A stretch of 64,000 nucleotides of DNA from positions 1 through 64,000 of the forward strand of contig JAHEFD010000005.1 in NCBI GenBank assembly GCA_024640345.1, read 5' to 3'. Source of the stretch: Woeseiaceae bacterium. GTDB taxonomy: Bacteria > Pseudomonadota > Gammaproteobacteria > Steroidobacterales > Woeseiaceae. The position numbers and the translations under genes were made by a program. The notes below the pieces were generated by a model. That model was given only the letters and a program-made list of their open reading frames with translations. It was not told where the DNA came from and did not search any database. Below, one piece after another: positions 1 to 64,000 of this stretch (positions are counted from its first letter, which is position 1; each line of letters begins with the position of its first letter).

Positions 1-2
1 CT

Positions 3-980
3 GCAGGTATTCCGCTTGTGCAGGCATTCGAAATCGTGGGCAGTGGCCACGAGAATGCCTCGATGCAAAAACTGATCATGGAGATCAAGGCGGACGTGGA
101 AGGTGGTAGCGCGCTGGCGGAAGCACTGGCCAAGCACCCTATCTACTTCGACGATTTGTTCGTGAACCTGGTAGAGGCAGGTGAACAGGCAGGCGCGCTC
201 GAGACCCTGCTGGAGAAAGTCGCAACCTACAAGGAAAAGACCGAGGCCATCAAGAAGAAGGTCAAGAAAGCGCTGACCTACCCGGCTGCCGTGTTGGTCG
301 TCGCGTTCGTTGTTACCATTATTCTCCTGGTCTTCGTAATTCCCGCCTTTGAAGATCTCTTCAAAGGCTTTGGTGCGGATCTGCCGGCCTTTACGAGGTT
401 CGTTATCGATATTTCGCTGTTCGTCCGAAGCCAGGGCTGGATCCTCGCCGGGCTGGTGGCCGGTGCTGCCTATACGTTCTTCTATTTCAAGAAACGTTCA
501 CGGCCTATGCGCCAGTTCCTCGATCGGATGACCCTGAAGACACCGATCATCGGTCCGATCATGCAGAAGGCTGCCATCGCTCGCTACGCGCGAACGCTGT
601 CTACGATGTTTTCTGCCGGCGTTCCATTGGTAGAGGCACTGGAGTCAGTTGCCGGTGCGACTGGTAATATTGTCTATGAAGTTGGCGTCCTGAAAATGCG
701 CGACGAAGTTGCCACGGGTCAGAGACTGCAGCAGGCGATGGAAAACACGGATCTCTTTCCCAACATGGTTATCCAGATGATTGCTGTCGGTGAGGAGTCT
801 GGCTCTCTCGACGAAATGTCGGCCAAGGTTGCTGACTTTTACGAAGAAGACGTCGACAACGCGGTCGACAATCTCTCCAGTCTGCTCGAGCCGATGATTA
901 TGGCAATCCTGGGTGTTCTCGTCGGTGGACTGGTCGTCGCCATGTACCTGCCTATCTTCAAGATGGGATCTGTGATCTAA
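3..980 (+). CDS. pilC: Type IV pilus inner-membrane platform protein PilC (5' truncated)
   Basis: PilC is the polytopic inner-membrane platform of the type IV pilus machine, where the assembly ATPases act on pilin. The reading frame is open from base 3, so the true start lies outside the window; about 325 residues of a protein usually near 400 are visible. Two T2SSF repeats can be seen: the first begins at the window edge (AGIPLVQAFEIV) and the second near the middle with a matching AGVPLVEALESV block. Strongly hydrophobic segments follow each repeat, and the C-terminus GLVVAMYLPIFKMG is characteristic of the family. The prepilin peptidase gene follows directly, the usual pilB-pilC-pilD order. 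Family assignment is secure. Confidence 0.95.
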   Translation, partial: AGIPLVQAFEIVGSGHENASMQKLIMEIKADVEGGSALAEALAKHPIYFDDLFVNLVEAGEQAGALETLLEKVATYKEKTEAIKKKVKKALTYPAAVLVVAFVVTIILLVFVIPAFEDLFKGFGADLPAFTRFVIDISLFVRSQGWILAGLVAGAAYTFFYFKKRSRPMRQFLDRMTLKTPIIGPIMQKAAIARYARTLSTMFSAGVPLVEALESVAGATGNIVYEVGVLKMRDEVATGQRLQQAMENTDLFPNMVIQMIAVGEESGSLDEMSAKVADFYEEDVDNAVDNLSSLLEPMIMAILGVLVGGLVVAMYLPIFKMGSVI

Positions 981-1017
981 AACGACTCTGGTCCCGAAGG
1001 GATCGAGAGCTGATAAT

Positions 1018-1043
1018 GAAACGGCGTCGCAAGACGCCGTTTC
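1018..1043 (+). terminator. Hairpin with GCAA loop between pilC and pilD
   Basis: A perfect 11-bp stem (1018-1028 with 1033-1043) closes a GCAA tetraloop. Only three T's lie at the end of the stem, so it is a weak candidate for intrinsic termination. It may instead be a processing or stabilising element that separates pilC from pilD expression. It ends about 20 bases before the pilD start codon, just upstream of the pilD ribosome binding site. Confidence 0.55.
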
Positions 1044-1064
1044 TGTATTCAGGAGCCCATTTTT

Positions 1065-1949
1065 ATGCAAGCGCTGTTCGCCCAGTCACCCCTCGTTTTT
1101 ATTGCAGTTACCTTCGTACTAGCCCTCCTGGTTGGCAGCTTCCTGAATGTCGTCATCCATCGCCTGCCCATTATGATGGAGCGCGAATGGCGGGCTCAGT
1201 GCGAAGAGATAGCGGCCCATCCGTCTCCTGAGTTACCGGAAGGTCGATTCGACCTGGTCGCTCCGCGATCACGGTGCCCGTCCTGCGGTCACCAGATTAC
1301 GGCGCTGCAGAACATACCGGTTATCAGCTACGTCCTGCTCGGGGGCAAGTGCTCCGGTTGCGGTACCAGAATTTCGCCCCGTTACCCGATCATCGAGCTG
1401 TTCACTGCGTTCCTGTCGGGCGTTGTCGCCTGGCGATTTGGCTTTGGCTGGGAGGCAGCTGTCGCCATCGCCATGACCTGGACGTTGGTCGCCATCAGCA
1501 TGATTGATATCGACCACCAGATCATCCCGGATTCAATCTCATTACCGCTCCTCTGGGCCGGCCTGACACTGAGCCTGTTTCACCCGATGCCGGGTGCAGA
1601 GTACCTGTTTGTCGAGCCGACAACGGCCATTGCAGGAGCCCTGGGCGGATACCTGAGTCTCTGGAGCATCTATCACCTGTTCCGGCTGATCACCGGTAAG
1701 GAAGGCATGGGCTATGGCGACTTCAAGCTGCTGGCGGCGCTGGGCGCTTGGCTTGGCTGGAAGATGCTGCCAATCATCATCATGATGTCGGCAGTTGTCG
1801 GTGCCACGATTGGCATATTACTGATCGTCACCAGGCGTCACGAGCGAAGCGTGCCGATCCCCTTCGGGCCCTACCTGGCCGCAGCTGGCTGGATAGCAAT
1901 GCTCTGGGGCCCCGACATCGTCAACTGGTACCTGGACTTAATGGGCTGA
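1065..1949 (+). CDS. pilD: Prepilin peptidase / N-methyltransferase PilD
   Basis: Inner-membrane aspartyl protease that cleaves the leader of type IV prepilins and type II pseudopilins and methylates the new N-terminus. The 294-residue protein has the N-terminal domain with paired CxxC motifs (C71/C74 and C96/C99, the zinc-binding form). It then has the A24 peptidase domain with catalytic aspartates in MIDIDHQIIPD (D148/D150) and in the GYGD motif (D219). Several membrane segments are obvious. The ATG is preceded by an AGGAG ribosome binding site at about 1051. It lies between pilC and coaE, the classical pilus-cluster order. Confidence 0.96.
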   Translation: MQALFAQSPLVFIAVTFVLALLVGSFLNVVIHRLPIMMEREWRAQCEEIAAHPSPELPEGRFDLVAPRSRCPSCGHQITALQNIPVISYVLLGGKCSGCGTRISPRYPIIELFTAFLSGVVAWRFGFGWEAAVAIAMTWTLVAISMIDIDHQIIPDSISLPLLWAGLTLSLFHPMPGAEYLFVEPTTAIAGALGGYLSLWSIYHLFRLITGKEGMGYGDFKLLAALGAWLGWKMLPIIIMMSAVVGATIGILLIVTRRHERSVPIPFGPYLAAAGWIAMLWGPDIVNWYLDLMG

Positions 1950-1955
1950 TACGAC

Positions 1956-2558
1956 ATGCTGAGAATTGGCCTTACCGGCGGCATCGCCAGCGGCAAATCC
2001 ACAGTGGCGGATCTGTTCGCCGAGCTTGGCGTAGCGATCGTTGATACAGACGTCATCGCCCGGGAGATTGTCGCACCGGGTCAGCCGGCCCTGGATGAAA
2101 TTCAGGATGTTTTTGGTAAGGCTGTTATAGCCGAAGACGGCTCGCTCGATCGCAGAGAATTGCGCAAGATAGTGTTCGCGGACGAATCCCAAAGAGCGCG
2201 ACTCGAATCCATACTCCATCCCCGAATCAGAGACGCGGCATTTGAGCAGGCCGAACAGGCATCCGGACCGTACGTCGTCATTGTTGTTCCGCTGATGTTC
2301 GAGTCGCCGATGAGACATGCGATGGATCGCATTCTCGTGGTCGACTGCGACCAGGAAACCCAGCTTCGAAGACTAAGGGAGCGGGACAATGAGAGCGAGG
2401 AGCAGGCACGGCGGATCATCGCTGCCCAGTCAAGCCGCAAAGATCGACTGTCGATCGCCGATGACATAATCTCTAACGATGGCGACCTGGACAGCATTCG
2501 CGACGCCGTTTCCGCCATGCACCGGTTCTACCTGGACATTGCCAGCAATTCGCCTTGA
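1956..2558 (+). CDS. coaE: Dephospho-CoA kinase
   Basis: Catalyses the last step of coenzyme A synthesis, ATP-dependent phosphorylation of the 3'-hydroxyl of dephospho-CoA, in the cytosol. The 200-residue protein has the P-loop GGIASGKST at residues 8-16 and the following DTD motif (D30, D32). The length matches the family (about 200). It starts six bases after the pilD stop, so it is almost certainly co-transcribed with pilD. This pilD-coaE-zapD neighbourhood is conserved in Gammaproteobacteria. Confidence 0.96.
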   Translation: MLRIGLTGGIASGKSTVADLFAELGVAIVDTDVIAREIVAPGQPALDEIQDVFGKAVIAEDGSLDRRELRKIVFADESQRARLESILHPRIRDAAFEQAEQASGPYVVIVVPLMFESPMRHAMDRILVVDCDQETQLRRLRERDNESEEQARRIIAAQSSRKDRLSIADDIISNDGDLDSIRDAVSAMHRFYLDIASNSP

Positions 2559-2579
2559 GCGCTTCAATTTGCCTGAATA

Positions 2580-3407
2580 GTGTCAGTGGCGCAGAATACT
2601 GGCATGGCCGCAACCGCTCCCAGCGCATACTCCCAGGTGTCAGCGAAACGCCCGCCTGACTATGAACAGCCGCTCAATGAGCGCATGCGCACTTTCCTGC
2701 GCCTTGAATTCCTGTACCAGCAACTGCTCTACAACTGTGATGTCGACTCCGACTGGGCGACCCGCGGCGCAATCTCAAGCCTTCTCGAAATAATGGCCAT
2801 TCTGACCCGGGGCGATGTGCGCAGCGAAGTACATAAAGAGCTGGACCAGCAGATCTCGACGCTGACCAGGTTCCAGAGTCAACCCGGAGTGGACAGCGGA
2901 CGCCTTGGTGCCTTGCTCGGAAACCTTGTTGCAAGTCGCGATGACGTCGATGCGGTCGGCACAACATTTATGCAGGCACTTAAAGAATGTGAGTTTCTCA
3001 GCTCGATCAAGCACAGAAGCTCGATACCGGGTGGCACCTGTGAATTTGATCTGCCTGAGTACAGCCACTGGCTGCGTCAACCATTCGAACGTCGTTCAGA
3101 AGATATTGCGATCTGGCTCGAAAAAATCCGACCGTTGTGCGATGCCGTAACAGAAGTCTTGTGGCTCATTCGCGCGAGCGCACAACCAGTCGACAAAACC
3201 GCGATAAATGGTATGTATCAGCACCGAATGCAAAAGGACGCGAGTTGTCGTCTTCTCAGAGTCAGCCTGCCCGAAAGCAGTCAGCTCTATCCCGAGATAA
3301 GCGGCAGTCAGCACAGGTTTACGGTGCGCTTCCTCGAGTGGTCAACGATTGATAGTCGCGCAGTGCAAACGGGCCACGACGTCGATTTCAAAATCAGCAT
3401 TTGCTGA
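2580..3407 (+). CDS. zapD: Cell division protein ZapD (FtsZ-bundling factor)
   Basis: ZapD binds the C-terminal tail of FtsZ and crosslinks protofilaments in the Z ring. The family core begins at PLNERMRTFLRLEFLYQQ. Conserved blocks follow: RGDVRSEVHKELD, SIPGGTCEFDLPEYSHWL and SQLYPEISGSQHRFTVRFL. The start is uncertain. GTG at 2580 gives 275 residues, ATG at 2604 gives 267, and GTG at 2637 gives 256 residues, closest to the usual 247 of E. coli. None has a strong ribosome binding site. The 3' end overlaps the convergent mutT gene by 14 bases. The zinc-finger gene yacG that often follows zapD is absent here. Confidence 0.93.
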   Translation: MSVAQNTGMAATAPSAYSQVSAKRPPDYEQPLNERMRTFLRLEFLYQQLLYNCDVDSDWATRGAISSLLEIMAILTRGDVRSEVHKELDQQISTLTRFQSQPGVDSGRLGALLGNLVASRDDVDAVGTTFMQALKECEFLSSIKHRSSIPGGTCEFDLPEYSHWLRQPFERRSEDIAIWLEKIRPLCDAVTEVLWLIRASAQPVDKTAINGMYQHRMQKDASCRLLRVSLPESSQLYPEISGSQHRFTVRFLEWSTIDSRAVQTGHDVDFKISIC

Positions 3408-3858
3408 ATTCGGGCGCGTCACTCAAAGCTTCAATAAGAGGCGCATCGGCAGGTAACAAGCGCTCCGCACCAAGGTCATTCGTATCAACCCAGCGAAGTT
3501 GCTGACCCTCTCTCCCTCTCGGCGCTCCCTGCCAGGCAGATACGATGAAGAAATCGATAGTCACGTGGAGATCAGGATAGTCATGTTCGATTCTCCTGAA
3601 ATGTTCGATTTCAAGAGCTTCGATGCCCAATTCTTCTTCAAGTTCGCGACGGAGGGCGCTCGAAGCTGACTCACCACGCTCAACTTTTCCACCGGGAAAT
3701 TCCCAGAAATCGCGCATCGACGCCGACCGTAGCCGGTCAGTGATTAAAACCTGGCAACTGGCGCTCCGAAGAATCCCGGCGACAACGTGGGTCCGGTTGC
3801 TGTCGATGCCTAACTCAGCCTGCCGTGGCACTGTTTGAATTTCTTGCCTGATCCGCAC
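3394..3858 (-). CDS. mutT: MutT-family Nudix hydrolase (probable 8-oxo-dGTP diphosphatase)
   Basis: Nudix hydrolases of the MutT group remove oxidised guanine nucleotides from the dNTP pool. The complete Nudix box GX5EX7REUXEEXGU is present at residues 57-79 (G57, E63, R71, E72, E75, E76). It is preceded by [10 protein letters not shown], which is typical of MutT. The longest form uses GTG at 3858 and overlaps the secA 3' end by 49 bases. A GTG at 3831 gives a more usual N-terminus and only a 22-base overlap. It follows secA on the same strand, as in many Gammaproteobacteria. The terminal Nudix partner domain (thiamine phosphate synthase) sometimes fused to MutT is absent. Confidence 0.92.
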
Positions 3859-6725
3859 GGACAGGCCTCATTACGCCCGACTTTTCGCCCGGACCGGACG
3901 AATGGCTCCGGTGCCGGTCCCTGTGGCGATCCGCCAGCGGCAGGACCACCCGGCTGCGGACTCCGACCCAATGCCGATGCCTCTGCATGCTGGAATTCCA
4001 TCGCCTGAGCCTTGCGACGCTCTGCTTCCAGTCTTTGCACATCCTGCTCGCTCTGGATTCGGACCCGGGACAGAATGCTGATCGTGTCATGTTTGACCTG
4101 CTCCAGCATTTCGCCAAACATTTCGAATGCTTCGCGCTTGTATTCCTGCTTCGGATTTTTCTGTGCGTAGCTGCGCAGGCCCACGCCCTGGCGCAGGTAG
4201 TCCATAGCACCTAAGTGTTCTTTCCAGTGAAAATCCAGCTGCTTCAGCATGATTTCCTTTTCAACCAATCGCATCAGCGCCGGGCCGATCGCCTCGACCT
4301 TCGCGTCATAGTTATCCTGCATTAGCTTGACGCAGCGCTCGCGAATCTGATCTTCGTTCATGCGCCTGTCTGCTTTCAACCAACCGGGAACATCCACTTG
4401 GGTAACAAAATCGCTCTCGAACGCGTTCTGCAGGCCCTCTGGATCCCACTGTTCCTCAAGGCTGCCCGGTGGAATATATTGACCTACCAGGACTTCAACG
4501 ACTTCTTCGCGAATAGCGGTAATTGAGTCGGCAATTTCCTCCGCGGCCATCAGTTCAGACCGCTGGTGATAAACAACCTTTCGCTGGTCATTCGCAACGT
4601 CGTCATATTCAAGCAGGTTTTTGCGCATATCAAAGTTATGCGACTCTACCTTGCGTTGTGCTTTCTCGATTTGACGGGTCAGCAACTTGCTTTCAATAGC
4701 CTCACCCTCTCGCATTCCCGCCCGCGACAGAAGAGTCTTGGTTCTCTGCGGATCACCAAATATCCGCATCAGGGTGTCTTCCATCGAAAGGTAGAACCGA
4801 CTGGATCCGGCATCGCCCTGCCGACCGGATCGACCGCGTAGCTGGTTATCGATTCGCCGCGACTCGTGACGTTCGGTCCCGACAATGTGCAATCCGCCGG
4901 ATTCGAGGACCGCATTATGCCGCTCCTGCCATGCGGCGCGAATTGCCGCCTCGTCTGCGCCTTCGCCGGCCTGATCAATCTCGGCTTCAAGATTGCCACC
5001 CAGGACAATATCTGTTCCGCGACCGGCCATGTTTGTTGCGATGGTTATCGCACCCGGGCGACCCGCCTGCTGCACGATGTTTGCTTCCCGTTCGTGCTGC
5101 TTCGCGTTCAGGACCTCATGCTTGATGCCTCGCTTGCCCAGGTTTGCCGATAGCAATTCCGACGTTTCAATCGAAGTTGTACCAACCAGTGCCGGCTGGC
5201 CTCGCTCGCGGCAATCGATGATGTCTTCCACGATCGCTTCAAACTTGTCCTGCTCCGTCAGGTAAACGAGGTCTGGCATGTCTTTGCGAACCATCGGCTT
5301 GTCGGTCGGAATCACTACGACCTCGAGGCCATAAATTTGCTGGAATTCAAATGCTTCTGTATCGGCTGTGCCAGTCATGCCGGACAGGTTGTTATAGAGT
5401 CGGAAGTAGTTCTGGAAGGTAATTGACGCGACAGTCTGGTTTTCCTGCTTTACAGCAACCCCTTCTTTCGCCTCAACTGCCTGGTGCAAACCATCTGACC
5501 AACGGCGTCCCGGCATCGTGCGACCGGTGAATTCGTCAACTATGACGATTTCGCCGTCTTTGACAATGTACTCGACATCACGATGAAACATGACATGCGC
5601 CCGCAAAGCAGCGCCCAGATGGTGGAGTAATTTTATGTTTTGCGCGTCGTAAAGACTTTCGCCTTCACTGAGCAGTCCCGCCTGGGTCATCAGTTCTTCG
5701 ACATACTGATGCCCGTCCTCGGTCATATGCACCTGTTTGGACTTCTCGTCGGCGGTGTAGTGGCCACGGGTCACCAACTTGCAGACAGGCACTTCTCCCT
5801 CCTGCTCTGTCAGTACGACATCCGCGCCACGCTCCTCTCCGATATCCAGTGCTGTCTCAACGGACATTCTCGATGTCTCGTTCGCATTTGAATCTGTCGT
5901 CGGAAGCGGTTTGCCCTTCTCATCGAGCAGCTCAATTTGCTTGAACAGCAGGTTTTCGTTATGCAGCTCTTCCGGCTCCTTGTGAGCCCGAAGCTTGGGA
6001 ATGAGCTTGTTGATCTTCAGGTAAAGATCCGTGCTTTCCTCGACCGGACCCGAAATAATGAGAGGCGTTCTCGCCTCATCGATCAGGATCGAATCGACTT
6101 CGTCAACGACGGCGAAGTTGAGGTCTCTTTGAACCTTGTCTTCGATTGAGAATGCAAGGTTGTCACGAAGATAATCGAAGCCGAGCTCGTTATTTGTCGC
6201 GTACGTGATATCGGCTTCGTAGGCCGCGCGCTTCTCATCGTGCGACTGACCGGACCTCGTCACACCGACCGTCAGGCCCAGAAATTCGTATACCGGGCGC
6301 ATCCAGTCCGCGTCGCGCTGAGCAAGGTATTCGTTGACGGTGACGACATGCACGCCCTTCTCCGAGAGCGCATTAAGGTATGCCGGCAGTGTGGCAACCA
6401 GTGTCTTGCCCTCGCCGGTCCTCATTTCCGCGATGTTACCGTCATGCAAGACCATTCCGCCGATCAGCTGAACGTCAAACGGACGCATACTGAGCGTTCG
6501 CCAGGCGGCCTCCCGGGCCACTGCAAAGGCCTCAGGCAGCAGGTCGTCAAGCGTTGCCCCTTCTTTCAGGCGGCCACGAAATTCCGCGGTTTTTGACCTT
6601 AGTTCGTCATCGCTGAGCTGCTTGATGCCCGCTTCAAGACCGTTGATCTTGTTGACGATTTTGGAAAGTTGACGAAGCATCCGCTGATTGCGGCTGCCGA
6701 AAATTTTGGTCAAGAAGTTGGCCAC
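3810..6725 (-). CDS. secA: Preprotein translocase motor ATPase SecA
   Basis: SecA drives preproteins through the SecYEG channel by ATP hydrolysis. Visible features are Walker A MRTGEGKT (101-108), the NEYLAQRD motif, Walker [13 protein letters not shown] (208-219), the GTRGRGTDI-type helicase block [13 protein letters not shown], and a C-terminal SEC-C zinc motif [13 protein letters not shown] that also binds SecB. At 971 residues it is longer than the usual 900-915. The excess lies in the preprotein crosslinking domain: about 74 residues (246-319) sit between LIPKL and [13 protein letters not shown], against about 14 in E. coli. It overlaps mutT downstream. Confidence 0.98.
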
Positions 6726-6849
6726 CGAGGGCTCCTGGATTGGCCGGCGAGTAGTTCAGGCCGACACTGCGCAAAAAACGGGTATTTTACTGACTAATCA
6801 GGAATTTGCACGATGCATCCGCGCATATTTTGAATCCTGCAGGCGCGTT

Positions 6850-6877
6850 GATATAGGGCCCGATCGGGCAAAAGCAA
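6850..6877 (-). promoter_or_regulatory. Candidate secA promoter with a palindromic spacer
   Basis: On the minus strand, TTGCTT (6877-6872) and TATATC (6855-6850) are separated by 16 bases, a plausible sigma-70 promoter about 125 bases upstream of the secA start. The spacer contains a perfect 12-base palindrome, GCCCGATCGGGC (6858-6869), which could be an operator. Each hexamer matches consensus at four of six positions. This is pattern-based inference only. Confidence 0.4.
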
Positions 6878-6996
6878 GGATTGAGGCCCGGGTCAGGACA
6901 AGGATTTAACGGGGACAACATAATCGGCGCGCATTCGCGGAGGTCTGGCAGGATTGTCGGGACGATTTCAGGCCGCTTCCGCTGCCGGGATGTCCC

Positions 6997-7929
6997 TCAG
7001 TCATCTGCCTGGCGAATGAACGTGACTGGATTGACTCGCTGGCCGTTTTTCAGGACCTCGAAGTGCAGGTTCGGCCCGGTGGCGCGACCAGTCTTGCCCA
7101 TCAGGGCAACCGTCTGGCCTTTGCGAACCTCTTCGCCGACAGCAACCAGGTTTTCCGCGTTATGGGCATAGCGAGTCGAATAGCCATTGCCATGATTGAT
7201 CTCGACCAGGTTGCCAAAACCATAGCGTTCCGAAGACCAGGTCACCACGCCATCGGCGACGGCCACAATTTCTGCGCCGGCCTTGCCGGCAAAGTCGACG
7301 CCGCGATGATTGGCCGGTTTGCCGGTAAAGGGATCGGTACGGCGCCCAAAATAAGATGACATCCATCCGGCACGAACGGGACGTCCTTGCGGGTATACCC
7401 TGTCTGACAAATTCTTGTTCAGGATGACGCTTTCCAGCACGCCAAGCTGCGCCTCCCGACTATCCAGCTGGCTGTCGAGTTCCGCCATGGCTGTCAGCAC
7501 TTCGGGGACCGCGACTGCAGATCCTGTCGGATCCGGTTCTTCCGGGCCGCCAATTGCGGGCTCGGAGTCAAAATCAAATTCGCCATCTTCCAGATCGGCC
7601 ATTTCCGTGAGGCGGCGGCCCAGTGCATCCAGTCGGATAACCCGTGCATTCATCTGGCCAATCCGGATTGCCAGGGCATCCAGCGTGTCTTCCGTTTCCT
7701 GACGCGTCTGTTGAATCTGTCCTTTCTGCGCGACCAGTTCTTCAGATAGCGTCGCAACCTCCGCCTGGCTGATTCCGGATCCGGTTTGCGCAGAATACCA
7801 GTAGCCTGCGCCAAACATTGCTATTCCAAGGAGCCCGAAAATTACCGCAGTTAAGGCGCCTGCCATGCGACCGGACAGGTTCAGTTGGCGAGGTTTTCCA
7901 AACCCCTTGCCGAAAATAACTACGTTCAT
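6997..7929 (-). CDS. M23 (LytM-type) peptidase-like periplasmic protein
   Basis: This 310-residue protein has a short cytoplasmic N-terminus, one membrane segment (about 22-45), a coiled-coil stretch (about 55-110), an acidic linker (111-135) and a C-terminal M23 domain. LytM metallopeptidases cut peptide crosslinks in peptidoglycan; degenerate members activate amidases instead. Zinc ligands H208 and D212 (HRGVD) and H289 are present, and H256 (YAH) is kept. The first His of the usual HxH is Asn (GPNLHFEV, N287), so catalytic competence is uncertain. Its position between secA and dciA is conserved in Pseudomonas and relatives. The gene is transcribed divergently from dciA. Confidence 0.9.
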   Translation of the reverse strand: MNVVIFGKGFGKPRQLNLSGRMAGALTAVIFGLLGIAMFGAGYWYSAQTGSGISQAEVATLSEELVAQKGQIQQTRQETEDTLDALAIRIGQMNARVIRLDALGRRLTEMADLEDGEFDFDSEPAIGGPEEPDPTGSAVAVPEVLTAMAELDSQLDSREAQLGVLESVILNKNLSDRVYPQGRPVRAGWMSSYFGRRTDPFTGKPANHRGVDFAGKAGAEIVAVADGVVTWSSERYGFGNLVEINHGNGYSTRYAHNAENLVAVGEEVRKGQTVALMGKTGRATGPNLHFEVLKNGQRVNPVTFIRQADD

Positions 7930-8242
7930 TGGACGATCCCCGGACGCGACCCGATCAACTTATAAGTCGTTGATTTAAATGTAATTGACTGGCAGGAGCG
8001 CTGCCACGGCTGACGCGATCTCATTATTATTGGCCTGCAGACTTCATTCACTTCGGTGGCCCCGCTATCTTAGGGCAAACAGCCCCTTAGATCGGTGGTT
8101 TTGCGTCCCCGTCTTTCGCCGGGTATGCCTTTATCGGACCGTCAATATGCAAAATTAAGCTTTTTATTACAAGATCCGCTGTTCCGATTTATGATTTCAG
8201 TCACTGAGCACCCGTAAAAATCGCCGACTCCGTCACATTTCC
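7930..8242. other. Divergent intergenic region between the M23 gene and dciA
   Basis: This 313-base stretch has no credible coding sequence. It must hold the start signals for the divergent M23 gene (leftward) and dciA (rightward). It contains an AT-rich block at 7970-7990 near the M23 start and another at 8150-8200 near dciA. A possible dciA promoter is annotated separately. No strong hairpin with a T tract was seen. Confidence 0.6.
8167..8195 (+). promoter_or_regulatory. Possible dciA promoter
   Basis: TTACAA (8167-8172) and TATGAT (8190-8195) are separated by 17 bases, ending about 48 bases before the dciA ATG. The -10 element is good (5 of 6) but the -35 is poor (3 of 6), so confidence is low. 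Confidence 0.3.
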
Positions 8243-8539
8243 ATGCCGATAACCAAGCTCGAAAACCTGCTGAAATCCCACGAAAACAAGAGTTTGGATA
8301 AAATTATCCAACGTGCTCAACATATGGACTCATTGACGAGTGCGTTGCAGGCTGGTTTGCCCCCGGAACTCGCCGAGAACCTGATTGCCGCAAACGTTCG
8401 GGACAACGGTGACCTGGTGCTCGTTTGCAGCTCGCCCGCATGGGCCTCGCGCCTCCGATTCGAGACCGAACAGTTGATTGAAATCGCGAAGAAAACGGGC
8501 ATTGATGTCGCTGGCTGCACGGTCAGGGTAAGCCGATAA
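8243..8539 (+). CDS. dciA: DciA-like (DUF721) replication protein
   Basis: DUF721 proteins of the DciA type load or assist the replicative helicase DnaB in bacteria that lack DnaC/DnaI. The 98-residue product is short, essentially one small domain. It shows the typical central pattern LVLVCSSPAWASRLRFETEQLI, in which the W-A-x-x-L-R block is the family hallmark. The neighbours support the assignment: in Pseudomonas this gene also lies between the M23/secA pair and lpxC. Here lpxC is displaced about 6.3 kb away by the glycosylation operon. Confidence 0.85.
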   Translation: MPITKLENLLKSHENKSLDKIIQRAQHMDSLTSALQAGLPPELAENLIAANVRDNGDLVLVCSSPAWASRLRFETEQLIEIAKKTGIDVAGCTVRVSR

Positions 8540-8890
8540 GCATGGATTCCGAAGTTCTGTCTCGTGCCAGGGAGACAACGTAAAGGATCGCGCTCATTTG
8601 TGTTCCCTTGCCGTCCTGAGACGGCGTCCACATTCCAATACAGACGGGTAAAGCTGTTCTCGCACAACGTGATGTATGCCATGTTTCTTGCGTTATGTTG
8701 CGGTATCGTCGTCCTTGTTGTTTCGGGTCGTAGAGCGATCGACACCCATAAAATCGACCATCAGGACGAGACAACAAACGAATTTTGCTGATTCAGCTGA
8801 TTTGAACATCGGCAAGTGGAATACGAAATATGTGCGCCCTGTGTCGAATGACTATTCGCACTGTTTCAAGAATTTACGAGCGAACATTTG
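8540..8890. other. Non-coding stretch upstream of the glycosylation operon
   Basis: About 350 bases lie between dciA and the first glycosyltransferase. Short open frames occur on both strands (for example 8564-8791 on +), but none has a ribosome binding site, recognisable domain or plausible composition. The AT content rises towards the GT2 gene. A TTGAAC hexamer at 8802-8807 could be a -35 element, but no good -10 follows at the right distance. This stretch probably marks the left junction of the inserted operon. Confidence 0.5.
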
Positions 8891-9877
8891 ATGAGCGAAA
8901 ACACGCGTGAAAAGAATGAGTTGTCAGATACTGACATTGCCGTCCTGGTTCCCTGCTACAACGAAGAGGCAACCATAGCGAATGTTGTACGGGATTTTCA
9001 GCAGCAGCTGCCCGGAGCGACCATTTACGTCTATGACAACAATTCCAGCGATCGCACAGCTGAAGTGGCGGCACAGAGTGGTGCTATCGTTCGTAATGAG
9101 CCACAGCAAGGCAAGGGACATGTTGTTCGCAGAATGTTTTCAGACATCGAAGCATCTATCTACGTTCTTGTGGATGGCGATGATACCTACGATGCCGCCA
9201 GCGTTCGCCAGCTGTTGGACGTCTTCCTCAGCCAGCATTGTGATCTCGTCAACGCGCGACGAGTAACCGACATCGCCAAGGCGTATCGATTCGGTCACCA
9301 GTTCGGCAATCGCTTGTTAACCGGAATCGTCAACTGGATTTTCGGCAAGCGGTGCGACGACATTCTCTCCGGTTACCGTATTTTTTCACGCCGATTTGTC
9401 AAATCATTTCCCGCCCTGTCGACCGGCTTCGAGATTGAAACAGAGCTGACTGTCCACGCGCTGTCCTTAAACATGCCAATGACTGAAGCAGAAACGCCGT
9501 ATAAGGACAGGCCGGACGAAAGTGCGAGCAAGCTGAATACCTATCGTGACGGATTCAAAATTCTCTGGATGATCCTCGTGTTGACAAAAGATGAGAGACC
9601 ATTCTTTTTCTACTCAATTGCATTTTCTCTGCTGGCAATAGTCTCGCTGATCCTGGGAATTCCAGTGGCACTGGAATTCATGGATACGGGACTGGTGCCG
9701 AGGCTGCCGACAGCGATTTTGTCGGCCAGCGTCATGATCCTGGCCTTCCTCTCGCTTACAACAGGACTCGTGCTCGATTCCGTTGCGCGCGGTCGGCGAG
9801 AAGCAAAGCGCCTCCACTATCTAAGCCTGACGTGGCTTGGCCAGGATCGCCGAAAACCGTCGCCTGTACTGAAGTAA
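8891..9877 (+). CDS. GT2-family glycosyltransferase with C-terminal membrane segments (GtrB/DPM1-like)
   Basis: A GT-A fold inverting transferase that most likely places a sugar on undecaprenyl phosphate at the inner face of the membrane. The 328 residues include the nucleotide-binding start AVLVPCYNEEATI (18-29), VYDNNSSDRT, and the metal-binding DGDD (95-98). The conserved block CDDILSGYRIFSRRFV and two C-terminal hydrophobic segments (about 240-265 and 275-300) follow. A TTG at 8888 directly precedes the ATG; ATG at 8891 is preferred. The stop overlaps the next gene's start (TAATG), so translation with the GtrA gene is coupled. The nature of the sugar cannot be read from sequence. Confidence 0.9.
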   Translation: MSENTREKNELSDTDIAVLVPCYNEEATIANVVRDFQQQLPGATIYVYDNNSSDRTAEVAAQSGAIVRNEPQQGKGHVVRRMFSDIEASIYVLVDGDDTYDAASVRQLLDVFLSQHCDLVNARRVTDIAKAYRFGHQFGNRLLTGIVNWIFGKRCDDILSGYRIFSRRFVKSFPALSTGFEIETELTVHALSLNMPMTEAETPYKDRPDESASKLNTYRDGFKILWMILVLTKDERPFFFYSIAFSLLAIVSLILGIPVALEFMDTGLVPRLPTAILSASVMILAFLSLTTGLVLDSVARGRREAKRLHYLSLTWLGQDRRKPSPVLK

Positions 9878-10281
9878 TGTGGTCGACCGGACGCCAGGCT
9901 TCAAGCTTTGCCATCATTGGCGGCGTGGGATTTATTGTAGACGGTGGAATATTGACGGTCTTGAACAGCATTTATGACGTAGAACTGCTGCCTGCCCGGC
10001 TAGCCTCGTTTTCTGCCGCCGTGACAGTGACGTGGTTTCTTAATCGCCAACGAACTTTTGCAAATCACGAGAATAGGGGCATGGTTGGGGAATGGGGTCG
10101 ATACGCGGCTGTGAACAGTATTGGCTCACTTCTTAACATGGGGATATTTTTCTGGCTCGTCTCGCGCTACCAGGCACTCGCTGACTGGCCACTGATTCCG
10201 CTAGGTATGGCGGCATCAATTGCGTTGATTTTCAATTTCGTGGCATCGAAGTACCTGGTATTCGGACACACTCAATCATGA
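9877..10281 (+). CDS. GtrA-family membrane protein (putative polyprenyl-phosphate-sugar flippase)
   Basis: GtrA proteins are small four-helix membrane proteins thought to flip undecaprenyl-phosphate-linked sugars made by a GtrB-type GT2 enzyme. The 134-residue product has four hydrophobic segments. It has the signature blocks FAIIGGVGFIVDGG near the N-terminus, VTWFLNRQRTF in the centre, and FNFVASKYLVF at the end. The ATG at 9877 overlaps the GT2 stop (TAATG); a longer frame from 9832 would overlap the GT2 gene by 46 bases and is less likely. Its 3' end overlaps the methyltransferase start by ATGA. Confidence 0.9.
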   Translation: MWSTGRQASSFAIIGGVGFIVDGGILTVLNSIYDVELLPARLASFSAAVTVTWFLNRQRTFANHENRGMVGEWGRYAAVNSIGSLLNMGIFFWLVSRYQALADWPLIPLGMAASIALIFNFVASKYLVFGHTQS

Positions 10282-11009
10282 TCGAAAATTCGAATGTAAC
10301 CGATTCGTTTCACCAACACTCTGGTGGTGAAAATCTCGAAGTGATGCGTGAAGCCCACAAGTACAATCGCTTTCTTCGGGAGTTGATTCGACGTTACGCG
10401 GGAGATGCAACGACCGCCCTGGACTTCGGTGCAGGTATCGGCACGTTTAGCAACAGCGCTCCTCTGGCGCCAGAAAAAATTTATTGCGTCGAACCTGACG
10501 AAGCCGCACAGAAACACCTGTCCAAACAGGGATACAGGTCGTTTGGAAGCCTGACGGAGATTGCCGACAACAGCATTGATTATCTTTTTACGTTAAACGT
10601 CCTCGAACACATCGAGGACGATTCAGCGGCAATGGATGAAATTTATCGTGTCGTCAAACCTGGTGGACGGTTGCTCATTTATGTACCTGCCTTTATGGCT
10701 TTATACACATCGATGGACTCACATGTCGGGCACCACCGCCGGTATCGATTATCCGGGTTGCGCAAACTGGTCGAAAACGCAGGATTCAAGGTCGAAAAAA
10801 GCGCTTATTTCGACGCCCTTGGCTTTTTCGCGACGCTGGCCTTCAAACTTTTCGACGGCCCGGAGCCCGCACCACTGAACGCGAAGATGATCGGACTCTA
10901 TGATCGATATTTATTTCCAGCGAGTCGACTCCTGTCTGTTCCGTGCGCAAAACTTCTTGGCAAGAACGTGTTTATCGTCGCACGGCGAGCAAACAGGACC
11001 GGGTCATGA
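10278..11009 (+). CDS. Class I SAM-dependent methyltransferase
   Basis: A Rossmann-fold methyltransferase of 243 residues. Motif I is LDFGAGIGTF (48-57), the acidic ribose-binding end of strand 2 is VEPD (71-74), and the post-II block NVLEHIEDD with GGRLLIYVPAF follows, as in the Methyltransf_11/UbiE-like group. The substrate is unknown. Its place inside a glycosyltransferase operon suggests methylation of a sugar or of a lipid-linked intermediate, which is inference. It begins inside the gtrA-like stop codon (ATGA) and ends inside the next start codon (ATGA). Confidence 0.85.
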   Translation: MIENSNVTDSFHQHSGGENLEVMREAHKYNRFLRELIRRYAGDATTALDFGAGIGTFSNSAPLAPEKIYCVEPDEAAQKHLSKQGYRSFGSLTEIADNSIDYLFTLNVLEHIEDDSAAMDEIYRVVKPGGRLLIYVPAFMALYTSMDSHVGHHRRYRLSGLRKLVENAGFKVEKSAYFDALGFFATLAFKLFDGPEPAPLNAKMIGLYDRYLFPASRLLSVPCAKLLGKNVFIVARRANRTGS

Positions 11010-12862
11010 CAGGCTCGCTGCAAATCGGACAGATGACTATGAGAAGTAACACATTCTATGTTGCTGCCTGGCTGCTCACCTCCGCAGTGGCCATAACACT
11101 CGCATTGCTCGTCACTTCCGCATCCTATGTCGACGGAGAGTACATTCCAGTCAGCGTTGACTCTTTTTATCACGCAAGACGCATTCTTGACGCGGCAATC
11201 GGTGAGCGGGGTTTTTACCAATTCGACACCATGATCCACGTACCTGAGGGAAGCTGGATCAACTGGCCCTGGGGCTATGACTACCTGATGGCAGCCGCAC
11301 TTTCATTTGCATTATGGCTTCGTCCATCGTTGGAGCCGATGGCATTTCTCGCCCATGTTCCGGTCGCCTGGTTATGCGTCAATATTGGCTTACTAACGTT
11401 GATTGGCCGGCGAGTTGGGCTCAGCCCGTCAATGACGGCCGTCGCCTCGTTTGGTTTTGCCATGATGCCACTGACCCAAACCATGCACGGCGTCGGAAAC
11501 ATCGACCATCACTATATCGAACTGACTTTCATCCTTGCGACGTTATGGTCCGGACTTTATTTTTTTTCGGCCAGTCAGAAACCAAAATCCGCTGTGACCT
11601 TAGGTGTCGTTCTTGGAATAGCCCCTGCATTTCACAACGGGCTTTTCATCCTGCAAATCCCTGTGCTGCTCTGTCTTCTTATCGTGTGGTTGCGAGGGAA
11701 CCTTCCTGGCGTGCGACAGCTATATTGGTTCGCTGGCGCCCTGATAAGCAGCACAGTTCTGATTCTGCTGCCGTCGGCGCCTTTCTGGGATATGCAATTC
11801 GAATTCTGGACACTGTCGTGGTTCCATCTCTATATTGCTTGCTGCAGTGCCACAGGAATCATTTTTCTTGGGCTACGCCAGTTCGACTTCAAGAATACCG
11901 GGATGTTGCTCCTGCTGGTCATCGCCCTCACCAGTCCGTTACTTGCCCGGATTTTGATAGGTGCCGCATTTCTTGGCGGAGATCTCATTTTGCTGGACCA
12001 GATCTCGGAGGTGAGAAGCCCTATCCTCCGCTTGCAGGACCCTAATGGCATTCCGTGGCTTTCTTCGTTCTATAGCTGGTTTGTTTTTCTCTCGCCAATC
12101 CTCATCGTGGTGTATGCAATACGCGGGTGGCGGGCAAAGAATCCCGCAGAAATCTTCTTTTCGATCTTTGTCGTACTTGGACTCCTGCTCCTTCTAACGC
12201 AGATTCGTTTTAATCCGTTCGGCACATGGGCACTGATGATCGCGTCGGTCCTGTTGATACAGGAACAAAGCAGACGTTTCGGGGTTTCGAATTTGGCAAC
12301 AACTGCGATTTCGTTGTTGGTTGTAGCGATCGCATTCCAGCCACCCTTGAAGAACCGCCTGATCCGAAAATATCCTGCCGGAATGGATTACGAGTACGCG
12401 GCGTCACGCTATCTCTACAAGAGTCTTGCCAAGAGCTGCGCCGAAGATCCTGGCGTTGCTTTGTCCTATAGCGATGACGGTCACTATATTCGATATCACA
12501 CCGACTGCAGCGTTATCGCGAACAATTTCATTATGACGCCGCAACACGAGGAAAAGATCCGGGAAGTTGACACAATGCTGCAACTTGATCCAGTGCAATT
12601 CCTGGAACAAGTGCCAAATGTCGATTACATCTTTGTTCGAATGTACGGCGCTTTCGAGGAAAACCTGCAAGGAATCATGCAGGCCTCGCCAATTGAGAGA
12701 GTGGTCGGCCGAAATGCACCGTTGTTTATTGCGCTGACGTTTGGAGAGGATATACCGAGCGAGTATCAGTTGATCGACGAAATCCCAATTGGCGGTGGAC
12801 GTGATTTCGCATATGCGCGCGTATACAAGATTGTCCGCAAGACTGATGCGGTTGACCCTTGA
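11006..12862 (+). CDS. STT3/AglB-like GT-C membrane protein with an altered acceptor motif
   Basis: A 618-residue polytopic protein with about 11-13 membrane segments and a soluble C-terminal part (from about residue 470). The N-terminal half resembles oligosaccharyltransferase STT3/AglB: an acidic first-loop motif VDSFYHARR (D52), WINWPWGYDYL (84-94), and a second-loop motif NIDHHYIE (D167, H168, H169, E172). In the soluble part the usual WWDYG position is taken by SYSDDGHYIRYHT (489-493 SDDGH), followed by the expected N and I positions. ATG at 11006 overlaps the methyltransferase stop (ATGA); a longer GTG frame at 10943 is less likely. It could transfer a lipid-linked sugar to a protein or another acceptor in the periplasm. 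Confidence 0.72.
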   Translation: MTGSLQIGQMTMRSNTFYVAAWLLTSAVAITLALLVTSASYVDGEYIPVSVDSFYHARRILDAAIGERGFYQFDTMIHVPEGSWINWPWGYDYLMAAALSFALWLRPSLEPMAFLAHVPVAWLCVNIGLLTLIGRRVGLSPSMTAVASFGFAMMPLTQTMHGVGNIDHHYIELTFILATLWSGLYFFSASQKPKSAVTLGVVLGIAPAFHNGLFILQIPVLLCLLIVWLRGNLPGVRQLYWFAGALISSTVLILLPSAPFWDMQFEFWTLSWFHLYIACCSATGIIFLGLRQFDFKNTGMLLLLVIALTSPLLARILIGAAFLGGDLILLDQISEVRSPILRLQDPNGIPWLSSFYSWFVFLSPILIVVYAIRGWRAKNPAEIFFSIFVVLGLLLLLTQIRFNPFGTWALMIASVLLIQEQSRRFGVSNLATTAISLLVVAIAFQPPLKNRLIRKYPAGMDYEYAASRYLYKSLAKSCAEDPGVALSYSDDGHYIRYHTDCSVIANNFIMTPQHEEKIREVDTMLQLDPVQFLEQVPNVDYIFVRMYGAFEENLQGIMQASPIERVVGRNAPLFIALTFGEDIPSEYQLIDEIPIGGGRDFAYARVYKIVRKTDAVDP

Positions 12863-12889
12863 TCGTAGTTTCCGGAGACGAATGATCAT

Positions 12890-14800
12890 ATGGCGCTGCT
12901 AGTTCTTATACCTTTGCTTGGATACATTCTTTTTTGGCGGCGCGTCACAGATTCACGCAGCTCATCAGCAGCATTGCACAGCGCATCAGCGATTTTGCTG
13001 GTACTTTATTTCGGCTCCCTGGCGGGCCTATTGCAGCCAACTACTTTGGTACTAATTATTTGCGGATCGTTTCTGGCAATCAGCGAGACCGCCCGCCTGA
13101 TTATTCAAAAGACACCGTTGCCTTTGCCACTCGGTATACTTCTGTTTCTCTGCAGCTTGTTCGCGCTTTTACATCACGATGCCACCTTTTATTTGTACGA
13201 CGAATTCTCACATTGGGGCGTCTTTCTGAAAGAACTGCTGGCAAAAGACATGCTGTGGAGCGCTGATAGCAACGCAATGGTTCTTCGCTACCCACCCGGC
13301 GCACCACTTTGGCAATACTTTTTTCTTCGTTTCTCTTTTTCATCAGAAGCAAACGCCTATCTAGCGCAATTTTGCCTGCTAATGATTCCCCTCCTTGTTT
13401 TATGGCAGAACGTAAAACTTCGACAGCTCTATTGGTTACTGGCTGTCTTTGCGCTTGTTGCGCTGGGTCTCTCCAATTTTGGTCACGGCTTCGCGAGCCT
13501 GTATGTTGATCATTTGCTAGGCGCCTGGTTTGCGGGAACACTTTTTAATTTCATGCTGGACCTGGAAGATCAGTCGGCAACCCGACTGTTATCGTATTTC
13601 CTACCAATAACAACGCTTGTACTCATCAAAGACGCAGGTCTTTATTTCGCAGTTGCGGCATCTGGTATTTTTGCACTGTTGATTTTTTGGCGGGCAGCAT
13701 TTAAGGCAGACAACAAGGAACCCCTACGCGGCGTCATTAAGGCAGGAACATTGGCTATTGTCTGCATCGCAAGTTCTGGTCTAATTGCGACAACATGGAA
13801 TGCGAATAGGAATTCCGCCGGCATCCCGCAATCAACGTATTCAACAGGCGGGATTCTTTCCGGCATTGTTAACGGTAAAAGCGAACTTAGTGACGATGAA
13901 CATGCTGAATTGACCCGCAGGTTCTGGCAGGTCATTTTTAAACAACAAATAAGCAAGGACGAGTTGTTTACCGAGTTCGCCGAATTTAACTACGAACTTA
14001 TGCCAGCTTTTACATCCAGCTTCCGGATGACCACATCATCTCTCATATTACTGTTCGTGTTCTGGCAGATAATTGTCCTGTATCGACTCGTATCTCCTCA
14101 GGATCGGTGGCGCTGGGCCATAGGGGGGACCGGTTTGGTTTTGACCACGATAGTCTACATAGCGATACTATTCCTCAGTTACCATTTCGCATTTGGCGAA
14201 AGACGCATGATATTACCGTCTTATCTTCGCTACGTTCATACCGCCTTGCTGCCAATTCTGCTTTTTGCATTCCTACCATTGCTCCCGAGCTTTTCGACTC
14301 GAGATGAAGAGGCGATTCGCCTTCCATTTGGTCGAAAAGGGAGTCGTTCGGCAACGATTTTCGCCGCGCTACTTGCAACTCTTTTTGTTGTCGAGACGCC
14401 GCATTTAGAACCGCTATATAAGCCCCACGTATCCCCAGAGATACGTCAGCAAATGAAGCCCTACATAGATAACATTCGGAACTTGGCCGGAAACCATAAT
14501 CGTGTGTGGATCTATTTGCCGGTCTTCGATTACAACGGAATACGTCGCCGAATTTTTCTCTTCGATATGTCACCGGTGCATACAGAGGTTGTGACAGACC
14601 CGGAATATCTGACCAGAGATCCTGCAAAAATTCAGGACGTCATTGCCAACTGGGATTATCTGTGGTTTCCAATAGAAAACGCTCAAACAGATATGATTTT
14701 GAAATCCTTAGCTGGCGAAGATTTGAAGGAATTCGTATTTCGAGTGGATCGAAGCGATGGTGGAACTTCTGTCGTCGCGCTCGATGGCGTCTTCGATTAA
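12890..14800 (+). CDS. Polytopic GT-C-like membrane protein, function unknown
   Basis: A 636-residue protein with many membrane segments (residues 1 to about 490) and a C-terminal soluble tail (about 500-636). The first large loop carries YDEFSHWG (103-110), followed by YPPGAPLWQYF (about 134-144). An acidic residue in the first loop and a YPPG-type turn are typical of GT-C transferases using polyprenyl-phosphate sugars. No family name can be given with certainty. It follows the STT3-like gene after 27 bases, and its base composition is the most AT-rich of the operon. It is probably the final transferase, or one of two, in this surface glycosylation system. It ends 33 bases from the convergent lpxC. 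Confidence 0.6.
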   Translation: MALLVLIPLLGYILFWRRVTDSRSSSAALHSASAILLVLYFGSLAGLLQPTTLVLIICGSFLAISETARLIIQKTPLPLPLGILLFLCSLFALLHHDATFYLYDEFSHWGVFLKELLAKDMLWSADSNAMVLRYPPGAPLWQYFFLRFSFSSEANAYLAQFCLLMIPLLVLWQNVKLRQLYWLLAVFALVALGLSNFGHGFASLYVDHLLGAWFAGTLFNFMLDLEDQSATRLLSYFLPITTLVLIKDAGLYFAVAASGIFALLIFWRAAFKADNKEPLRGVIKAGTLAIVCIASSGLIATTWNANRNSAGIPQSTYSTGGILSGIVNGKSELSDDEHAELTRRFWQVIFKQQISKDELFTEFAEFNYELMPAFTSSFRMTTSSLILLFVFWQIIVLYRLVSPQDRWRWAIGGTGLVLTTIVYIAILFLSYHFAFGERRMILPSYLRYVHTALLPILLFAFLPLLPSFSTRDEEAIRLPFGRKGSRSATIFAALLATLFVVETPHLEPLYKPHVSPEIRQQMKPYIDNIRNLAGNHNRVWIYLPVFDYNGIRRRIFLFDMSPVHTEVVTDPEYLTRDPAKIQDVIANWDYLWFPIENAQTDMILKSLAGEDLKEFVFRVDRSDGGTSVVALDGVFD

Positions 14801-14833
14801 CCGAAGTCTGGCAAAATGGCGGAAATCTGAGAC

Positions 14834-15742
14834 TCAGGCGTACGCAGGCGTCGCGTAAGAAATCGGGGCTTTCTTCGGGTCGCTGAACGTGACCTCTTCC
14901 CACGCCGATTTGTCTTTGAGTAATGCGCGCAGCAACTTGTTATTAAGGTCGTGGCCCGACTTGTGTGCCGAAAACTCGCCAATCAGGCTGTGACCAAGCA
15001 GGTAAATATCGCCTATCGCGTCAAGAATCTTGTGAATCACAAATTCGTTGGCGTACCGCAGCCCGTCCTCGTTGAGAATGCGATAGTCATCAAGGACGAT
15101 GGCGTTGTCCATGCTGCCGCCAAGTGTCAGGTTGCGTGCCCGCAATGCCTCAACGTCACGTAGAAAACAAAATGTTCTCGCGCGGCTGACTTCTTTCAGG
15201 AATGACGTAGAAGAAAAATCGATCGTGGCATCCTGGCTCAGTTTATTAAACACAGGGTGGTTGAACGCGATGCCGAAATTGACTTTGAAACCATTGAACG
15301 GAGTAAACTCGGCCCATTTATCGCCCTCTTCGACCCGAATTTTCTTTTTGATCCGAACAAACTTCTTGGCGACATTCTGTTCTTCGATGCCGGCTGATTG
15401 CAGCAGGAAAACAAACGGGCCCGCGCTGCCGTCCATGATCGGAACTTCCGGCGCCGACAGATCGACATGCATGTTATCAATGCCCAGGCCAGCAGCCGCC
15501 GACATCAGGTGCTCCACGGTAGCGATCTTCACGCCACCCTGGATCAACGTGGTGCCAAGCATCGTTTCGCCAACCAGGCGAGCGTCAGCAGGAATATCGA
15601 CAGGCTCATCGAGGTCAACACGACGAAAGATGATGCCTGCATTTTCTGCGGCCGGCCGAAGTGTCATATACACTTTTTCGCCCGTATGCAGGCCGACACC
15701 GGTTGCCCGGATGGCAGTTTTCAGCGTTCGTTGTCTGAGCAT
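14834..15742 (-). CDS. lpxC: UDP-3-O-acyl-N-acetylglucosamine deacetylase LpxC
   Basis: Zinc-dependent enzyme of the committed step of lipid A synthesis. The 302-residue protein (family about 305) has zinc ligands H78 (in VEHLMSA), H237 and D241 (HKILDAIGD). It also has the catalytic pair E77 and H264 (KSGHDLNN). The start [11 protein letters not shown] is standard. It is the last gene of the dcw direction, 216 bases after ftsZ, with a possible terminator in between, so it likely also has its own promoter. Confidence 0.98.
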
Positions 15743-15841
15743 GTTTGAAGAACCCGGTAGGTATTCAAGGACTTACGGGCATTGTTTCGATGGTTTCAGC
15801 GCGAGATCCTATCATATCGATTGAAACCACACCAAGGAACG

Positions 15842-15890
15842 AAAAGCCCGGAAACTGGCCGGGCAAGCGCAAATAGCAGCCTGCCCGGCC
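15842..15890 (-). terminator. Terminator with a competing upstream stem between ftsZ and lpxC
   Basis: On the minus strand a GC-only stem GCCCGG/CCGGGC (15864-15859 with 15851-15846) with a 7-base loop is followed by TTTT (15845-15842), a short intrinsic terminator. Directly upstream, GGCCGGGCA (15890-15882) can pair perfectly over 9 bp with TGCCCGGCC (15865-15857). That pairing uses the same left arm and would exclude the terminator. The pair therefore looks like a terminator/antiterminator arrangement that could set lpxC read-through from ftsZ. Confidence 0.45.
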
Positions 15891-15958
15891 GGAGCGGAGG
15901 TGGTCGCACCCATTTAGACCGCGTCGAGTGAGTGAGGCACGGTCGGTGCGCCGTTCTC

Positions 15959-17104
15959 TCAGTCTGCCTGTCTCCTGAGAAAGGCTGGGATATCCAGCAA
16001 TTCTTCCTGGAGGCTGGCGTCTTCCAACCCATCTCCTACTGCTCTTTTACGCTGCACTGTCGGTTTGTCCAGCTGCTGATAATTAGGCTCCATGCCAACA
16101 GCCGACGGACGCTTGACGACCCGTATCGGCGCACCGGCCTGCGCAGCATGATGTCCCAATCCTGTCGCAACGACCGTCACCCTTATCCGGTCTTGCATAT
16201 CCGGATCGATGACGGTGCCAATCACAACGGTTGCGTCGTCTGATGCAAATTCCTTGATCGTGTTACCTACTTCCTGGAACTCACCAATGGAAAGATCCAT
16301 TCCCGCGGTAACATTGACCAGGATGCCGTTTGCACCTGCCAGGTTGATATCCTCAAGAAGCGGACTCGAAATGGCGGCCTCGGCAGCCTCCCGTGCCCGA
16401 TCCTCTCCGGATGACGTTCCGGATCCCATCATGGCCATGCCCATCTCGGCCATCACGGTCTTGACGTCAGCAAAGTCAACGTTGATCAGGCCCGGTCGCG
16501 TGATCAACTCGGCAATTCCCTGAACAGCACCCTGCAATACTTCGTTGGCTGCCCGGAATGCGTCCAGCAATGTCGTCTCTCCGCCAAGAACCGTCAGCAA
16601 TTTTTCGTTGGGTATCGTGATGAGGGAATCGACATACTTGCCAAGCTCGCTGATCCCGTGGTCCGCAATCATCATTCGCTTGCCGCCTTCCATGATGAAC
16701 GGCTTGGTCACAACAGCGACAGTCAAAATGCCCAGTTCTTTCGCTACCTGGGCCACAACCGGTGCAGCACCGGTGCCCGTGCCACCTCCCATCCCGGCCG
16801 TGATGAAAAGCATGTCTGCCCCTTCAATGACCTCCTGAATACGGTCGCGATCCTCCATGCCGGCCTGCCGGCCGATATCAGGATTAGCACCAGCACCAAG
16901 ACCCTTCGTTATATTGCAGCCGATTTGCAGTGCCGTTCGCACGCGGGCACTGTTGAGCGCCTGCGCATCGGTGTTGGCACAAATAAAATCGACCCCTTCT
17001 ATTCCCGCGTTCACCATGTGGGCAACTGCGTTTCCGCCGCCACCACCAACACCAATCACCTTGATGACGGCGCTCTGGCTGTGCGCATCCATTAATTCAA
17101 ACAT
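15959..17104 (-). CDS. ftsZ: Cell division GTPase FtsZ
   Basis: Tubulin homologue that forms the cytokinetic Z ring. The 381-residue protein contains the GTP-binding tubulin signature GGGTGTG (106-112), the T7-loop region [11 protein letters not shown] needed for GTP hydrolysis, and the conserved C-terminal peptide [12 protein letters not shown] that binds FtsA, ZipA and ZapD. ftsA lies 72 bases upstream on the same strand, the largest gap in the dcw cluster and a plausible site for an additional promoter. Confidence 0.99.
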
Positions 17105-17176
17105 GTGTACCTCCGCTCAACTTTTGTTTTCTAACTCACTCGTTATTTACATGCTTCAGCAAGCTGAAGCGCTCAC

Positions 17177-18415
17177 TCAAAACTGTCCCTGGAACCACGA
17201 TTTCATTCGACCCCACATATCGCCAATACTGCCGCCGACAGGCGTTGATCGATTCCCCTGGCGCGCGATCGTTTCGCAGCCATAGAGCAAGAGGCCAACA
17301 CCGGTCGCGTGAATCGGGTTTCGCACGACCTCAAGAAGGCCCTCGAAATATTGCGGCGAACCGAGCCTCACGGGCATGTGGAACACTTCCTCGGCCAGTT
17401 CCACCGCCCCTTCCATTTTCGCGCTGCCGCCAGTGATCACGACACCCGCAGCAATCAGCTCTTCGAACCCGCTTCGTCTCAGTTCATCACGCACGAGGCC
17501 GAATAGTTCTTCAAATCGTGGTTCAACAATCTCTGCCAATGTCTGCCTGGCTAAACGACGAGGTGGTCGATCACCAACGCTGGGTACTTCAATCGTCTCG
17601 TCCGGATTCGCGAGCTGCGACAGGGCGCAGGCGTATTTGATCTTGATTTCTTCGGCGTACTGCAAGGGCGTACGCATCGAGACCGCAATATCATTGGTAA
17701 CCTGGTCACCGGCGATGGGAATCACGGCTGTATGCTGAATTGCGCCACCCAGGAAAACGGCAATATCCGTCGTTCCGCCACCGATATCGACGATGCAGGC
17801 ACCCAATTCTTTTTCATCCTCGGTCAAAACCGAATAGCTGGACGCCAGCTGTTCCAGGACAATGTCGTCAACTTCCAGTCCGCATCGCTGCACACATTTC
17901 ACGATGTTCTGTGCCGCGCTGACGGCACCGGTCACCATATGCACCTTGGCTTCCAGCCGAACTCCGGACATGCCGATCGGGTCGCGAATTCCCTCCTGGT
18001 TATCGATCAGGAATTCCTGCGGCAGTATGTGCAGAATCCGCTGATCAGCTGGAATGGCGACGGCGCCGGCGGCATCGATGACGCGATCGAGGTCTCCGGC
18101 ACTCACTTCTTTATCGCGAATGGCCACGATTCCATGTGAATTCAGACTTCTCACATGGCTTCCCGCGATTCCCGCGTAAACAGAGTGAATGTCGCATCCG
18201 GCCATCAACTCCGCTTCCTCAATCGCGCGCTGAATTGAATGGACGGTCGACTCTATATTGACGACAACGCCTTTCTTCAGGCCGCGCGATGGGTGCGAAC
18301 CGATGCCGATCACCTCGATCTTGCCGTCTTCGCCCACCTCACCCACGATCGCAACAACCTTCGACGTACCTATGTCCAGGCCGACGATCATGTTTTTGTC
18401 GTTCTTCTTGTTCAC
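17177..18415 (-). CDS. ftsA: Cell division protein FtsA
   Basis: Actin-like ATPase that tethers FtsZ to the membrane through a C-terminal amphipathic helix and recruits later division proteins. The 412-residue product shows the phosphate-1 block IVGLDIGTSKVVAIVGE, phosphate-2 IVDIGGGTTDIAVF and the C-terminal amphipathic stretch MWGRMKSWFQGQF. The start is GTG, overlapping the ftsQ stop by four bases (GTGA). Confidence 0.98.
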   Translation of the reverse strand: MNKKNDKNMIVGLDIGTSKVVAIVGEVGEDGKIEVIGIGSHPSRGLKKGVVVNIESTVHSIQRAIEEAELMAGCDIHSVYAGIAGSHVRSLNSHGIVAIRDKEVSAGDLDRVIDAAGAVAIPADQRILHILPQEFLIDNQEGIRDPIGMSGVRLEAKVHMVTGAVSAAQNIVKCVQRCGLEVDDIVLEQLASSYSVLTEDEKELGACIVDIGGGTTDIAVFLGGAIQHTAVIPIAGDQVTNDIAVSMRTPLQYAEEIKIKYACALSQLANPDETIEVPSVGDRPPRRLARQTLAEIVEPRFEELFGLVRDELRRSGFEELIAAGVVITGGSAKMEGAVELAEEVFHMPVRLGSPQYFEGLLEVVRNPIHATGVGLLLYGCETIARQGNRSTPVGGSIGDMWGRMKSWFQGQF

Positions 18416-19215
18416 AAGCCTGCAACCATTCCGGCATCACCTGACTGGGGATCCGCGACAGGCGAACGTGCACCATTCTTCCAGCCAATCGTGAATCCAT
18501 TGCTATAACGCATATCGACAAACTCAATTTCGGCTTCGCGGCTGGAGATAATTTTCGCAGCAACATCGAGGAACAGCGCCGCACGCTCATCAACGTCGCG
18601 ACGACCCAGCCTGATATCCACACCATTGCTCAATTTCAATTCCCATGCGCCCCTTGCATCCAGTTGGACCTGGCGAAGATCGAGGCCGAAGGGAATCAAC
18701 TTCTCCCGCATTGCAAGGTATCGCTGGGCCACCACTGACGACAGCCCTTCAGGACCACTAAGCCGCGGCAATTCCGCAGGCACATGACGCGCATCAGTGA
18801 CAAAAAGGTCACCGCGGGTATTCATCAGTCCTCGCTCACCCCAAATTGCCGCAGGAACCTGCTCGGTGATGCCAATAACAAGCGTACCTGGCCAACGGCG
18901 AGCCACCGTTGCCTGGTCGACCCATGCAAGATCGACAACTCGACTGCGAATGCTGTTGAGGTTGGCGCTGAAGAATCCGGTTCCGAGTTCGTCGCTGATC
19001 GCTTCTTCAATCTGCAAGGCACTGACACGTTGAAACGGCCCCTCGATAGTGATCGAAGAGATCGGCTGATCGAGCATCTCCGCACTGAATTGATAGCTCA
19101 GGAAAATGATCGCCCCGGCAAACAACAATGCAGAAAGTCGCCTGAACGGAATCGCCGGCATTTGAAATTTTGGCGCCTTCTTCTGCTTTCGGCGTTTAGC
19201 TTGCTTGCGAACCAT
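18412..19215 (-). CDS. ftsQ: Cell division protein FtsQ
   Basis: Bitopic inner-membrane protein that links early and late divisome parts with FtsL and FtsB. The 267 residues comprise a basic cytoplasmic N-terminus (many K/R before residue 25), one membrane segment (about 28-46), a POTRA-type domain beginning ITIEGPFQRVSALQIEEAI, and a FtsQ beta domain. The start overlaps the ddl stop by one base (TGATG) and the end overlaps ftsA. Confidence 0.96.
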   Translation of the reverse strand: MVRKQAKRRKQKKAPKFQMPAIPFRRLSALLFAGAIIFLSYQFSAEMLDQPISSITIEGPFQRVSALQIEEAISDELGTGFFSANLNSIRSRVVDLAWVDQATVARRWPGTLVIGITEQVPAAIWGERGLMNTRGDLFVTDARHVPAELPRLSGPEGLSSVVAQRYLAMREKLIPFGLDLRQVQLDARGAWELKLSNGVDIRLGRRDVDERAALFLDVAAKIISSREAEIEFVDMRYSNGFTIGWKNGARSPVADPQSGDAGMVAGL

Positions 19216-20249
19216 CAGCCGCTACTCCTCTCTGCCTTTGGCACGGCATCGACCCAGGCACCCGAAGAGGCCGGGCCCTCCGTTCTTGCCGAGGGCAAGT
19301 CGCTGATACTGGTTTCCAGGACACGCCAGCACAGTTCCGCAAAATCAATGCCCGCCACCTTGGCCGCCATAGGTACAAGACTGTGGCTGGTCATGCCAGG
19401 AACTGTATTAATTTCAATAACTTGTGGAACACCGTCATTCCCCGTCATGAAATCGACGCGGCCCCAGCCGGTACACCCGAGCACCGCAAATGCCGCCAGC
19501 GACATGTCATGAAATGCGGCTTCCAGTTCGGCGTCCTCGGTCCCGGGACAGAAATATTGGGTCTGGTCTGATTCGTATTTCGCACGATAGTCATAGAAAA
19601 CCCGCGGCGTCTCGATACGAATACTGGGTAATGCCTGTCCCTGCAGAACGGCAACGGTCGATTCTGCACCGACTATGCAGCGCTCGGCCAAAGCCGGACC
19701 ACCAAAACCGAGCGCCAGTTCAACCGCTGCGGGTAGCTCCGCTGCATCAAACACCTTGCTCATGCCAACACTGGAGCCTTGCCCCGAAGGCTTGACGAAC
19801 AGGGGATAGCCAAGCTTGTCGGCCGCAAGTTTTGCATCGCCGGCGGTCATAACGACGGCAAAATCAGGCGTGTCGATGCCTGCTTCCCTGAAAAGTTGTT
19901 TGCTCCGAACTTTGTCCATCGCGAGTGCCGAAGCCATTACACCGCTTCCCGTGTATGGCACGCCGAGCCATTGCAACGCTCCCTGAAGCGCACCGTCTTC
20001 ACCACCAGGTCCATGCAATGCGATCCAGACGCGATCAAATCCGGCGGACGCGAATTCAACGAGGCTGCGTTCTGCCGGATCCCAGCCATGTGCGTCGATG
20101 CCGCGAGACTGCAGCGCCCGGAGCACCGCCTGGCCGGAGTCCAGGGAAACCTCGCGCTCACTGGAACTCCCGCCGAACATGACTGCAACGCGCCCGAACT
20201 CTGCCGCATCGGTGACTGCCTTGCGTTCGTCTATCAGGGTGACGGTCAT
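19215..20249 (-). CDS. ddl: D-alanine--D-alanine ligase
   Basis: ATP-grasp enzyme that joins two D-alanines for the peptidoglycan stem peptide. With ATG at 20249 (overlapping the murB stop as ATGA) it has 344 residues. The longer open frame to 20423 lies inside murB and is rejected. Visible are GGSSSEREVSL (26-36), the HGPGGEDGALQG block, PSGQGSSVGMS of the ATP site, and the C-terminal EINTVPGMTSHSLVP. A tail of roughly 30 residues after the family core (Ser/Ala/Pro-rich) is longer than usual. Confidence 0.96.
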   Translation of the reverse strand: MTVTLIDERKAVTDAAEFGRVAVMFGGSSSEREVSLDSGQAVLRALQSRGIDAHGWDPAERSLVEFASAGFDRVWIALHGPGGEDGALQGALQWLGVPYTGSGVMASALAMDKVRSKQLFREAGIDTPDFAVVMTAGDAKLAADKLGYPLFVKPSGQGSSVGMSKVFDAAELPAAVELALGFGGPALAERCIVGAESTVAVLQGQALPSIRIETPRVFYDYRAKYESDQTQYFCPGTEDAELEAAFHDMSLAAFAVLGCTGWGRVDFMTGNDGVPQVIEINTVPGMTSHSLVPMAAKVAGIDFAELCWRVLETSISDLPSARTEGPASSGAWVDAVPKAERSSG

Positions 20250-21145
20250 TGTTCCGCTACCCCTACAATTCGAACTTCCGGAATCAATTCGATACCGCTC
20301 TGATCTGCGACTGTTTGCTGAACATGGCGGATGAGATTCTCTATGTCCGCTGCGCTCGCCTCGCCACGGTTGATGATGAAATTCGCGTGCTTCTCCGAAA
20401 CCTCTGCCTCTCCGATTCGGCATCCCTTAAGGCCACTTGCCTCGATGAGACGTGCAGCAAAATCGCCGGGAGGATTGCGGAAAACAGATCCGCAGCTTGG
20501 CAAACCCAGTGGCTGCGTTTCCTTTCGCCGTGCCAGCATTTGCCGCAAAGTTTCCATACTGGCATCTACACCAGGCTCAAAGTGAAGCTCAGCCTCGATG
20601 AACCATTCGTCCGCGGGACCCTGCACACTGCGGTAGGCAATTCCGTATTCTTCCGGCAAACGCCGGCGCAACTCACCGTAACGATCGATCGTCCGGACCG
20701 ACCGAACGCGTTCCCATGTTTCGCTGCCATGCGCACCGGCATTCATCGCAAGGGCGCCCCCCAGCAGACCGGGTATGCCTGCAAAGAATTCTGAGGGCCC
20801 GAGATTCCAGCGAATACATTGCCGCGCAAGTTGCGTGCAAGGCACGCTGGAACCTGCAATGACCGAATGCGAACCGGACCGTTCGAGATTCGTGAATAAA
20901 CCTGACGCGGCAATAACGACACCCGGCAGGCCACGATCGCGAACCAGCAGATTGCTGCCAAGTCCGAACCAGAAAACAGGCACGTTGTTGTCAAGTGAAC
21001 ATAGAAACTGCGACAAGTCGTCGAGACTTTCAGGGCGGAAAAATATTTCAGCAGGCCCGCCGGCACGCCACGACGTATGGCCGCTCATGAGCTCGTTGTA
21101 CCTGAGCTCACCGGCAACCTCAGGCAACTTCTCGGCCGCCATCAT
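20246..21145 (-). CDS. murB: UDP-N-acetylenolpyruvoylglucosamine reductase MurB
   Basis: FAD- and NADPH-dependent reductase forming UDP-N-acetylmuramate. The 299-residue protein has the FAD-binding block [13 protein letters not shown] near residue 21. It also has [19 protein letters not shown], the catalytic-serine region [17 protein letters not shown], and the C-terminal active-site glutamate region [10 protein letters not shown]. It is the type I/II-like short form with no extra domain. Both ends overlap neighbours (murC and ddl) by four bases. Confidence 0.97.
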
Positions 21146-22566
21146 TTATGCACCTTCAATTGCGGCATTCGTTCGAGGTGGCCGGGCAGCTCGGCTGCAA
21201 ATGCACCAATGTCGCCGGCACCCATCGTCAGCAAGAGATCACCATCCTGCAGCAACCCCTCGAGGACGGTTGGCAGCTGATCAAGCCTCTCGACAAATAC
21301 AGGCTCGACACCACCACGCGTGCGCACGGCGCGTGCAATTGCCCTTCCATCGGCGCCGGTGATTGCTTCCTCGCCAGCCGCATAAACCTCAAGTACCAGC
21401 AGCACATCAGCATGACCCAGCACCGATGCGAAATCGTCGAGTAAGTCGCGCGTCCTCGTGTAACGATGAGGTTGAAATGCAAGAACGACGCGCTTGCCTG
21501 GCCAGCCGGACCGGGCCGCAGCCAACGTTGCCGCGATCTCCGTTGGATGATGCCCGTAATCGTCAACCAGCATCACTTTTCCTTTACTGGTATTAACGTC
21601 TCCAAGTCTCTGGAATCGCCTGTCGATGCCCTCGAATTTGTCGAGTGCAGCGACCACGGCCTGATCGCTGATCTGTAGCTCGCTTGCGACGGCGATTGTC
21701 GCCAGCGCATTTCTTACGTTATGCATACCCGGTAGTCGCAGACGGACATGAAGCGGCTCACCGCGGCCATCTCGACGAACATCGAACGACGTGCTGCCAC
21801 CCGAGAAGCTGATATTTTCTGCACGAATATCGGCTTCGCTGTCTACGCCGTAGGTCAGGATAGAGCGACCAACATCTGTCAGTATTTCGTTAATGCCCGG
21901 ATCATCCGCGCAAAGAATAGCCAGCCCGTAGAACGGCAGGTTATGGAGAAATTCAATAAAGCCACTTTTGAGCTTTTCAAAATCGCCGTCGTACGTAGCC
22001 ATGTGATCGGCATCAATGTTCGTCACAATCGCCAGCATCGGCTTCAGGTGAACGAACGAGGCGTCGCTCTCGTCCGCCTCGGCAACCAGGTACTCACCTT
22101 GCCCAAGCCGCGCATTGGCATCCGCGCTCTTGAGACGACCGCCGATGACAAAGGTCGGGTCAAGTCCGCCTTCAGCCAGAACGCTGGCGACAAGACTTGT
22201 CGTCGTGGTCTTCCCGTGCGTCCCTGCGACTGCAATCGAATAACGAAATCGCATCAGTTCGGCCAGCATTTCTGCACGTGGAACGATCGGCAGCAACGCC
22301 TCCCGTGCCGCCGAGACTTCCGGATTGGTTTCGTCTACAGCACTCGACACAACGACTGCGTCGGCGTCTTTTATGTTGCTGGCGTCATGGCCGATAAAAA
22401 CCGTAGCGCCCTGGCTTTCCAGTCGCTGTACCGCCGCATTCCTTTTCAGATCGGAGCCCTGCACTTCATAGCCCAGGCTGAGCATCACTTCCGCAATGCC
22501 GGACATGCCGGAACCGCCTATACCGACGAAGTGAACCCGGTTGATGCGGCGCATTCGCTTGATCAT
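21142..22566 (-). CDS. murC: UDP-N-acetylmuramate--L-alanine ligase MurC
   Basis: First Mur ligase, adding L-Ala to UDP-MurNAc. With ATG at 22566 (ATGA overlap with the murG stop) it has 474 residues. The longer open frame to 22683 runs into murG and is rejected. Features are the Rossmann glycine-rich [14 protein letters not shown] (14-27), ATP-binding GTHGKTTT (115-122), and the YGHHPTEI motif typical of MurC. Confidence 0.98.
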
Positions 22567-23651
22567 GCGGTCACCCCCGCACATTCCAGGCAGCGCGCTG
22601 TAATCCGGTTCAGTGCTTCGGGTTGTGCAAGCGTACGTGACTTCAGTGCGCGTTCGAGTAGCGCATCGCGACTTCCAAGCCAACTCGTCAGCAACCCAGC
22701 CAGCGATTCACCACTGAGATCACTTTGCTGTACCACCGCTGCGGCTCCCGCATTGGCCATCGGCTGCGCATTTGCGGTCTGGTGATCGTCGACAGCCGAT
22801 GGAAATGGCACAAAGATAGCTGGCAGGCCGGCCGCCGATAGTTCGGCGACCGTGAGCGCGCCAGCTCTGCAAATCACGAGATCGGCCCAGCTGTATGCCT
22901 CGGCCATGTCTTCTATGTAAGGTGAAAGATCCGCATCGATGCCGTGTTGCTCATAAGCCGCACGGGCTTCAGCTAACGTCCGCTGCCCGGTCTGGTGACG
23001 AACGACGGGACGGGCCCCGGACGGCAATAACTCAAGCGCTGCCGGCACAACCTGGTTCAGGGCCAGCGCGCCGAGGCTGCCACCAAGAACCAGCAGCCTT
23101 ATCGGCCCTTCCCTGCCGGCAAAGCGCAAGGCGGGATCTTCAATGGAAGCGATATCCTGTCGTACGGGATTGCCCACGGTCTCCGCGTTGACACTGGCTT
23201 TAAAACTGCCCGGGAAGGCCTGCAGCACAACCCGGGCAAGACGCGCCAGAAGACGGTTGGTTAATCCTGAAATAGCGTTTTGTTCATGAATGACGAGTGG
23301 TCGACGAGTCAGCCACGCAGCAAGACCGCCGGGTCCGCTGACGAAGCCGCCCATACCCAGCACAGCGGCCGGCCGGTGTTTCCACATCACGTACAGCGAT
23401 TGCGACAAGGCATACAGAAGCTTGAACGGCGCAAGCAATAACGCAGCAAATCCTTTCCCACGCAGACCGCTAATGGCTACCCACTCGATGGGAATCGCAG
23501 CTTCCGGCACGATTCGTGATTCGATTCCACGGCGTGTACCGAGCCATACCACTTCCTGCGATTGCGCCTGCAGTGCCCTGGCTACGGCGAGCGCGGGATA
23601 AACATGGCCTCCCGTACCACCGGCGAGGATCATAATCGGCCGCGAGCTCAT
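22563..23651 (-). CDS. murG: UDP-GlcNAc:lipid I N-acetylglucosaminyltransferase MurG
   Basis: Membrane-associated GT28 enzyme that converts lipid I to lipid II at the cytoplasmic face. The 362-residue protein shows the N-terminal glycine loop [15 protein letters not shown] (10-24), [26 protein letters not shown] at the second-domain glycine loop, and [26 protein letters not shown] for donor binding. Starts and ends with four-base overlaps. Confidence 0.98.
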
Positions 23652-24841
23652 GCTTGTGACCTCCGAGCCGTTTTGCGACGCGTTTTAGGTCGGGCATCAA
23701 CCTGCAATTCATGGTGGATTCGAAACAGGATACCGATACTGATCATCGCAACGATCATGCTGGAGCGTCCGTAGCTGACCAGCGGAAGCGTCAGCCCCTT
23801 CGTCGGCAACAGGCCCATATTTACGCCAAGATTGATAAAGGCCTGCAGTCCAAGCCACGTACCTATACCGATCGCCAGGTAAGCTTCGAAAAATCGCTCC
23901 GCATTGGCGGCATGAATGCCGATGCGAAAAATTCGCCACAATAATGCAGCGAACAGCGAAATCAGGAAGATAGACCCGATGAGGCCAAACTCTTCTGCAA
24001 ATACGGCGAAAACAAAATCGGTATGCGCATCCGGCAGATAAAACAGTTTCTGCACGCCGTCACCAAGCCCCACGCCAAACCATTCGCCGCGCCCAATGGC
24101 AATCAGCGATTGCGTTAACTGGAATCCGGAGTCAAACGGGTCTGCCCAGGGATCCATAAATCCGGTCAGGCGCTCCAGTCGATATTCCTTGGTCATCACG
24201 AGCAACGCGGCCGCGACCATGGCGAGCCCCGCGAATACCGAGAAATCACGAAATCGCGCACCTGCAACGAACATCATCGCGAATGCCGTGGCAACAAGGA
24301 CAATTGCCGCACCAAAGTCCGGCTCCAGCAGCAACAAGGTACTGGCGATAACCAGTACAACGATTGGCTTCAGGAACCCGGTGAATTGTTCCCGAATTGA
24401 CTTGTTCTGGCGTACCAGGTAACCGGCCAGGTAAATCATCAGGCATAGCCGTGCCGGCTCCGAAGCCTGCAGGTTGAAAATACCAAGCCTGATCCACCGA
24501 GTGCTACCGTTTGCCGAGTAACCCAGACCGGGAACCAGGACAAGCAGCAACAACGCGAAAGCAACTAACAACATCAGGGGCCCCGTGCTGATCCAGAAAC
24601 GCACGGGAACGAATAAACAGACAAACCCCGCAGCACCCCCCAGGAGTGCCGCGACCGCCTGTCGACTTACGTAAAAAAACGGGTCATTCGTCGAATTGTC
24701 GCTGATAGAAATCGAGGCGGAAGCAAGGATGACCAGGCCGCCGAAGAGCAACGTCGTGACAATTGCAAGCAATACCGGATCCAGCCGGATCGGGGTCTTA
24801 AGCCGCACCGGGAAAGGCATTGTTGCGCTCTCGGTTGTCAT
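23648..24841 (-). CDS. ftsW: SEDS peptidoglycan glycosyltransferase FtsW
   Basis: Polytopic SEDS protein that polymerises septal peptidoglycan together with FtsI. The 397 residues have about ten membrane segments. Visible are the lipid-II/active-site loop GLGYSANGSTRWIRLG, the EPDFGAAIVL block, the FAVFAEEFGLIGSI block, and the C-terminal GLTLPLVSYGRSSM signature. Its basic C-terminal tail overlaps murG. It is placed between murD and murG as in the standard dcw order. Confidence 0.97.
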   Translation of the reverse strand: MTTESATMPFPVRLKTPIRLDPVLLAIVTTLLFGGLVILASASISISDNSTNDPFFYVSRQAVAALLGGAAGFVCLFVPVRFWISTGPLMLLVAFALLLLVLVPGLGYSANGSTRWIRLGIFNLQASEPARLCLMIYLAGYLVRQNKSIREQFTGFLKPIVVLVIASTLLLLEPDFGAAIVLVATAFAMMFVAGARFRDFSVFAGLAMVAAALLVMTKEYRLERLTGFMDPWADPFDSGFQLTQSLIAIGRGEWFGVGLGDGVQKLFYLPDAHTDFVFAVFAEEFGLIGSIFLISLFAALLWRIFRIGIHAANAERFFEAYLAIGIGTWLGLQAFINLGVNMGLLPTKGLTLPLVSYGRSSMIVAMISIGILFRIHHELQVDARPKTRRKTARRSQA

Positions 24842-26193
24842 CGCTGCAGCGCCTCCACGGCATTGCAGAATGCGTCGCCCCTCGCCTGGTAATTCGCAAA
24901 CTGATCAAAACTTGCACATGCGGGTGCCAGCAATACGGTGTCACCGGATTCCGCGAGTCCGGCCGCCCGGGCGACAGCGTCATTCATATCGCTCGCGCGT
25001 TCTGTTGGTGTCAGCCCGCTAAAAGCCTGCTCCAATTGAGGCGCATCCTCGCCGATCAGCACGACGGCGCGCAGGCGGCTACAGGTCGATACGGCGAGCT
25101 TGTCGAAATCGCCACCTTTGCCCTGGCCGCCGGCAATAAGCACAACAAGACCGTCGATGGATTCCACTGACGCGATCGCGGCACCAACATTGGTCGCTTT
25201 GGAGTCATTGATGTAGGGAACGCCCGCGATTCGACCGGCCAACCGCATGCGGTGCGGCAAACCGGGAAATTCATTCAGCACCTGCAACATAGACGACATT
25301 TCGAGGCCGATCAGCTCACCTGCAGCTAAAGCGGCGAGTGCATTTGCCTGGTTGTGCGCGCCAACCATTGCAATGTCCCTGACGGACAGAAGCAGTTGAT
25401 CGCCGCGGGCAAGAAACAAATCGTCGGCATCTTCAAGCAGGCCATACTGACCTGCCTCCGGCTCATCAAGACCGAAACTGACCTGGTGAATTCCTTTCGG
25501 TAAATGTTGCCAGACCTCATCGTCGGCGCGATTAACGACGGCCGCTTCTGCCTGGTCAAAAATTCGGTACTTGGCCCGGCGATACTCATCTTCGTCTGCA
25601 TGCCAGTCGAGATGGTCGGGAGAGATATTCAGGAGCACGGCTACTTTCGCAGGTAAATTTGCAGTCCGCTGTAATTGAAAGCTCGACAGTTCCAACAAAT
25701 AAAAATCGGGTTGATCCTCGTCCAGCAGATCGAGCGCCGGCACACCGAGATTCGCGCCAGCAAGCCCTTTCCTGCCGGCCGCCTCGCACATCAGCGACAG
25801 CAATGTCGTTACCGTGCTTTTTCCATTCGATCCGGTGACGGCAACAATCGGAGCTTTTGCTTCATGCACGAACAACTCGATATCGCTGACGACATCGATA
25901 CCCGCATCCCGCGCCGCCTGGAGATACGCGTCCGAATCCGATATTCCCGGGGATACGATAATCCGCGATGTATTCTTTAAAAGTTTCTTTGGCGTTTCGC
26001 CAACGAACGTTTCCGCATCTCCACAGATATCCCTGAGGTCATCGATACCGGGCGGCTCGGCGCGGCTGTCGACATATCGCGCGACCTGGTTGTTGCGTGC
26101 AAGAAAGCGCGCCACCGACAGGCCGGTCGAACCCAACCCGTAGACAAGGTCAGTAGTCGCTGAAGCGGATTTTCGTTTCGCTGCCGCGCTCAT
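24838..26193 (-). CDS. murD: UDP-N-acetylmuramoylalanine--D-glutamate ligase MurD
   Basis: Second Mur ligase, adding D-Glu. The 451-residue protein has the N-terminal nucleotide-sugar Rossmann block [15 protein letters not shown], the ATP loop GSNGKST (121-127), the ISPDHLDWH motif with ATP/metal ligands, and [13 protein letters not shown] in the C-terminal domain. It has a short extra N-terminal stretch (about 14 residues) before the first strand. Overlaps both mraY and ftsW by four bases. Confidence 0.97.
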
Positions 26194-27275
26194 CGTATTT
26201 TCAGACTCGCCAGACCGATCAGCACCAGGATTACGGTGATGATCCAGAAACGTACAATCACTTTCGGCTCTGCCCAGCCCTTGAGCTCAAAATGGTGGTG
26301 TAGCGGCGCCATCCGAAATACGCGTTTGCCGGTCAATTTAAAAGACGCCACTTGAATAATGACCGACACTGTTTCGACGACGAAAACTCCGCCCATAATG
26401 GCGAGCACGATTTCCTGTCGAACGACGACCGCTACAACACCCAGAGCTGCACCAAGCGAAAGTGCACCTATATCGCCCATGAATACCTGTGCGGGGTAGG
26501 TGTTAAACCAGAGAAACCCGAGTCCTGCTCCAGCAAGCGCTGAACAGAACACCAGGACTTCACCGGTACCCGCAACATACGGAATACCCAGGTATTCAGA
26601 GAAATTCGTATTGCCGGTTACGTAGGCGAACACGCCAAGCGCCCCACCGACCAACACCGTTGGCATGATGGCCAGACCGTCCAGTCCGTCCGTCAGGTTC
26701 ACGGCGTTTGAAAAACCAACAATGAAAAGAAATGTGACAACGATCTGGAACATGCCGAGCGGCAGCCACAGATCCTTGAAATAGGGAATCAGTAACGAAT
26801 TACTGATTTCATCAGTCGCCATCATGTATAGCGCGACAGCGGCAATGATTGCGGCAGCTGACTGCCAGAAGAGTTTGTGCCGGGCCGACATTCCATCGGG
26901 GTTCCGCAAGATCAGTTTTTTGTAGTCATCAACGTAGCCGATGACACCAAACGAAAGCGTTACGAACAAAACGACCCAAATGTAGTGATTTTCGAGATCG
27001 GCCCACAGAACAGTGCTAACGACTATCGCCGTCAAAATCAGTGCGCCGCCCATCGTCGGTGTCCCGACCTTTAACAAATGCGTGTCGGGACCGTCGGTAC
27101 GCACGGGCTGGCCACCCAGCTGATTCATACTCAAACGGGAAATCATTTTCGGACCGATGATGAACGAAAGAACCAGTGCCGTTAGTGCACCCAGGATCGC
27201 TCGCATTGTCAGGTAGCTGAAAACGTTAAAGCCGGTTTCAAACTGGGAGAGGTATTCGGTGAGATAGAAAAGCAT
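26190..27275 (-). CDS. mraY: Phospho-N-acetylmuramoyl-pentapeptide transferase MraY
   Basis: Ten-helix membrane enzyme that moves phospho-MurNAc-pentapeptide onto undecaprenyl phosphate, making lipid I. The 361-residue product (E. coli 360) contains TPTMGG, the catalytic DDYKK (116-120), [10 protein letters not shown], and the HHHFELKGW motif. murF ends two bases upstream, one of the few junctions here without overlap. Confidence 0.98.
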
Positions 27276-27277
27276 CT

Positions 27278-28642
27278 TCAGGCGCTCCCGACTCTGGCTG
27301 GCTCTTCCATCAGCGCCTCGACGACTCTTTCCATTCCCATCGACCGTGAGCCCTTCACCAGCACAACATCGCCCTCACCAATTGAACTTCGCAGGTGGGC
27401 AATCAGCTCGTCGATGGATGCAAACCAGTGCGCCTTATCTCCAAAGGCTTCTACAGTGCGTTTTGACAAATCCCCGGTAGCCAGCAAGTGAGATACGCCG
27501 GCCTCTCTGGCAACCCAGCCGGTGTGGGCGTGCAACAGCTCACCGTCGCCGCCGAGCTCTGCCATGTCGCCGAGAACCAGCCAGCTTTCGCCACTTTGCG
27601 AGGCAAGAAATTCCGCGGCCGCCTGCACACTTACCGGATTCGCGTTGTAGCTGTCATCGAAAAGCACCGCGCCGCTGGCGCTGTGTACAGGCTCGAGCCG
27701 TCCGTGAACGGGATGCACCGCTTCCAGGCCCTTCTTGATATTAAGACCGGAGACACCGAGTGCACGGGCAATCGCCGCCGCTGCACAGGCGTTCAGCACG
27801 TTATGCTTGCCTTGCAAAGAGAGCGACACCGACAGCTGACCGTCCGGCATATGCAAAATGAAACTGGATCCGCCTTCCGATGCCTCGATGCCGCTGGCGC
27901 GAAAATTTGCCTCTGCACTTAAACCGAAGCTTAAGACTTCGGCATCACCGACGAGGCTTTTCCAATAATCGAAATAGTCATCGTCTGCGTTGAGAATCGC
28001 GTAGTCGGGACTGACCTCGCCAGCAAGAATTTCGCCTTTCGCATGCGCCACACCCTCGACGGAACCGAAGCCCTCGAGATGGGCCGGAGCTGCATTCGTG
28101 ATCGCCACCAGGCTCGGGCCTGCCAGCGACGTAAGATAGGCGATTTCGCCAGGGTGATTGGCACCCATCTCAATAACAGCATAGCGGTGATTTTCCCCCA
28201 TACGAAGGAGCATCAACGGCACGCCAATTTCATTGTTCAGGTTACCGTGCGTCGCCAGGGTCGGATCCGTTATCGACAAACAGCTAGCCAGTAATTCCTT
28301 CAGCGTTGTCTTGCCGTTGCTGCCGGTAATTCCAATAACGGTCGCCTGCATCTGCCGTCGCCAATGGGCGCCAAGCCTTCCAAGCGCTGCCAATGTGTCT
28401 TCAACCACGATGATTGGCAATTCAGTATCGACAGTTTTTGGTACAACCGCGGCTGCCGCTTGACGCAAAGCCGCATCGCGCACGAATTTCGTGCCGTCGA
28501 AGTTCGGGCCCTGCAGCGCAACGAACAACTCCCCGGGCTTGAGTGTGCGGGTATCCGTACTAACGCCACGAAAATCAAGGTCGGCGCCATACAGGGTCCC
28601 GCCCATTGATTCTGCTGCATATGAAAGGGATCCGGCCATCAT
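27278..28642 (-). CDS. murF: UDP-MurNAc-tripeptide--D-Ala-D-Ala ligase MurF
   Basis: Last cytoplasmic Mur ligase, adding D-Ala-D-Ala made by Ddl. 454 residues with the N-terminal domain block [21 protein letters not shown] loop GSNGKTT (107-113), [13 protein letters not shown] and [14 protein letters not shown]. Overlaps murE by four bases and is followed by mraY after two bases. Confidence 0.98.
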
Positions 28643-30156
28643 TTCGAATCCGAACCTGCACCAACGCGTGCGGTTAGATACCTGGCGGCAACTTCGGCAT
28701 CGGAAAAGTGAAAGCGTTCGGTACCGATCACCTGGTAGTCCTCGTGCCCTTTTCCTGCAATAAGAATTGTGTCAGACGCGGCAGCAGCAGAAACTGCCTG
28801 GGCGATCGCGTCATTTCGATCGTCGACGGCGATTGCGCTGTCGCTCATACCGCCGAGAATGTCAGCAATTATCTGCGTCGGCTCTTCGGTTCGCGGGTTG
28901 TCACTTGTCACTACCGGAAAATCGGAAAGTCGCTCGGCGACCTTGCCCATCATCGGACGCTTGCCGCGATCACGATCTCCGCCGCAACCAAAGACACACC
29001 AGAGCTTGCCTTTGCAATGTCCACGCAGAGCCCGCAAAGCGGCCTCAAGTGAGGCCGGCGTATGGGAGTAGTCGACATAGACCGCTGGCAGATCCTCGCC
29101 CCCAGGCACCCGTATCGCCTGCATCCTTCCTGGCGGCGCCGACACTTTACCGAGGACCTCACAAGCATCATCGAACGGCACGTCCTGGCATAACATCAAT
29201 GCCAGCACCTGGACTGCATTGGCTACGTTGAAATCACCTGGCAAAGGCAATGCTATGTCTGCGGTCCCCCACGAACTTGCGAGCGACATTTTCGAGCCGG
29301 TCGGGGTTGCAACTACGGCGCGAACAAAAACATAGGGTCGCCCGTTGGCAACCCGGTCAAACCGGGTTGACACTGTCACCACGTCGGCACCGCAACGATC
29401 CGCGAGTTCGGCCCCAAATTCCGAATCCACGCTGACGATGCGATTGGGGACGTTTCTGTTCAGGAACAGACCCGACTTTGCCTCAAAGTACGCGCGCATG
29501 GTGCCGTGGTAATCGATGTGATCGCGACTTAAATTGGTGAATATTGCGGAATCAAAGTGCACCCCATCCACACGATTCTGCTCCAGCGCGTGCGATGAAA
29601 CTTCAATGGCCGCATGCGTGGCTCCGCTGTCACGAAATCCTGCTAGGGTTTCATGAAGCTCGATGCAGGGCGGCGTCGTCATCGAGCTGTTGCCGACAAT
29701 CTTTGCCATACCGCTGCCGAGCGTACCGACGTAACCGCACTTGTGACCCAGGGCTTTCATGCATTGTTGAATCAGGCAGGCAACGGTGGTCTTGCCGTTG
29801 GTTCCGGTGACTCCGGTTACCCGCACCTGCATCGATGGTTCGTCGAACCATCGATTGGCTATTTCGCCAAGCCGATTTGCCAGACCGTCGACAGCGATCA
29901 TTGGTACCGGACAATCGACGTAACTGCCGGTCTCGGAGTCAAATACGACCGCGGCGACCTTGGCCGCAATTGCCCGGTCAATGTAGTCGAGACCGTGTGA
30001 AGCCGCGCCCTGGCATGCGAGAAATACGTTGCCCGCCCGCAATTTGCGACTGTCGTCGGAGATTCCCGTCATCGGGATATCGGGCGCCTCGACGATTCCC
30101 TGCAAAAGCTCGGCAAGGGTGATTTGAGGTTTGAGGAGTTCTGCGGGCATGCTCAT
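28639..30156 (-). CDS. murE: UDP-MurNAc-tripeptide synthetase MurE (meso-DAP type)
   Basis: Third Mur ligase. 505 residues with ISDDSRKLRAGNVFLA in the UDP-sugar domain, ATP loop GTNGKTT (118-124) and FTNLSRDHIDYHG. The SDNPRTEEP sequence contains DNPR, the specificity motif for meso-diaminopimelate rather than lysine. This predicts the peptidoglycan type of the organism. Overlaps ftsI and murF by four bases each. Confidence 0.98.
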   Translation of the reverse strand: MSMPAELLKPQITLAELLQGIVEAPDIPMTGISDDSRKLRAGNVFLACQGAASHGLDYIDRAIAAKVAAVVFDSETGSYVDCPVPMIAVDGLANRLGEIANRWFDEPSMQVRVTGVTGTNGKTTVACLIQQCMKALGHKCGYVGTLGSGMAKIVGNSSMTTPPCIELHETLAGFRDSGATHAAIEVSSHALEQNRVDGVHFDSAIFTNLSRDHIDYHGTMRAYFEAKSGLFLNRNVPNRIVSVDSEFGAELADRCGADVVTVSTRFDRVANGRPYVFVRAVVATPTGSKMSLASSWGTADIALPLPGDFNVANAVQVLALMLCQDVPFDDACEVLGKVSAPPGRMQAIRVPGGEDLPAVYVDYSHTPASLEAALRALRGHCKGKLWCVFGCGGDRDRGKRPMMGKVAERLSDFPVVTSDNPRTEEPTQIIADILGGMSDSAIAVDDRNDAIAQAVSAAAASDTILIAGKGHEDYQVIGTERFHFSDAEVAARYLTARVGAGSDSK

Positions 30157-31880
30157 TGACTCATCGCCTGCGCAAGCGCGCCGTCATGACCGGCCGGCAA
30201 TGCATCGGGTGGCACAGCCATCAGACGCAACGACTCCGTCATCACTTCGCCAAACACCGGTGCGGCGACGTCGCCCCCGTAGTAAAGATCACCGGTTGGC
30301 TCATCAATAATCACAACCGCTGCCAACTTGGGATCGCTGGCAGGAGCAAGGCCGGCAAAGATGGAGAAGTACTTGTCCTCCGAGTACCCTCCTGCCGAGT
30401 ATTTCCAGGATGTGCCGGTCTTTCCCGCAACGCGGTAGCCAACAACGCCCGCCTCGCTGCCGGTTCCGCCTGGCCTTACAACATCCTCCATCATCAACCT
30501 TATCGATGCCGCAGTGTCGCTGCCCATAATCCGCTCGCCTTCGTTCGCCTGGTCGAGCCTGACGAGTGAAACGGGCCGAATCAGTCCGTCGCTGCCAAAT
30601 GCCGCATAAGCCTGGGCGAGCTGCAACGGCGTTACCGAAACGTTATATCCGTAGCCGAGCGTCGCCTGGTTGACCTTTCGCCAGTCGTTGTAGTGCGTCA
30701 GCAAGCCAGCGGACTCGCCGGGAAATCCGCTCGAAGTCAATGAGCCAAATCCAAATTTGGTCATCGTTTGCCAAAGCTGATCGGGCTCAAGCGACATCGC
30801 GATCTTCGTTGCGCCAACGTTGCTCGAGAGAGACAAGATCGTAGTCAGGCTCACCCGGCCAAGATTTCGGCTGTCTTTAATACGTTTGGGTCCAACAACG
30901 ACATATCCGGGGGAGGTGTCGACCATGCTGCCCGCACGGTAACGCCCGCTTTCTATTGCGGCCGCTATTATTAGTGGCTTGATGCTCGATCCGGGTTCGA
31001 AAATATCGGTGATCGCCCTGTTCCGGTAACGCTCCGCCGAAAATTGCGAACGATCGTTCGGGTTATATGTCGGCTGATTGACCATCGCCAGGACTTCGCC
31101 TGTTTCGATATCGAGAATGACCACGGAACCGGATTCCGCCTTATGCTTCTGGATAGCCGACTTCAGGGTTCGATATGCGAGGTACTGCAATCGCAGATCG
31201 ATACTGGAACGAAGATCCTTGCCGTGACGCGGGGGCTTGATGCTTGCTACGTTCTCGACCGAGCGACCCAGGCGGTCCTTCAGCACCCGCTTCGATCCTG
31301 TTTCACCCGCCAGCCAATGATTGAACTCCAGCTCCAGTCCTTCCTGACCGTCGTCATCGATGTTCGTAAACCCGACCAGGTGACCTGTCACCTCGCCAGC
31401 CGGGTAGTACCGCCTGTACTCCCGCAATGAATTGATGCCAGGCAACTTGAGCGCCATGACCTGGTGAGCCAGCTCCGGATTCAGATGACGCTTGAGGTAA
31501 AGAAACTCCTTGTCCATGCTGCGCGTGATACGACGCATCAGGAGCTCCGGATCCAGGTCCAGGATTCGGGCAAGCTCGGGAACACGATCCACGGCGCTCG
31601 CCAGCTCCTTGGGATTTGCCCAAACGCTGTCGACCGGCGTGCTGATGGCCAGCGGCTCGCCGTTGCGATCGGTTATTGCGCCCCTGTGCGCAGAAATTTT
31701 TTCAGTGCGCAGATGCCGTGTATCTGCCTGCTTATTGAGAAACTCTTTATTGAAAACCTGCAGGTGTACGGCGCGAGCGAACAGCGCACTGGCGGATAAT
31801 ACGAAGAACGCAATTACCAGCGACACTCTGCCTGCGAATTTCCGGGCAGTCTGTTTTTTTGTTTCTGCTCCGCGACTCAT
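30153..31880 (-). CDS. ftsI: Septal class B penicillin-binding protein FtsI (PBP3)
   Basis: Transpeptidase that crosslinks septal peptidoglycan, working with FtsW. The 575 residues have a cytoplasmic N-terminus, one membrane anchor (about 18-38), a pedestal domain with HRGAITDRNGEPLA, and a transpeptidase domain. That domain has SxxK (S298-K301 in PGSSIKP), SxN (S352-N354, SSN) and KTG (487-489, KTGTSWK). All catalytic motifs are intact. Confidence 0.98.
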   Translation of the reverse strand: MSRGAETKKQTARKFAGRVSLVIAFFVLSASALFARAVHLQVFNKEFLNKQADTRHLRTEKISAHRGAITDRNGEPLAISTPVDSVWANPKELASAVDRVPELARILDLDPELLMRRITRSMDKEFLYLKRHLNPELAHQVMALKLPGINSLREYRRYYPAGEVTGHLVGFTNIDDDGQEGLELEFNHWLAGETGSKRVLKDRLGRSVENVASIKPPRHGKDLRSSIDLRLQYLAYRTLKSAIQKHKAESGSVVILDIETGEVLAMVNQPTYNPNDRSQFSAERYRNRAITDIFEPGSSIKPLIIAAAIESGRYRAGSMVDTSPGYVVVGPKRIKDSRNLGRVSLTTILSLSSNVGATKIAMSLEPDQLWQTMTKFGFGSLTSSGFPGESAGLLTHYNDWRKVNQATLGYGYNVSVTPLQLAQAYAAFGSDGLIRPVSLVRLDQANEGERIMGSDTAASIRLMMEDVVRPGGTGSEAGVVGYRVAGKTGTSWKYSAGGYSEDKYFSIFAGLAPASDPKLAAVVIIDEPTGDLYYGGDVAAPVFGEVMTESLRLMAVPPDALPAGHDGALAQAMSQ

Positions 31881-32167
31881 TGCCGTTCAATGACATAGAT
31901 TTCCGTAGACTTCGGACGTACCAGCGACAACTCCTCGGATGCGACACGCTCAATTCTCGCGTGCGTAGCCCAGGTGCTTTGTTCAATCTGTAGCTGGCCC
32001 CATTCAATATTGAGCTCGTCACGTTCTGTCGTTAATTTCTCGAGTTCAACAAATAATTTTCTCGATTCATGCTTGGTATAAACCATTGCGATAGCGGACA
32101 TTACACAGACCACGACGAATACCATGATCAGGAGAAATGGCTGGCGTGACTTCCCGAAGTCCATCAC
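31877..32167 (-). CDS. ftsL: Cell division protein FtsL
   Basis: Small bitopic divisome protein that forms a coiled coil with FtsB and bridges to FtsQ and FtsWI. The 96 residues have a short basic N-terminus, one membrane segment (about 10-32), then a leucine/heptad-type stretch ([20 protein letters not shown]). The ending [13 protein letters not shown]-type sequence is typical of FtsL. Identified by position between rsmH and ftsI as well as by architecture. Confidence 0.92.
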
Positions 32168-33108
32168 AGCCGTTCCGCAATCCGGAGTCGCGAGCTTCTG
32201 GCACGGACGTTTACGGCGATTTCCTCGTCGGTCGGACTGATCGCCTTGCCGACGAGTTTGAATGGCGGCTGAAACTCTTGCGGAATATTGGGCAATCCAC
32301 GGTACTGCTCCGGTTCACGCGAAGCATTGCGCATGAAACGCTTTACTCGCCGGTCTTCAAGGGAATGGAAACTGATGACACACAGTCGACCACCCGGCGC
32401 CAGCAGGTCGATAGATGCCTCCAGCGCTTTTTCGAGCTCGGCAAGCTCATCATTTATGAAGATCCTGATTGCCTGGAAAGTCTTCGTGGCCGGATGTTTC
32501 TTCTGGCCACGCGCCGGCACCGCCGAACGAACGATCTCGGCGAGCTCCGATGTGCGACGAATTGGCGCAATTGCGCGGGCGGCGACAATCGCACGGGCAA
32601 TGCGAGAGGCATTGCGCTCTTCACCCAGCTGTTGCAGCACTTTTCTCAATGATCTTTCTTCCACACGGTTAAGCCACTCAGCGGCACTTTGTCCGTGGCC
32701 GGGGTCCATTCGCATGTCGAGGGGTCCGTCCGAGCGGAAACTGAATCCTCTTTCCGCTTCATCCAGCTGTGGTGATGAGACCCCCAGATCGAGTAGCAGG
32801 CCATCCACTTTTCCGAGCACATTCCTTTCAATCGCATATCGTTTTACTTCCGAAAATTTTCCGTTGATCAGTTCAAGCCGCGGATCGGACTTCAAGGCAG
32901 GATTTGCGTTGTCGATTGCCTGGGGATCCTGGTCAATTGCCAGCAACCGGCCATTTGCCCCCAGCCCTTCAAGAATCGCGCCCGAATGTCCCCCACGGCC
33001 GAATGTTCCATCGATATACCAGCCGTCCGCTTTCAGGTTCAGCCCTGCAATTGCAGGACCCAATAGAACCGGCACGTGGTGACTGGCACCTTTTGTTTCT
33101 TTTTTCAC
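32164..33108 (-). CDS. rsmH: 16S rRNA m4C1402 methyltransferase RsmH
   Basis: SAM-dependent enzyme that N4-methylates C1402 of 16S rRNA. The 314-residue product begins with the family block [11 protein letters not shown], motif [11 protein letters not shown], then [22 protein letters not shown] and [16 protein letters not shown]-type ending (ISFHSLEDR seen). Second gene of the dcw cluster, 15 bases after mraZ, and overlaps ftsL by four bases. Confidence 0.97.
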
Positions 33109-33123
33109 TCCGCCGGAACGGAA

Positions 33124-33573
33124 TCAGAGCGTGAGCGTCTCAAGTTGGGCTGACAGATCGGCATCATCGCCATCGTTCAGCCACCCATCCCGAGTCTCGT
33201 TCCAGCGCGTATCGTCCCAAAGCTCAAACCGGTTCCCCTGCCCCAGCAGTACTGCCTGCCGATCAAGCCCGGCAAACTCGCGCAATTCCCGTGAAAGCAG
33301 GATTCGCCCGTGTCCGTCGATTTCGACTTCGGTAGCATGTCCAACCATTAACCGCTGCAGGCGGCGTGCCTTTTGATCCAGGCTTGGCAGGCGCATCAGT
33401 TTTCGCTCTATTTCTTCCCATTCGGGGAACGGATAAATGAGGAGGCAGTAATCTTTGTCCACGGTGGCAACCAGCTGGCCGTCGCAACGGGCCTGGATCC
33501 GCTCCCTGTACCGGGTCGGAATTGCCAGGCGCCCCTTGGCGTCCAGAGTGACTTTGGTAGCCCCGCGAAACAC
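33124..33573 (-). CDS. mraZ: Transcriptional regulator MraZ
   Basis: Ring-forming DNA-binding protein with two SpoVT/AbrB-like domains that controls its own operon, the dcw cluster. The 149-residue protein begins FRGATKVTLDAKGRLAIPTRYRE-type domain 1 (about residues 5-50). The second copy has EIDGHGRILLSRELREFAGL (about 82-102). The start is GTG with a weak ribosome binding site. The upstream region carries a strong promoter and four direct repeats matching the MraZ-box pattern (annotated separately). Confidence 0.97.
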   Translation of the reverse strand: MFRGATKVTLDAKGRLAIPTRYRERIQARCDGQLVATVDKDYCLLIYPFPEWEEIERKLMRLPSLDQKARRLQRLMVGHATEVEIDGHGRILLSRELREFAGLDRQAVLLGQGNRFELWDDTRWNETRDGWLNDGDDADLSAQLETLTL

Positions 33574-33637
33574 GATTAAATGTCAGGGATATATGACGGC
33601 GCTTCTTCTGCTCAACGAGCCCGGCCAGCGTCATTTG

Positions 33638-33672
33638 CCCCTTTCCTCCCACATTTCTCCACTCCTTGCCAC
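33638..33672 (-). promoter_or_regulatory. MraZ-box operator: four GTGG-like direct repeats, 10-base period
   Basis: On the minus strand GTGGC (33672-33668), GTGGA (33662-33658), GTGGG (33652-33648) and AGGGG (33642-33638) lie at exactly 10-base steps, each separated by five bases. E. coli MraZ is known to bind TGGGN repeats with 5-base spacers just downstream of the mraZ promoter. The arrangement here, overlapping the -10 and start site, is what autorepression would need. Confidence 0.8.
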
Positions 33673-33699
33673 TATATTCGGGCCATTAACCAGCGTCAA
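33671..33699 (-). promoter_or_regulatory. Strong sigma-70 promoter of mraZ / dcw cluster
   Basis: On the minus strand TTGACG (33699-33694) and TATAGT (33676-33671) are separated by exactly 17 bases; each matches consensus at five of six positions. The expected transcription start is near 33664, giving an mraZ leader of about 90 bases. The GTGG-like repeats begin inside the last bases of the -10 element. Confidence 0.8.
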
Positions 33700-33957
33700 C
33701 TGGCTGGTCCAATTATTTGTTGTTCTACAGGGACTTAGGGGCTTTCGGGTGGCTTAATTCTGGCGAATAATGGCAGGCTTTAGGAACTATAAATCAATCA
33801 CTTAGGCGTGTTTTTTCATAATTTAATCAATTTTGCGTCGCTAGACTGCGACAACACTGGTTTTCCACGTATTCGCGCAGCCTGAGCGCAAAGCTCCCAG
33901 GATCGCTCCGCCCCACTTTGAGAAATTCATTATAACTCATTGATTTATATAGAGAAA

Positions 33958-34326
33958 GAAAGAGCCGGCCATAAGCCGGGTTCTGTCGTGGACAATCATT
34001 CATCTGGGACAGCCGTCACCGACTGCCTCAAGCAACCTACCCGGGAGCCCGTTCAGGCCCGGAGTGGACCAAGCGGTCCACATGCTCCCCTATTTGGTCT
34101 TGCTCCAGGCGGGGTTTGCCGTGCCGCGGAGTGTTACCACCCGCGCGGTGCGCTCTTACCGCACCATTTCACCCTTACCCGCAAACAAATGCGGGCGGTA
34201 TATTTTCTGTGGCACTTTCCATGGGCTCGCACCCTCCAGGTGTTACCTGGCGCCCTGCCTGACGGAGCCCGGACTTTCCTCTGCATTTCTTTACGGAAAC
34301 ACAGCGATTGCCTGGCCGACTCTCAC
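33958..34326 (-). ncRNA. rnpB: RNase P RNA (bacterial type A)
   Basis: Catalytic RNA that matures tRNA 5' ends. On the minus strand the 5' part carries GAGGAAAGTCCGGGCTCC (around 34283-34266), the universal P4/CR-I block, and the 3' part carries AGATGAATGATTGTCCACGA and CAGAACCCGGCTTA (around 34005-33973). The ends AGAGTCGGCC (34323-34314) and GGCCGGCTCT (33970-33961) form a 10-bp P1 helix, which fixes the boundaries to within a few bases. The length of about 365 nt fits. rnpB between rsmI and mraZ is also the Pseudomonas order. Confidence 0.97.
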
Positions 34327-34335
34327 CTTCTCAAT

Positions 34336-34353
34336 CCCCGCAAGGTCGCGGGG
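34336..34353 (-). other. Hairpin just upstream of rnpB
   Basis: A 6-bp GC stem (34336-34341 with 34348-34353) with a 6-base loop lies about 10 bases upstream of the predicted RNase P RNA 5' end. It could be part of a precursor leader or the remnant of a terminator from rsmI; there is no T tract behind it on the minus strand. A run of six T's on that strand lies further upstream near 34381-34386. Confidence 0.35.
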
Positions 34354-34576
34354 CAGCGAATGATACGTGCTTTTGACGTGGAAAAAAGGCCCAGGCGGTG
34401 ATTTCTGTTCGCCCCGGAACGCACCAATCGATACCGCGCAAAAAGATCAGTTTGCCCACAGTGCCCTGGCGAAGTCAGTATTCCGGTGACGGCAAGCGCG
34501 GACCGGCATTTACGCTCCAGGGGTCACTTTGCACCGACCTGCCCGTCATTTTCGCCCATGACGGCAAATTGCTGTC

Positions 34577-35419
34577 TTATTCCTTTTTATGTTCCAGCAT
34601 GCGGCGGTACAGTTCGTTTTTATTCTGACCGGAAAGCTCGGCCGCTATCGCGACGGCCTGCTTGCCGGGCAGCACATTGGCAAGTTTCCTGAGGAGCTGG
34701 TCAACCTCGATCAGCGCGGCATCAGTCGCCGTTTCCGGCGCCCCTTCGACAGCAATTACGAACTCTCCTTTGGCCGGTATCGATCCATCCGCCAGCAGTG
34801 CGGCGATGGTTTGCAGGTCAGCCGATACGCATTGCTCGTAAAGCTTCGTCAACTCGCGACCCAGGAAGGCGTTCCGCTCGGCACCATGCGTAGCAATCAG
34901 GTCATTAACCGTATCGGCGACCCTGTGAACGGACTCAAAAAAGACCAGGGTTCTTGATTCACCAGCCAGCGCGCGCAATCGCTTTTGCCGTGCGGCCTGC
35001 CTGGCCGGCAAGAAACCCTCATAGGCGAATCGGTCGGTCGGCAACCCGGATACGGATAATGCGGCAAGCAGCGCCGACGGGCCCGGAACGGGTGAAACCG
35101 GGATGCCTGCCTGGTGCGCTTCTCGTAAAAGCCGGAAGCCCGGGTCACTAATCAATGGCGTGCCGGCATCGCTGACAAGTGCTATTGATTTGCCCGCTTG
35201 CATCTCGCCGACGAGCTTCGCCGCTATCGCAGATTCGTTATGCTCATGCAATGCTATTTGTCGGGTTTTTATGCCGAAATGCATTAGCAATCGCCCTGTC
35301 ACGCGGGTATCCTCAGCGGCAATGAGGTCTACCGTTTCCAGCACTTCCCTGGCGCGCGGCGTGATGTCGTTCAGATTCCCGATCGGTGTCGCGACGACGT
35401 AAAGCATGCCCTCATTCAA
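34577..35419 (-). CDS. rsmI: 16S rRNA 2'-O-ribose C1402 methyltransferase RsmI
   Basis: SAM-dependent tetrapyrrole-methylase-fold enzyme that 2'-O-methylates C1402 of 16S rRNA, the same nucleotide RsmH modifies on the base. The 280-residue protein shows LYVVATPIGNLNDITPRA at the start, EDTRVTGRLLMHF, LVSDAGTPLISDPGF and PGPSALLAALSVSGLPTD. It is divergent from lpoA, matching the yraL-yraM arrangement of E. coli. Confidence 0.97.
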   Translation of the reverse strand: MNEGMLYVVATPIGNLNDITPRAREVLETVDLIAAEDTRVTGRLLMHFGIKTRQIALHEHNESAIAAKLVGEMQAGKSIALVSDAGTPLISDPGFRLLREAHQAGIPVSPVPGPSALLAALSVSGLPTDRFAYEGFLPARQAARQKRLRALAGESRTLVFFESVHRVADTVNDLIATHGAERNAFLGRELTKLYEQCVSADLQTIAALLADGSIPAKGEFVIAVEGAPETATDAALIEVDQLLRKLANVLPGKQAVAIAAELSGQNKNELYRRMLEHKKE

Positions 35420-35506
35420 TCTCTTATTTCCGCATTCAGGTTAATCTGAAATGATGATTGTATCGACTGACATCCTGCTCTCTTGCGACATGTTCAGGCA
35501 AGCCGC

Positions 35507-37492
35507 ATGAAACCGGCAGCTTGCTCCATGCGAAACCCTTCGCTCTTGCTGTTCGCAGTGCTGATACTTTCCGCCTGCGCGACTTCCGATTTTGGCGGGT
35601 TGTCGGGCGGGCAAAATGAACGTCGCGCAGAGACCTATGCGCAGAATAACCAGTTCAAAGAAGCAGCCGGAGTCTACGTCGAACTGGCCACCCGTGCCAG
35701 CGGACAGGAACGCGACCGGCTGACCCTGCTCGCTGTCGAGCAGTGGCTTTTCGCAGGCGATGGCAGGCGCGCCCGAAACGTTCTGCGATCTATTGCCGCC
35801 CCCGCAGCAGGCGAATTGCTATGGCTTTGGAGCGCCGACTCCGCCGCACTTTCACTCTGGGAAGGCAACCCGGACGCCGCCTTGTCAATACTCGAACCGC
35901 TGAGCCGACGGGCACTTCCGGTCAGCCATCGTATTCGCGTGGAAGCCTTGCGGGCCGATGCATGGATCCAGAAAGGAGATCCGTTACGTGCAGTCGATCT
36001 ATATATACAGCGTGAAAACTGGCTGGACACTCCGCAATTGATCGACGCGAACCGACGAAGACTCTGGACCGGACTGACTGTCAGCAACGTCCAGGATTTG
36101 CGGGAAGCAGCGAACATAACGTTAGATCCCGTCGTCCGCGGCTGGCTGTCACTGGCAGCGCTTGCCAATTCAACCGGGCAACAGGGAATTGGCTGGGGCA
36201 ATGGTCTTGTCCGGTGGCAGGAAACTTATGCCAATCACCCGGCCATTGCAGTGCTGTCTGATCTGTCCCTGCCGGAACAAAGCCTGCTGAACTATCCCCG
36301 GCAGATTGCACTGCTGTTGCCTTTGTCCGGTAGCAGCGGCGCTGCAGGAAATGCAATTAAGAACGGGTTTTTCGGTGCCTATTTTGCGGCGGTAAGCGGC
36401 ATCGACAGTGAGCAGGAAATCCGTGTCTACGACGTCAACGCGATGGGCGTCGGCAATGCCTATTCAAGCGCAGTTCAGGATGGCGCGGACTTCGTTGTCG
36501 GACCCCTGTTGCGGCGTAGCGTCGCGGAACTTGCGACGGAATTGTTACTGCCGGTACCGATCCTGAGTCTCAACTACCTGGCAGACGACCAGCCATCACC
36601 ACCGGGTTTCTACCAATTCGCACTCGCACCGGAGGACGAGGCGGCCGCTGCCGCTCAGAGAGCAATCGATGACGGGGGGAAACGCGCGGTCGCATTGGTC
36701 CCGGCAAATGACTGGGGACGCCGCGTCATGGCGAGTTTCGCCACGGAATTCGAAGGGTTGGGCGGCAACCTGCTTGAGTTTCGCAATTACGAACCGACCA
36801 GCCAGGATTTCGCATTTGAAATCGAGAACCTGATGGCCCTGACACAGAGTGTGCAGCGTTACCAGAGATTACGCTCGAACATCGGTGGCCCGCTCCAGTT
36901 CGATCCGCGCAGGCGCCAGGACGTCGACTTTGTTTTCCTGGCGGCGGATGCCAAAGCCGGACGCCTGATCAAATCACAACTTAAGTTCCACTACGCGGGT
37001 GATTTGCCAGTGTATTCAACATCGTTCATTTATTCGATGGACGGCCGATCCGATTCCGATCTCAATGACGTCATGTTCGCTGATGCACCGTGGATCATTT
37101 CACCGCCCGCATGGATCGCGGACTATCCTGACATTTACGACGAATACTGGCCTGGCGAAAGAAGGCTGACCCGCCTCCATGCGATGGGCTATGACTCGTA
37201 CCATCTGGTTGGCGAACTCTTCAATGCCCGCGAAAAACCGATGGAGGAAATCGCAGGCGCTACCGGGCGACTATTTCTTACAGTTGACGGACGTGTTCAC
37301 CGCAAACCGGCGTGGGCACAATTTCGACGCGGACAACCGAGCCCGCTTCCTGACACTAATAAATTTCAGGGACTGTTCGAAGACATCGAGGCGGACTTCG
37401 ACGATATCGATAACACCGACTTGCAAAATCGCGGCATTCCAATTGACAGATTTGAAAATGAGAGTTCGCCGATTGATCCGAGAAATGAATGA
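35507..37492 (+). CDS. lpoA: Outer-membrane lipoprotein LpoA, activator of PBP1a
   Basis: Reaches from the outer membrane to stimulate the transpeptidase of PBP1a. The lipobox LILSAC with following ATSD is clear. ATG at 35507 gives 661 residues. ATG at 35528 gives an equally good signal peptide (MRNPSLLLFAVLILSAC), and an upstream frame to 35483 would put too long a stretch before the hydrophobic core. The N-terminal part is TPR-like helical. The C-terminal part is a periplasmic-binding-protein-like domain beginning QIALLLPLSGSSGAAGNAI. Overlaps yraN by four bases. Confidence 0.93.
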   Translation: MKPAACSMRNPSLLLFAVLILSACATSDFGGLSGGQNERRAETYAQNNQFKEAAGVYVELATRASGQERDRLTLLAVEQWLFAGDGRRARNVLRSIAAPAAGELLWLWSADSAALSLWEGNPDAALSILEPLSRRALPVSHRIRVEALRADAWIQKGDPLRAVDLYIQRENWLDTPQLIDANRRRLWTGLTVSNVQDLREAANITLDPVVRGWLSLAALANSTGQQGIGWGNGLVRWQETYANHPAIAVLSDLSLPEQSLLNYPRQIALLLPLSGSSGAAGNAIKNGFFGAYFAAVSGIDSEQEIRVYDVNAMGVGNAYSSAVQDGADFVVGPLLRRSVAELATELLLPVPILSLNYLADDQPSPPGFYQFALAPEDEAAAAAQRAIDDGGKRAVALVPANDWGRRVMASFATEFEGLGGNLLEFRNYEPTSQDFAFEIENLMALTQSVQRYQRLRSNIGGPLQFDPRRRQDVDFVFLAADAKAGRLIKSQLKFHYAGDLPVYSTSFIYSMDGRSDSDLNDVMFADAPWIISPPAWIADYPDIYDEYWPGERRLTRLHAMGYDSYHLVGELFNAREKPMEEIAGATGRLFLTVDGRVHRKPAWAQFRRGQPSPLPDTNKFQGLFEDIEADFDDIDNTDLQNRGIPIDRFENESSPIDPRNE

Positions 37493-37848
37493 GTCGGGAG
37501 AAAGGCGCCCGTTATGAGAGTCTGGCGCTTGACCATCTCAGGCGGCATGGACTGGAACTCGTCGAACGTAACTTCCATTGTCGTCTCGGTGAAGTTGATC
37601 TGATTCTGCTCGATAAGGGTTGCCTGGTTTTTGTCGAGGTCCGCTATCGCTCTTCAAATCGATTTGCATCCGCTGCGCATACCGTTGATAACAGGAAGCA
37701 GGCGAAGCTGGCCCGAACCGCTGAATTCTTTCTGGGCAAGCATCCTGACCTGAGCAACAGTACCGTTCGATTTGATGTTGTCGCATTTGATCGTCCGGAT
37801 TCAGGCCAGTGCGCGCTACAATGGACCCGCGACGCGTTTCGCGTCTGA
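37489..37848 (+). CDS. yraN: YraN family (UPF0102) endonuclease-like protein
   Basis: A 119-residue protein of the UPF0102 family with a restriction-endonuclease-like fold. The motif pattern GEVDLILL followed by VFVEVRYRS (E, D, ExK-like positions, here EVR) is kept, with the N-terminal GARYESLALDHL. The biological role is not established. It starts within the lpoA stop (ATGA overlap) and precedes diaA, the conserved yraL-M-N-O order. Confidence 0.93.
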   Translation: MSREKGARYESLALDHLRRHGLELVERNFHCRLGEVDLILLDKGCLVFVEVRYRSSNRFASAAHTVDNRKQAKLARTAEFFLGKHPDLSNSTVRFDVVAFDRPDSGQCALQWTRDAFRV

Positions 37849-37852
37849 CTGA

Positions 37853-38482
<630 letters not shown>

Positions 38483-38551
38483 ACTCTGGCGCAAGATCGT
38501 GGCATCGCATCGAAGATGCGGCGCACCGGTCTGCACCGAATTATCTTATTG

Positions 38552-38971
38552 CTACTTGACGACTTTGAGGTGCGAGCGACCGCTTTTCGCGCGTTCAGTA
38601 TCTTCCGGATCCAGCGGCCCTTCAGGGCCATCCGGCGGTTCCGGCTTTTCAGTACCATGTGAAAAGATCATGCCCTGCCCTGTTTCCTTGGCATAGATCC
38701 CCATGACCGATTCTATCGGCACCCAGACGTCAAACGGCACACCGGAGAAACGTGCGCGAAAACTGACGCCCGCGTTAGTCAACTTGAGATTATGCGCAGC
38801 CGAGTGGCTGATGTTGAGGATAATCTTTCCATCTTTGACGTGCTCGGACGGCACGCTTACGCCATCAACCGATGCATCGATGACGATATGTGGCGTATGC
38901 CCGTTGTCGCCCATCCATTCATGCATGGCGCGAATCAGGTAGGGTCTCTTGGATCGGCTGGGATTCGTCAT
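38552..38971 (-). CDS. sspB: ClpXP specificity-enhancing factor SspB
   Basis: Adaptor that delivers ssrA-tagged proteins to ClpXP. With ATG at 38971, preceded by a GGTGA ribosome binding site, it has 139 residues. The substrate-binding domain (RPYLIRAMHEWM, TPHIVIDA, NISHSAAHNLKL, RFSGVPFDVWVPIESVMGIYA) is followed by a flexible Pro/Glu/Asp-rich linker and the C-terminal ClpX-docking peptide HLKVVK. Confidence 0.95.
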   Translation of the reverse strand: MTNPSRSKRPYLIRAMHEWMGDNGHTPHIVIDASVDGVSVPSEHVKDGKIILNISHSAAHNLKLTNAGVSFRARFSGVPFDVWVPIESVMGIYAKETGQGMIFSHGTEKPEPPDGPEGPLDPEDTERAKSGRSHLKVVK

Positions 38972-39049
38972 GATTTCACCGCAGAATACCATTCCTTTCC
39001 CGGAATGATCGACCCGCTGAGGCTGTCAGCAGGTTGCCACCCCGATATC

Positions 39050-39679
39050 CTATAGGCGCATTTCCTGCTCCAGCTCCGTCAAACTCGCCTGGAATGAACG
39101 GCGCTCGAACACGCGCTTCATATACGATTCAATCGGTGCAGACTGCGATCCGAGGTCAATTCCGTAAACCGGCAACCTCCAGAGGATTGGCGCAATACTG
39201 CAGTCCACCAATGAAAACTCGTCGCTCAGGAAATATTGCTTGGCAGCAAAAAGCTCGACGCTGGCAAGAATACTTTCCCGCAACATCTTCCGGGATTTGG
39301 TCGTCAGTTTTCGCTCACCATCGGGATCATACTGCTCCGCCAGCTCGTACCAGTCTGTTTCGATGCGAAACAGTGCCAGGCGAAACTGCGCACGCGTCAC
39401 CGGATCAACCGGCATCAACGGCGGATGCGGAAAGCGTTCGTCCAGGTATTCGATAATGACACGCGAGTCGTACAGAACCAGGTCCCTGTCAACGAGCGTT
39501 GGCACTGTGTGATATGGATTCAGATCCATCAGATCCTCAGGCAGATCTGGCCCATCGACGTTGACGATCTCTATGTTGATGTTCTTTTCCGCGAGCACGA
39601 GACGTGTGCGGTGACTGTGAATACACGTTGGCTTCGAAAACAGTGTCATCACGGATCGTCTGTTGGCAATTACTGCCAT
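39050..39679 (-). CDS. sspA: Stringent starvation protein A SspA
   Basis: GST-fold protein that binds RNA polymerase and alters transcription under starvation and acid stress. The 209-residue product has the thioredoxin-like domain MTLFSKPTCIHSHRTRLVLAEK and ending NPYHTVPTLVDRDLVLYDS, then the helical domain. The PHP-type surface residues known from E. coli appear as PHPPLMPVDP. sspA-sspB downstream of petABC is the common proteobacterial order. Confidence 0.95.
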   Translation of the reverse strand: MAVIANRRSVMTLFSKPTCIHSHRTRLVLAEKNINIEIVNVDGPDLPEDLMDLNPYHTVPTLVDRDLVLYDSRVIIEYLDERFPHPPLMPVDPVTRAQFRLALFRIETDWYELAEQYDPDGERKLTTKSRKMLRESILASVELFAAKQYFLSDEFSLVDCSIAPILWRLPVYGIDLGSQSAPIESYMKRVFERRSFQASLTELEQEMRL

Positions 39680-39754
39680 GATGGGGTCCCCTTGGGAAAT
39701 TTAGCTAACAAAAGATCTTGTTATTGGAATAGGTTGAATCGACAGACACCAATA

Positions 39755-40528
39755 TCAGGTGACGTCTTTCCATATTTGCTTCTTGAGCATCGATGCAATG
39801 ATCCAGAATACGATCAGGAACATCATCACCCAGACGCCGAGAACCCGTCGCGTAGACCGAATTGGCTCACTGACATATTCAAGGAAATTGGTTGTATCGC
39901 GAACGAATTCGTCAAATTCGTCCTCTGACATGCTTCCTGCGGATACAGATTCAAAATGCTCGAAATGCCTGGTGCCATTCTCGTCTGTCGAGAACACGGC
40001 TTTTTGATAACCCTGCAGCTCCCACAAAACGTGCGGCATGCTTGTGCCTTCCAGCATGCGATTATCCACACCCGTGGGGCTCTCCGGGTCGATGTAAAAA
40101 CCCTTCAGGAAATTATAGACGTAGTCTGTCCCCCGAGCGCGGGCCATCAATGACATGTCAGGCGGCGGCTGCCCGAACCAACGAGCTGCATCATCCAAAG
40201 GCATCGTCGCCTGGATCGTTTCGAAGGTTTTTTCCGCGTTGAACATGAGGTTCTCAACGAGCTGGTCTTCGCTGAGCTCGAGGTCGCGCGCCAATGTATT
40301 GAAACGAACATATTTCGCAGAATGACAACCGGCGCAGTAATTCATGAAGTTCCTCGCGCCACTTTGCAAGGACTTGATGTTGTCCGGATCGTTTCCTGCT
40401 GGCTCAAGCTCGACATCAGACGCCGCGTGGACGCCGAAGGTCAGCAGTAGCGCCACCAGTGCTGCGCCCAGCCTTGTCACCCGGATCTTACTGAACTGCC
40501 CTGTTCGGGCTAACTGGGGATTAACCAT
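39755..40528 (-). CDS. petC: Cytochrome c1 of the bc1 complex
   Basis: Haem c subunit passing electrons from the Rieske protein to soluble cytochrome c. With ATG at 40528 (8-base overlap with petB) it has 257 residues; the open frame to 40624 lies inside petB. It has a signal peptide (hydrophobic 18-33, cut near HAAS), the CxxCH motif C65-AGC68-H69 (CAGCH), the Met ligand region EGTSMPHVLWELQG, and a C-terminal membrane anchor VLGVWVMMFLIVFWIIA. It is a single haem form. Confidence 0.96.
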   Translation of the reverse strand: MVNPQLARTGQFSKIRVTRLGAALVALLLTFGVHAASDVELEPAGNDPDNIKSLQSGARNFMNYCAGCHSAKYVRFNTLARDLELSEDQLVENLMFNAEKTFETIQATMPLDDAARWFGQPPPDMSLMARARGTDYVYNFLKGFYIDPESPTGVDNRMLEGTSMPHVLWELQGYQKAVFSTDENGTRHFEHFESVSAGSMSEDEFDEFVRDTTNFLEYVSEPIRSTRRVLGVWVMMFLIVFWIIASMLKKQIWKDVT

Positions 40529-41771
40529 GATAGACCACCCTGTCGGGAACAGGCTTTGTCTTATCGATCGTAGTGTAATAAGGCATAAGCAAAAAGAATG
40601 CGAAATAGATGACCGAGAATACACGCGCCATCATTACGTAAATACCTTCGGCAGGCTGCAATCCTAACCAGCCAAGCGTAACGAAACTGATAGCGAACAA
40701 CATCAACGCCATCTTGTATATCCAGCCACGGTAACGAATGGATTTGACTCGTGAGCGATCAAGCCAGGGGAGAAACGCCGGTAGCAACACGGAACCGGCC
40801 ATAAGGATTGCGCCCCAGAGCTTGTCGGGCACCGCCCGCAAAATTGCGTAGAAAGGTGTGAAGTACCAGACCGGCGCAATATGCTCCGGCGTCGCCATCA
40901 TGTTCGCCGGCTCAAAATTTGCGTGTTCAAGGAAAAATCCACCCATGTCCGGCGCGAAGAACACGACTCCGGTAAAGAGCATCAGGAAGACAGCGATGCC
41001 GACCAGGTCTTTGGTCGTGTGGTACGGATGAAATGCAACGCCATCCAGCGGCACGCCATCAGGCCCTTTCTTCTTTTTGATATCGACACCGTCGGGGTTG
41101 TTTGAACCGACGTGGTGCAACGCTACGATGTGCAAAAAGACGAGCCCGGCCAAAGCCAGAGGTATGAGGATTACGTGGAATGCGAAGAAGCGATTCAGCG
41201 TAATGTCCGAAATGGCGTAGTCACCGCGAATCCACTCAACCAGGGCATCCCCGACGAACGGAATGGCACCGGCCAGCGAAATGATGACCTGGGCTCCCCA
41301 GTAGGACATTTGTCCCCAGGGAAGCAGGTAACCTGCGAACGCTTCGGCAAACAGCGCGAAAAAGATCAGCATGCCGATAATCCAGATCAGCTCGCGGGGC
41401 TTCTGGTAGGAGCCATAGAGCATTGCCCGGAACATGTGCAGGTAAACAACTATGAAAAAGAACGATGCACCGGTTGAATGCATGTAGCGAATCAGCCATC
41501 CCCACTGGACGTCTCGCATGATGTATTCCACCGAGGCGAAAGCTTCCGTCGCAGACGGCTTGTAATTCATGGTCAGAAAAATACCGGTCAGGATCTGGAT
41601 AACCAGGACGACCATCGCCAGCACACCGAAGATGTACCACCAATTGAAATTCTTTGACGCGTAGTACTCTGTGATGTGGTACTTCATCGTTTCCGTAAAC
41701 GGGAAACGATCATCAATCCACTTCATAAAAGCACCGCTACGCGTACCAACTTCCGACTCAACACGTGCCAT
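40521..41771 (-). CDS. petB: Cytochrome b of the bc1 complex
   Basis: Eight-helix membrane subunit with haems bL and bH and both quinone sites. 416 residues with RYMHSTGASFFF and VVYLHMFRAM (haem-ligand helix B), the GYLLPWGQMSYWGAQV block, and FFAFHVILIPLAL with LHIVALHHVGSNNP. The Qo motif reads APVWYFTPFYAILR, so PEWY is replaced by PVWY, a form seen in some beta- and gammaproteobacteria. The ATG at 41771 shares one base with the petA stop (TAATG). Confidence 0.97.
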   Translation of the reverse strand: MARVESEVGTRSGAFMKWIDDRFPFTETMKYHITEYYASKNFNWWYIFGVLAMVVLVIQILTGIFLTMNYKPSATEAFASVEYIMRDVQWGWLIRYMHSTGASFFFIVVYLHMFRAMLYGSYQKPRELIWIIGMLIFFALFAEAFAGYLLPWGQMSYWGAQVIISLAGAIPFVGDALVEWIRGDYAISDITLNRFFAFHVILIPLALAGLVFLHIVALHHVGSNNPDGVDIKKKKGPDGVPLDGVAFHPYHTTKDLVGIAVFLMLFTGVVFFAPDMGGFFLEHANFEPANMMATPEHIAPVWYFTPFYAILRAVPDKLWGAILMAGSVLLPAFLPWLDRSRVKSIRYRGWIYKMALMLFAISFVTLGWLGLQPAEGIYVMMARVFSVIYFAFFLLMPYYTTIDKTKPVPDRVVYHG

Positions 41772-42355
41772 TACGCTGCCCCCGATTCTGCGCCGATCAT
41801 AATCAGGTCCTCACGCAGGAACCGATATGGAGGCACTCTAAGGTTGGTGGGAGCCGGGACACTTTTATAGACCCGTCCCGCGAGGTCGAACCTGGAGCCG
41901 TGGCATGGGCAAAAGAACCCACCTTGCCAATCGTCGGCCGGACCAACCTGGAATTCGGGCAAGGGCGCACAGCCAAGGTGTGTGCACGAACCTTCCAGCA
42001 CCAGGTATTCCGGCTTTAGTGAACGATATTCGTTCACGGCAAACTCCGGCTGCTGTTCCACGACTTCGGAGTCCGGATCGCGCAGGTGCTCGGTAACACT
42101 CGCCAGCCGCGACAGCATTTCCTCTGTTCGCCGTACAACATATACGAGTTTGCCGCGCCACATGACGCGTATCATTTCCCCTGGTTCCAGCATACCCACC
42201 GGCACTTCGACAGGCGCCCCGAGGGCCTGCGCCCTGGCACTGGGCTTCATTGAAGCCACAAATGGAATAGTTGCCGCGATCAGGCCGGCACCGCCGGTCA
42301 CTGCTGTGGCAACAGTCAGGAAATGACGCCTGTTGCGATCAACGTCATCAGTCAT
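41771..42355 (-). CDS. petA: Rieske iron-sulfur subunit of the bc1 complex
   Basis: Carries the 2Fe-2S cluster that takes the first electron from quinol. The 194-residue protein has a Tat-type N-terminus (RNRRHFLTVATAV, R9-R10) that also serves as membrane anchor. The two cluster boxes are CTHLGC (124-129) and CPCH (149-152), the latter followed by GSRFD. First gene of petABC. Confidence 0.97.
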   Translation of the reverse strand: MTDDVDRNRRHFLTVATAVTGGAGLIAATIPFVASMKPSARAQALGAPVEVPVGMLEPGEMIRVMWRGKLVYVVRRTEEMLSRLASVTEHLRDPDSEVVEQQPEFAVNEYRSLKPEYLVLEGSCTHLGCAPLPEFQVGPADDWQGGFFCPCHGSRFDLAGRVYKSVPAPTNLRVPPYRFLREDLIMIGAESGAA

Positions 42356-42732
42356 GTAACACTCCCATACGCCGCTTGGTTCGGGCCGAAATCAATGCCA
42401 GAGACGAAAGCTCATGTCGAATCAAAACCTGGTCACCAATGAGGAACGCCTGCTAATCCTTCGTCGGACTGCATTTTTCCCCGGGTTTTGTCTAACCTAA
42501 GCTCCTCTCGCAACGATTTGACACGACTCTCACCTGGACGGCTTATCGCTTTATTCGAATACTTAAAGATTTGCAGCAGACCCGTTTCGCCGTCAGGATG
42601 TCGGTGACTTCGGGACTGGGTGCGGAACCCGACGCGCATTATACACAGGGCCATTCAAAATTGGCTAGGCGTCCGTGCATAAGTGGCGGCAAAATGAGTA
42701 AAAATACCTAGGATGGCTCTGCGGAACGGCGA
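42356..42732. other. Divergent intergenic region between petA and the DegS-type protease
   Basis: A 377-base region with no convincing gene. It must supply the petABC promoter (leftward) and the protease promoter (rightward). A perfect minus-strand TATAAT lies at 42643-42638, but the hexamer 17 bases upstream is a poor -35; this would give a petA leader of about 275 bases. No intrinsic terminator or known riboswitch was recognised. Confidence 0.5.
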
Positions 42733-43815
42733 ATGAAACGACTCAAGCCAATATTGATCTTCCTGATCCAGTCCGTTGTTGTCGGATTGGCCGCCGCTTT
42801 CGTTGTCGTCCTGATTCGCCCACAACTGCTGCCGGCCATCAGTATTGGCGGAGGAATGCAGCCCGGACAGCCAGCGAGCTACGCCGACGCTGTCGATATC
42901 GCCGCCCCGTCCGTCGCCAATGTCTACACCAGGCGCCTTATTTCAGAATCGAACGCTGCCGGCGGTTCGGGTGGATTCAGAGTGAACACCAGCGTCGGAT
43001 CTGCGGTCATCATCGACCCCGAGGGCTACCTCGTCACGAATTATCACGTGGTTGCACTTGCCAACGATATCCGCATCCAACTGGCGGACGGGCGCATTGC
43101 CAGCCCTGAACTGATCGGCGTAGACGCCGAAACAGATCTCGCCCTGCTGAAGGTTGATCTGGGTACCCTGCCCGCAATTCCCCTGGGCCGCTCGGACCAG
43201 CTACGCATCGGAGATGTTGTTCTGGCCATTGGCAACCCTTACGGCCTTTCTAAAACGGTAACACAGGGCATCGTCAGCGCGACCGGTCGCGGGGTGTTGC
43301 AGTTGCTGACATTCGAGAATTTCATCCAGACTGATGCCGCCATTAACGAGGGTAATTCGGGCGGCGCCCTGATAAACACCAGCGGCCAGCTGGTTGGCAT
43401 CAATACTGCCGTTCTTACCCAGGACGCCGGTACCGAAGGGATCGGCTTCGCAATCCCGGTCGGGCTGGTACGCGGCGTTATCGAGGAAATCAAGAAGAAC
43501 GGGCGCGTCGTGCGCGGCTATGTCGGCCTCGTGCCGGACGAACTTAGCAGCGTCGAGTCTGCGGCCCTGGGCAACAACCCGAATGCAGGTATTTTGTTAC
43601 GCGGCGTTGTGGAAGGCAGCCCCGCGGAACGCGCCGGCCTGCGACGTGGGGACCTGATTCTGACGATCAACGGAGAGCCAATCCGCTCACGCCAGCAGGC
43701 ACTGCTGATCGTCGCCAGGCTGAATCCGGGCGACGAAGTCCGGATGGAAGGCCTCCGTGACGACCAACAATTCAGGGTCAGTCTTGTCGCCGTCGAGCGA
43801 GTACCCCGACCCTGA
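42733..43815 (+). CDS. degS: DegS/AlgW-type periplasmic serine protease
   Basis: Membrane-anchored trypsin-like HtrA protease; DegS/AlgW senses unfolded outer-membrane proteins through its PDZ domain and starts cleavage of the anti-sigma factor RseA/MucA. The 360-residue protein has an N-terminal anchor (about 7-30), the protease domain with catalytic H105 (NYHVV), D135 (AETDLALL) and S209 (NEGNSGGA), and a single PDZ domain (from about 265). One PDZ domain and the uncleaved anchor separate it from DegP/DegQ. Confidence 0.93.
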   Translation: MKRLKPILIFLIQSVVVGLAAAFVVVLIRPQLLPAISIGGGMQPGQPASYADAVDIAAPSVANVYTRRLISESNAAGGSGGFRVNTSVGSAVIIDPEGYLVTNYHVVALANDIRIQLADGRIASPELIGVDAETDLALLKVDLGTLPAIPLGRSDQLRIGDVVLAIGNPYGLSKTVTQGIVSATGRGVLQLLTFENFIQTDAAINEGNSGGALINTSGQLVGINTAVLTQDAGTEGIGFAIPVGLVRGVIEEIKKNGRVVRGYVGLVPDELSSVESAALGNNPNAGILLRGVVEGSPAERAGLRRGDLILTINGEPIRSRQQALLIVARLNPGDEVRMEGLRDDQQFRVSLVAVERVPRP

Positions 43816-43849
43816 GCTCGCCAGTCTGCCGCCCCTGTTTTTGTGAAAG

Positions 43850-45369
<1,520 letters not shown>

Positions 45370-45531
45370 AACTAAAAGGTCTGCCTTTCAAGCGAAACGG
45401 CGCGCAGTGTAGCAAAACATCGCTGCCAACCATTGTGTATTATTGCTCCCCCGAAGCGGAAAACCGGTCTGGACGCTGCCGAACTAAAAGACAGCGACAA
45501 CCCGGCCCGCGTCTTCAACTGATCTGAATTT

Positions 45532-46509
45532 ATGCTTGGCGATATTGCTGAAGTTGTTCTCGGTCTGGTCCTTCTTATCTGGGGTGCCGACCGGTTTGTG
45601 CATGGCGCGGCTGCGACAGCTCGCAACCTGGGCGTTGCGCCGTTGATGATAGGCCTGACTATCGTGGCCTTCGCGACGTCCGCGCCGGAAATTCTTGTGT
45701 CCGTTGTCGCGGCGGGACGCGGACAATCTGACCTTGCTATAGGCAATGCTATCGGCTCGAATATTGCCAATATCGGGCTGGTTCTGGGCGCCACCGCGTT
45801 CATTCGGCCGATTGCGCTTCAATCGGCTACGTTGAGGCGGGAAATGCCCGCATTGCTGGCTGTCTCACTGTTGACTGTTGCGCTGTTCCTGGACTCGTAC
45901 CTCGCGCGAATCGACGGCTTTGTCCTCCTGACCGGCCTCATTATCGTGGTTATCTGGCTGGTCCGGCTCGGCATCAGGTCCTCGTCGAGCGACCCGCTGC
46001 AGTCTGATTTCGAGGCGGAAATTCCCACGGGACAAAGCATGAAGGCTTCCGTGACATGGCTGCTGGTCGGCATCGTAGTCCTGTTATTTGGCGCCCACTT
46101 TATGGTGGAAGGGGCCGTCAGTATTGCCAGGGCAGTCGGTGTCTCCGAGATGGTCATTGGCATTACACTGGTTGCGCTGGCGACCAGCCTGCCAGAACTG
46201 GCCGTTTCGCTGGTCAGCGCAATCAAAGGCGAATTTGGCATCGCCATTGGCAATATCGTTGGCTCCAATATATTCAACCTGCTCGCCGTGGTTGGCGTCG
46301 CTGCGGCCATCCAGCCCGCGGCGCTGCCGCCATCGGTACTCTCACTGCATTTGTTCGTCATGGTGGCCTTCACTCTGGTCCTGTTCGCGATGACCTATGA
46401 GTACGATGGCAGGAGCGTGATTACTCGCTACGAGGGTTTCGCACTTCTTATAGCGTATCTGGCTTACGGCACATATGTTGTCCTACAAAGCGTTAGAATC
46501 GGGGTTTGA
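45532..46509 (+). CDS. Calcium/sodium (K+-independent) antiporter, YrbG type
   Basis: CaCA-family exchanger with ten membrane segments. The 325 residues have two inverted alpha repeats: GLTIVAFATSAPE (41-53) and GITLVALATSLPE (210-222), each with the ion-binding Glu, and GNAIGSNIANIG / GNIVGSNIFNLL partners. In E. coli yrbG likewise precedes kdsD, so the position is conserved. The exact ion cannot be told from sequence. Confidence 0.93.
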   Translation: MLGDIAEVVLGLVLLIWGADRFVHGAAATARNLGVAPLMIGLTIVAFATSAPEILVSVVAAGRGQSDLAIGNAIGSNIANIGLVLGATAFIRPIALQSATLRREMPALLAVSLLTVALFLDSYLARIDGFVLLTGLIIVVIWLVRLGIRSSSSDPLQSDFEAEIPTGQSMKASVTWLLVGIVVLLFGAHFMVEGAVSIARAVGVSEMVIGITLVALATSLPELAVSLVSAIKGEFGIAIGNIVGSNIFNLLAVVGVAAAIQPAALPPSVLSLHLFVMVAFTLVLFAMTYEYDGRSVITRYEGFALLIAYLAYGTYVVLQSVRIGV

Positions 46510-46534
46510 ACCGAAACGGGCCGGAGGCCGGGCT

Positions 46535-47515
46535 TTGACAGATTCAGCACCCAAAGACCTGGTGGCAATTGCCGCCAGGGTTCTTGAAATAGAGTCACGT
46601 GCCGTCAGCGAACTGGTGTCACGACTTGACGATACGTTTGTTGCCGCATGCAAAATCTGCCTGGAAACCGAGGGGAGAATCGTCGTCACGGGTATGGGCA
46701 AATCAGGACATATTGGCGGCAAAATTGCCGCGACGCTGGCCAGCACCGGGACTCCGTCATTCTTTATGCACCCTGCAGAAGCGAGCCACGGCGACCTCGG
46801 CATGATCACGTCGCACGATTCTTTGCTTGCCGTGTCTTACTCCGGAGAAACCGACGAAGTGGTTACAATTTTGCCACTGGTAAAACGCATGGGCGCAAAA
46901 CTGATCACGATGACCGGTAAACCGGAATCTACCCTGGCAAAAGCAGCTGACGTGCACCTCAACATTCGCGTCAGTGAAGAAGCCTGCCCGCTGAATCTCG
47001 CGCCGACCGCGAGCACGACGGCAACGCTTGCAATGGGTGACGCACTTGCGGTTGCTCTGCTCGAAAGCCGTGGCTTCACGGCAGAGGACTTTGCCCGTTC
47101 ACACCCCAGCGGCAGCCTGGGTAAGCGCCTGTTGCTGCGCGTTGCCGACGTGATGCATGAAGGTGACGCCATACCCTCGGTGACGGCCTCGGTCAGCGTC
47201 AGCAAGGGCCTTGTAGAAATGTCCCGGAAAGGGCTCGGCATAACAGCGATCGTCGACGATGACAACCGTATTCTGGGGGTTTTTACCGACGGAGACCTGC
47301 GTCGTGCACTGGATAACGAAATCAATGTGCACAAGATTGAGATGAAGTCTGTTATGCATGAAGGCTGCATCACGGTTGGCCCGGACGACATGGCGGCACA
47401 AGCCGTGCACGTGATGGAAGAAAACAAGATTACGTCCCTCCTGGTAGCAGATGATCAAAACCGGCTGGTCGGCGCACTGAATATCCATGATCTTTTTCGC
47501 GCCGGAGTGATGTAA
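46535..47515 (+). CDS. kdsD: D-arabinose 5-phosphate isomerase KdsD
   Basis: Makes arabinose 5-phosphate for KDO synthesis. TTG at 46535 is chosen because GGAGG at 46523-46527 sits seven bases before it. It gives 326 residues (E. coli 328) and clears the antiporter stop; an ATG at 46475 would overlap that gene by 35 bases with an atypical N-terminus. The SIS domain contains VTGMGKSGHIGGKIAATLASTG and SYSGETDEVV, then two CBS domains (VADVMHEGDAIPSV and the VMHEGCITVGPDD region). Confidence 0.95.
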   Translation: MTDSAPKDLVAIAARVLEIESRAVSELVSRLDDTFVAACKICLETEGRIVVTGMGKSGHIGGKIAATLASTGTPSFFMHPAEASHGDLGMITSHDSLLAVSYSGETDEVVTILPLVKRMGAKLITMTGKPESTLAKAADVHLNIRVSEEACPLNLAPTASTTATLAMGDALAVALLESRGFTAEDFARSHPSGSLGKRLLLRVADVMHEGDAIPSVTASVSVSKGLVEMSRKGLGITAIVDDDNRILGVFTDGDLRRALDNEINVHKIEMKSVMHEGCITVGPDDMAAQAVHVMEENKITSLLVADDQNRLVGALNIHDLFRAGVM

Positions 47516-47517
47516 AC

Positions 47518-48021
47518 GTGGCAAGTGACAGATCGCTATCGCCGGAGCTCCGGCTTATTGGTTTCGACGTTGATGGCGTGTTTACCGACGGTCGATTTTA
47601 TCTCTCGGACGATGGCGTCGAATCGAAGGCGTTTTCCACACAGGATGGTTTCGGGATTCGCCAGCTTCTTCAAGCCGGTATCGCAGTGGCAGTAATAAGC
47701 GGCCGAACGTCGAAAGCCGTCGACCAGCGGATGGCCGAGCTGCGCGTACCGCACGTCATCCAGGGCTGCAAAGACAAGGTGGCAGCATTTGAAGGTTTAA
47801 TCGAGGTCCTGGGCATCACGGCTGCTGATACAGCATACGTGGGCGACGACATTCCCGATCTGCCTTTGTTGCGCTATGCAGGCTTCGGCTTCGCAGTTGG
47901 CAATGCAGTCGCCGCCGTCAAGGCGGAGTGCGACTCGGTAACCGCTGCCAATGGTGGCGCCGGTGCGGTGCGCGAAATTTGCGATTTCGTCCTTTCCGTT
48001 GTCGGCAACAAGCGGCCGTAA
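47518..48021 (+). CDS. kdsC: KDO 8-phosphate phosphatase KdsC
   Basis: HAD-family phosphatase releasing free KDO. The 167-residue protein has motif I DVDGVFTDG (D17, D19), motif II ISGR (about 61-64), the Lys region GCKDK, and motif III YVGDDIPDLPLL. GTG start two bases after kdsD. No cap domain, as expected for a C0-type HAD. Confidence 0.95.
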   Translation: MASDRSLSPELRLIGFDVDGVFTDGRFYLSDDGVESKAFSTQDGFGIRQLLQAGIAVAVISGRTSKAVDQRMAELRVPHVIQGCKDKVAAFEGLIEVLGITAADTAYVGDDIPDLPLLRYAGFGFAVGNAVAAVKAECDSVTAANGGAGAVREICDFVLSVVGNKRP

Positions 48022-48022
48022 C

Positions 48023-48595
48023 ATGCGCCAGTCGTCGATGACCACGAGAAACATTCTGACAATCTGCGGATTGCTGCTGATCGCCGTTGGTTCATGGTAC
48101 CTGGCCAGCTCGAGCCAGGAGCCCGAAATTACGAAGACCGTCGCAGATACGAAATTTGGCGGTTATTACCTGCGCTCCGCGCGGATCCTCGGCACCGACG
48201 ACAGCGGCAAGCTCCTGTACGAAATCGTCGCTGAATATGCGGAGCAGCAGGCGAACAACGAAATCGAATTGCAGAATGTCCGCATCAATTATTCAACCGG
48301 AGCCGACGTGCCATGGGCCATCAGCGCAGACATGGCAATGATTAGTGACGACCTGGATGTTCTGCGACTGAGCGGGCACGTGGTGGCGGTCAGCGGTGAA
48401 GGCTTCTCCGGCCAGGTCACGGAAATCCGGACGCCGCTACTCGACATCGATCCAATTGCGTACCGGGCTGAAACAGACAGTCGCGTTCAAATCCGTATCG
48501 GCTCGCGCAGCCTGACTGCAACCGGCATGCTAGCATTGCTGCAGGAAAACCGGCTGCAACTTAAATCCAATGTCAGTGGCAAATTTGTTCCCTGA
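48023..48595 (+). CDS. lptC: LPS export protein LptC
   Basis: Bitopic inner-membrane protein that passes LPS from LptB2FG to LptA. ATG at 48023 (one base after the kdsC stop) gives 190 residues; the longer open frame inside kdsC is rejected. A single N-terminal membrane segment (about 10-28) precedes the beta-jellyroll domain. Identified by architecture, weak family similarity and position between kdsC and lptA. Confidence 0.93.
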   Translation: MRQSSMTTRNILTICGLLLIAVGSWYLASSSQEPEITKTVADTKFGGYYLRSARILGTDDSGKLLYEIVAEYAEQQANNEIELQNVRINYSTGADVPWAISADMAMISDDLDVLRLSGHVVAVSGEGFSGQVTEIRTPLLDIDPIAYRAETDSRVQIRIGSRSLTATGMLALLQENRLQLKSNVSGKFVP

Positions 48596-48622
48596 CCGAC
48601 TACCACCTGACCGAATTCAGAC

Positions 48623-49312
48623 ATGCACCTCCATACAGCAATCAAATCGACAATATTCAGCGCGTTAACCGGCGCCATGCTGCTAGCGCCCGTCGCATAC
48701 CCGCAAACCGACGACCTGCGACTGCCGATGCTTCTCGATGCCGACTCGACCAATTACGACGGCAAAAGCTCCATGCTTATGTTTAGTGGGCTTCGCCTGA
48801 CGCAGGGCACCCTTGGCATAGCGGCTGACGAAGGCCGGGCAACCAAAATGGATTTCGAAGACAGCGTCTGGCACTTCGCCGGTCACGTTGTAATTGATGT
48901 CGAAAACGGGCGGATTGAAAGTGACTCCGCGGATATGGTTTTTTCCGGATATCGACTGCGTGTCGCAACCATTGTTGGCTCCCCTGCGACTTTCAGGATG
49001 GAGCGCCCGGACACCCAGCAGACAACTTACGCTGAAGCCGGTCGCCTGAAATATGATTTTGATGCCGGGATCGTCGAATTCTCAGACAACGCGACGATAA
49101 CCGAGGGCGGCAATCAGATTGCAAGCAACTACCTCGTCTACAACATTCGCGATCAACGCATTAATGCCTCGTCCGGGGGAGAAGGCGATCCGAAGGTCCG
49201 AATCACCTACACGCCCGGGAACCTCGATGAGTTGATACCGAAAGATGACCAGGTTGACGAGGAGGAGCAGACAGAGGTCGATGTTCCGGAAGACGACGGA
49301 GAACCTGGCTAA
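48623..49312 (+). CDS. lptA: Periplasmic LPS-bridge protein LptA
   Basis: Forms the periplasmic bridge for LPS transport. The 229 residues begin with a signal peptide ([20 protein letters not shown], cut near the PVAYPQ region), then an OstA-type beta-jellyroll ([40 protein letters not shown]). The C-terminal tail is unusually acidic (many D/E in the last 25 residues) and longer than in E. coli LptA (185 residues). The stop overlaps lptB (TAATG). Confidence 0.93.
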
Positions 49313-50037
49313 TGAGTATTCTGAGCGTTCAGGATATTGCCAAACGCTACAAATTTCGCGACGTCGTCAAAGGCATATCGCTAGAGATCACGAGTGGCGA
49401 AGTTGTCGGACTGCTCGGGCCAAACGGCGCCGGCAAGACCACTGCGTTTTATATGATTGTCGGCCTGATCGCCTGCGATCGTGGCCAGATACTCCTCGAT
49501 GGCCAGGATCTTACGGCACTGCCCATGCACCGGCGCGCAACGCTTGGGCTTGGCTACCTGCCCCAGGAAGCATCGATTTTTCGCAAGCTGACGGTTGAGC
49601 AAAACATTCTCGCCATTCTCGAAAACCGGGACGAACTCGACCGGGCCGGGCGCGAGCAGGAACTCGATCAACTCCTGGATGAATTGCACGTGGGACACGT
49701 ACGTACCAGTCTCGGCATCAGTCTTTCGGGTGGCGAACGCCGGCGTGTGGAGATTGCCCGTGCGCTAGCCGCCAATCCTCGTTTCGTTCTGCTGGACGAG
49801 CCGTTTGCCGGTGTCGACCCTATTTCGGTACTCGATATTCAACGAATAATCAGGCATTTGTCTGATCGCAAGATCGGCGTATTGATCACAGACCATAATG
49901 TGCGGGAAACACTCGGAATCTGTTCGCGTGCCTATATACTAAGTGATGGCAGCCTGATCGCTTCCGGGTCCCCTGACGATATTCTGGAGAATCAGCACGT
50001 TCGGGAAGTGTATCTCGGACAGGAGTTCAAACTCTGA
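49312..50037 (+). CDS. lptB: LPS export ABC transporter ATPase LptB
   Basis: Cytoplasmic ATPase of LptB2FG. 241 residues with Walker [10 protein letters not shown] (36-44), the Q-loop region [17 protein letters not shown], signature [16 protein letters not shown], Walker [14 protein letters not shown] and the switch His in [10 protein letters not shown]. Family identity is unambiguous. Confidence 0.97.
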
Positions 50038-50133
50038 GTCAGAATTGCGTAACAGATATTAGATTCTTGCCGGCGAATGCGGTGATACTGCACAGAACAA
50101 CGCAATGACGACATCGATGAACAGAACTCATTC

Positions 50134-51528
50134 ATGCTGAAACCAACACTCCAGCTGAAACTCGGCCAGACGCTGACGATGACGCCGCAGCTACAGCAGG
50201 CGATTCGCCTGCTCCAGTTGCCCGTACTCGACCTGAGCGCCCAGATCCAGGAGGCGCTTGAAGAAAACGTCATGCTGGAAATGGAGGACCTGCCAGACGC
50301 CCCCAAGACTACCGCAGACACCACTGCGGAAATCGAAACCATCCGGGCTGAAGATAGCTGGCAGGCCAGCTCGATGGAACGCATTCAGGATGGTGGCTGG
50401 AATGGCGAAGGTCGCCCGGCTAACGAATTCGCTGACCAGAGCGGGCAGTCGCTTCGCGAACACCTGTTATGGCAACTCGAGCTCGAGCACTTCACGCCCC
50501 GGGAGGCGTTGATAGGCGAAGCACTGATTGACGCAATTAATGACGACGGTTACCTGACCTCCGGGCTCGAGGACATAACGGGCTTTATCGACGAGCAGAC
50601 AGGCGTCTCCCTTGCTGAAATAGAAAACGCGCTGGCTAAAGTACAGCGACTGGATCCGGTGGGGATAGGTGCCCGTTCGCTCTCCGAATGTATTGTCCTG
50701 CAGCTGCGCCAGTTAGAGCGATCGACACCGGGCGTCGAAATGGCAATCGAGATGGCAACGAATCACCTGGCGCTTATAGCCAACCAGGAATACGGCGAAA
50801 TACGTCGCGCCCTCCGAACCTCGGAGGAATCCTTTGAAGTAGCGCTCGCATTGGTAAAAAGCTGTAATCCGAAGCCGGGCCAGGCCGTTAGCCCGGTGGC
50901 GGCCGAATATGTCATTCCTGACGTATTTGTCCGCAAGATCGACGGCCGGTGGCAAGTCGAAGTCAGCGCATCCGGCATTCCCAGGCTGTCAGTCAACCAG
51001 CAATACGCCAAAATGCTTCGCGGCAGCGGTGACCATGCCGCGCTGCGCACCCAGCTGCAGGAGGCGCGCTGGCTCGTTCGCAGCCTCGAAATCAGGAATG
51101 AAACCTTGATGAAGGTCGCCACGTCGATCGTCGAGAATCAACGGGAGTTTCTTGAGCATGGCGACGAGGCAATGAAGCCGCTAGTATTAAGGGACGTAGC
51201 AGAATCAATCGGCATGCACGAATCAACGATCTCGAGAGTCACCACCAACAAGTACATGCATACGCCGCGAGGCGTATTCGAGTTCAAGTATTTCTTTTCA
51301 AGCCACTTGTCGACTGTGGACGGGGAAGACCAGTCATCAACATCCGTCCGCGCCAAGATACGCAAGCTGATTGGCGCGGAGAACCCGGCAAAGCCCCTCA
51401 GCGACAGCAAGATTGCCAACCTGCTCGCCAAAGAAGGGATTACGGTCGCCAGGCGGACGGTTGCAAAATATCGCGAGGCAATGAGAATTATGTCGTCAAG
51501 CGAGCGTAAAGTAAGAAAACCCAGGTAG
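50134..51528 (+). CDS. rpoN: RNA polymerase sigma-54 factor
   Basis: Alternative sigma factor for enhancer-dependent promoters. The 464-residue protein has region I LKLGQTLTMTPQLQQAIRLL, the acidic region II, the core-binding domain, the HTH segment (ESIGMHESTISRVTTNKYMHTPRG), and the RpoN box ARRTVAKYRE near the C-terminus. Located between lptB and hpf, the standard order. Confidence 0.98.
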   Translation: MLKPTLQLKLGQTLTMTPQLQQAIRLLQLPVLDLSAQIQEALEENVMLEMEDLPDAPKTTADTTAEIETIRAEDSWQASSMERIQDGGWNGEGRPANEFADQSGQSLREHLLWQLELEHFTPREALIGEALIDAINDDGYLTSGLEDITGFIDEQTGVSLAEIENALAKVQRLDPVGIGARSLSECIVLQLRQLERSTPGVEMAIEMATNHLALIANQEYGEIRRALRTSEESFEVALALVKSCNPKPGQAVSPVAAEYVIPDVFVRKIDGRWQVEVSASGIPRLSVNQQYAKMLRGSGDHAALRTQLQEARWLVRSLEIRNETLMKVATSIVENQREFLEHGDEAMKPLVLRDVAESIGMHESTISRVTTNKYMHTPRGVFEFKYFFSSHLSTVDGEDQSSTSVRAKIRKLIGAENPAKPLSDSKIANLLAKEGITVARRTVAKYREAMRIMSSSERKVRKPR

Positions 51529-51661
51529 GTAGTTGAACTGATTGGAATCGTTACCAACGGACATAAACTGAATACAGACACGAATCAGGCGCGACAATCA
51601 CTGAATGAGAGGAGTGACGTTGCCGCGAGCTGAAAAACAGGAACCTTTGCAGGAGAATATT

Positions 51662-51982
51662 ATGCAATTAGACATCACCGGCCATCATGTCGAGATTACA
51701 GACGCATTAAGAGAATACGTCGTGAGCAAAATGAAGAAAGTTGAACGACATTTCGACCTGGTAACGGATGTGCATTGTATTTTGACCGTTGAAAAACTAA
51801 GACATAAAGCGGAGGCAACGGTAAGCGTTAATGGAGTAAAAGTTTATGCCGATGCAACCGAAGAAGATATGTATGCCGCTGTCGATCGCCTGACAGACAT
51901 TCTTGATCGACGCGTAAGAAAACACAAAGAGAAACTTGTTGACCATCGTGCAAGAGATTCCAATAAAAGAAACTATGGCTGA
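51662..51982 (+). CDS. hpf: Ribosome hibernation promoting factor HPF (short form)
   Basis: Binds the 30S subunit and promotes inactive 100S dimers in stationary phase. ATG at 51662 has AGGAG upstream and gives 106 residues; a longer open frame to 51605 lacks a suitable ribosome binding site. The family pattern MQLDITGHHVEITDALREYV and ATEEDMYAAVDRLTDILDRRV is clear. It lacks the C-terminal domain of long HPF. Confidence 0.96.
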   Translation: MQLDITGHHVEITDALREYVVSKMKKVERHFDLVTDVHCILTVEKLRHKAEATVSVNGVKVYADATEEDMYAAVDRLTDILDRRVRKHKEKLVDHRARDSNKRNYG

Positions 51983-51993
51983 ACATAACCATT

Positions 51994-52027
51994 AGGTGTT
52001 GGCGCAACCTCGATTGCGCCAACACCT
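51994..52027 (+). terminator. Perfect 14-bp hairpin between hpf and ptsN
   Basis: AGGTGTTGGCGCAA (51994-52007) pairs without mismatch to 52014-52027 around a six-base loop. No T tract follows, so it is not a classical intrinsic terminator. It may partly terminate, protect the hpf-end of the mRNA from exonucleases, or be a processing site. Confidence 0.6.
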
Positions 52028-52053
52028 GCCATTGTGAATCAATAAAAATAATT

Positions 52054-52545
52054 ATGAATCTTGAAGACCTCGTTAAGCCGGACAGCGTTTTGTGCAATGT
52101 ATCAGCACGAAGCAAAAAACATTGTCTCGAAATATTAAGCGAACTACTTACGCGTTCGAATCCTGATATCGCAAACGAGGAAGTATTCGCAAAGCTAATT
52201 GAACGTGAGCGCCTTGGTTGCACATGCCTCGACAAAGGGATCGCATTCCCCCATTGTCGCGTCAGCGGACTGAAGAAGAGTTGTGCGGCACTGATGAGGC
52301 TGGCAGATCCCGTCGATTTTGACTCCAACGACGGTGAACCGGTTGACCTGGTTTTCGGGCTGATGGTGCCAGAGGAACTCAGTGATGAGGACATTGCTGA
52401 AATTGAACTCCTTACCCAACTGCTAAGAGACAGAGCCTTGTGCGCCAGGCTACGCGCCGCAAACAGCAGCAAGGAACTCAGCAACGCGCTGTTGACAGGA
52501 CAGGTTGCGCCACCCACGAAACTCCGGCACGCCCAGCAGGGCTGA
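52054..52545 (+). CDS. ptsN: Nitrogen PTS EIIA component PtsN
   Basis: EIIA-Ntr phosphoacceptor that relays PTS-Ntr signals to potassium, nitrogen and envelope control. The 163-residue product has the phosphorylation site GIAFPHCRV (H67) and the normal EIIA length. The operon continues with rapZ, 19 bases downstream. Confidence 0.96.
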   Translation: MNLEDLVKPDSVLCNVSARSKKHCLEILSELLTRSNPDIANEEVFAKLIERERLGCTCLDKGIAFPHCRVSGLKKSCAALMRLADPVDFDSNDGEPVDLVFGLMVPEELSDEDIAEIELLTQLLRDRALCARLRAANSSKELSNALLTGQVAPPTKLRHAQQG

Positions 52546-52564
52546 GTCGTGTCAGTACGCGCCA

Positions 52565-53455
52565 ATGGCTGACGAAAATCGTTTAATCATTATCAGCGGA
52601 TTGTCCGGGTCCGGTAAAAGTGTCGCACTACACGTACTTGAAGATCTCGGCTATTACAGTATCGACAACCTGCCGGCAGCTCTCTTGCCGTCACTCATCG
52701 AAGAAGTCACCAAACCCGGAGAAAACTCTGCAAACCGTATCGCTGTTGGCGTAGATGCACGCAATCGACCTGCGGACCTGACTGCCCTGCCGAGACATAT
52801 CACGCAATTGCAGGAAGCCGGTATACAGGTCGACCTGATATTTCTGCAGGCTGACGACAACGAACTTCTCCGCCGCTTCGGCGAAACTCGCCGGCGGCAC
52901 CCGCTCGCAGAAACCGGATCGGCGTTACACTCGGCGATTGCGCGAGAGCGTGCAATTCTCGGCCCGGTCATCAACGCCGCTGACCTCGTTATCGATACCT
53001 CACGAACCAGCGTCTACGAACTCGCCGATGTCATTCGTGAACGTATCGACCGGCGAAAATCGAGAAATTTGTCGATTCTGCTGCAATCATTCGGCTTCAA
53101 ACATGGCATTCCTGCGGATGCCGACTTTGTTTTCGACTTGCGCTGCCTGCCAAATCCCTATTGGCAAAGCGAACTGAGAAGCCTCAATGGACTGGACCAG
53201 GCCGTCGCCGATTTCCTGGATTCAGAACCATCATTTGTTCGGATGTACGAGGATATCCTGGGGTTCCTTCTTAAGTGGATTCCCGAATACGTTAGCGTCA
53301 ATCGCAGCTACCTGACCGTCGCGCTCGGGTGTACGGGAGGCCAGCATCGATCCGTACATATGACGGAAAAACTGGCGCGTACTCTGAACGAGACCCATGA
53401 GCCGGTACATACACGGCACAACGAATTGGTCGCCCATTCCGTAAATACTCCCTGA
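52565..53455 (+). CDS. rapZ: RNase adapter protein RapZ
   Basis: RNA-binding GTPase/ATPase-like protein that, in E. coli, targets the small RNA GlmZ for RNase E cleavage to control glucosamine-6-phosphate synthase. ATG at 52565 gives 296 residues; the earlier frame at 52505 overlaps ptsN. The Walker A GLSGSGKS (12-19) and the C-terminal GCTGGQHRSVHMTEKLA are characteristic. Confidence 0.96.
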   Translation: MADENRLIIISGLSGSGKSVALHVLEDLGYYSIDNLPAALLPSLIEEVTKPGENSANRIAVGVDARNRPADLTALPRHITQLQEAGIQVDLIFLQADDNELLRRFGETRRRHPLAETGSALHSAIARERAILGPVINAADLVIDTSRTSVYELADVIRERIDRRKSRNLSILLQSFGFKHGIPADADFVFDLRCLPNPYWQSELRSLNGLDQAVADFLDSEPSFVRMYEDILGFLLKWIPEYVSVNRSYLTVALGCTGGQHRSVHMTEKLARTLNETHEPVHTRHNELVAHSVNTP

Positions 53456-53533
53456 CACCCCCCTCCAAGATCGCTAAACTTCGCCACGACTACAAGCAGG
53501 AGTGCCTGCAAATACTGATCAAGGGCGGATGTC

Positions 53534-54883
53534 ATGGAAGAGCGAGAGCACACACAGGCCAAACTCTCCCAACTGCGTGAACGCTTAGGCAGCGGCGGCC
53601 TGCGCTCAGCCAAGATGCTTGTTGGCAGCCTCCACCCGTCTGAAGTCGCCCGCTTGCTCGAGTCGCTGCCTTTCGCCGAGCGCGCCGTGATCTGGGAGAT
53701 GGTCGGTTCTGGCAACGAGGGCGACGTCCTGGTCGAACTCACAGAGCAGGTCCGCGAAGGCCTCATTGAGAGCATGTCGCCGGACAAGATCATCGCGGCA
53801 CTTGATGGCATGGAAGTCGACGATCTCGCTGACCTGATTGCCGATTTCCCGGAGGCACTGACACAGGAAGTCCTGCGCTCGCTCGATCACCAGGACCGCG
53901 ATCGCCTCGATGCCGTCCTCTCCTATGACGAGGACAGCGCCGGCGGCCTCATGAACGTCGATGTCGTCACCGTCCGCCCGGACGTCACCATCGAAGTCGT
54001 CTTGCGGTACCTGCATGTGCGCGGCGAAATTCCGGATGGAACAGACAGCATTTACGTCGTCAATCGCGACAACGAATATTTCGGTTCGGTTTTTCTGTCT
54101 CGACTGCTGACGGCCGATTCAAATCTTTCGGTTGCGCAGATCATGTCGACAGAAGTTCAACCAATTCACGCGCGCGCACCCTCCGAGGATGTGGTCTGGG
54201 AGTTCGAAAATCGAGATTTGCTTTCTGCACCGGTAGTCGATGATCACAACCGGCTCGTAGGGCGTATTACTATCGACGACATCGTCGACGTCATCCGTGA
54301 AGAGGCTGAACACGCGCTGATGGGCGCGGCAGGCCTGGATGAAGAAAACGATATGTTCGCCCCGGTTGTGCGCAGTGCGCGGCGCCGGGCATTGTGGCTT
54401 GGCATTAACCTGGCAACGGCATTTCTCGCAGCATCGGTTGTCGACCTATTTCAAACGACCCTGGACCAGATTGTCCTCCTGGCTGTACTCATGCCGGTTG
54501 TGCCAAGTATGGGCGGGGTCGCGGGCAGCCAGTCGTTAATCGTGATCACGCGAGCAATGGCTCTCGGTCACATTGACAGGAGTAACGCGAAGGTAATGCT
54601 GCGCAGGGAGTTACTGATTGGAATGCTCAATGGCATTGCATGGTCACTCGTCGTTGCGCTTTTCACTTATCTCTGGTTTGGCGACTGGCGCATTGGCGGC
54701 GTTATTGCCGCAGCCATGGCGATCAATATGGCCGTTGCCGCACTTGCCGGCTTTGCAGTGCCGGTGACGCTTAAGCGGATGAACATCGATCCTGCACTGG
54801 CTGGTGGAGTTGTGCTGACGACAATTACCGACGTTGTAGGGTATATGTCGTTTTTGGGATTAGGGGCCATGATCCTGCTGTAA
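53534..54883 (+). CDS. mgtE: Magnesium transporter MgtE
   Basis: Mg2+-gated channel. 449 residues: an N-terminal helical domain (about 1-130), two CBS domains (about 130-250, VDVVTVRPD and the IMSTEVQPIHAR region), a plug helix, and five membrane segments. The pore block is MPVVPSMGGVAGSQSL and the Mg-binding DPALAGGVVLTTITDVVGY is in the last helix. Follows rapZ after 78 bases. Confidence 0.95.
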   Translation: MEEREHTQAKLSQLRERLGSGGLRSAKMLVGSLHPSEVARLLESLPFAERAVIWEMVGSGNEGDVLVELTEQVREGLIESMSPDKIIAALDGMEVDDLADLIADFPEALTQEVLRSLDHQDRDRLDAVLSYDEDSAGGLMNVDVVTVRPDVTIEVVLRYLHVRGEIPDGTDSIYVVNRDNEYFGSVFLSRLLTADSNLSVAQIMSTEVQPIHARAPSEDVVWEFENRDLLSAPVVDDHNRLVGRITIDDIVDVIREEAEHALMGAAGLDEENDMFAPVVRSARRRALWLGINLATAFLAASVVDLFQTTLDQIVLLAVLMPVVPSMGGVAGSQSLIVITRAMALGHIDRSNAKVMLRRELLIGMLNGIAWSLVVALFTYLWFGDWRIGGVIAAAMAINMAVAALAGFAVPVTLKRMNIDPALAGGVVLTTITDVVGYMSFLGLGAMILL

Positions 54884-54994
54884 ACCGAGGTTGACTCGAT
54901 CGGCATATTGTTGCCGCAGCACAGAAGCCACCGTTTTCAAATACAAGAAGTCGCCGGTAACGATGCGAATACGGCATGCCTCTTGAGTGAAGCG

Positions 54995-56227
54995 TTACGC
55001 GTCAGGGCCGATCGAATTTTCAATTCCGCTCAGGTCTTTCTGTACCCAGCCGGGCGCAAAAAGTCTTGGCACATCCCGACCGCAGATAAAATCTTTAAGC
55101 TGCTCTTTGACCTGCAGCGCATCGTTGTAACCAAGCTTGATGAGCTCGCGCGTATAGGCCTGCTCGAACAGCAGGAAACTGAGCAGTCGGCCTTCGCCAC
55201 CATTTCGCCCCGCCACTCCGCGCAGCAATGCCCGTACCGGACGCGGCATTGCTTTACGGCACTTTTTCGCGATTTCCCGAAGATCCCTGCTCGGCACGAC
55301 AATCATGGTATCGATGGCTTTCATTCTCGAAAGCGCCCCACTTCGGTGTTCTGCCGGGACTGAATCGAGCAGTTGATTAATACGCGTCATGCGCTCCAGG
55401 TCAGAGTACAAGCCGTCCATAAACAAGGTGTCGAGCATATACCCGGCTATCGTTCCGATGCTGGGAAACTCAGGGTCTGCTTCAGAATGCTGTGCATTGT
55501 CCGCGGTCTCGTCGCGAACACCGATCACGAGGATTCGGTCTGCACCCAGGTGAATCGCCGGGCTCAGGGGCGTCGCCTGCCGCATTGCACCATCACCGAA
55601 GTACTCCTTTCCAAGCATAACCGGCGGAAAAATCATCGGCACAGCGATACTCGCCATCAGGTGATCGAGATTGATTGTCTGGCGGACTCCCGAGCGGCGC
55701 GTTCTCGACCAGGTTTTGCAGCTTGGTGCCGCCTGAAAAAAAGTAGCTGACTTTGCAGAACCATAGCTGGCAGCAGTGACCGCTACCGCATGCAGATATC
55801 CGTCATCAATTGACTGCTGTATTCGGGGAAACCGGATGTTTCGACTCAGCAGTGCGCGCAGTGGAGAATTGTCGAGTAGCGATGTTGGCGTTCCAACGAG
55901 CAACCCCCCGGAAACGATGGTCCCGAGCCATTGCAGGCTGCTTTTGAGCATGGTCAGGCTGTCGGAGCGAAACACCTGGGCGCTGTGAAAGTGACCCCAG
56001 ACGCGCTCCAGCTCCGCAACCGCGACCCGGAATCTTTTCGCCCTGCTGGCCAGTACCACCGAGTTGATTGCGCCGGCCGAAGTACCACTGATGACGTGGA
56101 ACGGGTTCTCACAGCCGTGAGGCATCATTTCGGCAATAGCCCGAAGAACGCCAACCTGGAAAGCGCATCGGGCGCCCCCGCCGGGCAGTACTAACGCGGA
56201 CTTGCTGTTTTCTGAGTGAATTTTCAT
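54995..56227 (-). CDS. Patatin-like phospholipase family protein
   Basis: A 410-residue protein with the patatin acyl-hydrolase fold. The oxyanion GGGARCAFQVG lies at 16-26, the nucleophile elbow GTSAG at 48-52 (S50), and the catalytic DGA at 212-214. No signal peptide or membrane segment is obvious, so it is probably cytoplasmic or peripheral. Substrate is unknown; members of this group hydrolyse phospholipids or other acyl esters. The long C-terminal helical part (220-410) is family-specific. Convergent with mgtE, no terminator seen. Confidence 0.88.
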   Translation of the reverse strand: MKIHSENSKSALVLPGGGARCAFQVGVLRAIAEMMPHGCENPFHVISGTSAGAINSVVLASRAKRFRVAVAELERVWGHFHSAQVFRSDSLTMLKSSLQWLGTIVSGGLLVGTPTSLLDNSPLRALLSRNIRFPRIQQSIDDGYLHAVAVTAASYGSAKSATFFQAAPSCKTWSRTRRSGVRQTINLDHLMASIAVPMIFPPVMLGKEYFGDGAMRQATPLSPAIHLGADRILVIGVRDETADNAQHSEADPEFPSIGTIAGYMLDTLFMDGLYSDLERMTRINQLLDSVPAEHRSGALSRMKAIDTMIVVPSRDLREIAKKCRKAMPRPVRALLRGVAGRNGGEGRLLSFLLFEQAYTRELIKLGYNDALQVKEQLKDFICGRDVPRLFAPGWVQKDLSGIENSIGPDA

Positions 56228-56324
56228 CGGTTTGGCGTATTATAGGCCGCCCGGAACCACTGCCAATTGTGCTTGTCTCAATTACACGAATTACTTCGAA
56301 ATTAAGGCTGCGGAGGTCAGAAAG

Positions 56325-56855
56325 TTGCAGAAATTCATCGCCATACTGTCAGCGGCAGCGCTAATTGCGCTGGCGAGCAGTTTTACGCTGGCCGAGCCGG
56401 TAGGGGCAGGAGAACCGGCACCTGACTTCGAACTCGTCGACCAGAACGGACTGTTGCATTCGATCGAGGATTATCGTGGCCAGTGGGTTGCACTGTATTT
56501 TTACCCCAAGGATGGCACACCAGGCTGCACGACCGAAGCCTGCGAATTCCGTGACAACATTTTTGCCTTCCGCAACGCAGACTGCCAGATCCTCGGCGTT
56601 AGTCTCGATGACGCCGAATCGCACAAGAAATTCGCTGATGAACACGGGCTGCCGTTTCCGCTGCTCGCAGACACAAAAGGATTCGCAGCCGATGCATATG
56701 GCGTTAAATCAAGAATGCTTGGTGTAACGCTGGCCAAGCGACAGACTTTCCTCATCGATCCGGACGGAAACATTGCGAAACACTACGACAAGGTAAATCC
56801 AGAATCTCATTCTGCTGAAGTTCTTGCAGACCTGGAAAAACTCAGGACGAACTGA
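56325..56855 (+). CDS. Exported Bcp/PrxQ-type peroxiredoxin
   Basis: Thiol peroxidase of the Bcp group with DGTPGCTTEACEFRD, the C(x4)C pair for peroxidatic and resolving cysteines. TTG at 56325 is the likely start: GGAGG lies eight bases upstream, and it gives a clean signal peptide (LQKFIAILSAAALIALASS, cut near LAEP). The result is 176 residues. The usual Bcp is cytosolic, so a signal peptide suggests a periplasmic version. A strong terminator follows. Confidence 0.9.
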   Translation: MQKFIAILSAAALIALASSFTLAEPVGAGEPAPDFELVDQNGLLHSIEDYRGQWVALYFYPKDGTPGCTTEACEFRDNIFAFRNADCQILGVSLDDAESHKKFADEHGLPFPLLADTKGFAADAYGVKSRMLGVTLAKRQTFLIDPDGNIAKHYDKVNPESHSAEVLADLEKLRTN

Positions 56856-56877
56856 ATCAATCCAGGCCGAAAATCCG

Positions 56878-56904
56878 AAAGGCGCCGCAAGGCGCCTTTT
56901 TTTT
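56878..56904. terminator. Bidirectional intrinsic terminator after the peroxiredoxin gene
   Basis: AAAGGCGCC (56878-56886) pairs with GGCGCCTTT (56891-56899) around a GCAA loop and is followed by a run of eight T's (56897-56904). On the opposite strand the matching A's give a shorter T run, so it can serve both the peroxiredoxin gene and the convergent CoxE-like gene. Confidence 0.9.
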
Positions 56905-56926
56905 GAACAAAAACCGATAGATCAGC

Positions 56927-58102
56927 CTATTGCAGTGCCTTTATGCCGTCATCGAGCCCACTCAACGTGAGCGGAAACATGCGGTCATCCATCAGCTCCC
57001 TCGTCAATTTGACTGACGGCGTATAATCCCAGCGTTTCCGCGGTTCAGGATTTAGCCAGACGGCTTTCGGGTAGGCACTTAACAGCCGCTTTATCCAGAC
57101 TGCACCCGGCTCCTCATTCCAGTGTTCAACACTGCCGCCGGCATACACAATCTCGTATGGACTCATCGTCGCATCCCCGACAAATATGAGCTTGTAGTCG
57201 GGTCCGTATTTGTGAGTTATCTCGGAAGTCGGAATCCGCTCCGCATGTCTTCGCCGGTTATCCTTCCACAGACTCTCGTAAACAAAGTTGTGAAAATAGA
57301 AGTGCTCAAGATGCTTGAACTCGGTCCTGGTCGCAGAAAACAGCTCCTCGCAGACGCGCACGTGATCATCCATCGACCCGCCTATATCGAGACACAGCAA
57401 AACCTTGATCGCGTTGTGTCGCTCCGGGACCATCCGAATATCCAGAAGGCCTGCGTTGCGTGCCGTTTTGTCGATCGTCGCCTCCAGGTCCAGCTGGTCG
57501 GCTGCACCAGTACGCGCAAATTTCCGAAGTTTTCGCAATGCGATCTTGATGTTGCGTGTACCCAGCTCGACCGAACCGTCCAGGTTTCTGTATTCGCGCC
57601 GGTCCCACACTTTGACGGCGCGGCGATGCCGTGAACCCTGCTGGCCGATTCTCACGCCTTCCGGGTTATAACCATAAGCACCAAACGGCGATGTGCCGGC
57701 TGTCCCGATCCATTTGTTGCCACCCTGGTGACGCTCTTCCTGTTCGTCCAGGCGCTTCTGCAGCGCTTTCATCAGCTCCTCAAATCCGCCCATTGCCTCA
57801 ATTTGCGCACGTTCTTCATTCGACAACAGCAGTTCCGCCTGCTTGCGAAGCCAGTCGTCCGGCAGCTCTTCAGACAGTGTTTTGATGGCATCTTCGATGC
57901 CCTGGAAGTGTGCGGCGAAGATACGGTCAAACTGGTCGAACTTGCTTTCATCCTTGACCAGGCAGGCGCGCGACAAATAGTAGAAATCATCGACACTGTA
58001 GTCGGCGACGCCTTTTTTCAGCGCCTCGAGCAATGTTAAGAGCTCGGTGACGGACGGCTTCATGCCTCCTTCCCGGAGCATAAAGAAAAATCCGGTCAAC
58101 AC
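56927..58102 (-). CDS. VWA-domain CoxE-like protein
   Basis: 391 residues. The N-terminal FFFMLREGGMKPSVTELLTL is the standard start of CoxE-type proteins, supporting the GTG start at 58102. The C-terminal half is a von Willebrand A domain with MIDAS D-x-G-x-S (LDIGGSM, D239-S243). CoxE/VWA proteins work with MoxR AAA+ ATPases as chaperones for metal insertion or complex assembly. The MoxR gene lies ten bases upstream, so the two form a functional pair. The client is not evident. Confidence 0.9.
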   Translation of the reverse strand: MLTGFFFMLREGGMKPSVTELLTLLEALKKGVADYSVDDFYYLSRACLVKDESKFDQFDRIFAAHFQGIEDAIKTLSEELPDDWLRKQAELLLSNEERAQIEAMGGFEELMKALQKRLDEQEERHQGGNKWIGTAGTSPFGAYGYNPEGVRIGQQGSRHRRAVKVWDRREYRNLDGSVELGTRNIKIALRKLRKFARTGAADQLDLEATIDKTARNAGLLDIRMVPERHNAIKVLLCLDIGGSMDDHVRVCEELFSATRTEFKHLEHFYFHNFVYESLWKDNRRRHAERIPTSEITHKYGPDYKLIFVGDATMSPYEIVYAGGSVEHWNEEPGAVWIKRLLSAYPKAVWLNPEPRKRWDYTPSVKLTRELMDDRMFPLTLSGLDDGIKALQ

Positions 58103-58111
58103 GATGAAGAC

Positions 58112-58987
58112 CTACTGGGTCGAAGAACGCCGATCGAGAAACACGAGTTGCTCGAACAGATGTACATCCTGCTCATTCTTCAGGAGTGCGCCATAGAGTG
58201 GCGGGATAGCCTTACGGGAATCGCCGGCGCGAAGAGCTTCAGGTGGGATATCCTCGGCGACAAGCAGCTTGATCCAGTCCAGCAATTCGGACGTCGACGG
58301 CTTTTTCTTCAGACCCGGCACATCCCGCACCTTGTAGAAAGCCTCAAGCGCTTCTTTCAGCAATGTCTTCTTGAGTCCCGGATAATGCACATCGATAATC
58401 CTCCCCATCGTTTCCCTGTCAGGAAACTTGATGTAATGGAAGAAACAACGACGAAGAAATGCATCTGGAAGTTCTTTTTCATTGTTGCTGGTAATGATGA
58501 CAATAGGTCGGTTTCTTGCCTTTACCAGCTGCTTCGTTTCGTAGACGAAGAACTCCATTCGATCGAGTTCCTGTAACAGATCATTTGGAAACTCGATATC
58601 CGCCTTGTCAATTTCATCAATCAGAAGTACGGGCTGATCGTCCGAGGCAAACGCGTCCCAGATCTTTCCGCGTACGATGTAGTTGGCGATATCATGCACC
58701 CGATCATCGCCAAGCTGCGAATCACGCAGGCGGGCGACTGCGTCATAATCATAAAGCCCCTGCTGCGCCTTCGTTGTCGACTTGATGTGCCATTCAAAAA
58801 GGGGTCGGCCGAGCGCGCTTGCGACCTCCAGGGCCAGTTGCGTCTTGCCGGTGCCGGGTTCTCCCTTGATGAGAATTGGCCGCTCCAGCGTCACCGCAGC
58901 GTTTACGGCCAGCTTCAGGTCGTCGGTTGCTACATAGGAACTGGTGCCGTCAAATTTCTTATCGGTCATTTCATGATCACTTTTCAT
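58112..58987 (-). CDS. MoxR-type AAA+ ATPase
   Basis: 291 residues from ATG at 58987 (ATG at 58969 is also possible; the open frame to 59026 is longer than expected). Walker A GEPGTGKT (42-49), Walker B LLIDEIDKAD, sensor 1 ITSNNEKELPDAFLRRC and the arginine-finger region are complete. The gene pairs with the CoxE-like VWA gene downstream. MoxR-VWA systems remodel or mature other proteins; no client operon gene is obvious here apart from the neighbouring penicillin-acylase-type gene. Confidence 0.92.
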   Translation of the reverse strand: MKSDHEMTDKKFDGTSSYVATDDLKLAVNAAVTLERPILIKGEPGTGKTQLALEVASALGRPLFEWHIKSTTKAQQGLYDYDAVARLRDSQLGDDRVHDIANYIVRGKIWDAFASDDQPVLLIDEIDKADIEFPNDLLQELDRMEFFVYETKQLVKARNRPIVIITSNNEKELPDAFLRRCFFHYIKFPDRETMGRIIDVHYPGLKKTLLKEALEAFYKVRDVPGLKKKPSTSELLDWIKLLVAEDIPPEALRAGDSRKAIPPLYGALLKNEQDVHLFEQLVFLDRRSSTQ

Positions 58988-59029
58988 ACTATTATCGAGT
59001 ATCGACGTTCGGCCAAACCGGCACAAGGG

Positions 59030-61405
59030 TCACTTGCCCGCAATCAGGCTCAGACGGCGAACCGACGGCCCCGGCAGGAAACTGCTCGGGCGACCCTGGA
59101 CCCAATCCTGGTGCCCCTTGCGATAGTAATCCGAGAGGGGATGGCCGCTTTGGCCCGCCGGCATATGTAGGTAACCATTGGCTTCATCACCCGGTGAAAC
59201 CGCGAATCTCTCCGACGCGCCGAACGACGGAAACTGAACGCGTGGCATATTCGAATCACCATTGAGCTGGTCTGCAGGCATATCGATCCAGCGCGACAGA
59301 AACGGCACGGCGCGACTCAACGGATGACGAATGGCTGCAATGTTTCGCTCACCCCAGGTTCGATTTTCGAGGCCATCCGAATAGAGATTTGTATAGGTCT
59401 CGATATTTGAGTCGATCGCCTGCAGCAGCAGCTCATCCCAGTTCGAATAATCGGCAGTTAAAAGATGCTCCGGCTTTTCCGTGACGAGTGTCCAAAGCGG
59501 CCCTTCAAACTGGTTGCTGATTCTCAGCCGGGCATCGGGCCCGTATTTCCGAAAAACCGGCTGCATCATCATTGCTACAACGCGTCGATCGACTTCACGA
59601 CGAAAATCCCGGACGAGACGATAGCCGACAGAATTCGTTGCGGCACGGGGCATCCAGCTGTCGACCAGTTGACGATATTTCGCGCGCTCCGCGTTTCCCG
59701 CAACGGCTTTTTCATTCAGCGTCGCCAACAACAAATCTCGCCAGCGACTTAAAAATATTGCCCGGTCATCGAGATGCACTTTAAGCATGTCAGTCGGTGC
59801 AAACCGATCGGCGGCAAACAGGTCGTCGCGGATTTGCCTGCCGCGCGCGCCGAGATCATAACCACCGTCGCCAACAATCTTCAGCGCATCCGCATCGACA
59901 ACCCGTGCGTTTGCCGTCCATATCCTGCCTGACTCCGGATTGAATATGCGGGGGTATTCAGCTGGCGGAACCCAACCCTTCCACCCGCCGGATTCGCTCC
60001 AATCCATCGGCAAGCCAGAATCACCATCGCCGCGAACGGGGATTCGACCGGCGATTGTCCAGCCGATGTTTCCGTCCACATCCCCAACAACAAAATTCTG
60101 CGGCGGCATTCCGATCGTGTTCGCAATTTCGAGCGCGTCAGCAGCAGTGTCAGCCGTTTCCAGGTCGAGGTGACCGAGGGTAACCGCTTCCACGTGATGA
60201 GCGATCCAGCTGACCGAGACGAGCTGATCGGGATCGGGCACATCTTCAAGCAACGGGCCCCAGACGGTCTCCCGTATTTCGAGAGTTTGTGGTTCCTGAT
60301 CTTTCACAAGAATCGTTTCGCTGTAACGATCGATCGATTTCGGGCCGTCGGGCGTCACGTAGGTGCCTGGCGAATCAGCTGGCCTGATAACTACCGCATC
60401 CGTCCAGTCGCCGTAACTATTGGTGTTGCCCCACGCGATATGCCCGTTGCTTCCGGCGACGAGAATGGGAACACCCGGAAGAGTCAGCCCATTCAGATCG
60501 ATTGCCTTCGTCCCGTTCACCCTCAATCGCGCACGATAAAAAATATTGGGCGTCGTGATACCCAGATGCATGTCGTTGGCAACAATTGCCGCGCCAGTAT
60601 CAGTCAGGTGACCAGCTACGGCCCAGTTGTTACTTCCGGGCAAAGGATGGTCCTGCCACGTCGCGCCATCGAGCCCCGCATTAATCATCGGCTCGCCGCG
60701 CAAGGAATATTCATCCGGCCCGGGAATCGGCCCGTTGACCCGTGGTTCACCGACAAGCGGCGCATCCCAATCTGTACCCTCCGGAAAAAGCCAGGTAAAC
60801 GCCGCTTCCGGCAATGCGCTCGCCGCCATTCCCCGGCGCACATCACGTTCGGCGATCTCATCGTTCAATTCAAAATACATGGAATACACAACCAGTATCG
60901 AGTCTGCCTTTTCCCACCGCTGCGGATTCACGCCCAACAAGAAATATTCGAATGGTTTCGCGCCGAGCCCTTCCAACCCATCGTTTACGCCATTGGCATA
61001 GGCCTGCAGAATCTGGTTCTCCACTGGTCCCAGCGTATCCAGCACCCGGTTGGCGCGCGCACGAAAACGGTGGATCCTGCTCTGCCTGTCCACGTTGACC
61101 GCCGCTTCACCAATGATCTCGGCCAGCTCACCGGCTGCTTTTCGACGGGTCAGGTCCATTGCAAAAAAGCGATCCTGCCCGTGTACAAACCCGGTTGCAT
61201 AGGCAAGATCAACCCGGTTATTCGCCGTGATCGTCGGGATGCCGTTGTCATCGCGCTCTACAGTGACATCTGCAGAGATTCCTTCCGTGATTATTTCACC
61301 TTCGAGTTGCGGCAGGCTTTCACGCAGGGTGACGTACGCTATCAAAATAGCCAGACCGACCAGCGTTATCGCGGTCAATAATAATCTGACAAGCAGTCGT
61401 TTCAT
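59030..61405 (-). CDS. Penicillin-acylase-family Ntn hydrolase (periplasmic)
   Basis: 791 residues with an N-terminal signal anchor (about 6-28). It is a family of exported, autoprocessed hydrolases that cleave amide bonds (penicillin G, acyl-homoserine lactones). The maturation site is PGSNNWAV with the new N-terminal Ser at 258 (G257/S258), giving alpha and beta chains. Substrate residues cannot be assigned; quorum-quenching acylase is one option. The gene ends about 40 bases from the MoxR start, and may form one operon. Confidence 0.93.
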   Translation of the reverse strand: MKRLLVRLLLTAITLVGLAILIAYVTLRESLPQLEGEIITEGISADVTVERDDNGIPTITANNRVDLAYATGFVHGQDRFFAMDLTRRKAAGELAEIIGEAAVNVDRQSRIHRFRARANRVLDTLGPVENQILQAYANGVNDGLEGLGAKPFEYFLLGVNPQRWEKADSILVVYSMYFELNDEIAERDVRRGMAASALPEAAFTWLFPEGTDWDAPLVGEPRVNGPIPGPDEYSLRGEPMINAGLDGATWQDHPLPGSNNWAVAGHLTDTGAAIVANDMHLGITTPNIFYRARLRVNGTKAIDLNGLTLPGVPILVAGSNGHIAWGNTNSYGDWTDAVVIRPADSPGTYVTPDGPKSIDRYSETILVKDQEPQTLEIRETVWGPLLEDVPDPDQLVSVSWIAHHVEAVTLGHLDLETADTAADALEIANTIGMPPQNFVVGDVDGNIGWTIAGRIPVRGDGDSGLPMDWSESGGWKGWVPPAEYPRIFNPESGRIWTANARVVDADALKIVGDGGYDLGARGRQIRDDLFAADRFAPTDMLKVHLDDRAIFLSRWRDLLLATLNEKAVAGNAERAKYRQLVDSWMPRAATNSVGYRLVRDFRREVDRRVVAMMMQPVFRKYGPDARLRISNQFEGPLWTLVTEKPEHLLTADYSNWDELLLQAIDSNIETYTNLYSDGLENRTWGERNIAAIRHPLSRAVPFLSRWIDMPADQLNGDSNMPRVQFPSFGASERFAVSPGDEANGYLHMPAGQSGHPLSDYYRKGHQDWVQGRPSSFLPGPSVRRLSLIAGK

Positions 61406-61422
61406 TTCCTATCCTGCTTGAA

Positions 61423-62859
61423 TCAGACAGAAGAACTGACTTCAACTATCTGCATCGAATTGGTGCTTCCCGAGACACCGCTAAGGTCACCTTTTGTGAA
61501 AATAACGAGATCGCCCTCATCAACGATATTTTTTGATAGCAGTGTCGCGAATATATCGCGGTACAGTTCGCGAATTTCCGAATGCCCGGGTCTGAATAAC
61601 ACGGGGTACACGCCGCGATATAGAGTAACCCGGCGACTGGTCTCTTCGTGGGGCGTGAATGCATATATCGGGATATCGGATCGAATCCGTGACATCCAGA
61701 GCGTAGTAGAGCCTGATTCAGTCAACGCGATAATTGCCTTCACCTTGAGGTGGTTGGCTGTGTACATCACCGCCATGGCGATTGCTTCGTCAACTTTTTC
61801 AAACTTGTCGTCAAGCCGATGGGTTGTCCGCCCGATAGTTAACGAGTGCTTTTCGGCACCTACGCAAACGTTGCTCATCGCCGCAACAACCTCTACCGGA
61901 TAATTTCCGACAGCGGTTTCGGCAGACAACATGACGGCGTCCGAGCCATCCATTACCGCGTTCGCCACGTCGGATACTTCCGCACGAGTCGGGATGGGGC
62001 TGTTAATCATCGACTCCATCATCTGGGTTGCTGTAATTACGACCTTGGTCTTATGGCGGGTCCTCCGAATGATGCTTTTCTGCATTCCGGTCAATTCTGC
62101 ATAGCCCATTTCGACGCCCAGGTCACCGCGCGCAACCATGATCGCATCAGTCGCATCAATAATTGAATCGATGCAGGCGAGCGCTTCGGTACGCTCGATC
62201 TTGGCTATGATCAAGCCGGTTCCGCCCGCCGCCTTGAGCAGCCTTCGCGCCTCATTGATGTCGTCAGCACTGCGAACAAAAGAGACAGCTATGTAGTCCA
62301 TCCCCATCTCCGCCGCGAATTTGATATCCGAGCGGTCCTTGTCTGTGAGCGCTGGCGCCGACAACCCTCCGCCCTCACGGTTAATACCCTTGTGGTCTGA
62401 AAGGATTCCGCCGACAACCACCGTCGTATGAATCCTGGTGCCTTCGACGCGATCTACCTTGAGCGTCATCTGGCCGTCGTTCAGCAGCAGCACATCCCCG
62501 GCCTTCACATCTTTGTGCAGGTTCTCGTAGGCGACTCCGACGCCTGATTCGTTGCCCTCACGCTCCCCCAGAGACGAGTCAATAAAGAAACTATCCCCGA
62601 TCCGCAATTTGACGCTACTGTTTTCGAACCTGCGGACCCGGATTTTCGGACCCTGCAAGTCACCAATAACGCCAATGATGCGGCCATTTTCCTTTGCTAC
62701 CTCGCGCAGAAGCGTCAGCCGCTTTCTTTGTTGCGCCTGGTCGCCGTGCGAGAAATTCAAGCGCGCGAGATTGAGGCCCGCGTCCATCATGGCACGCAGT
62801 GTTTCAGGGTCGTCTGTTGACGGACCAAGTGTTGCAACTATCTTTGTTCTTTTTCGCAT
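61423..62859 (-). CDS. pyk: Pyruvate kinase
   Basis: Glycolytic enzyme making pyruvate and ATP. ATG at 62859 gives 478 residues; the frame extends upstream to 62925, but MRKRTKIVATLGPSTDDPE is the family N-terminus. Visible are MDAGLNLARLNFSHGD, IIAKIERTEAL with the active-site Lys/Glu, VMVARGDLGVEM, and the ATQMMESM block. A C-terminal allosteric domain follows. Convergence and strand change separate it from the phoX-type gene. Confidence 0.97.
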   Translation of the reverse strand: MRKRTKIVATLGPSTDDPETLRAMMDAGLNLARLNFSHGDQAQQRKRLTLLREVAKENGRIIGVIGDLQGPKIRVRRFENSSVKLRIGDSFFIDSSLGEREGNESGVGVAYENLHKDVKAGDVLLLNDGQMTLKVDRVEGTRIHTTVVVGGILSDHKGINREGGGLSAPALTDKDRSDIKFAAEMGMDYIAVSFVRSADDINEARRLLKAAGGTGLIIAKIERTEALACIDSIIDATDAIMVARGDLGVEMGYAELTGMQKSIIRRTRHKTKVVITATQMMESMINSPIPTRAEVSDVANAVMDGSDAVMLSAETAVGNYPVEVVAAMSNVCVGAEKHSLTIGRTTHRLDDKFEKVDEAIAMAVMYTANHLKVKAIIALTESGSTTLWMSRIRSDIPIYAFTPHEETSRRVTLYRGVYPVLFRPGHSEIRELYRDIFATLLSKNIVDEGDLVIFTKGDLSGVSGSTNSMQIVEVSSSV

Positions 62860-62941
62860 GCGCGCGATTATCGCATAACGACCGAAATGGATATACGACC
62901 ATGCGTTCCACGTTCCCAGTGCCACGAACGCGCAAACAGGT

Positions 62942-62965
62942 TATCCTGATTCCCGGATCAGGATA
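62942..62965. other. 9-bp perfect hairpin in the pyk/phoX divergent region
   Basis: TATCCTGAT (62942-62950) pairs with ATCAGGATA (62957-62965) around TCCCGG. It lies 23 bases before the ATG of the DUF839 gene and could be an operator or a structured leader. It has no T tract. Confidence 0.5.
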
Positions 62966-62987
62966 GTCATCGGGCCCGGCAAAAAAC

Positions 62988-64000
62988 ATGATTAATCGTC
63001 GTCACTTCGTTCAGACACTAGCGGCCATCGGTGCAAGTCCGACAGGGTCGCTGGCAAAAAGCAGAAGCTTGGCTCAGTCAGGTTTCGGATCGCTCAGACC
63101 TGACCCGGAACGGGTCATTGATCTGCCATCCGGGTTTGACTATTCGATTATCTCCCAAAGGGGCCAGGAAATGGATGACGGCCTGCTGGTGCCGGGTCTG
63201 CAGGATGGTATGGCGGCGTTTGCCGGAGACAGTGGCAAGGTGATTCTCGTCTGCAATCACGAAATACACCCATACGAAACAAACGACAGCCCGTTTGGCA
63301 AGGGAGGCGAACGATTCACGGGCGAAAATCGTCACCGGCAATACGACACCGGCAATCAAAAGTCTCCCGGTCTCGGCGGAACAACGACCATTCATTACGA
63401 CCCTGCAGCGAGACGCCGAACCCATATGCATATGAGTCTCAAGGGGACCGAAAATAACTGCGCCGGCGGACCGACACCCTGGGGTAGCTGGCTCACATGC
63501 GAGGAATGTTTCTTCGATTCGGGCACGTCGTTCGAGAGAGGCAACGTCGTTCACCGCGAAAGGAATCATGGCTATATCTTCGAAGTACCGGCGAACGCCA
63601 TGGAGGCGGTTGACCCGGTTCCGTTGACGCAAATGGGCCGGTTCGAACACGAAGCGACCGCTGTCGATCCGGCAACAGGCATTGTCTACCTGACTGAAGA
63701 TCGTCACCGCAGCCTTTTATACCGATTCAAACCCAACGTCGCCGGCAAACTTCGGGAGGGTGGTCGACTGCAGGCCCTGGGAATCAAAAACACCCATCGC
63801 TTCGATACCCGCAACTGGCTTGACCCGAAAGGCATGCCTGTCAGCAAGACCTTTGAAGTGAACTGGATCGACCTCGAAGAGCCCGATGTGAGAGAAAATG
63901 ACCTTCGGTTGCGAGGCGCGGAAAAAGGCGCGGCCATTTTTGCTCGCGGCGAAGGCATCTGTTATGCCGATGGCGAGATCGTAATGGCGGCGACGATCGG
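62988..64000 (+). CDS. Tat-exported PhoX/DUF839-family protein (3' truncated by window end)
   Basis: The reading frame from ATG 62988 stays open to the end of the window, giving 337 residues of a longer protein. The N-terminus has a twin-arginine pattern (INRRHFVQTLAAIG), so it is likely exported folded. The body has DUF839/PhoX blocks: VILVCNHEIHPYE, PGLGGTTTIHYD, CAGGPTPWGSWLTCEE, MGRFEHEATAVDP and YLTEDRHRSLLYRF. PhoX enzymes are calcium/iron alkaline phosphatases; not every DUF839 member is one. Divergent from pyk. Confidence 0.9.
   Translation, partial: MINRRHFVQTLAAIGASPTGSLAKSRSLAQSGFGSLRPDPERVIDLPSGFDYSIISQRGQEMDDGLLVPGLQDGMAAFAGDSGKVILVCNHEIHPYETNDSPFGKGGERFTGENRHRQYDTGNQKSPGLGGTTTIHYDPAARRRTHMHMSLKGTENNCAGGPTPWGSWLTCEECFFDSGTSFERGNVVHRERNHGYIFEVPANAMEAVDPVPLTQMGRFEHEATAVDPATGIVYLTEDRHRSLLYRFKPNVAGKLREGGRLQALGIKNTHRFDTRNWLDPKGMPVSKTFEVNWIDLEEPDVRENDLRLRGAEKGAAIFARGEGICYADGEIVMAATI

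Follow-up and report, generated by a model that had tools for sequence, protein, structure and literature searches.

The window, a 64,000-nucleotide stretch of a contig from a Woeseiaceae bacterium, carries an operon of five genes on the forward strand (8891–14800), encoding a GT2 glycosyltransferase, a GtrA-family protein, a methyltransferase and two proteins named ORF5 and ORF6. The Woeseiaceae are common in marine sediments, and a literature search returned no paper naming Woeseia together with glycosylation and none relevant for Steroidobacter and glycosylation. The operon, referred to as the cassette, is flanked on the left by dciA (DUF721; 8243–8539, forward strand; Pfam DciA, 1e-11) and on the right by lpxC (14834–15742, reverse strand), which is convergent with it. 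The forward-strand leader of 350 bases between dciA and GT2 (8540–8890) has no gene assigned. The operon promoter is presumed to reside there; no sigma-70-like site was found in this leader, and a promoter and terminator scan gave no more than chance. All five frames are open and translationally coupled, with a TAATG overlap between GT2 and gtrA, ATGA junctions before the methyltransferase and ORF5 genes, and a 27-base gap after ORF5; the coordinates and junctions of the original prediction were correct.

GT2 (8891–9877) consists of a GT-A domain (Pfam PF00535, 7e-13) followed by C-terminal hydrophobic segments. It matched NCBIfam TIGR04182 (AglJ) over positions 1–290 of 293 with 5e-60 and 203 bits, below the cut-off of 325, and its relatives in the PDB include DPM synthase and GpgS. 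Judged by these profile matches, GT2 is a relative of AglJ, not an equivalog, and is annotated as an AglJ-like polyprenyl-phosphate hexose synthase. The next gene (9877–10281; PF04138, 1.6e-21) encodes a putative GtrA-family flippase for a lipid-linked sugar. The SAM-dependent methyltransferase (10278–11009; PF13489, 1.5e-14; PF08241, 1.7e-13) probably acts on the sugar, and roughly half of the homologous loci include it. No genes for the assembly of a long oligosaccharide were found within the window cassette.

ORF5 (11006–12862) has an alternative, longer frame from a GTG start at 10943 in the ORF listing; its residues are numbered here from the methionine encoded at 11039. ORF5 matched TIGR04154 with 5e-16 and 58 bits against a curated threshold of 450; TIGR04154 matched all 25 ORF5 homologues, and none of the 25 matched the Pfam STT3 family PF02516. 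The profiles of ORF5 and ORF6 gave no match to PDB chain sequences, so a fold search was used instead. The best PDB match of the AF2 model of ORF5 (pLDDT 90.6) was archaeal AglB (7e9s; Foldseek E 4.4e-16, TMq 0.73), and further matches were eukaryotic STT3 (2e-13 to 1e-11), PglB (1e-8) and DPY19 (1e-8). The predicted fold comprises a GT-C core with multiple transmembrane segments and a C-terminal globular domain, as in STT3, AglB and PglB.

The catalytic motifs of AfAglB are GND, DHH and TIXE (TIAE) (PMC8342417). The corresponding Asp, DHH and I-x-E motifs were retained in 25/25 ORF5 homologues, in which D41, D156-H157-H158, E324 and R390 are invariant; the first motif reads G-N-D in most members and S-V-D in the window copy. 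Characterised OST-type STT3, AglB and PglB enzymes read N-x-S/T with the aid of WWDYG. None of the 25 homologues has either tryptophan of this motif, while its glycine is retained in all, so the usual N-x-S/T reading by ORF5 is not expected. The family also conserves the motif G-H-x-x-R-[YF]-H-T-x-C-x-V-I-x-N-N. On the basis of the structural model and these residues, ORF5 is an enzyme of the STT3/AglB type, unusual by the loss of the sequon-reading WWDYG.

ORF6 (12890–14800) matched no Pfam or NCBIfam family. The Foldseek search with its AF2 model (pLDDT 80.8) gave AftA (E 4e-5) and ArnT (3.7e-3) as the nearest matches, and D104 and D207-H208 are invariant among its homologues, which are often paired with a GT2 of their own. 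By its model, ORF6 belongs to the GT-C proteins and is closest to AftA and ArnT. The original prediction of an STT3-like and a second GT-C-like protein working with GT2 and GtrA is thus supported, since both of the last two genes were GT-C-like by Foldseek.

A GT2, a GtrA-type flippase and a GT-C transferase together in one operon form a three-component layout, which is the textbook arrangement of Gtr-type systems (PMC11127046, PMC8035078). This arrangement would also suit a system that decorates exopolysaccharide or the O-antigen of LPS at the cell surface, in which, as in Gtr seroconversion, GT2 and GtrA supply undecaprenyl-phosphate-hexose and ORF5 and ORF6 attach the hexose to the polymer on the periplasmic side. 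The likeness of ORF6 to AftA and ArnT, enzymes of polysaccharide and lipid A, and the presence of lpxC as the next gene after the cassette point in the same direction. However, lpxC adjoins dciA in cassette-free relatives too, indicating that the lpxC neighbourhood is housekeeping context; the characterised enzymes that share the fold of ORF5 (OST, DPY19) modify proteins; and cassettes are repeatedly placed at pilA, with none seen in an O-antigen cluster. Polysaccharide decoration is considered rather unlikely.

The comparison with related genomes showed that the order secA-M23-dciA|lpxC-ftsZ is unbroken in most relatives fetched, with a dciA–lpxC gap of mostly 13–230 bp; lpxC was located in 56 of the 60 relatives searched. 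Because dciA and lpxC are mostly adjacent in close relatives, the cassette is an insert, as had been proposed from its interruption of a conserved neighbourhood, and it is not fixed among them. It is common to three genomes (G000, G001 and G005), cleanly absent from G011 and reduced to an ORF6 remnant in G010. With tree inference by FastTree, the cassette was already present by the ancestor of the five-species clade; one species lost it cleanly and another kept the ORF6 remnant. A second genus has a related islet at the same dciA–lpxC site, and presence across the order is patchy (21/296 genomes).

The insertion had been suggested to be recent, which did not hold, as the cassette is shared across the clade. 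The AT-richness cited for it was confirmed for overall GC, 47–52% in the five cassette genes versus 55.6 ± 2.5% in the 44 other window ORFs, but not for GC3, where GT2 (59.0) and ORF5 (58.0) are ordinary against 61.7 ± 4.0 for other window ORFs and ORF6 (48.4) is the only cassette gene outside the window range. In G005 and G229, most cassette genes are close in composition to their host, and the composition argument for recent insertion is weak. No flanking repeats were found around the cassette. A recent mobile-element insertion was rejected on the basis of the clade distribution, the G010 remnant, the lack of flanking repeats and the near-host composition.

The clean absence from G011, the remnant in G010 and the off composition of ORF6 would fit a decaying or selfish passenger islet that is functionless in the window genome. 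This is very improbable given that the five frames are open and coupled, that the cassette copies have remained intact from the common ancestor onwards, and that ORF5 keeps its catalytic residues at 55–65% identity between species of the window genus.

The gene order in the window genus is pilSR-pilA1-pilA2-pilBCD-coaE-zapD-mutT-secA-M23-dciA-[cassette]-lpxC. In the window, pilSR-pilA1-pilA2-pilB fall beyond the contig break, and the type IV pilus block is represented by pilC, cut by the contig start, and pilD (18–1949, forward strand), about 7 kb upstream of the cassette. The distance to pilA1 is about 13 kb, and no pilin gene adjoins the cassette. A closer association was observed in relatives. 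In the family of G251, 9 of 150 genomes searched were positive, and all nine have the STT3 gene between pilSR and pilA (the contig of G1007 is cut on the pilSR side). Their cassettes vary in content, combining STT3 mostly with GT2, GtrA and/or the methyltransferase, and occur in either orientation. These nine genomes may stem from few insertion events. In G139, from the family of the window, GT2-GtrA-STT3 is placed between pilB and pilA2, bringing to 10 the genomes with an STT3 gene at the pilin locus, a placement that the window does not share. In G032 and G184, ORF6 and a GT2 are encoded close to pilY1 and to pilE, a minor pilin gene.

About 15 distinct cassette insertion sites were seen, two of them at pilA; the chance of this is about 0.0006–0.01 by a rough estimate with a target of 0.25–1% of the genome. 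Pilins were present in 30/30 genomes tested, with or without the cassette, so cassette–pilin co-occurrence is uninformative, and counts of N-x-S/T sequons in pilins did not clearly track cassette presence. The location of the cassette next to a type IV pilus gene in relatives makes pilin glycosylation probable. Going beyond the original prediction, the cassette occurs in many relatives, and its repeated placement at the pilin locus points to a pilin acceptor.

General glycosylation of many periplasmic proteins, by N-glycosylation or in a manner like C-mannosylation, with pilin as one substrate or none, was also considered. Many cassettes are unlinked to pili, with no pilus gene near the sites in G018, G027, G032, G184, G181, G256, G042, G064 and G081; the catalytic motifs of ORF5 match those of AfAglB; and the structural matches included the DPY19 C-mannosyltransferase, which takes one sugar from a lipid monophosphate, as is predicted for the cassette too. 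Such a pathway is nevertheless improbable, as WWDYG is missing throughout the family, AglB is a far better structural match than DPY19, and the patchiness and frequent loss of the cassette fit an optional surface trait better.

The cassette is therefore probably a transmembrane glycosylation system of the three-component kind, in which the periplasmic transferase is AglB-like and type IV pilin is the most likely acceptor. Patchily inherited, AglB-like glycosylation of type IV pilin is the best reading, in which the acceptor, the sugar, the linkage and the order of steps are inferred. GT2 would attach a hexose to undecaprenyl phosphate, the methyltransferase may add a methyl group to this hexose, and GtrA would turn the lipid-linked sugar to the periplasmic side. 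By means of the AglB metal site (Asp, Asp-His-His, Glu), ORF5 would then pass the sugar to a residue exposed on the major pilin, reading its acceptor without the WWDYG Ser/Thr pocket, and ORF6 would probably extend the glycan or modify another site or pilin.

A more specific proposal, which we advance tentatively, is that this bacterial STT3/AglB branch, which the searches found almost only in one gammaproteobacterial order, is a dedicated type IV pilin glycosyltransferase using a single lipid-monophosphate sugar donor, with the G-H-x-x-R motif described above in place of the WWDYG pocket. If so, a new specificity or chemistry of protein glycosylation would have arisen on the OST fold, as an exchangeable element of the pilus locus. 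A family with the metal site and no WWDYG pocket makes acceptor choice and other linkages of the OST fold directly testable. With pilin as the acceptor, the cassette would be a further separate invention beside the known optional pilin glycosylation systems, and its patchy gain and loss would be explained; in Pseudomonas, pilin glycosylation protects against pilus-specific phages (PMC11841053).

The description of the system as undescribed holds for a variant only, as three-component periplasmic systems and pilin glycosyltransferases are known (PMC11127046, PMC8035078, PMC11841053). Like GtrA-GtrB-Gtr(type) and CsbB-GtcA-YfhO (PMC11127046, PMC8035078), the cassette is a single operon encoding a GT2 synthase, a GtrA flippase and a GT-C transferase, whereas its transferase is of the STT3/AglB type, a methyltransferase and a second GT-C protein are added, and the acceptor is likely a protein. 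With archaeal AglJ-AglB (AfAglB, PMC8342417; TIGR04182, TIGR04154) it shares an AglJ-like hexose-phospholipid synthase, the AglB fold and the metal site of Asp, Asp-His-His and I-x-E. It differs in lacking WWDYG in any member, in having both proteins below the curated cut-offs, in its gammaproteobacterial host, and in the window cassette carrying GtrA and no oligosaccharide assembly genes. ORF5 shares the STT3 superfamily fold with the DPY19 C-mannosyltransferases, but the structural match is weaker (E 1e-8 versus 4e-16 for AglB) and no Pfam DPY19 match was obtained. Pseudomonas pilins are modified by TfpO and TfpW (PMC11841053), transferases whose genes are optional at pilA, where some relatives of the window genome carry the cassette, and TfpW is also a GT-C protein. 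By description, TfpW transfers arabinose from a D-Araf donor; the cassette would instead draw its donor from its own AglJ-like GT2, and in the window genus it lies on the far side of pilBCD-secA.

The window covers bases 1-64000 of one contig of a 3.66 Mb draft genome, in which dciA (8243-8539; Pfam DciA) precedes the cassette and lpxC (14834-15742, minus strand) is convergent with it. The five genes encode a GT2 transferase (8891-9877; Pfam GT2; NCBIfam AglJ at 5e-60, under the curated cut-off), GtrA (9877-10281; Pfam GtrA), a methyltransferase (10278-11009; Pfam methyltransferase), ORF5 (11006-12862; archaeal STT3 family TIGR04154 of NCBIfam at 5.6e-16, under the curated cut-off) and ORF6 (12890-14800). 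Their positions, the TAATG, ATGA and ATGA junctions and the 27-base gap ahead of ORF6 were all as described in the original prediction. The Pfam search of the operon proteins assigned no family to ORF5 or ORF6.

The proposed STT3-likeness of ORF5 was borne out by profile and structure. TIGR04154 was matched by 25/25 aligned family members (best 6e-24) and Pfam STT3 by 0/25, and the AlphaFold2 model (pLDDT 90.6, pTM 0.91) was closest to archaeal AglB (7e9s, E 4.4e-16, TM 0.73), followed by eukaryotic STT3, DPY19 and PglB. The metal ligands of AfAglB are the Asp of GND and the Asp and His of DHH, with the Glu of TIAE (PMC8342417); the first Asp, DHH and the Glu of I-x-E were kept in all 25 members. 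Neither Trp of WWDYG was present in any of the 25 sequences at the motif position, as inferred from strand and helix order in the model and an invariant G rather than residue-level superposition, and H-T-x-C-x-V-I-x-N-N was conserved just after it. Since WWDYG provides the pocket for the sequon's Ser/Thr (PMC8342417) and both Trp residues are gone, the sequences indicate that ordinary sequon reading is not to be expected in this family. Homologues of ORF5 were found in 21/296 genomes of the order and 2/369 of the class (one being the window genome); across 299 phylum genomes, the window genome aside, two weak partial matches were all that turned up. In several genomes one cassette holds a pair of STT3-like genes, adjacent or divergent (L124, L125, L075, L076/L114), suggestive of two sites or of two sugars.

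ORF6, also claimed to be a GT-C protein, is on its model (pLDDT 80.8) a GT-C fold distinct from ORF5, with structural matches to AftA (4e-5), ArnT (3.7e-3) and STT3 (2.5e-2) and acidic residues invariant across homologues. ORF6 homologues occur in 8/296 genomes of the order, near a GT2b gene in G032, G184, G018 and G005 and near the minor pilin cluster genes pilE and pilY1 in G032 and G184.

lpxC was located in 56/60 relatives, and among the regions retrieved for about half of those, most had secA-M23-dciA|lpxC-ftsZ uninterrupted, dciA and lpxC being 13 to about 230 bases apart, as expected if the operon interrupts this neighbourhood. The spacing in G034 is 930 bases and contains an ORF (L052:2660-3590) resembling by eye AlaX, an alanyl-tRNA editing protein; the gap thus accepts unrelated inserts. 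The five genes are not fixed in close relatives: within the genus, the islet was found only in G000 (the window genome), G001, with two copies of ORF6, and G005, whose slot (L044:7686-16561) is larger and rearranged, with ORF6 inverted, no GtrA, and a second GT2, a GT4 and an LPG_synthase_TM protein added. In G010, ORF6 is reduced to a remnant of 59 C-terminal residues (E 4e-15); lpxC of this genome (L067:2757) has an apparent frameshift close to the gene end, probably an assembly error. No flanking repeats were found around the cassette.

In a species tree built from SecA, M23, LpxC, FtsZ and DciA, G000, G001, G005, G010 and G011 formed one clade (support 0.998). Most simply, the islet would have been gained by the ancestor of this clade, cleanly lost in G011 and decayed in G010. 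GT2-GtrA-STT3 occupies the same gap in G229, of another genus, and the four dciA-lpxC copies formed one clade in the STT3 (0.999) and GT2 (1.0) trees, whereas the species tree placed G229 apart from those genomes. The islet is either an old insertion lost many times or one moved between genera via flank recombination. At third codon positions, the AT-rich composition noted in the original prediction held for ORF6 (GC3 48.4 versus 61.7 +/- 4.0 for the window); the rest of the cassette gives no compositional argument for recent arrival.

In the family of G251, the STT3 gene occurred in 9/150 genomes. In 9/9 it lay at the pilin locus, with pilSR on one side and pilA-pilB-pilC(-pilD) on the other, and its orientation and companion genes varied; the contig of one, G1007, ends ahead of pilSR. 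The locus of G993 (L180:4505-9500) has about 5 kb extra, unannotated, between GtrA and the STT3 gene, perhaps further glycan genes. In G139, of the window's family, pilB and pilA2 flank GT2-GtrA-STT3. The order in the window's genus is pilSR-pilA1-pilA2-pilBCD directly upstream of coaE-zapD-mutT-secA-M23-dciA-cassette. The window contig starts inside pilC (1-980) and the G000 pilins lie on contig C102 (L177), which ends just past pilB; the two contigs are probably neighbours. This genus and further relatives have tandem major-pilin genes, PilA1 and PilA2, at their pilus locus (L138:13797-14951, L177:6642-7838), a pair conserved with or without the cassette. Two of about 15 distinct cassette sites are at pilA, with a probability under random insertion of about 0.0006 to 0.01, a rough figure from a site count and target size estimated by hand. 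No pilus genes were found near the remaining sites, so the window's pilin link is one of kinship and statistics, not adjacency. By this genomic evidence, a pilin is the probable acceptor.

In three-component systems, the undecaprenyl-phosphate sugar made by a GT2 is flipped by GtrA and then transferred by a GT-C enzyme (PMC11127046, PMC8035078). By the same logic, the GT2 and GtrA here would make and flip such a sugar, and ORF5 may transfer it onto pilin. The methyltransferase could modify the sugar, and ORF6 might add a second one or act on another pilin. The "undescribed surface or protein glycosylation system" originally proposed was upheld in part, as three-component systems are known, the pilin glycosyltransferases TfpO and TfpW are already described (PMC11841053), and archaeal pilins are modified by AglB (PMC5131992). 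No description of a bacterial pilin locus whose GT2-GtrA cassette encodes a WWDYG-less STT3/AglB-type enzyme was found in the literature searched, which covered few subscription papers, and this combination is provisionally considered new. The cassette shares the GT2, GtrA and GT-C logic of three-component systems but differs in that its GT-C enzyme is AglB-like and its acceptor is probably a pilin.
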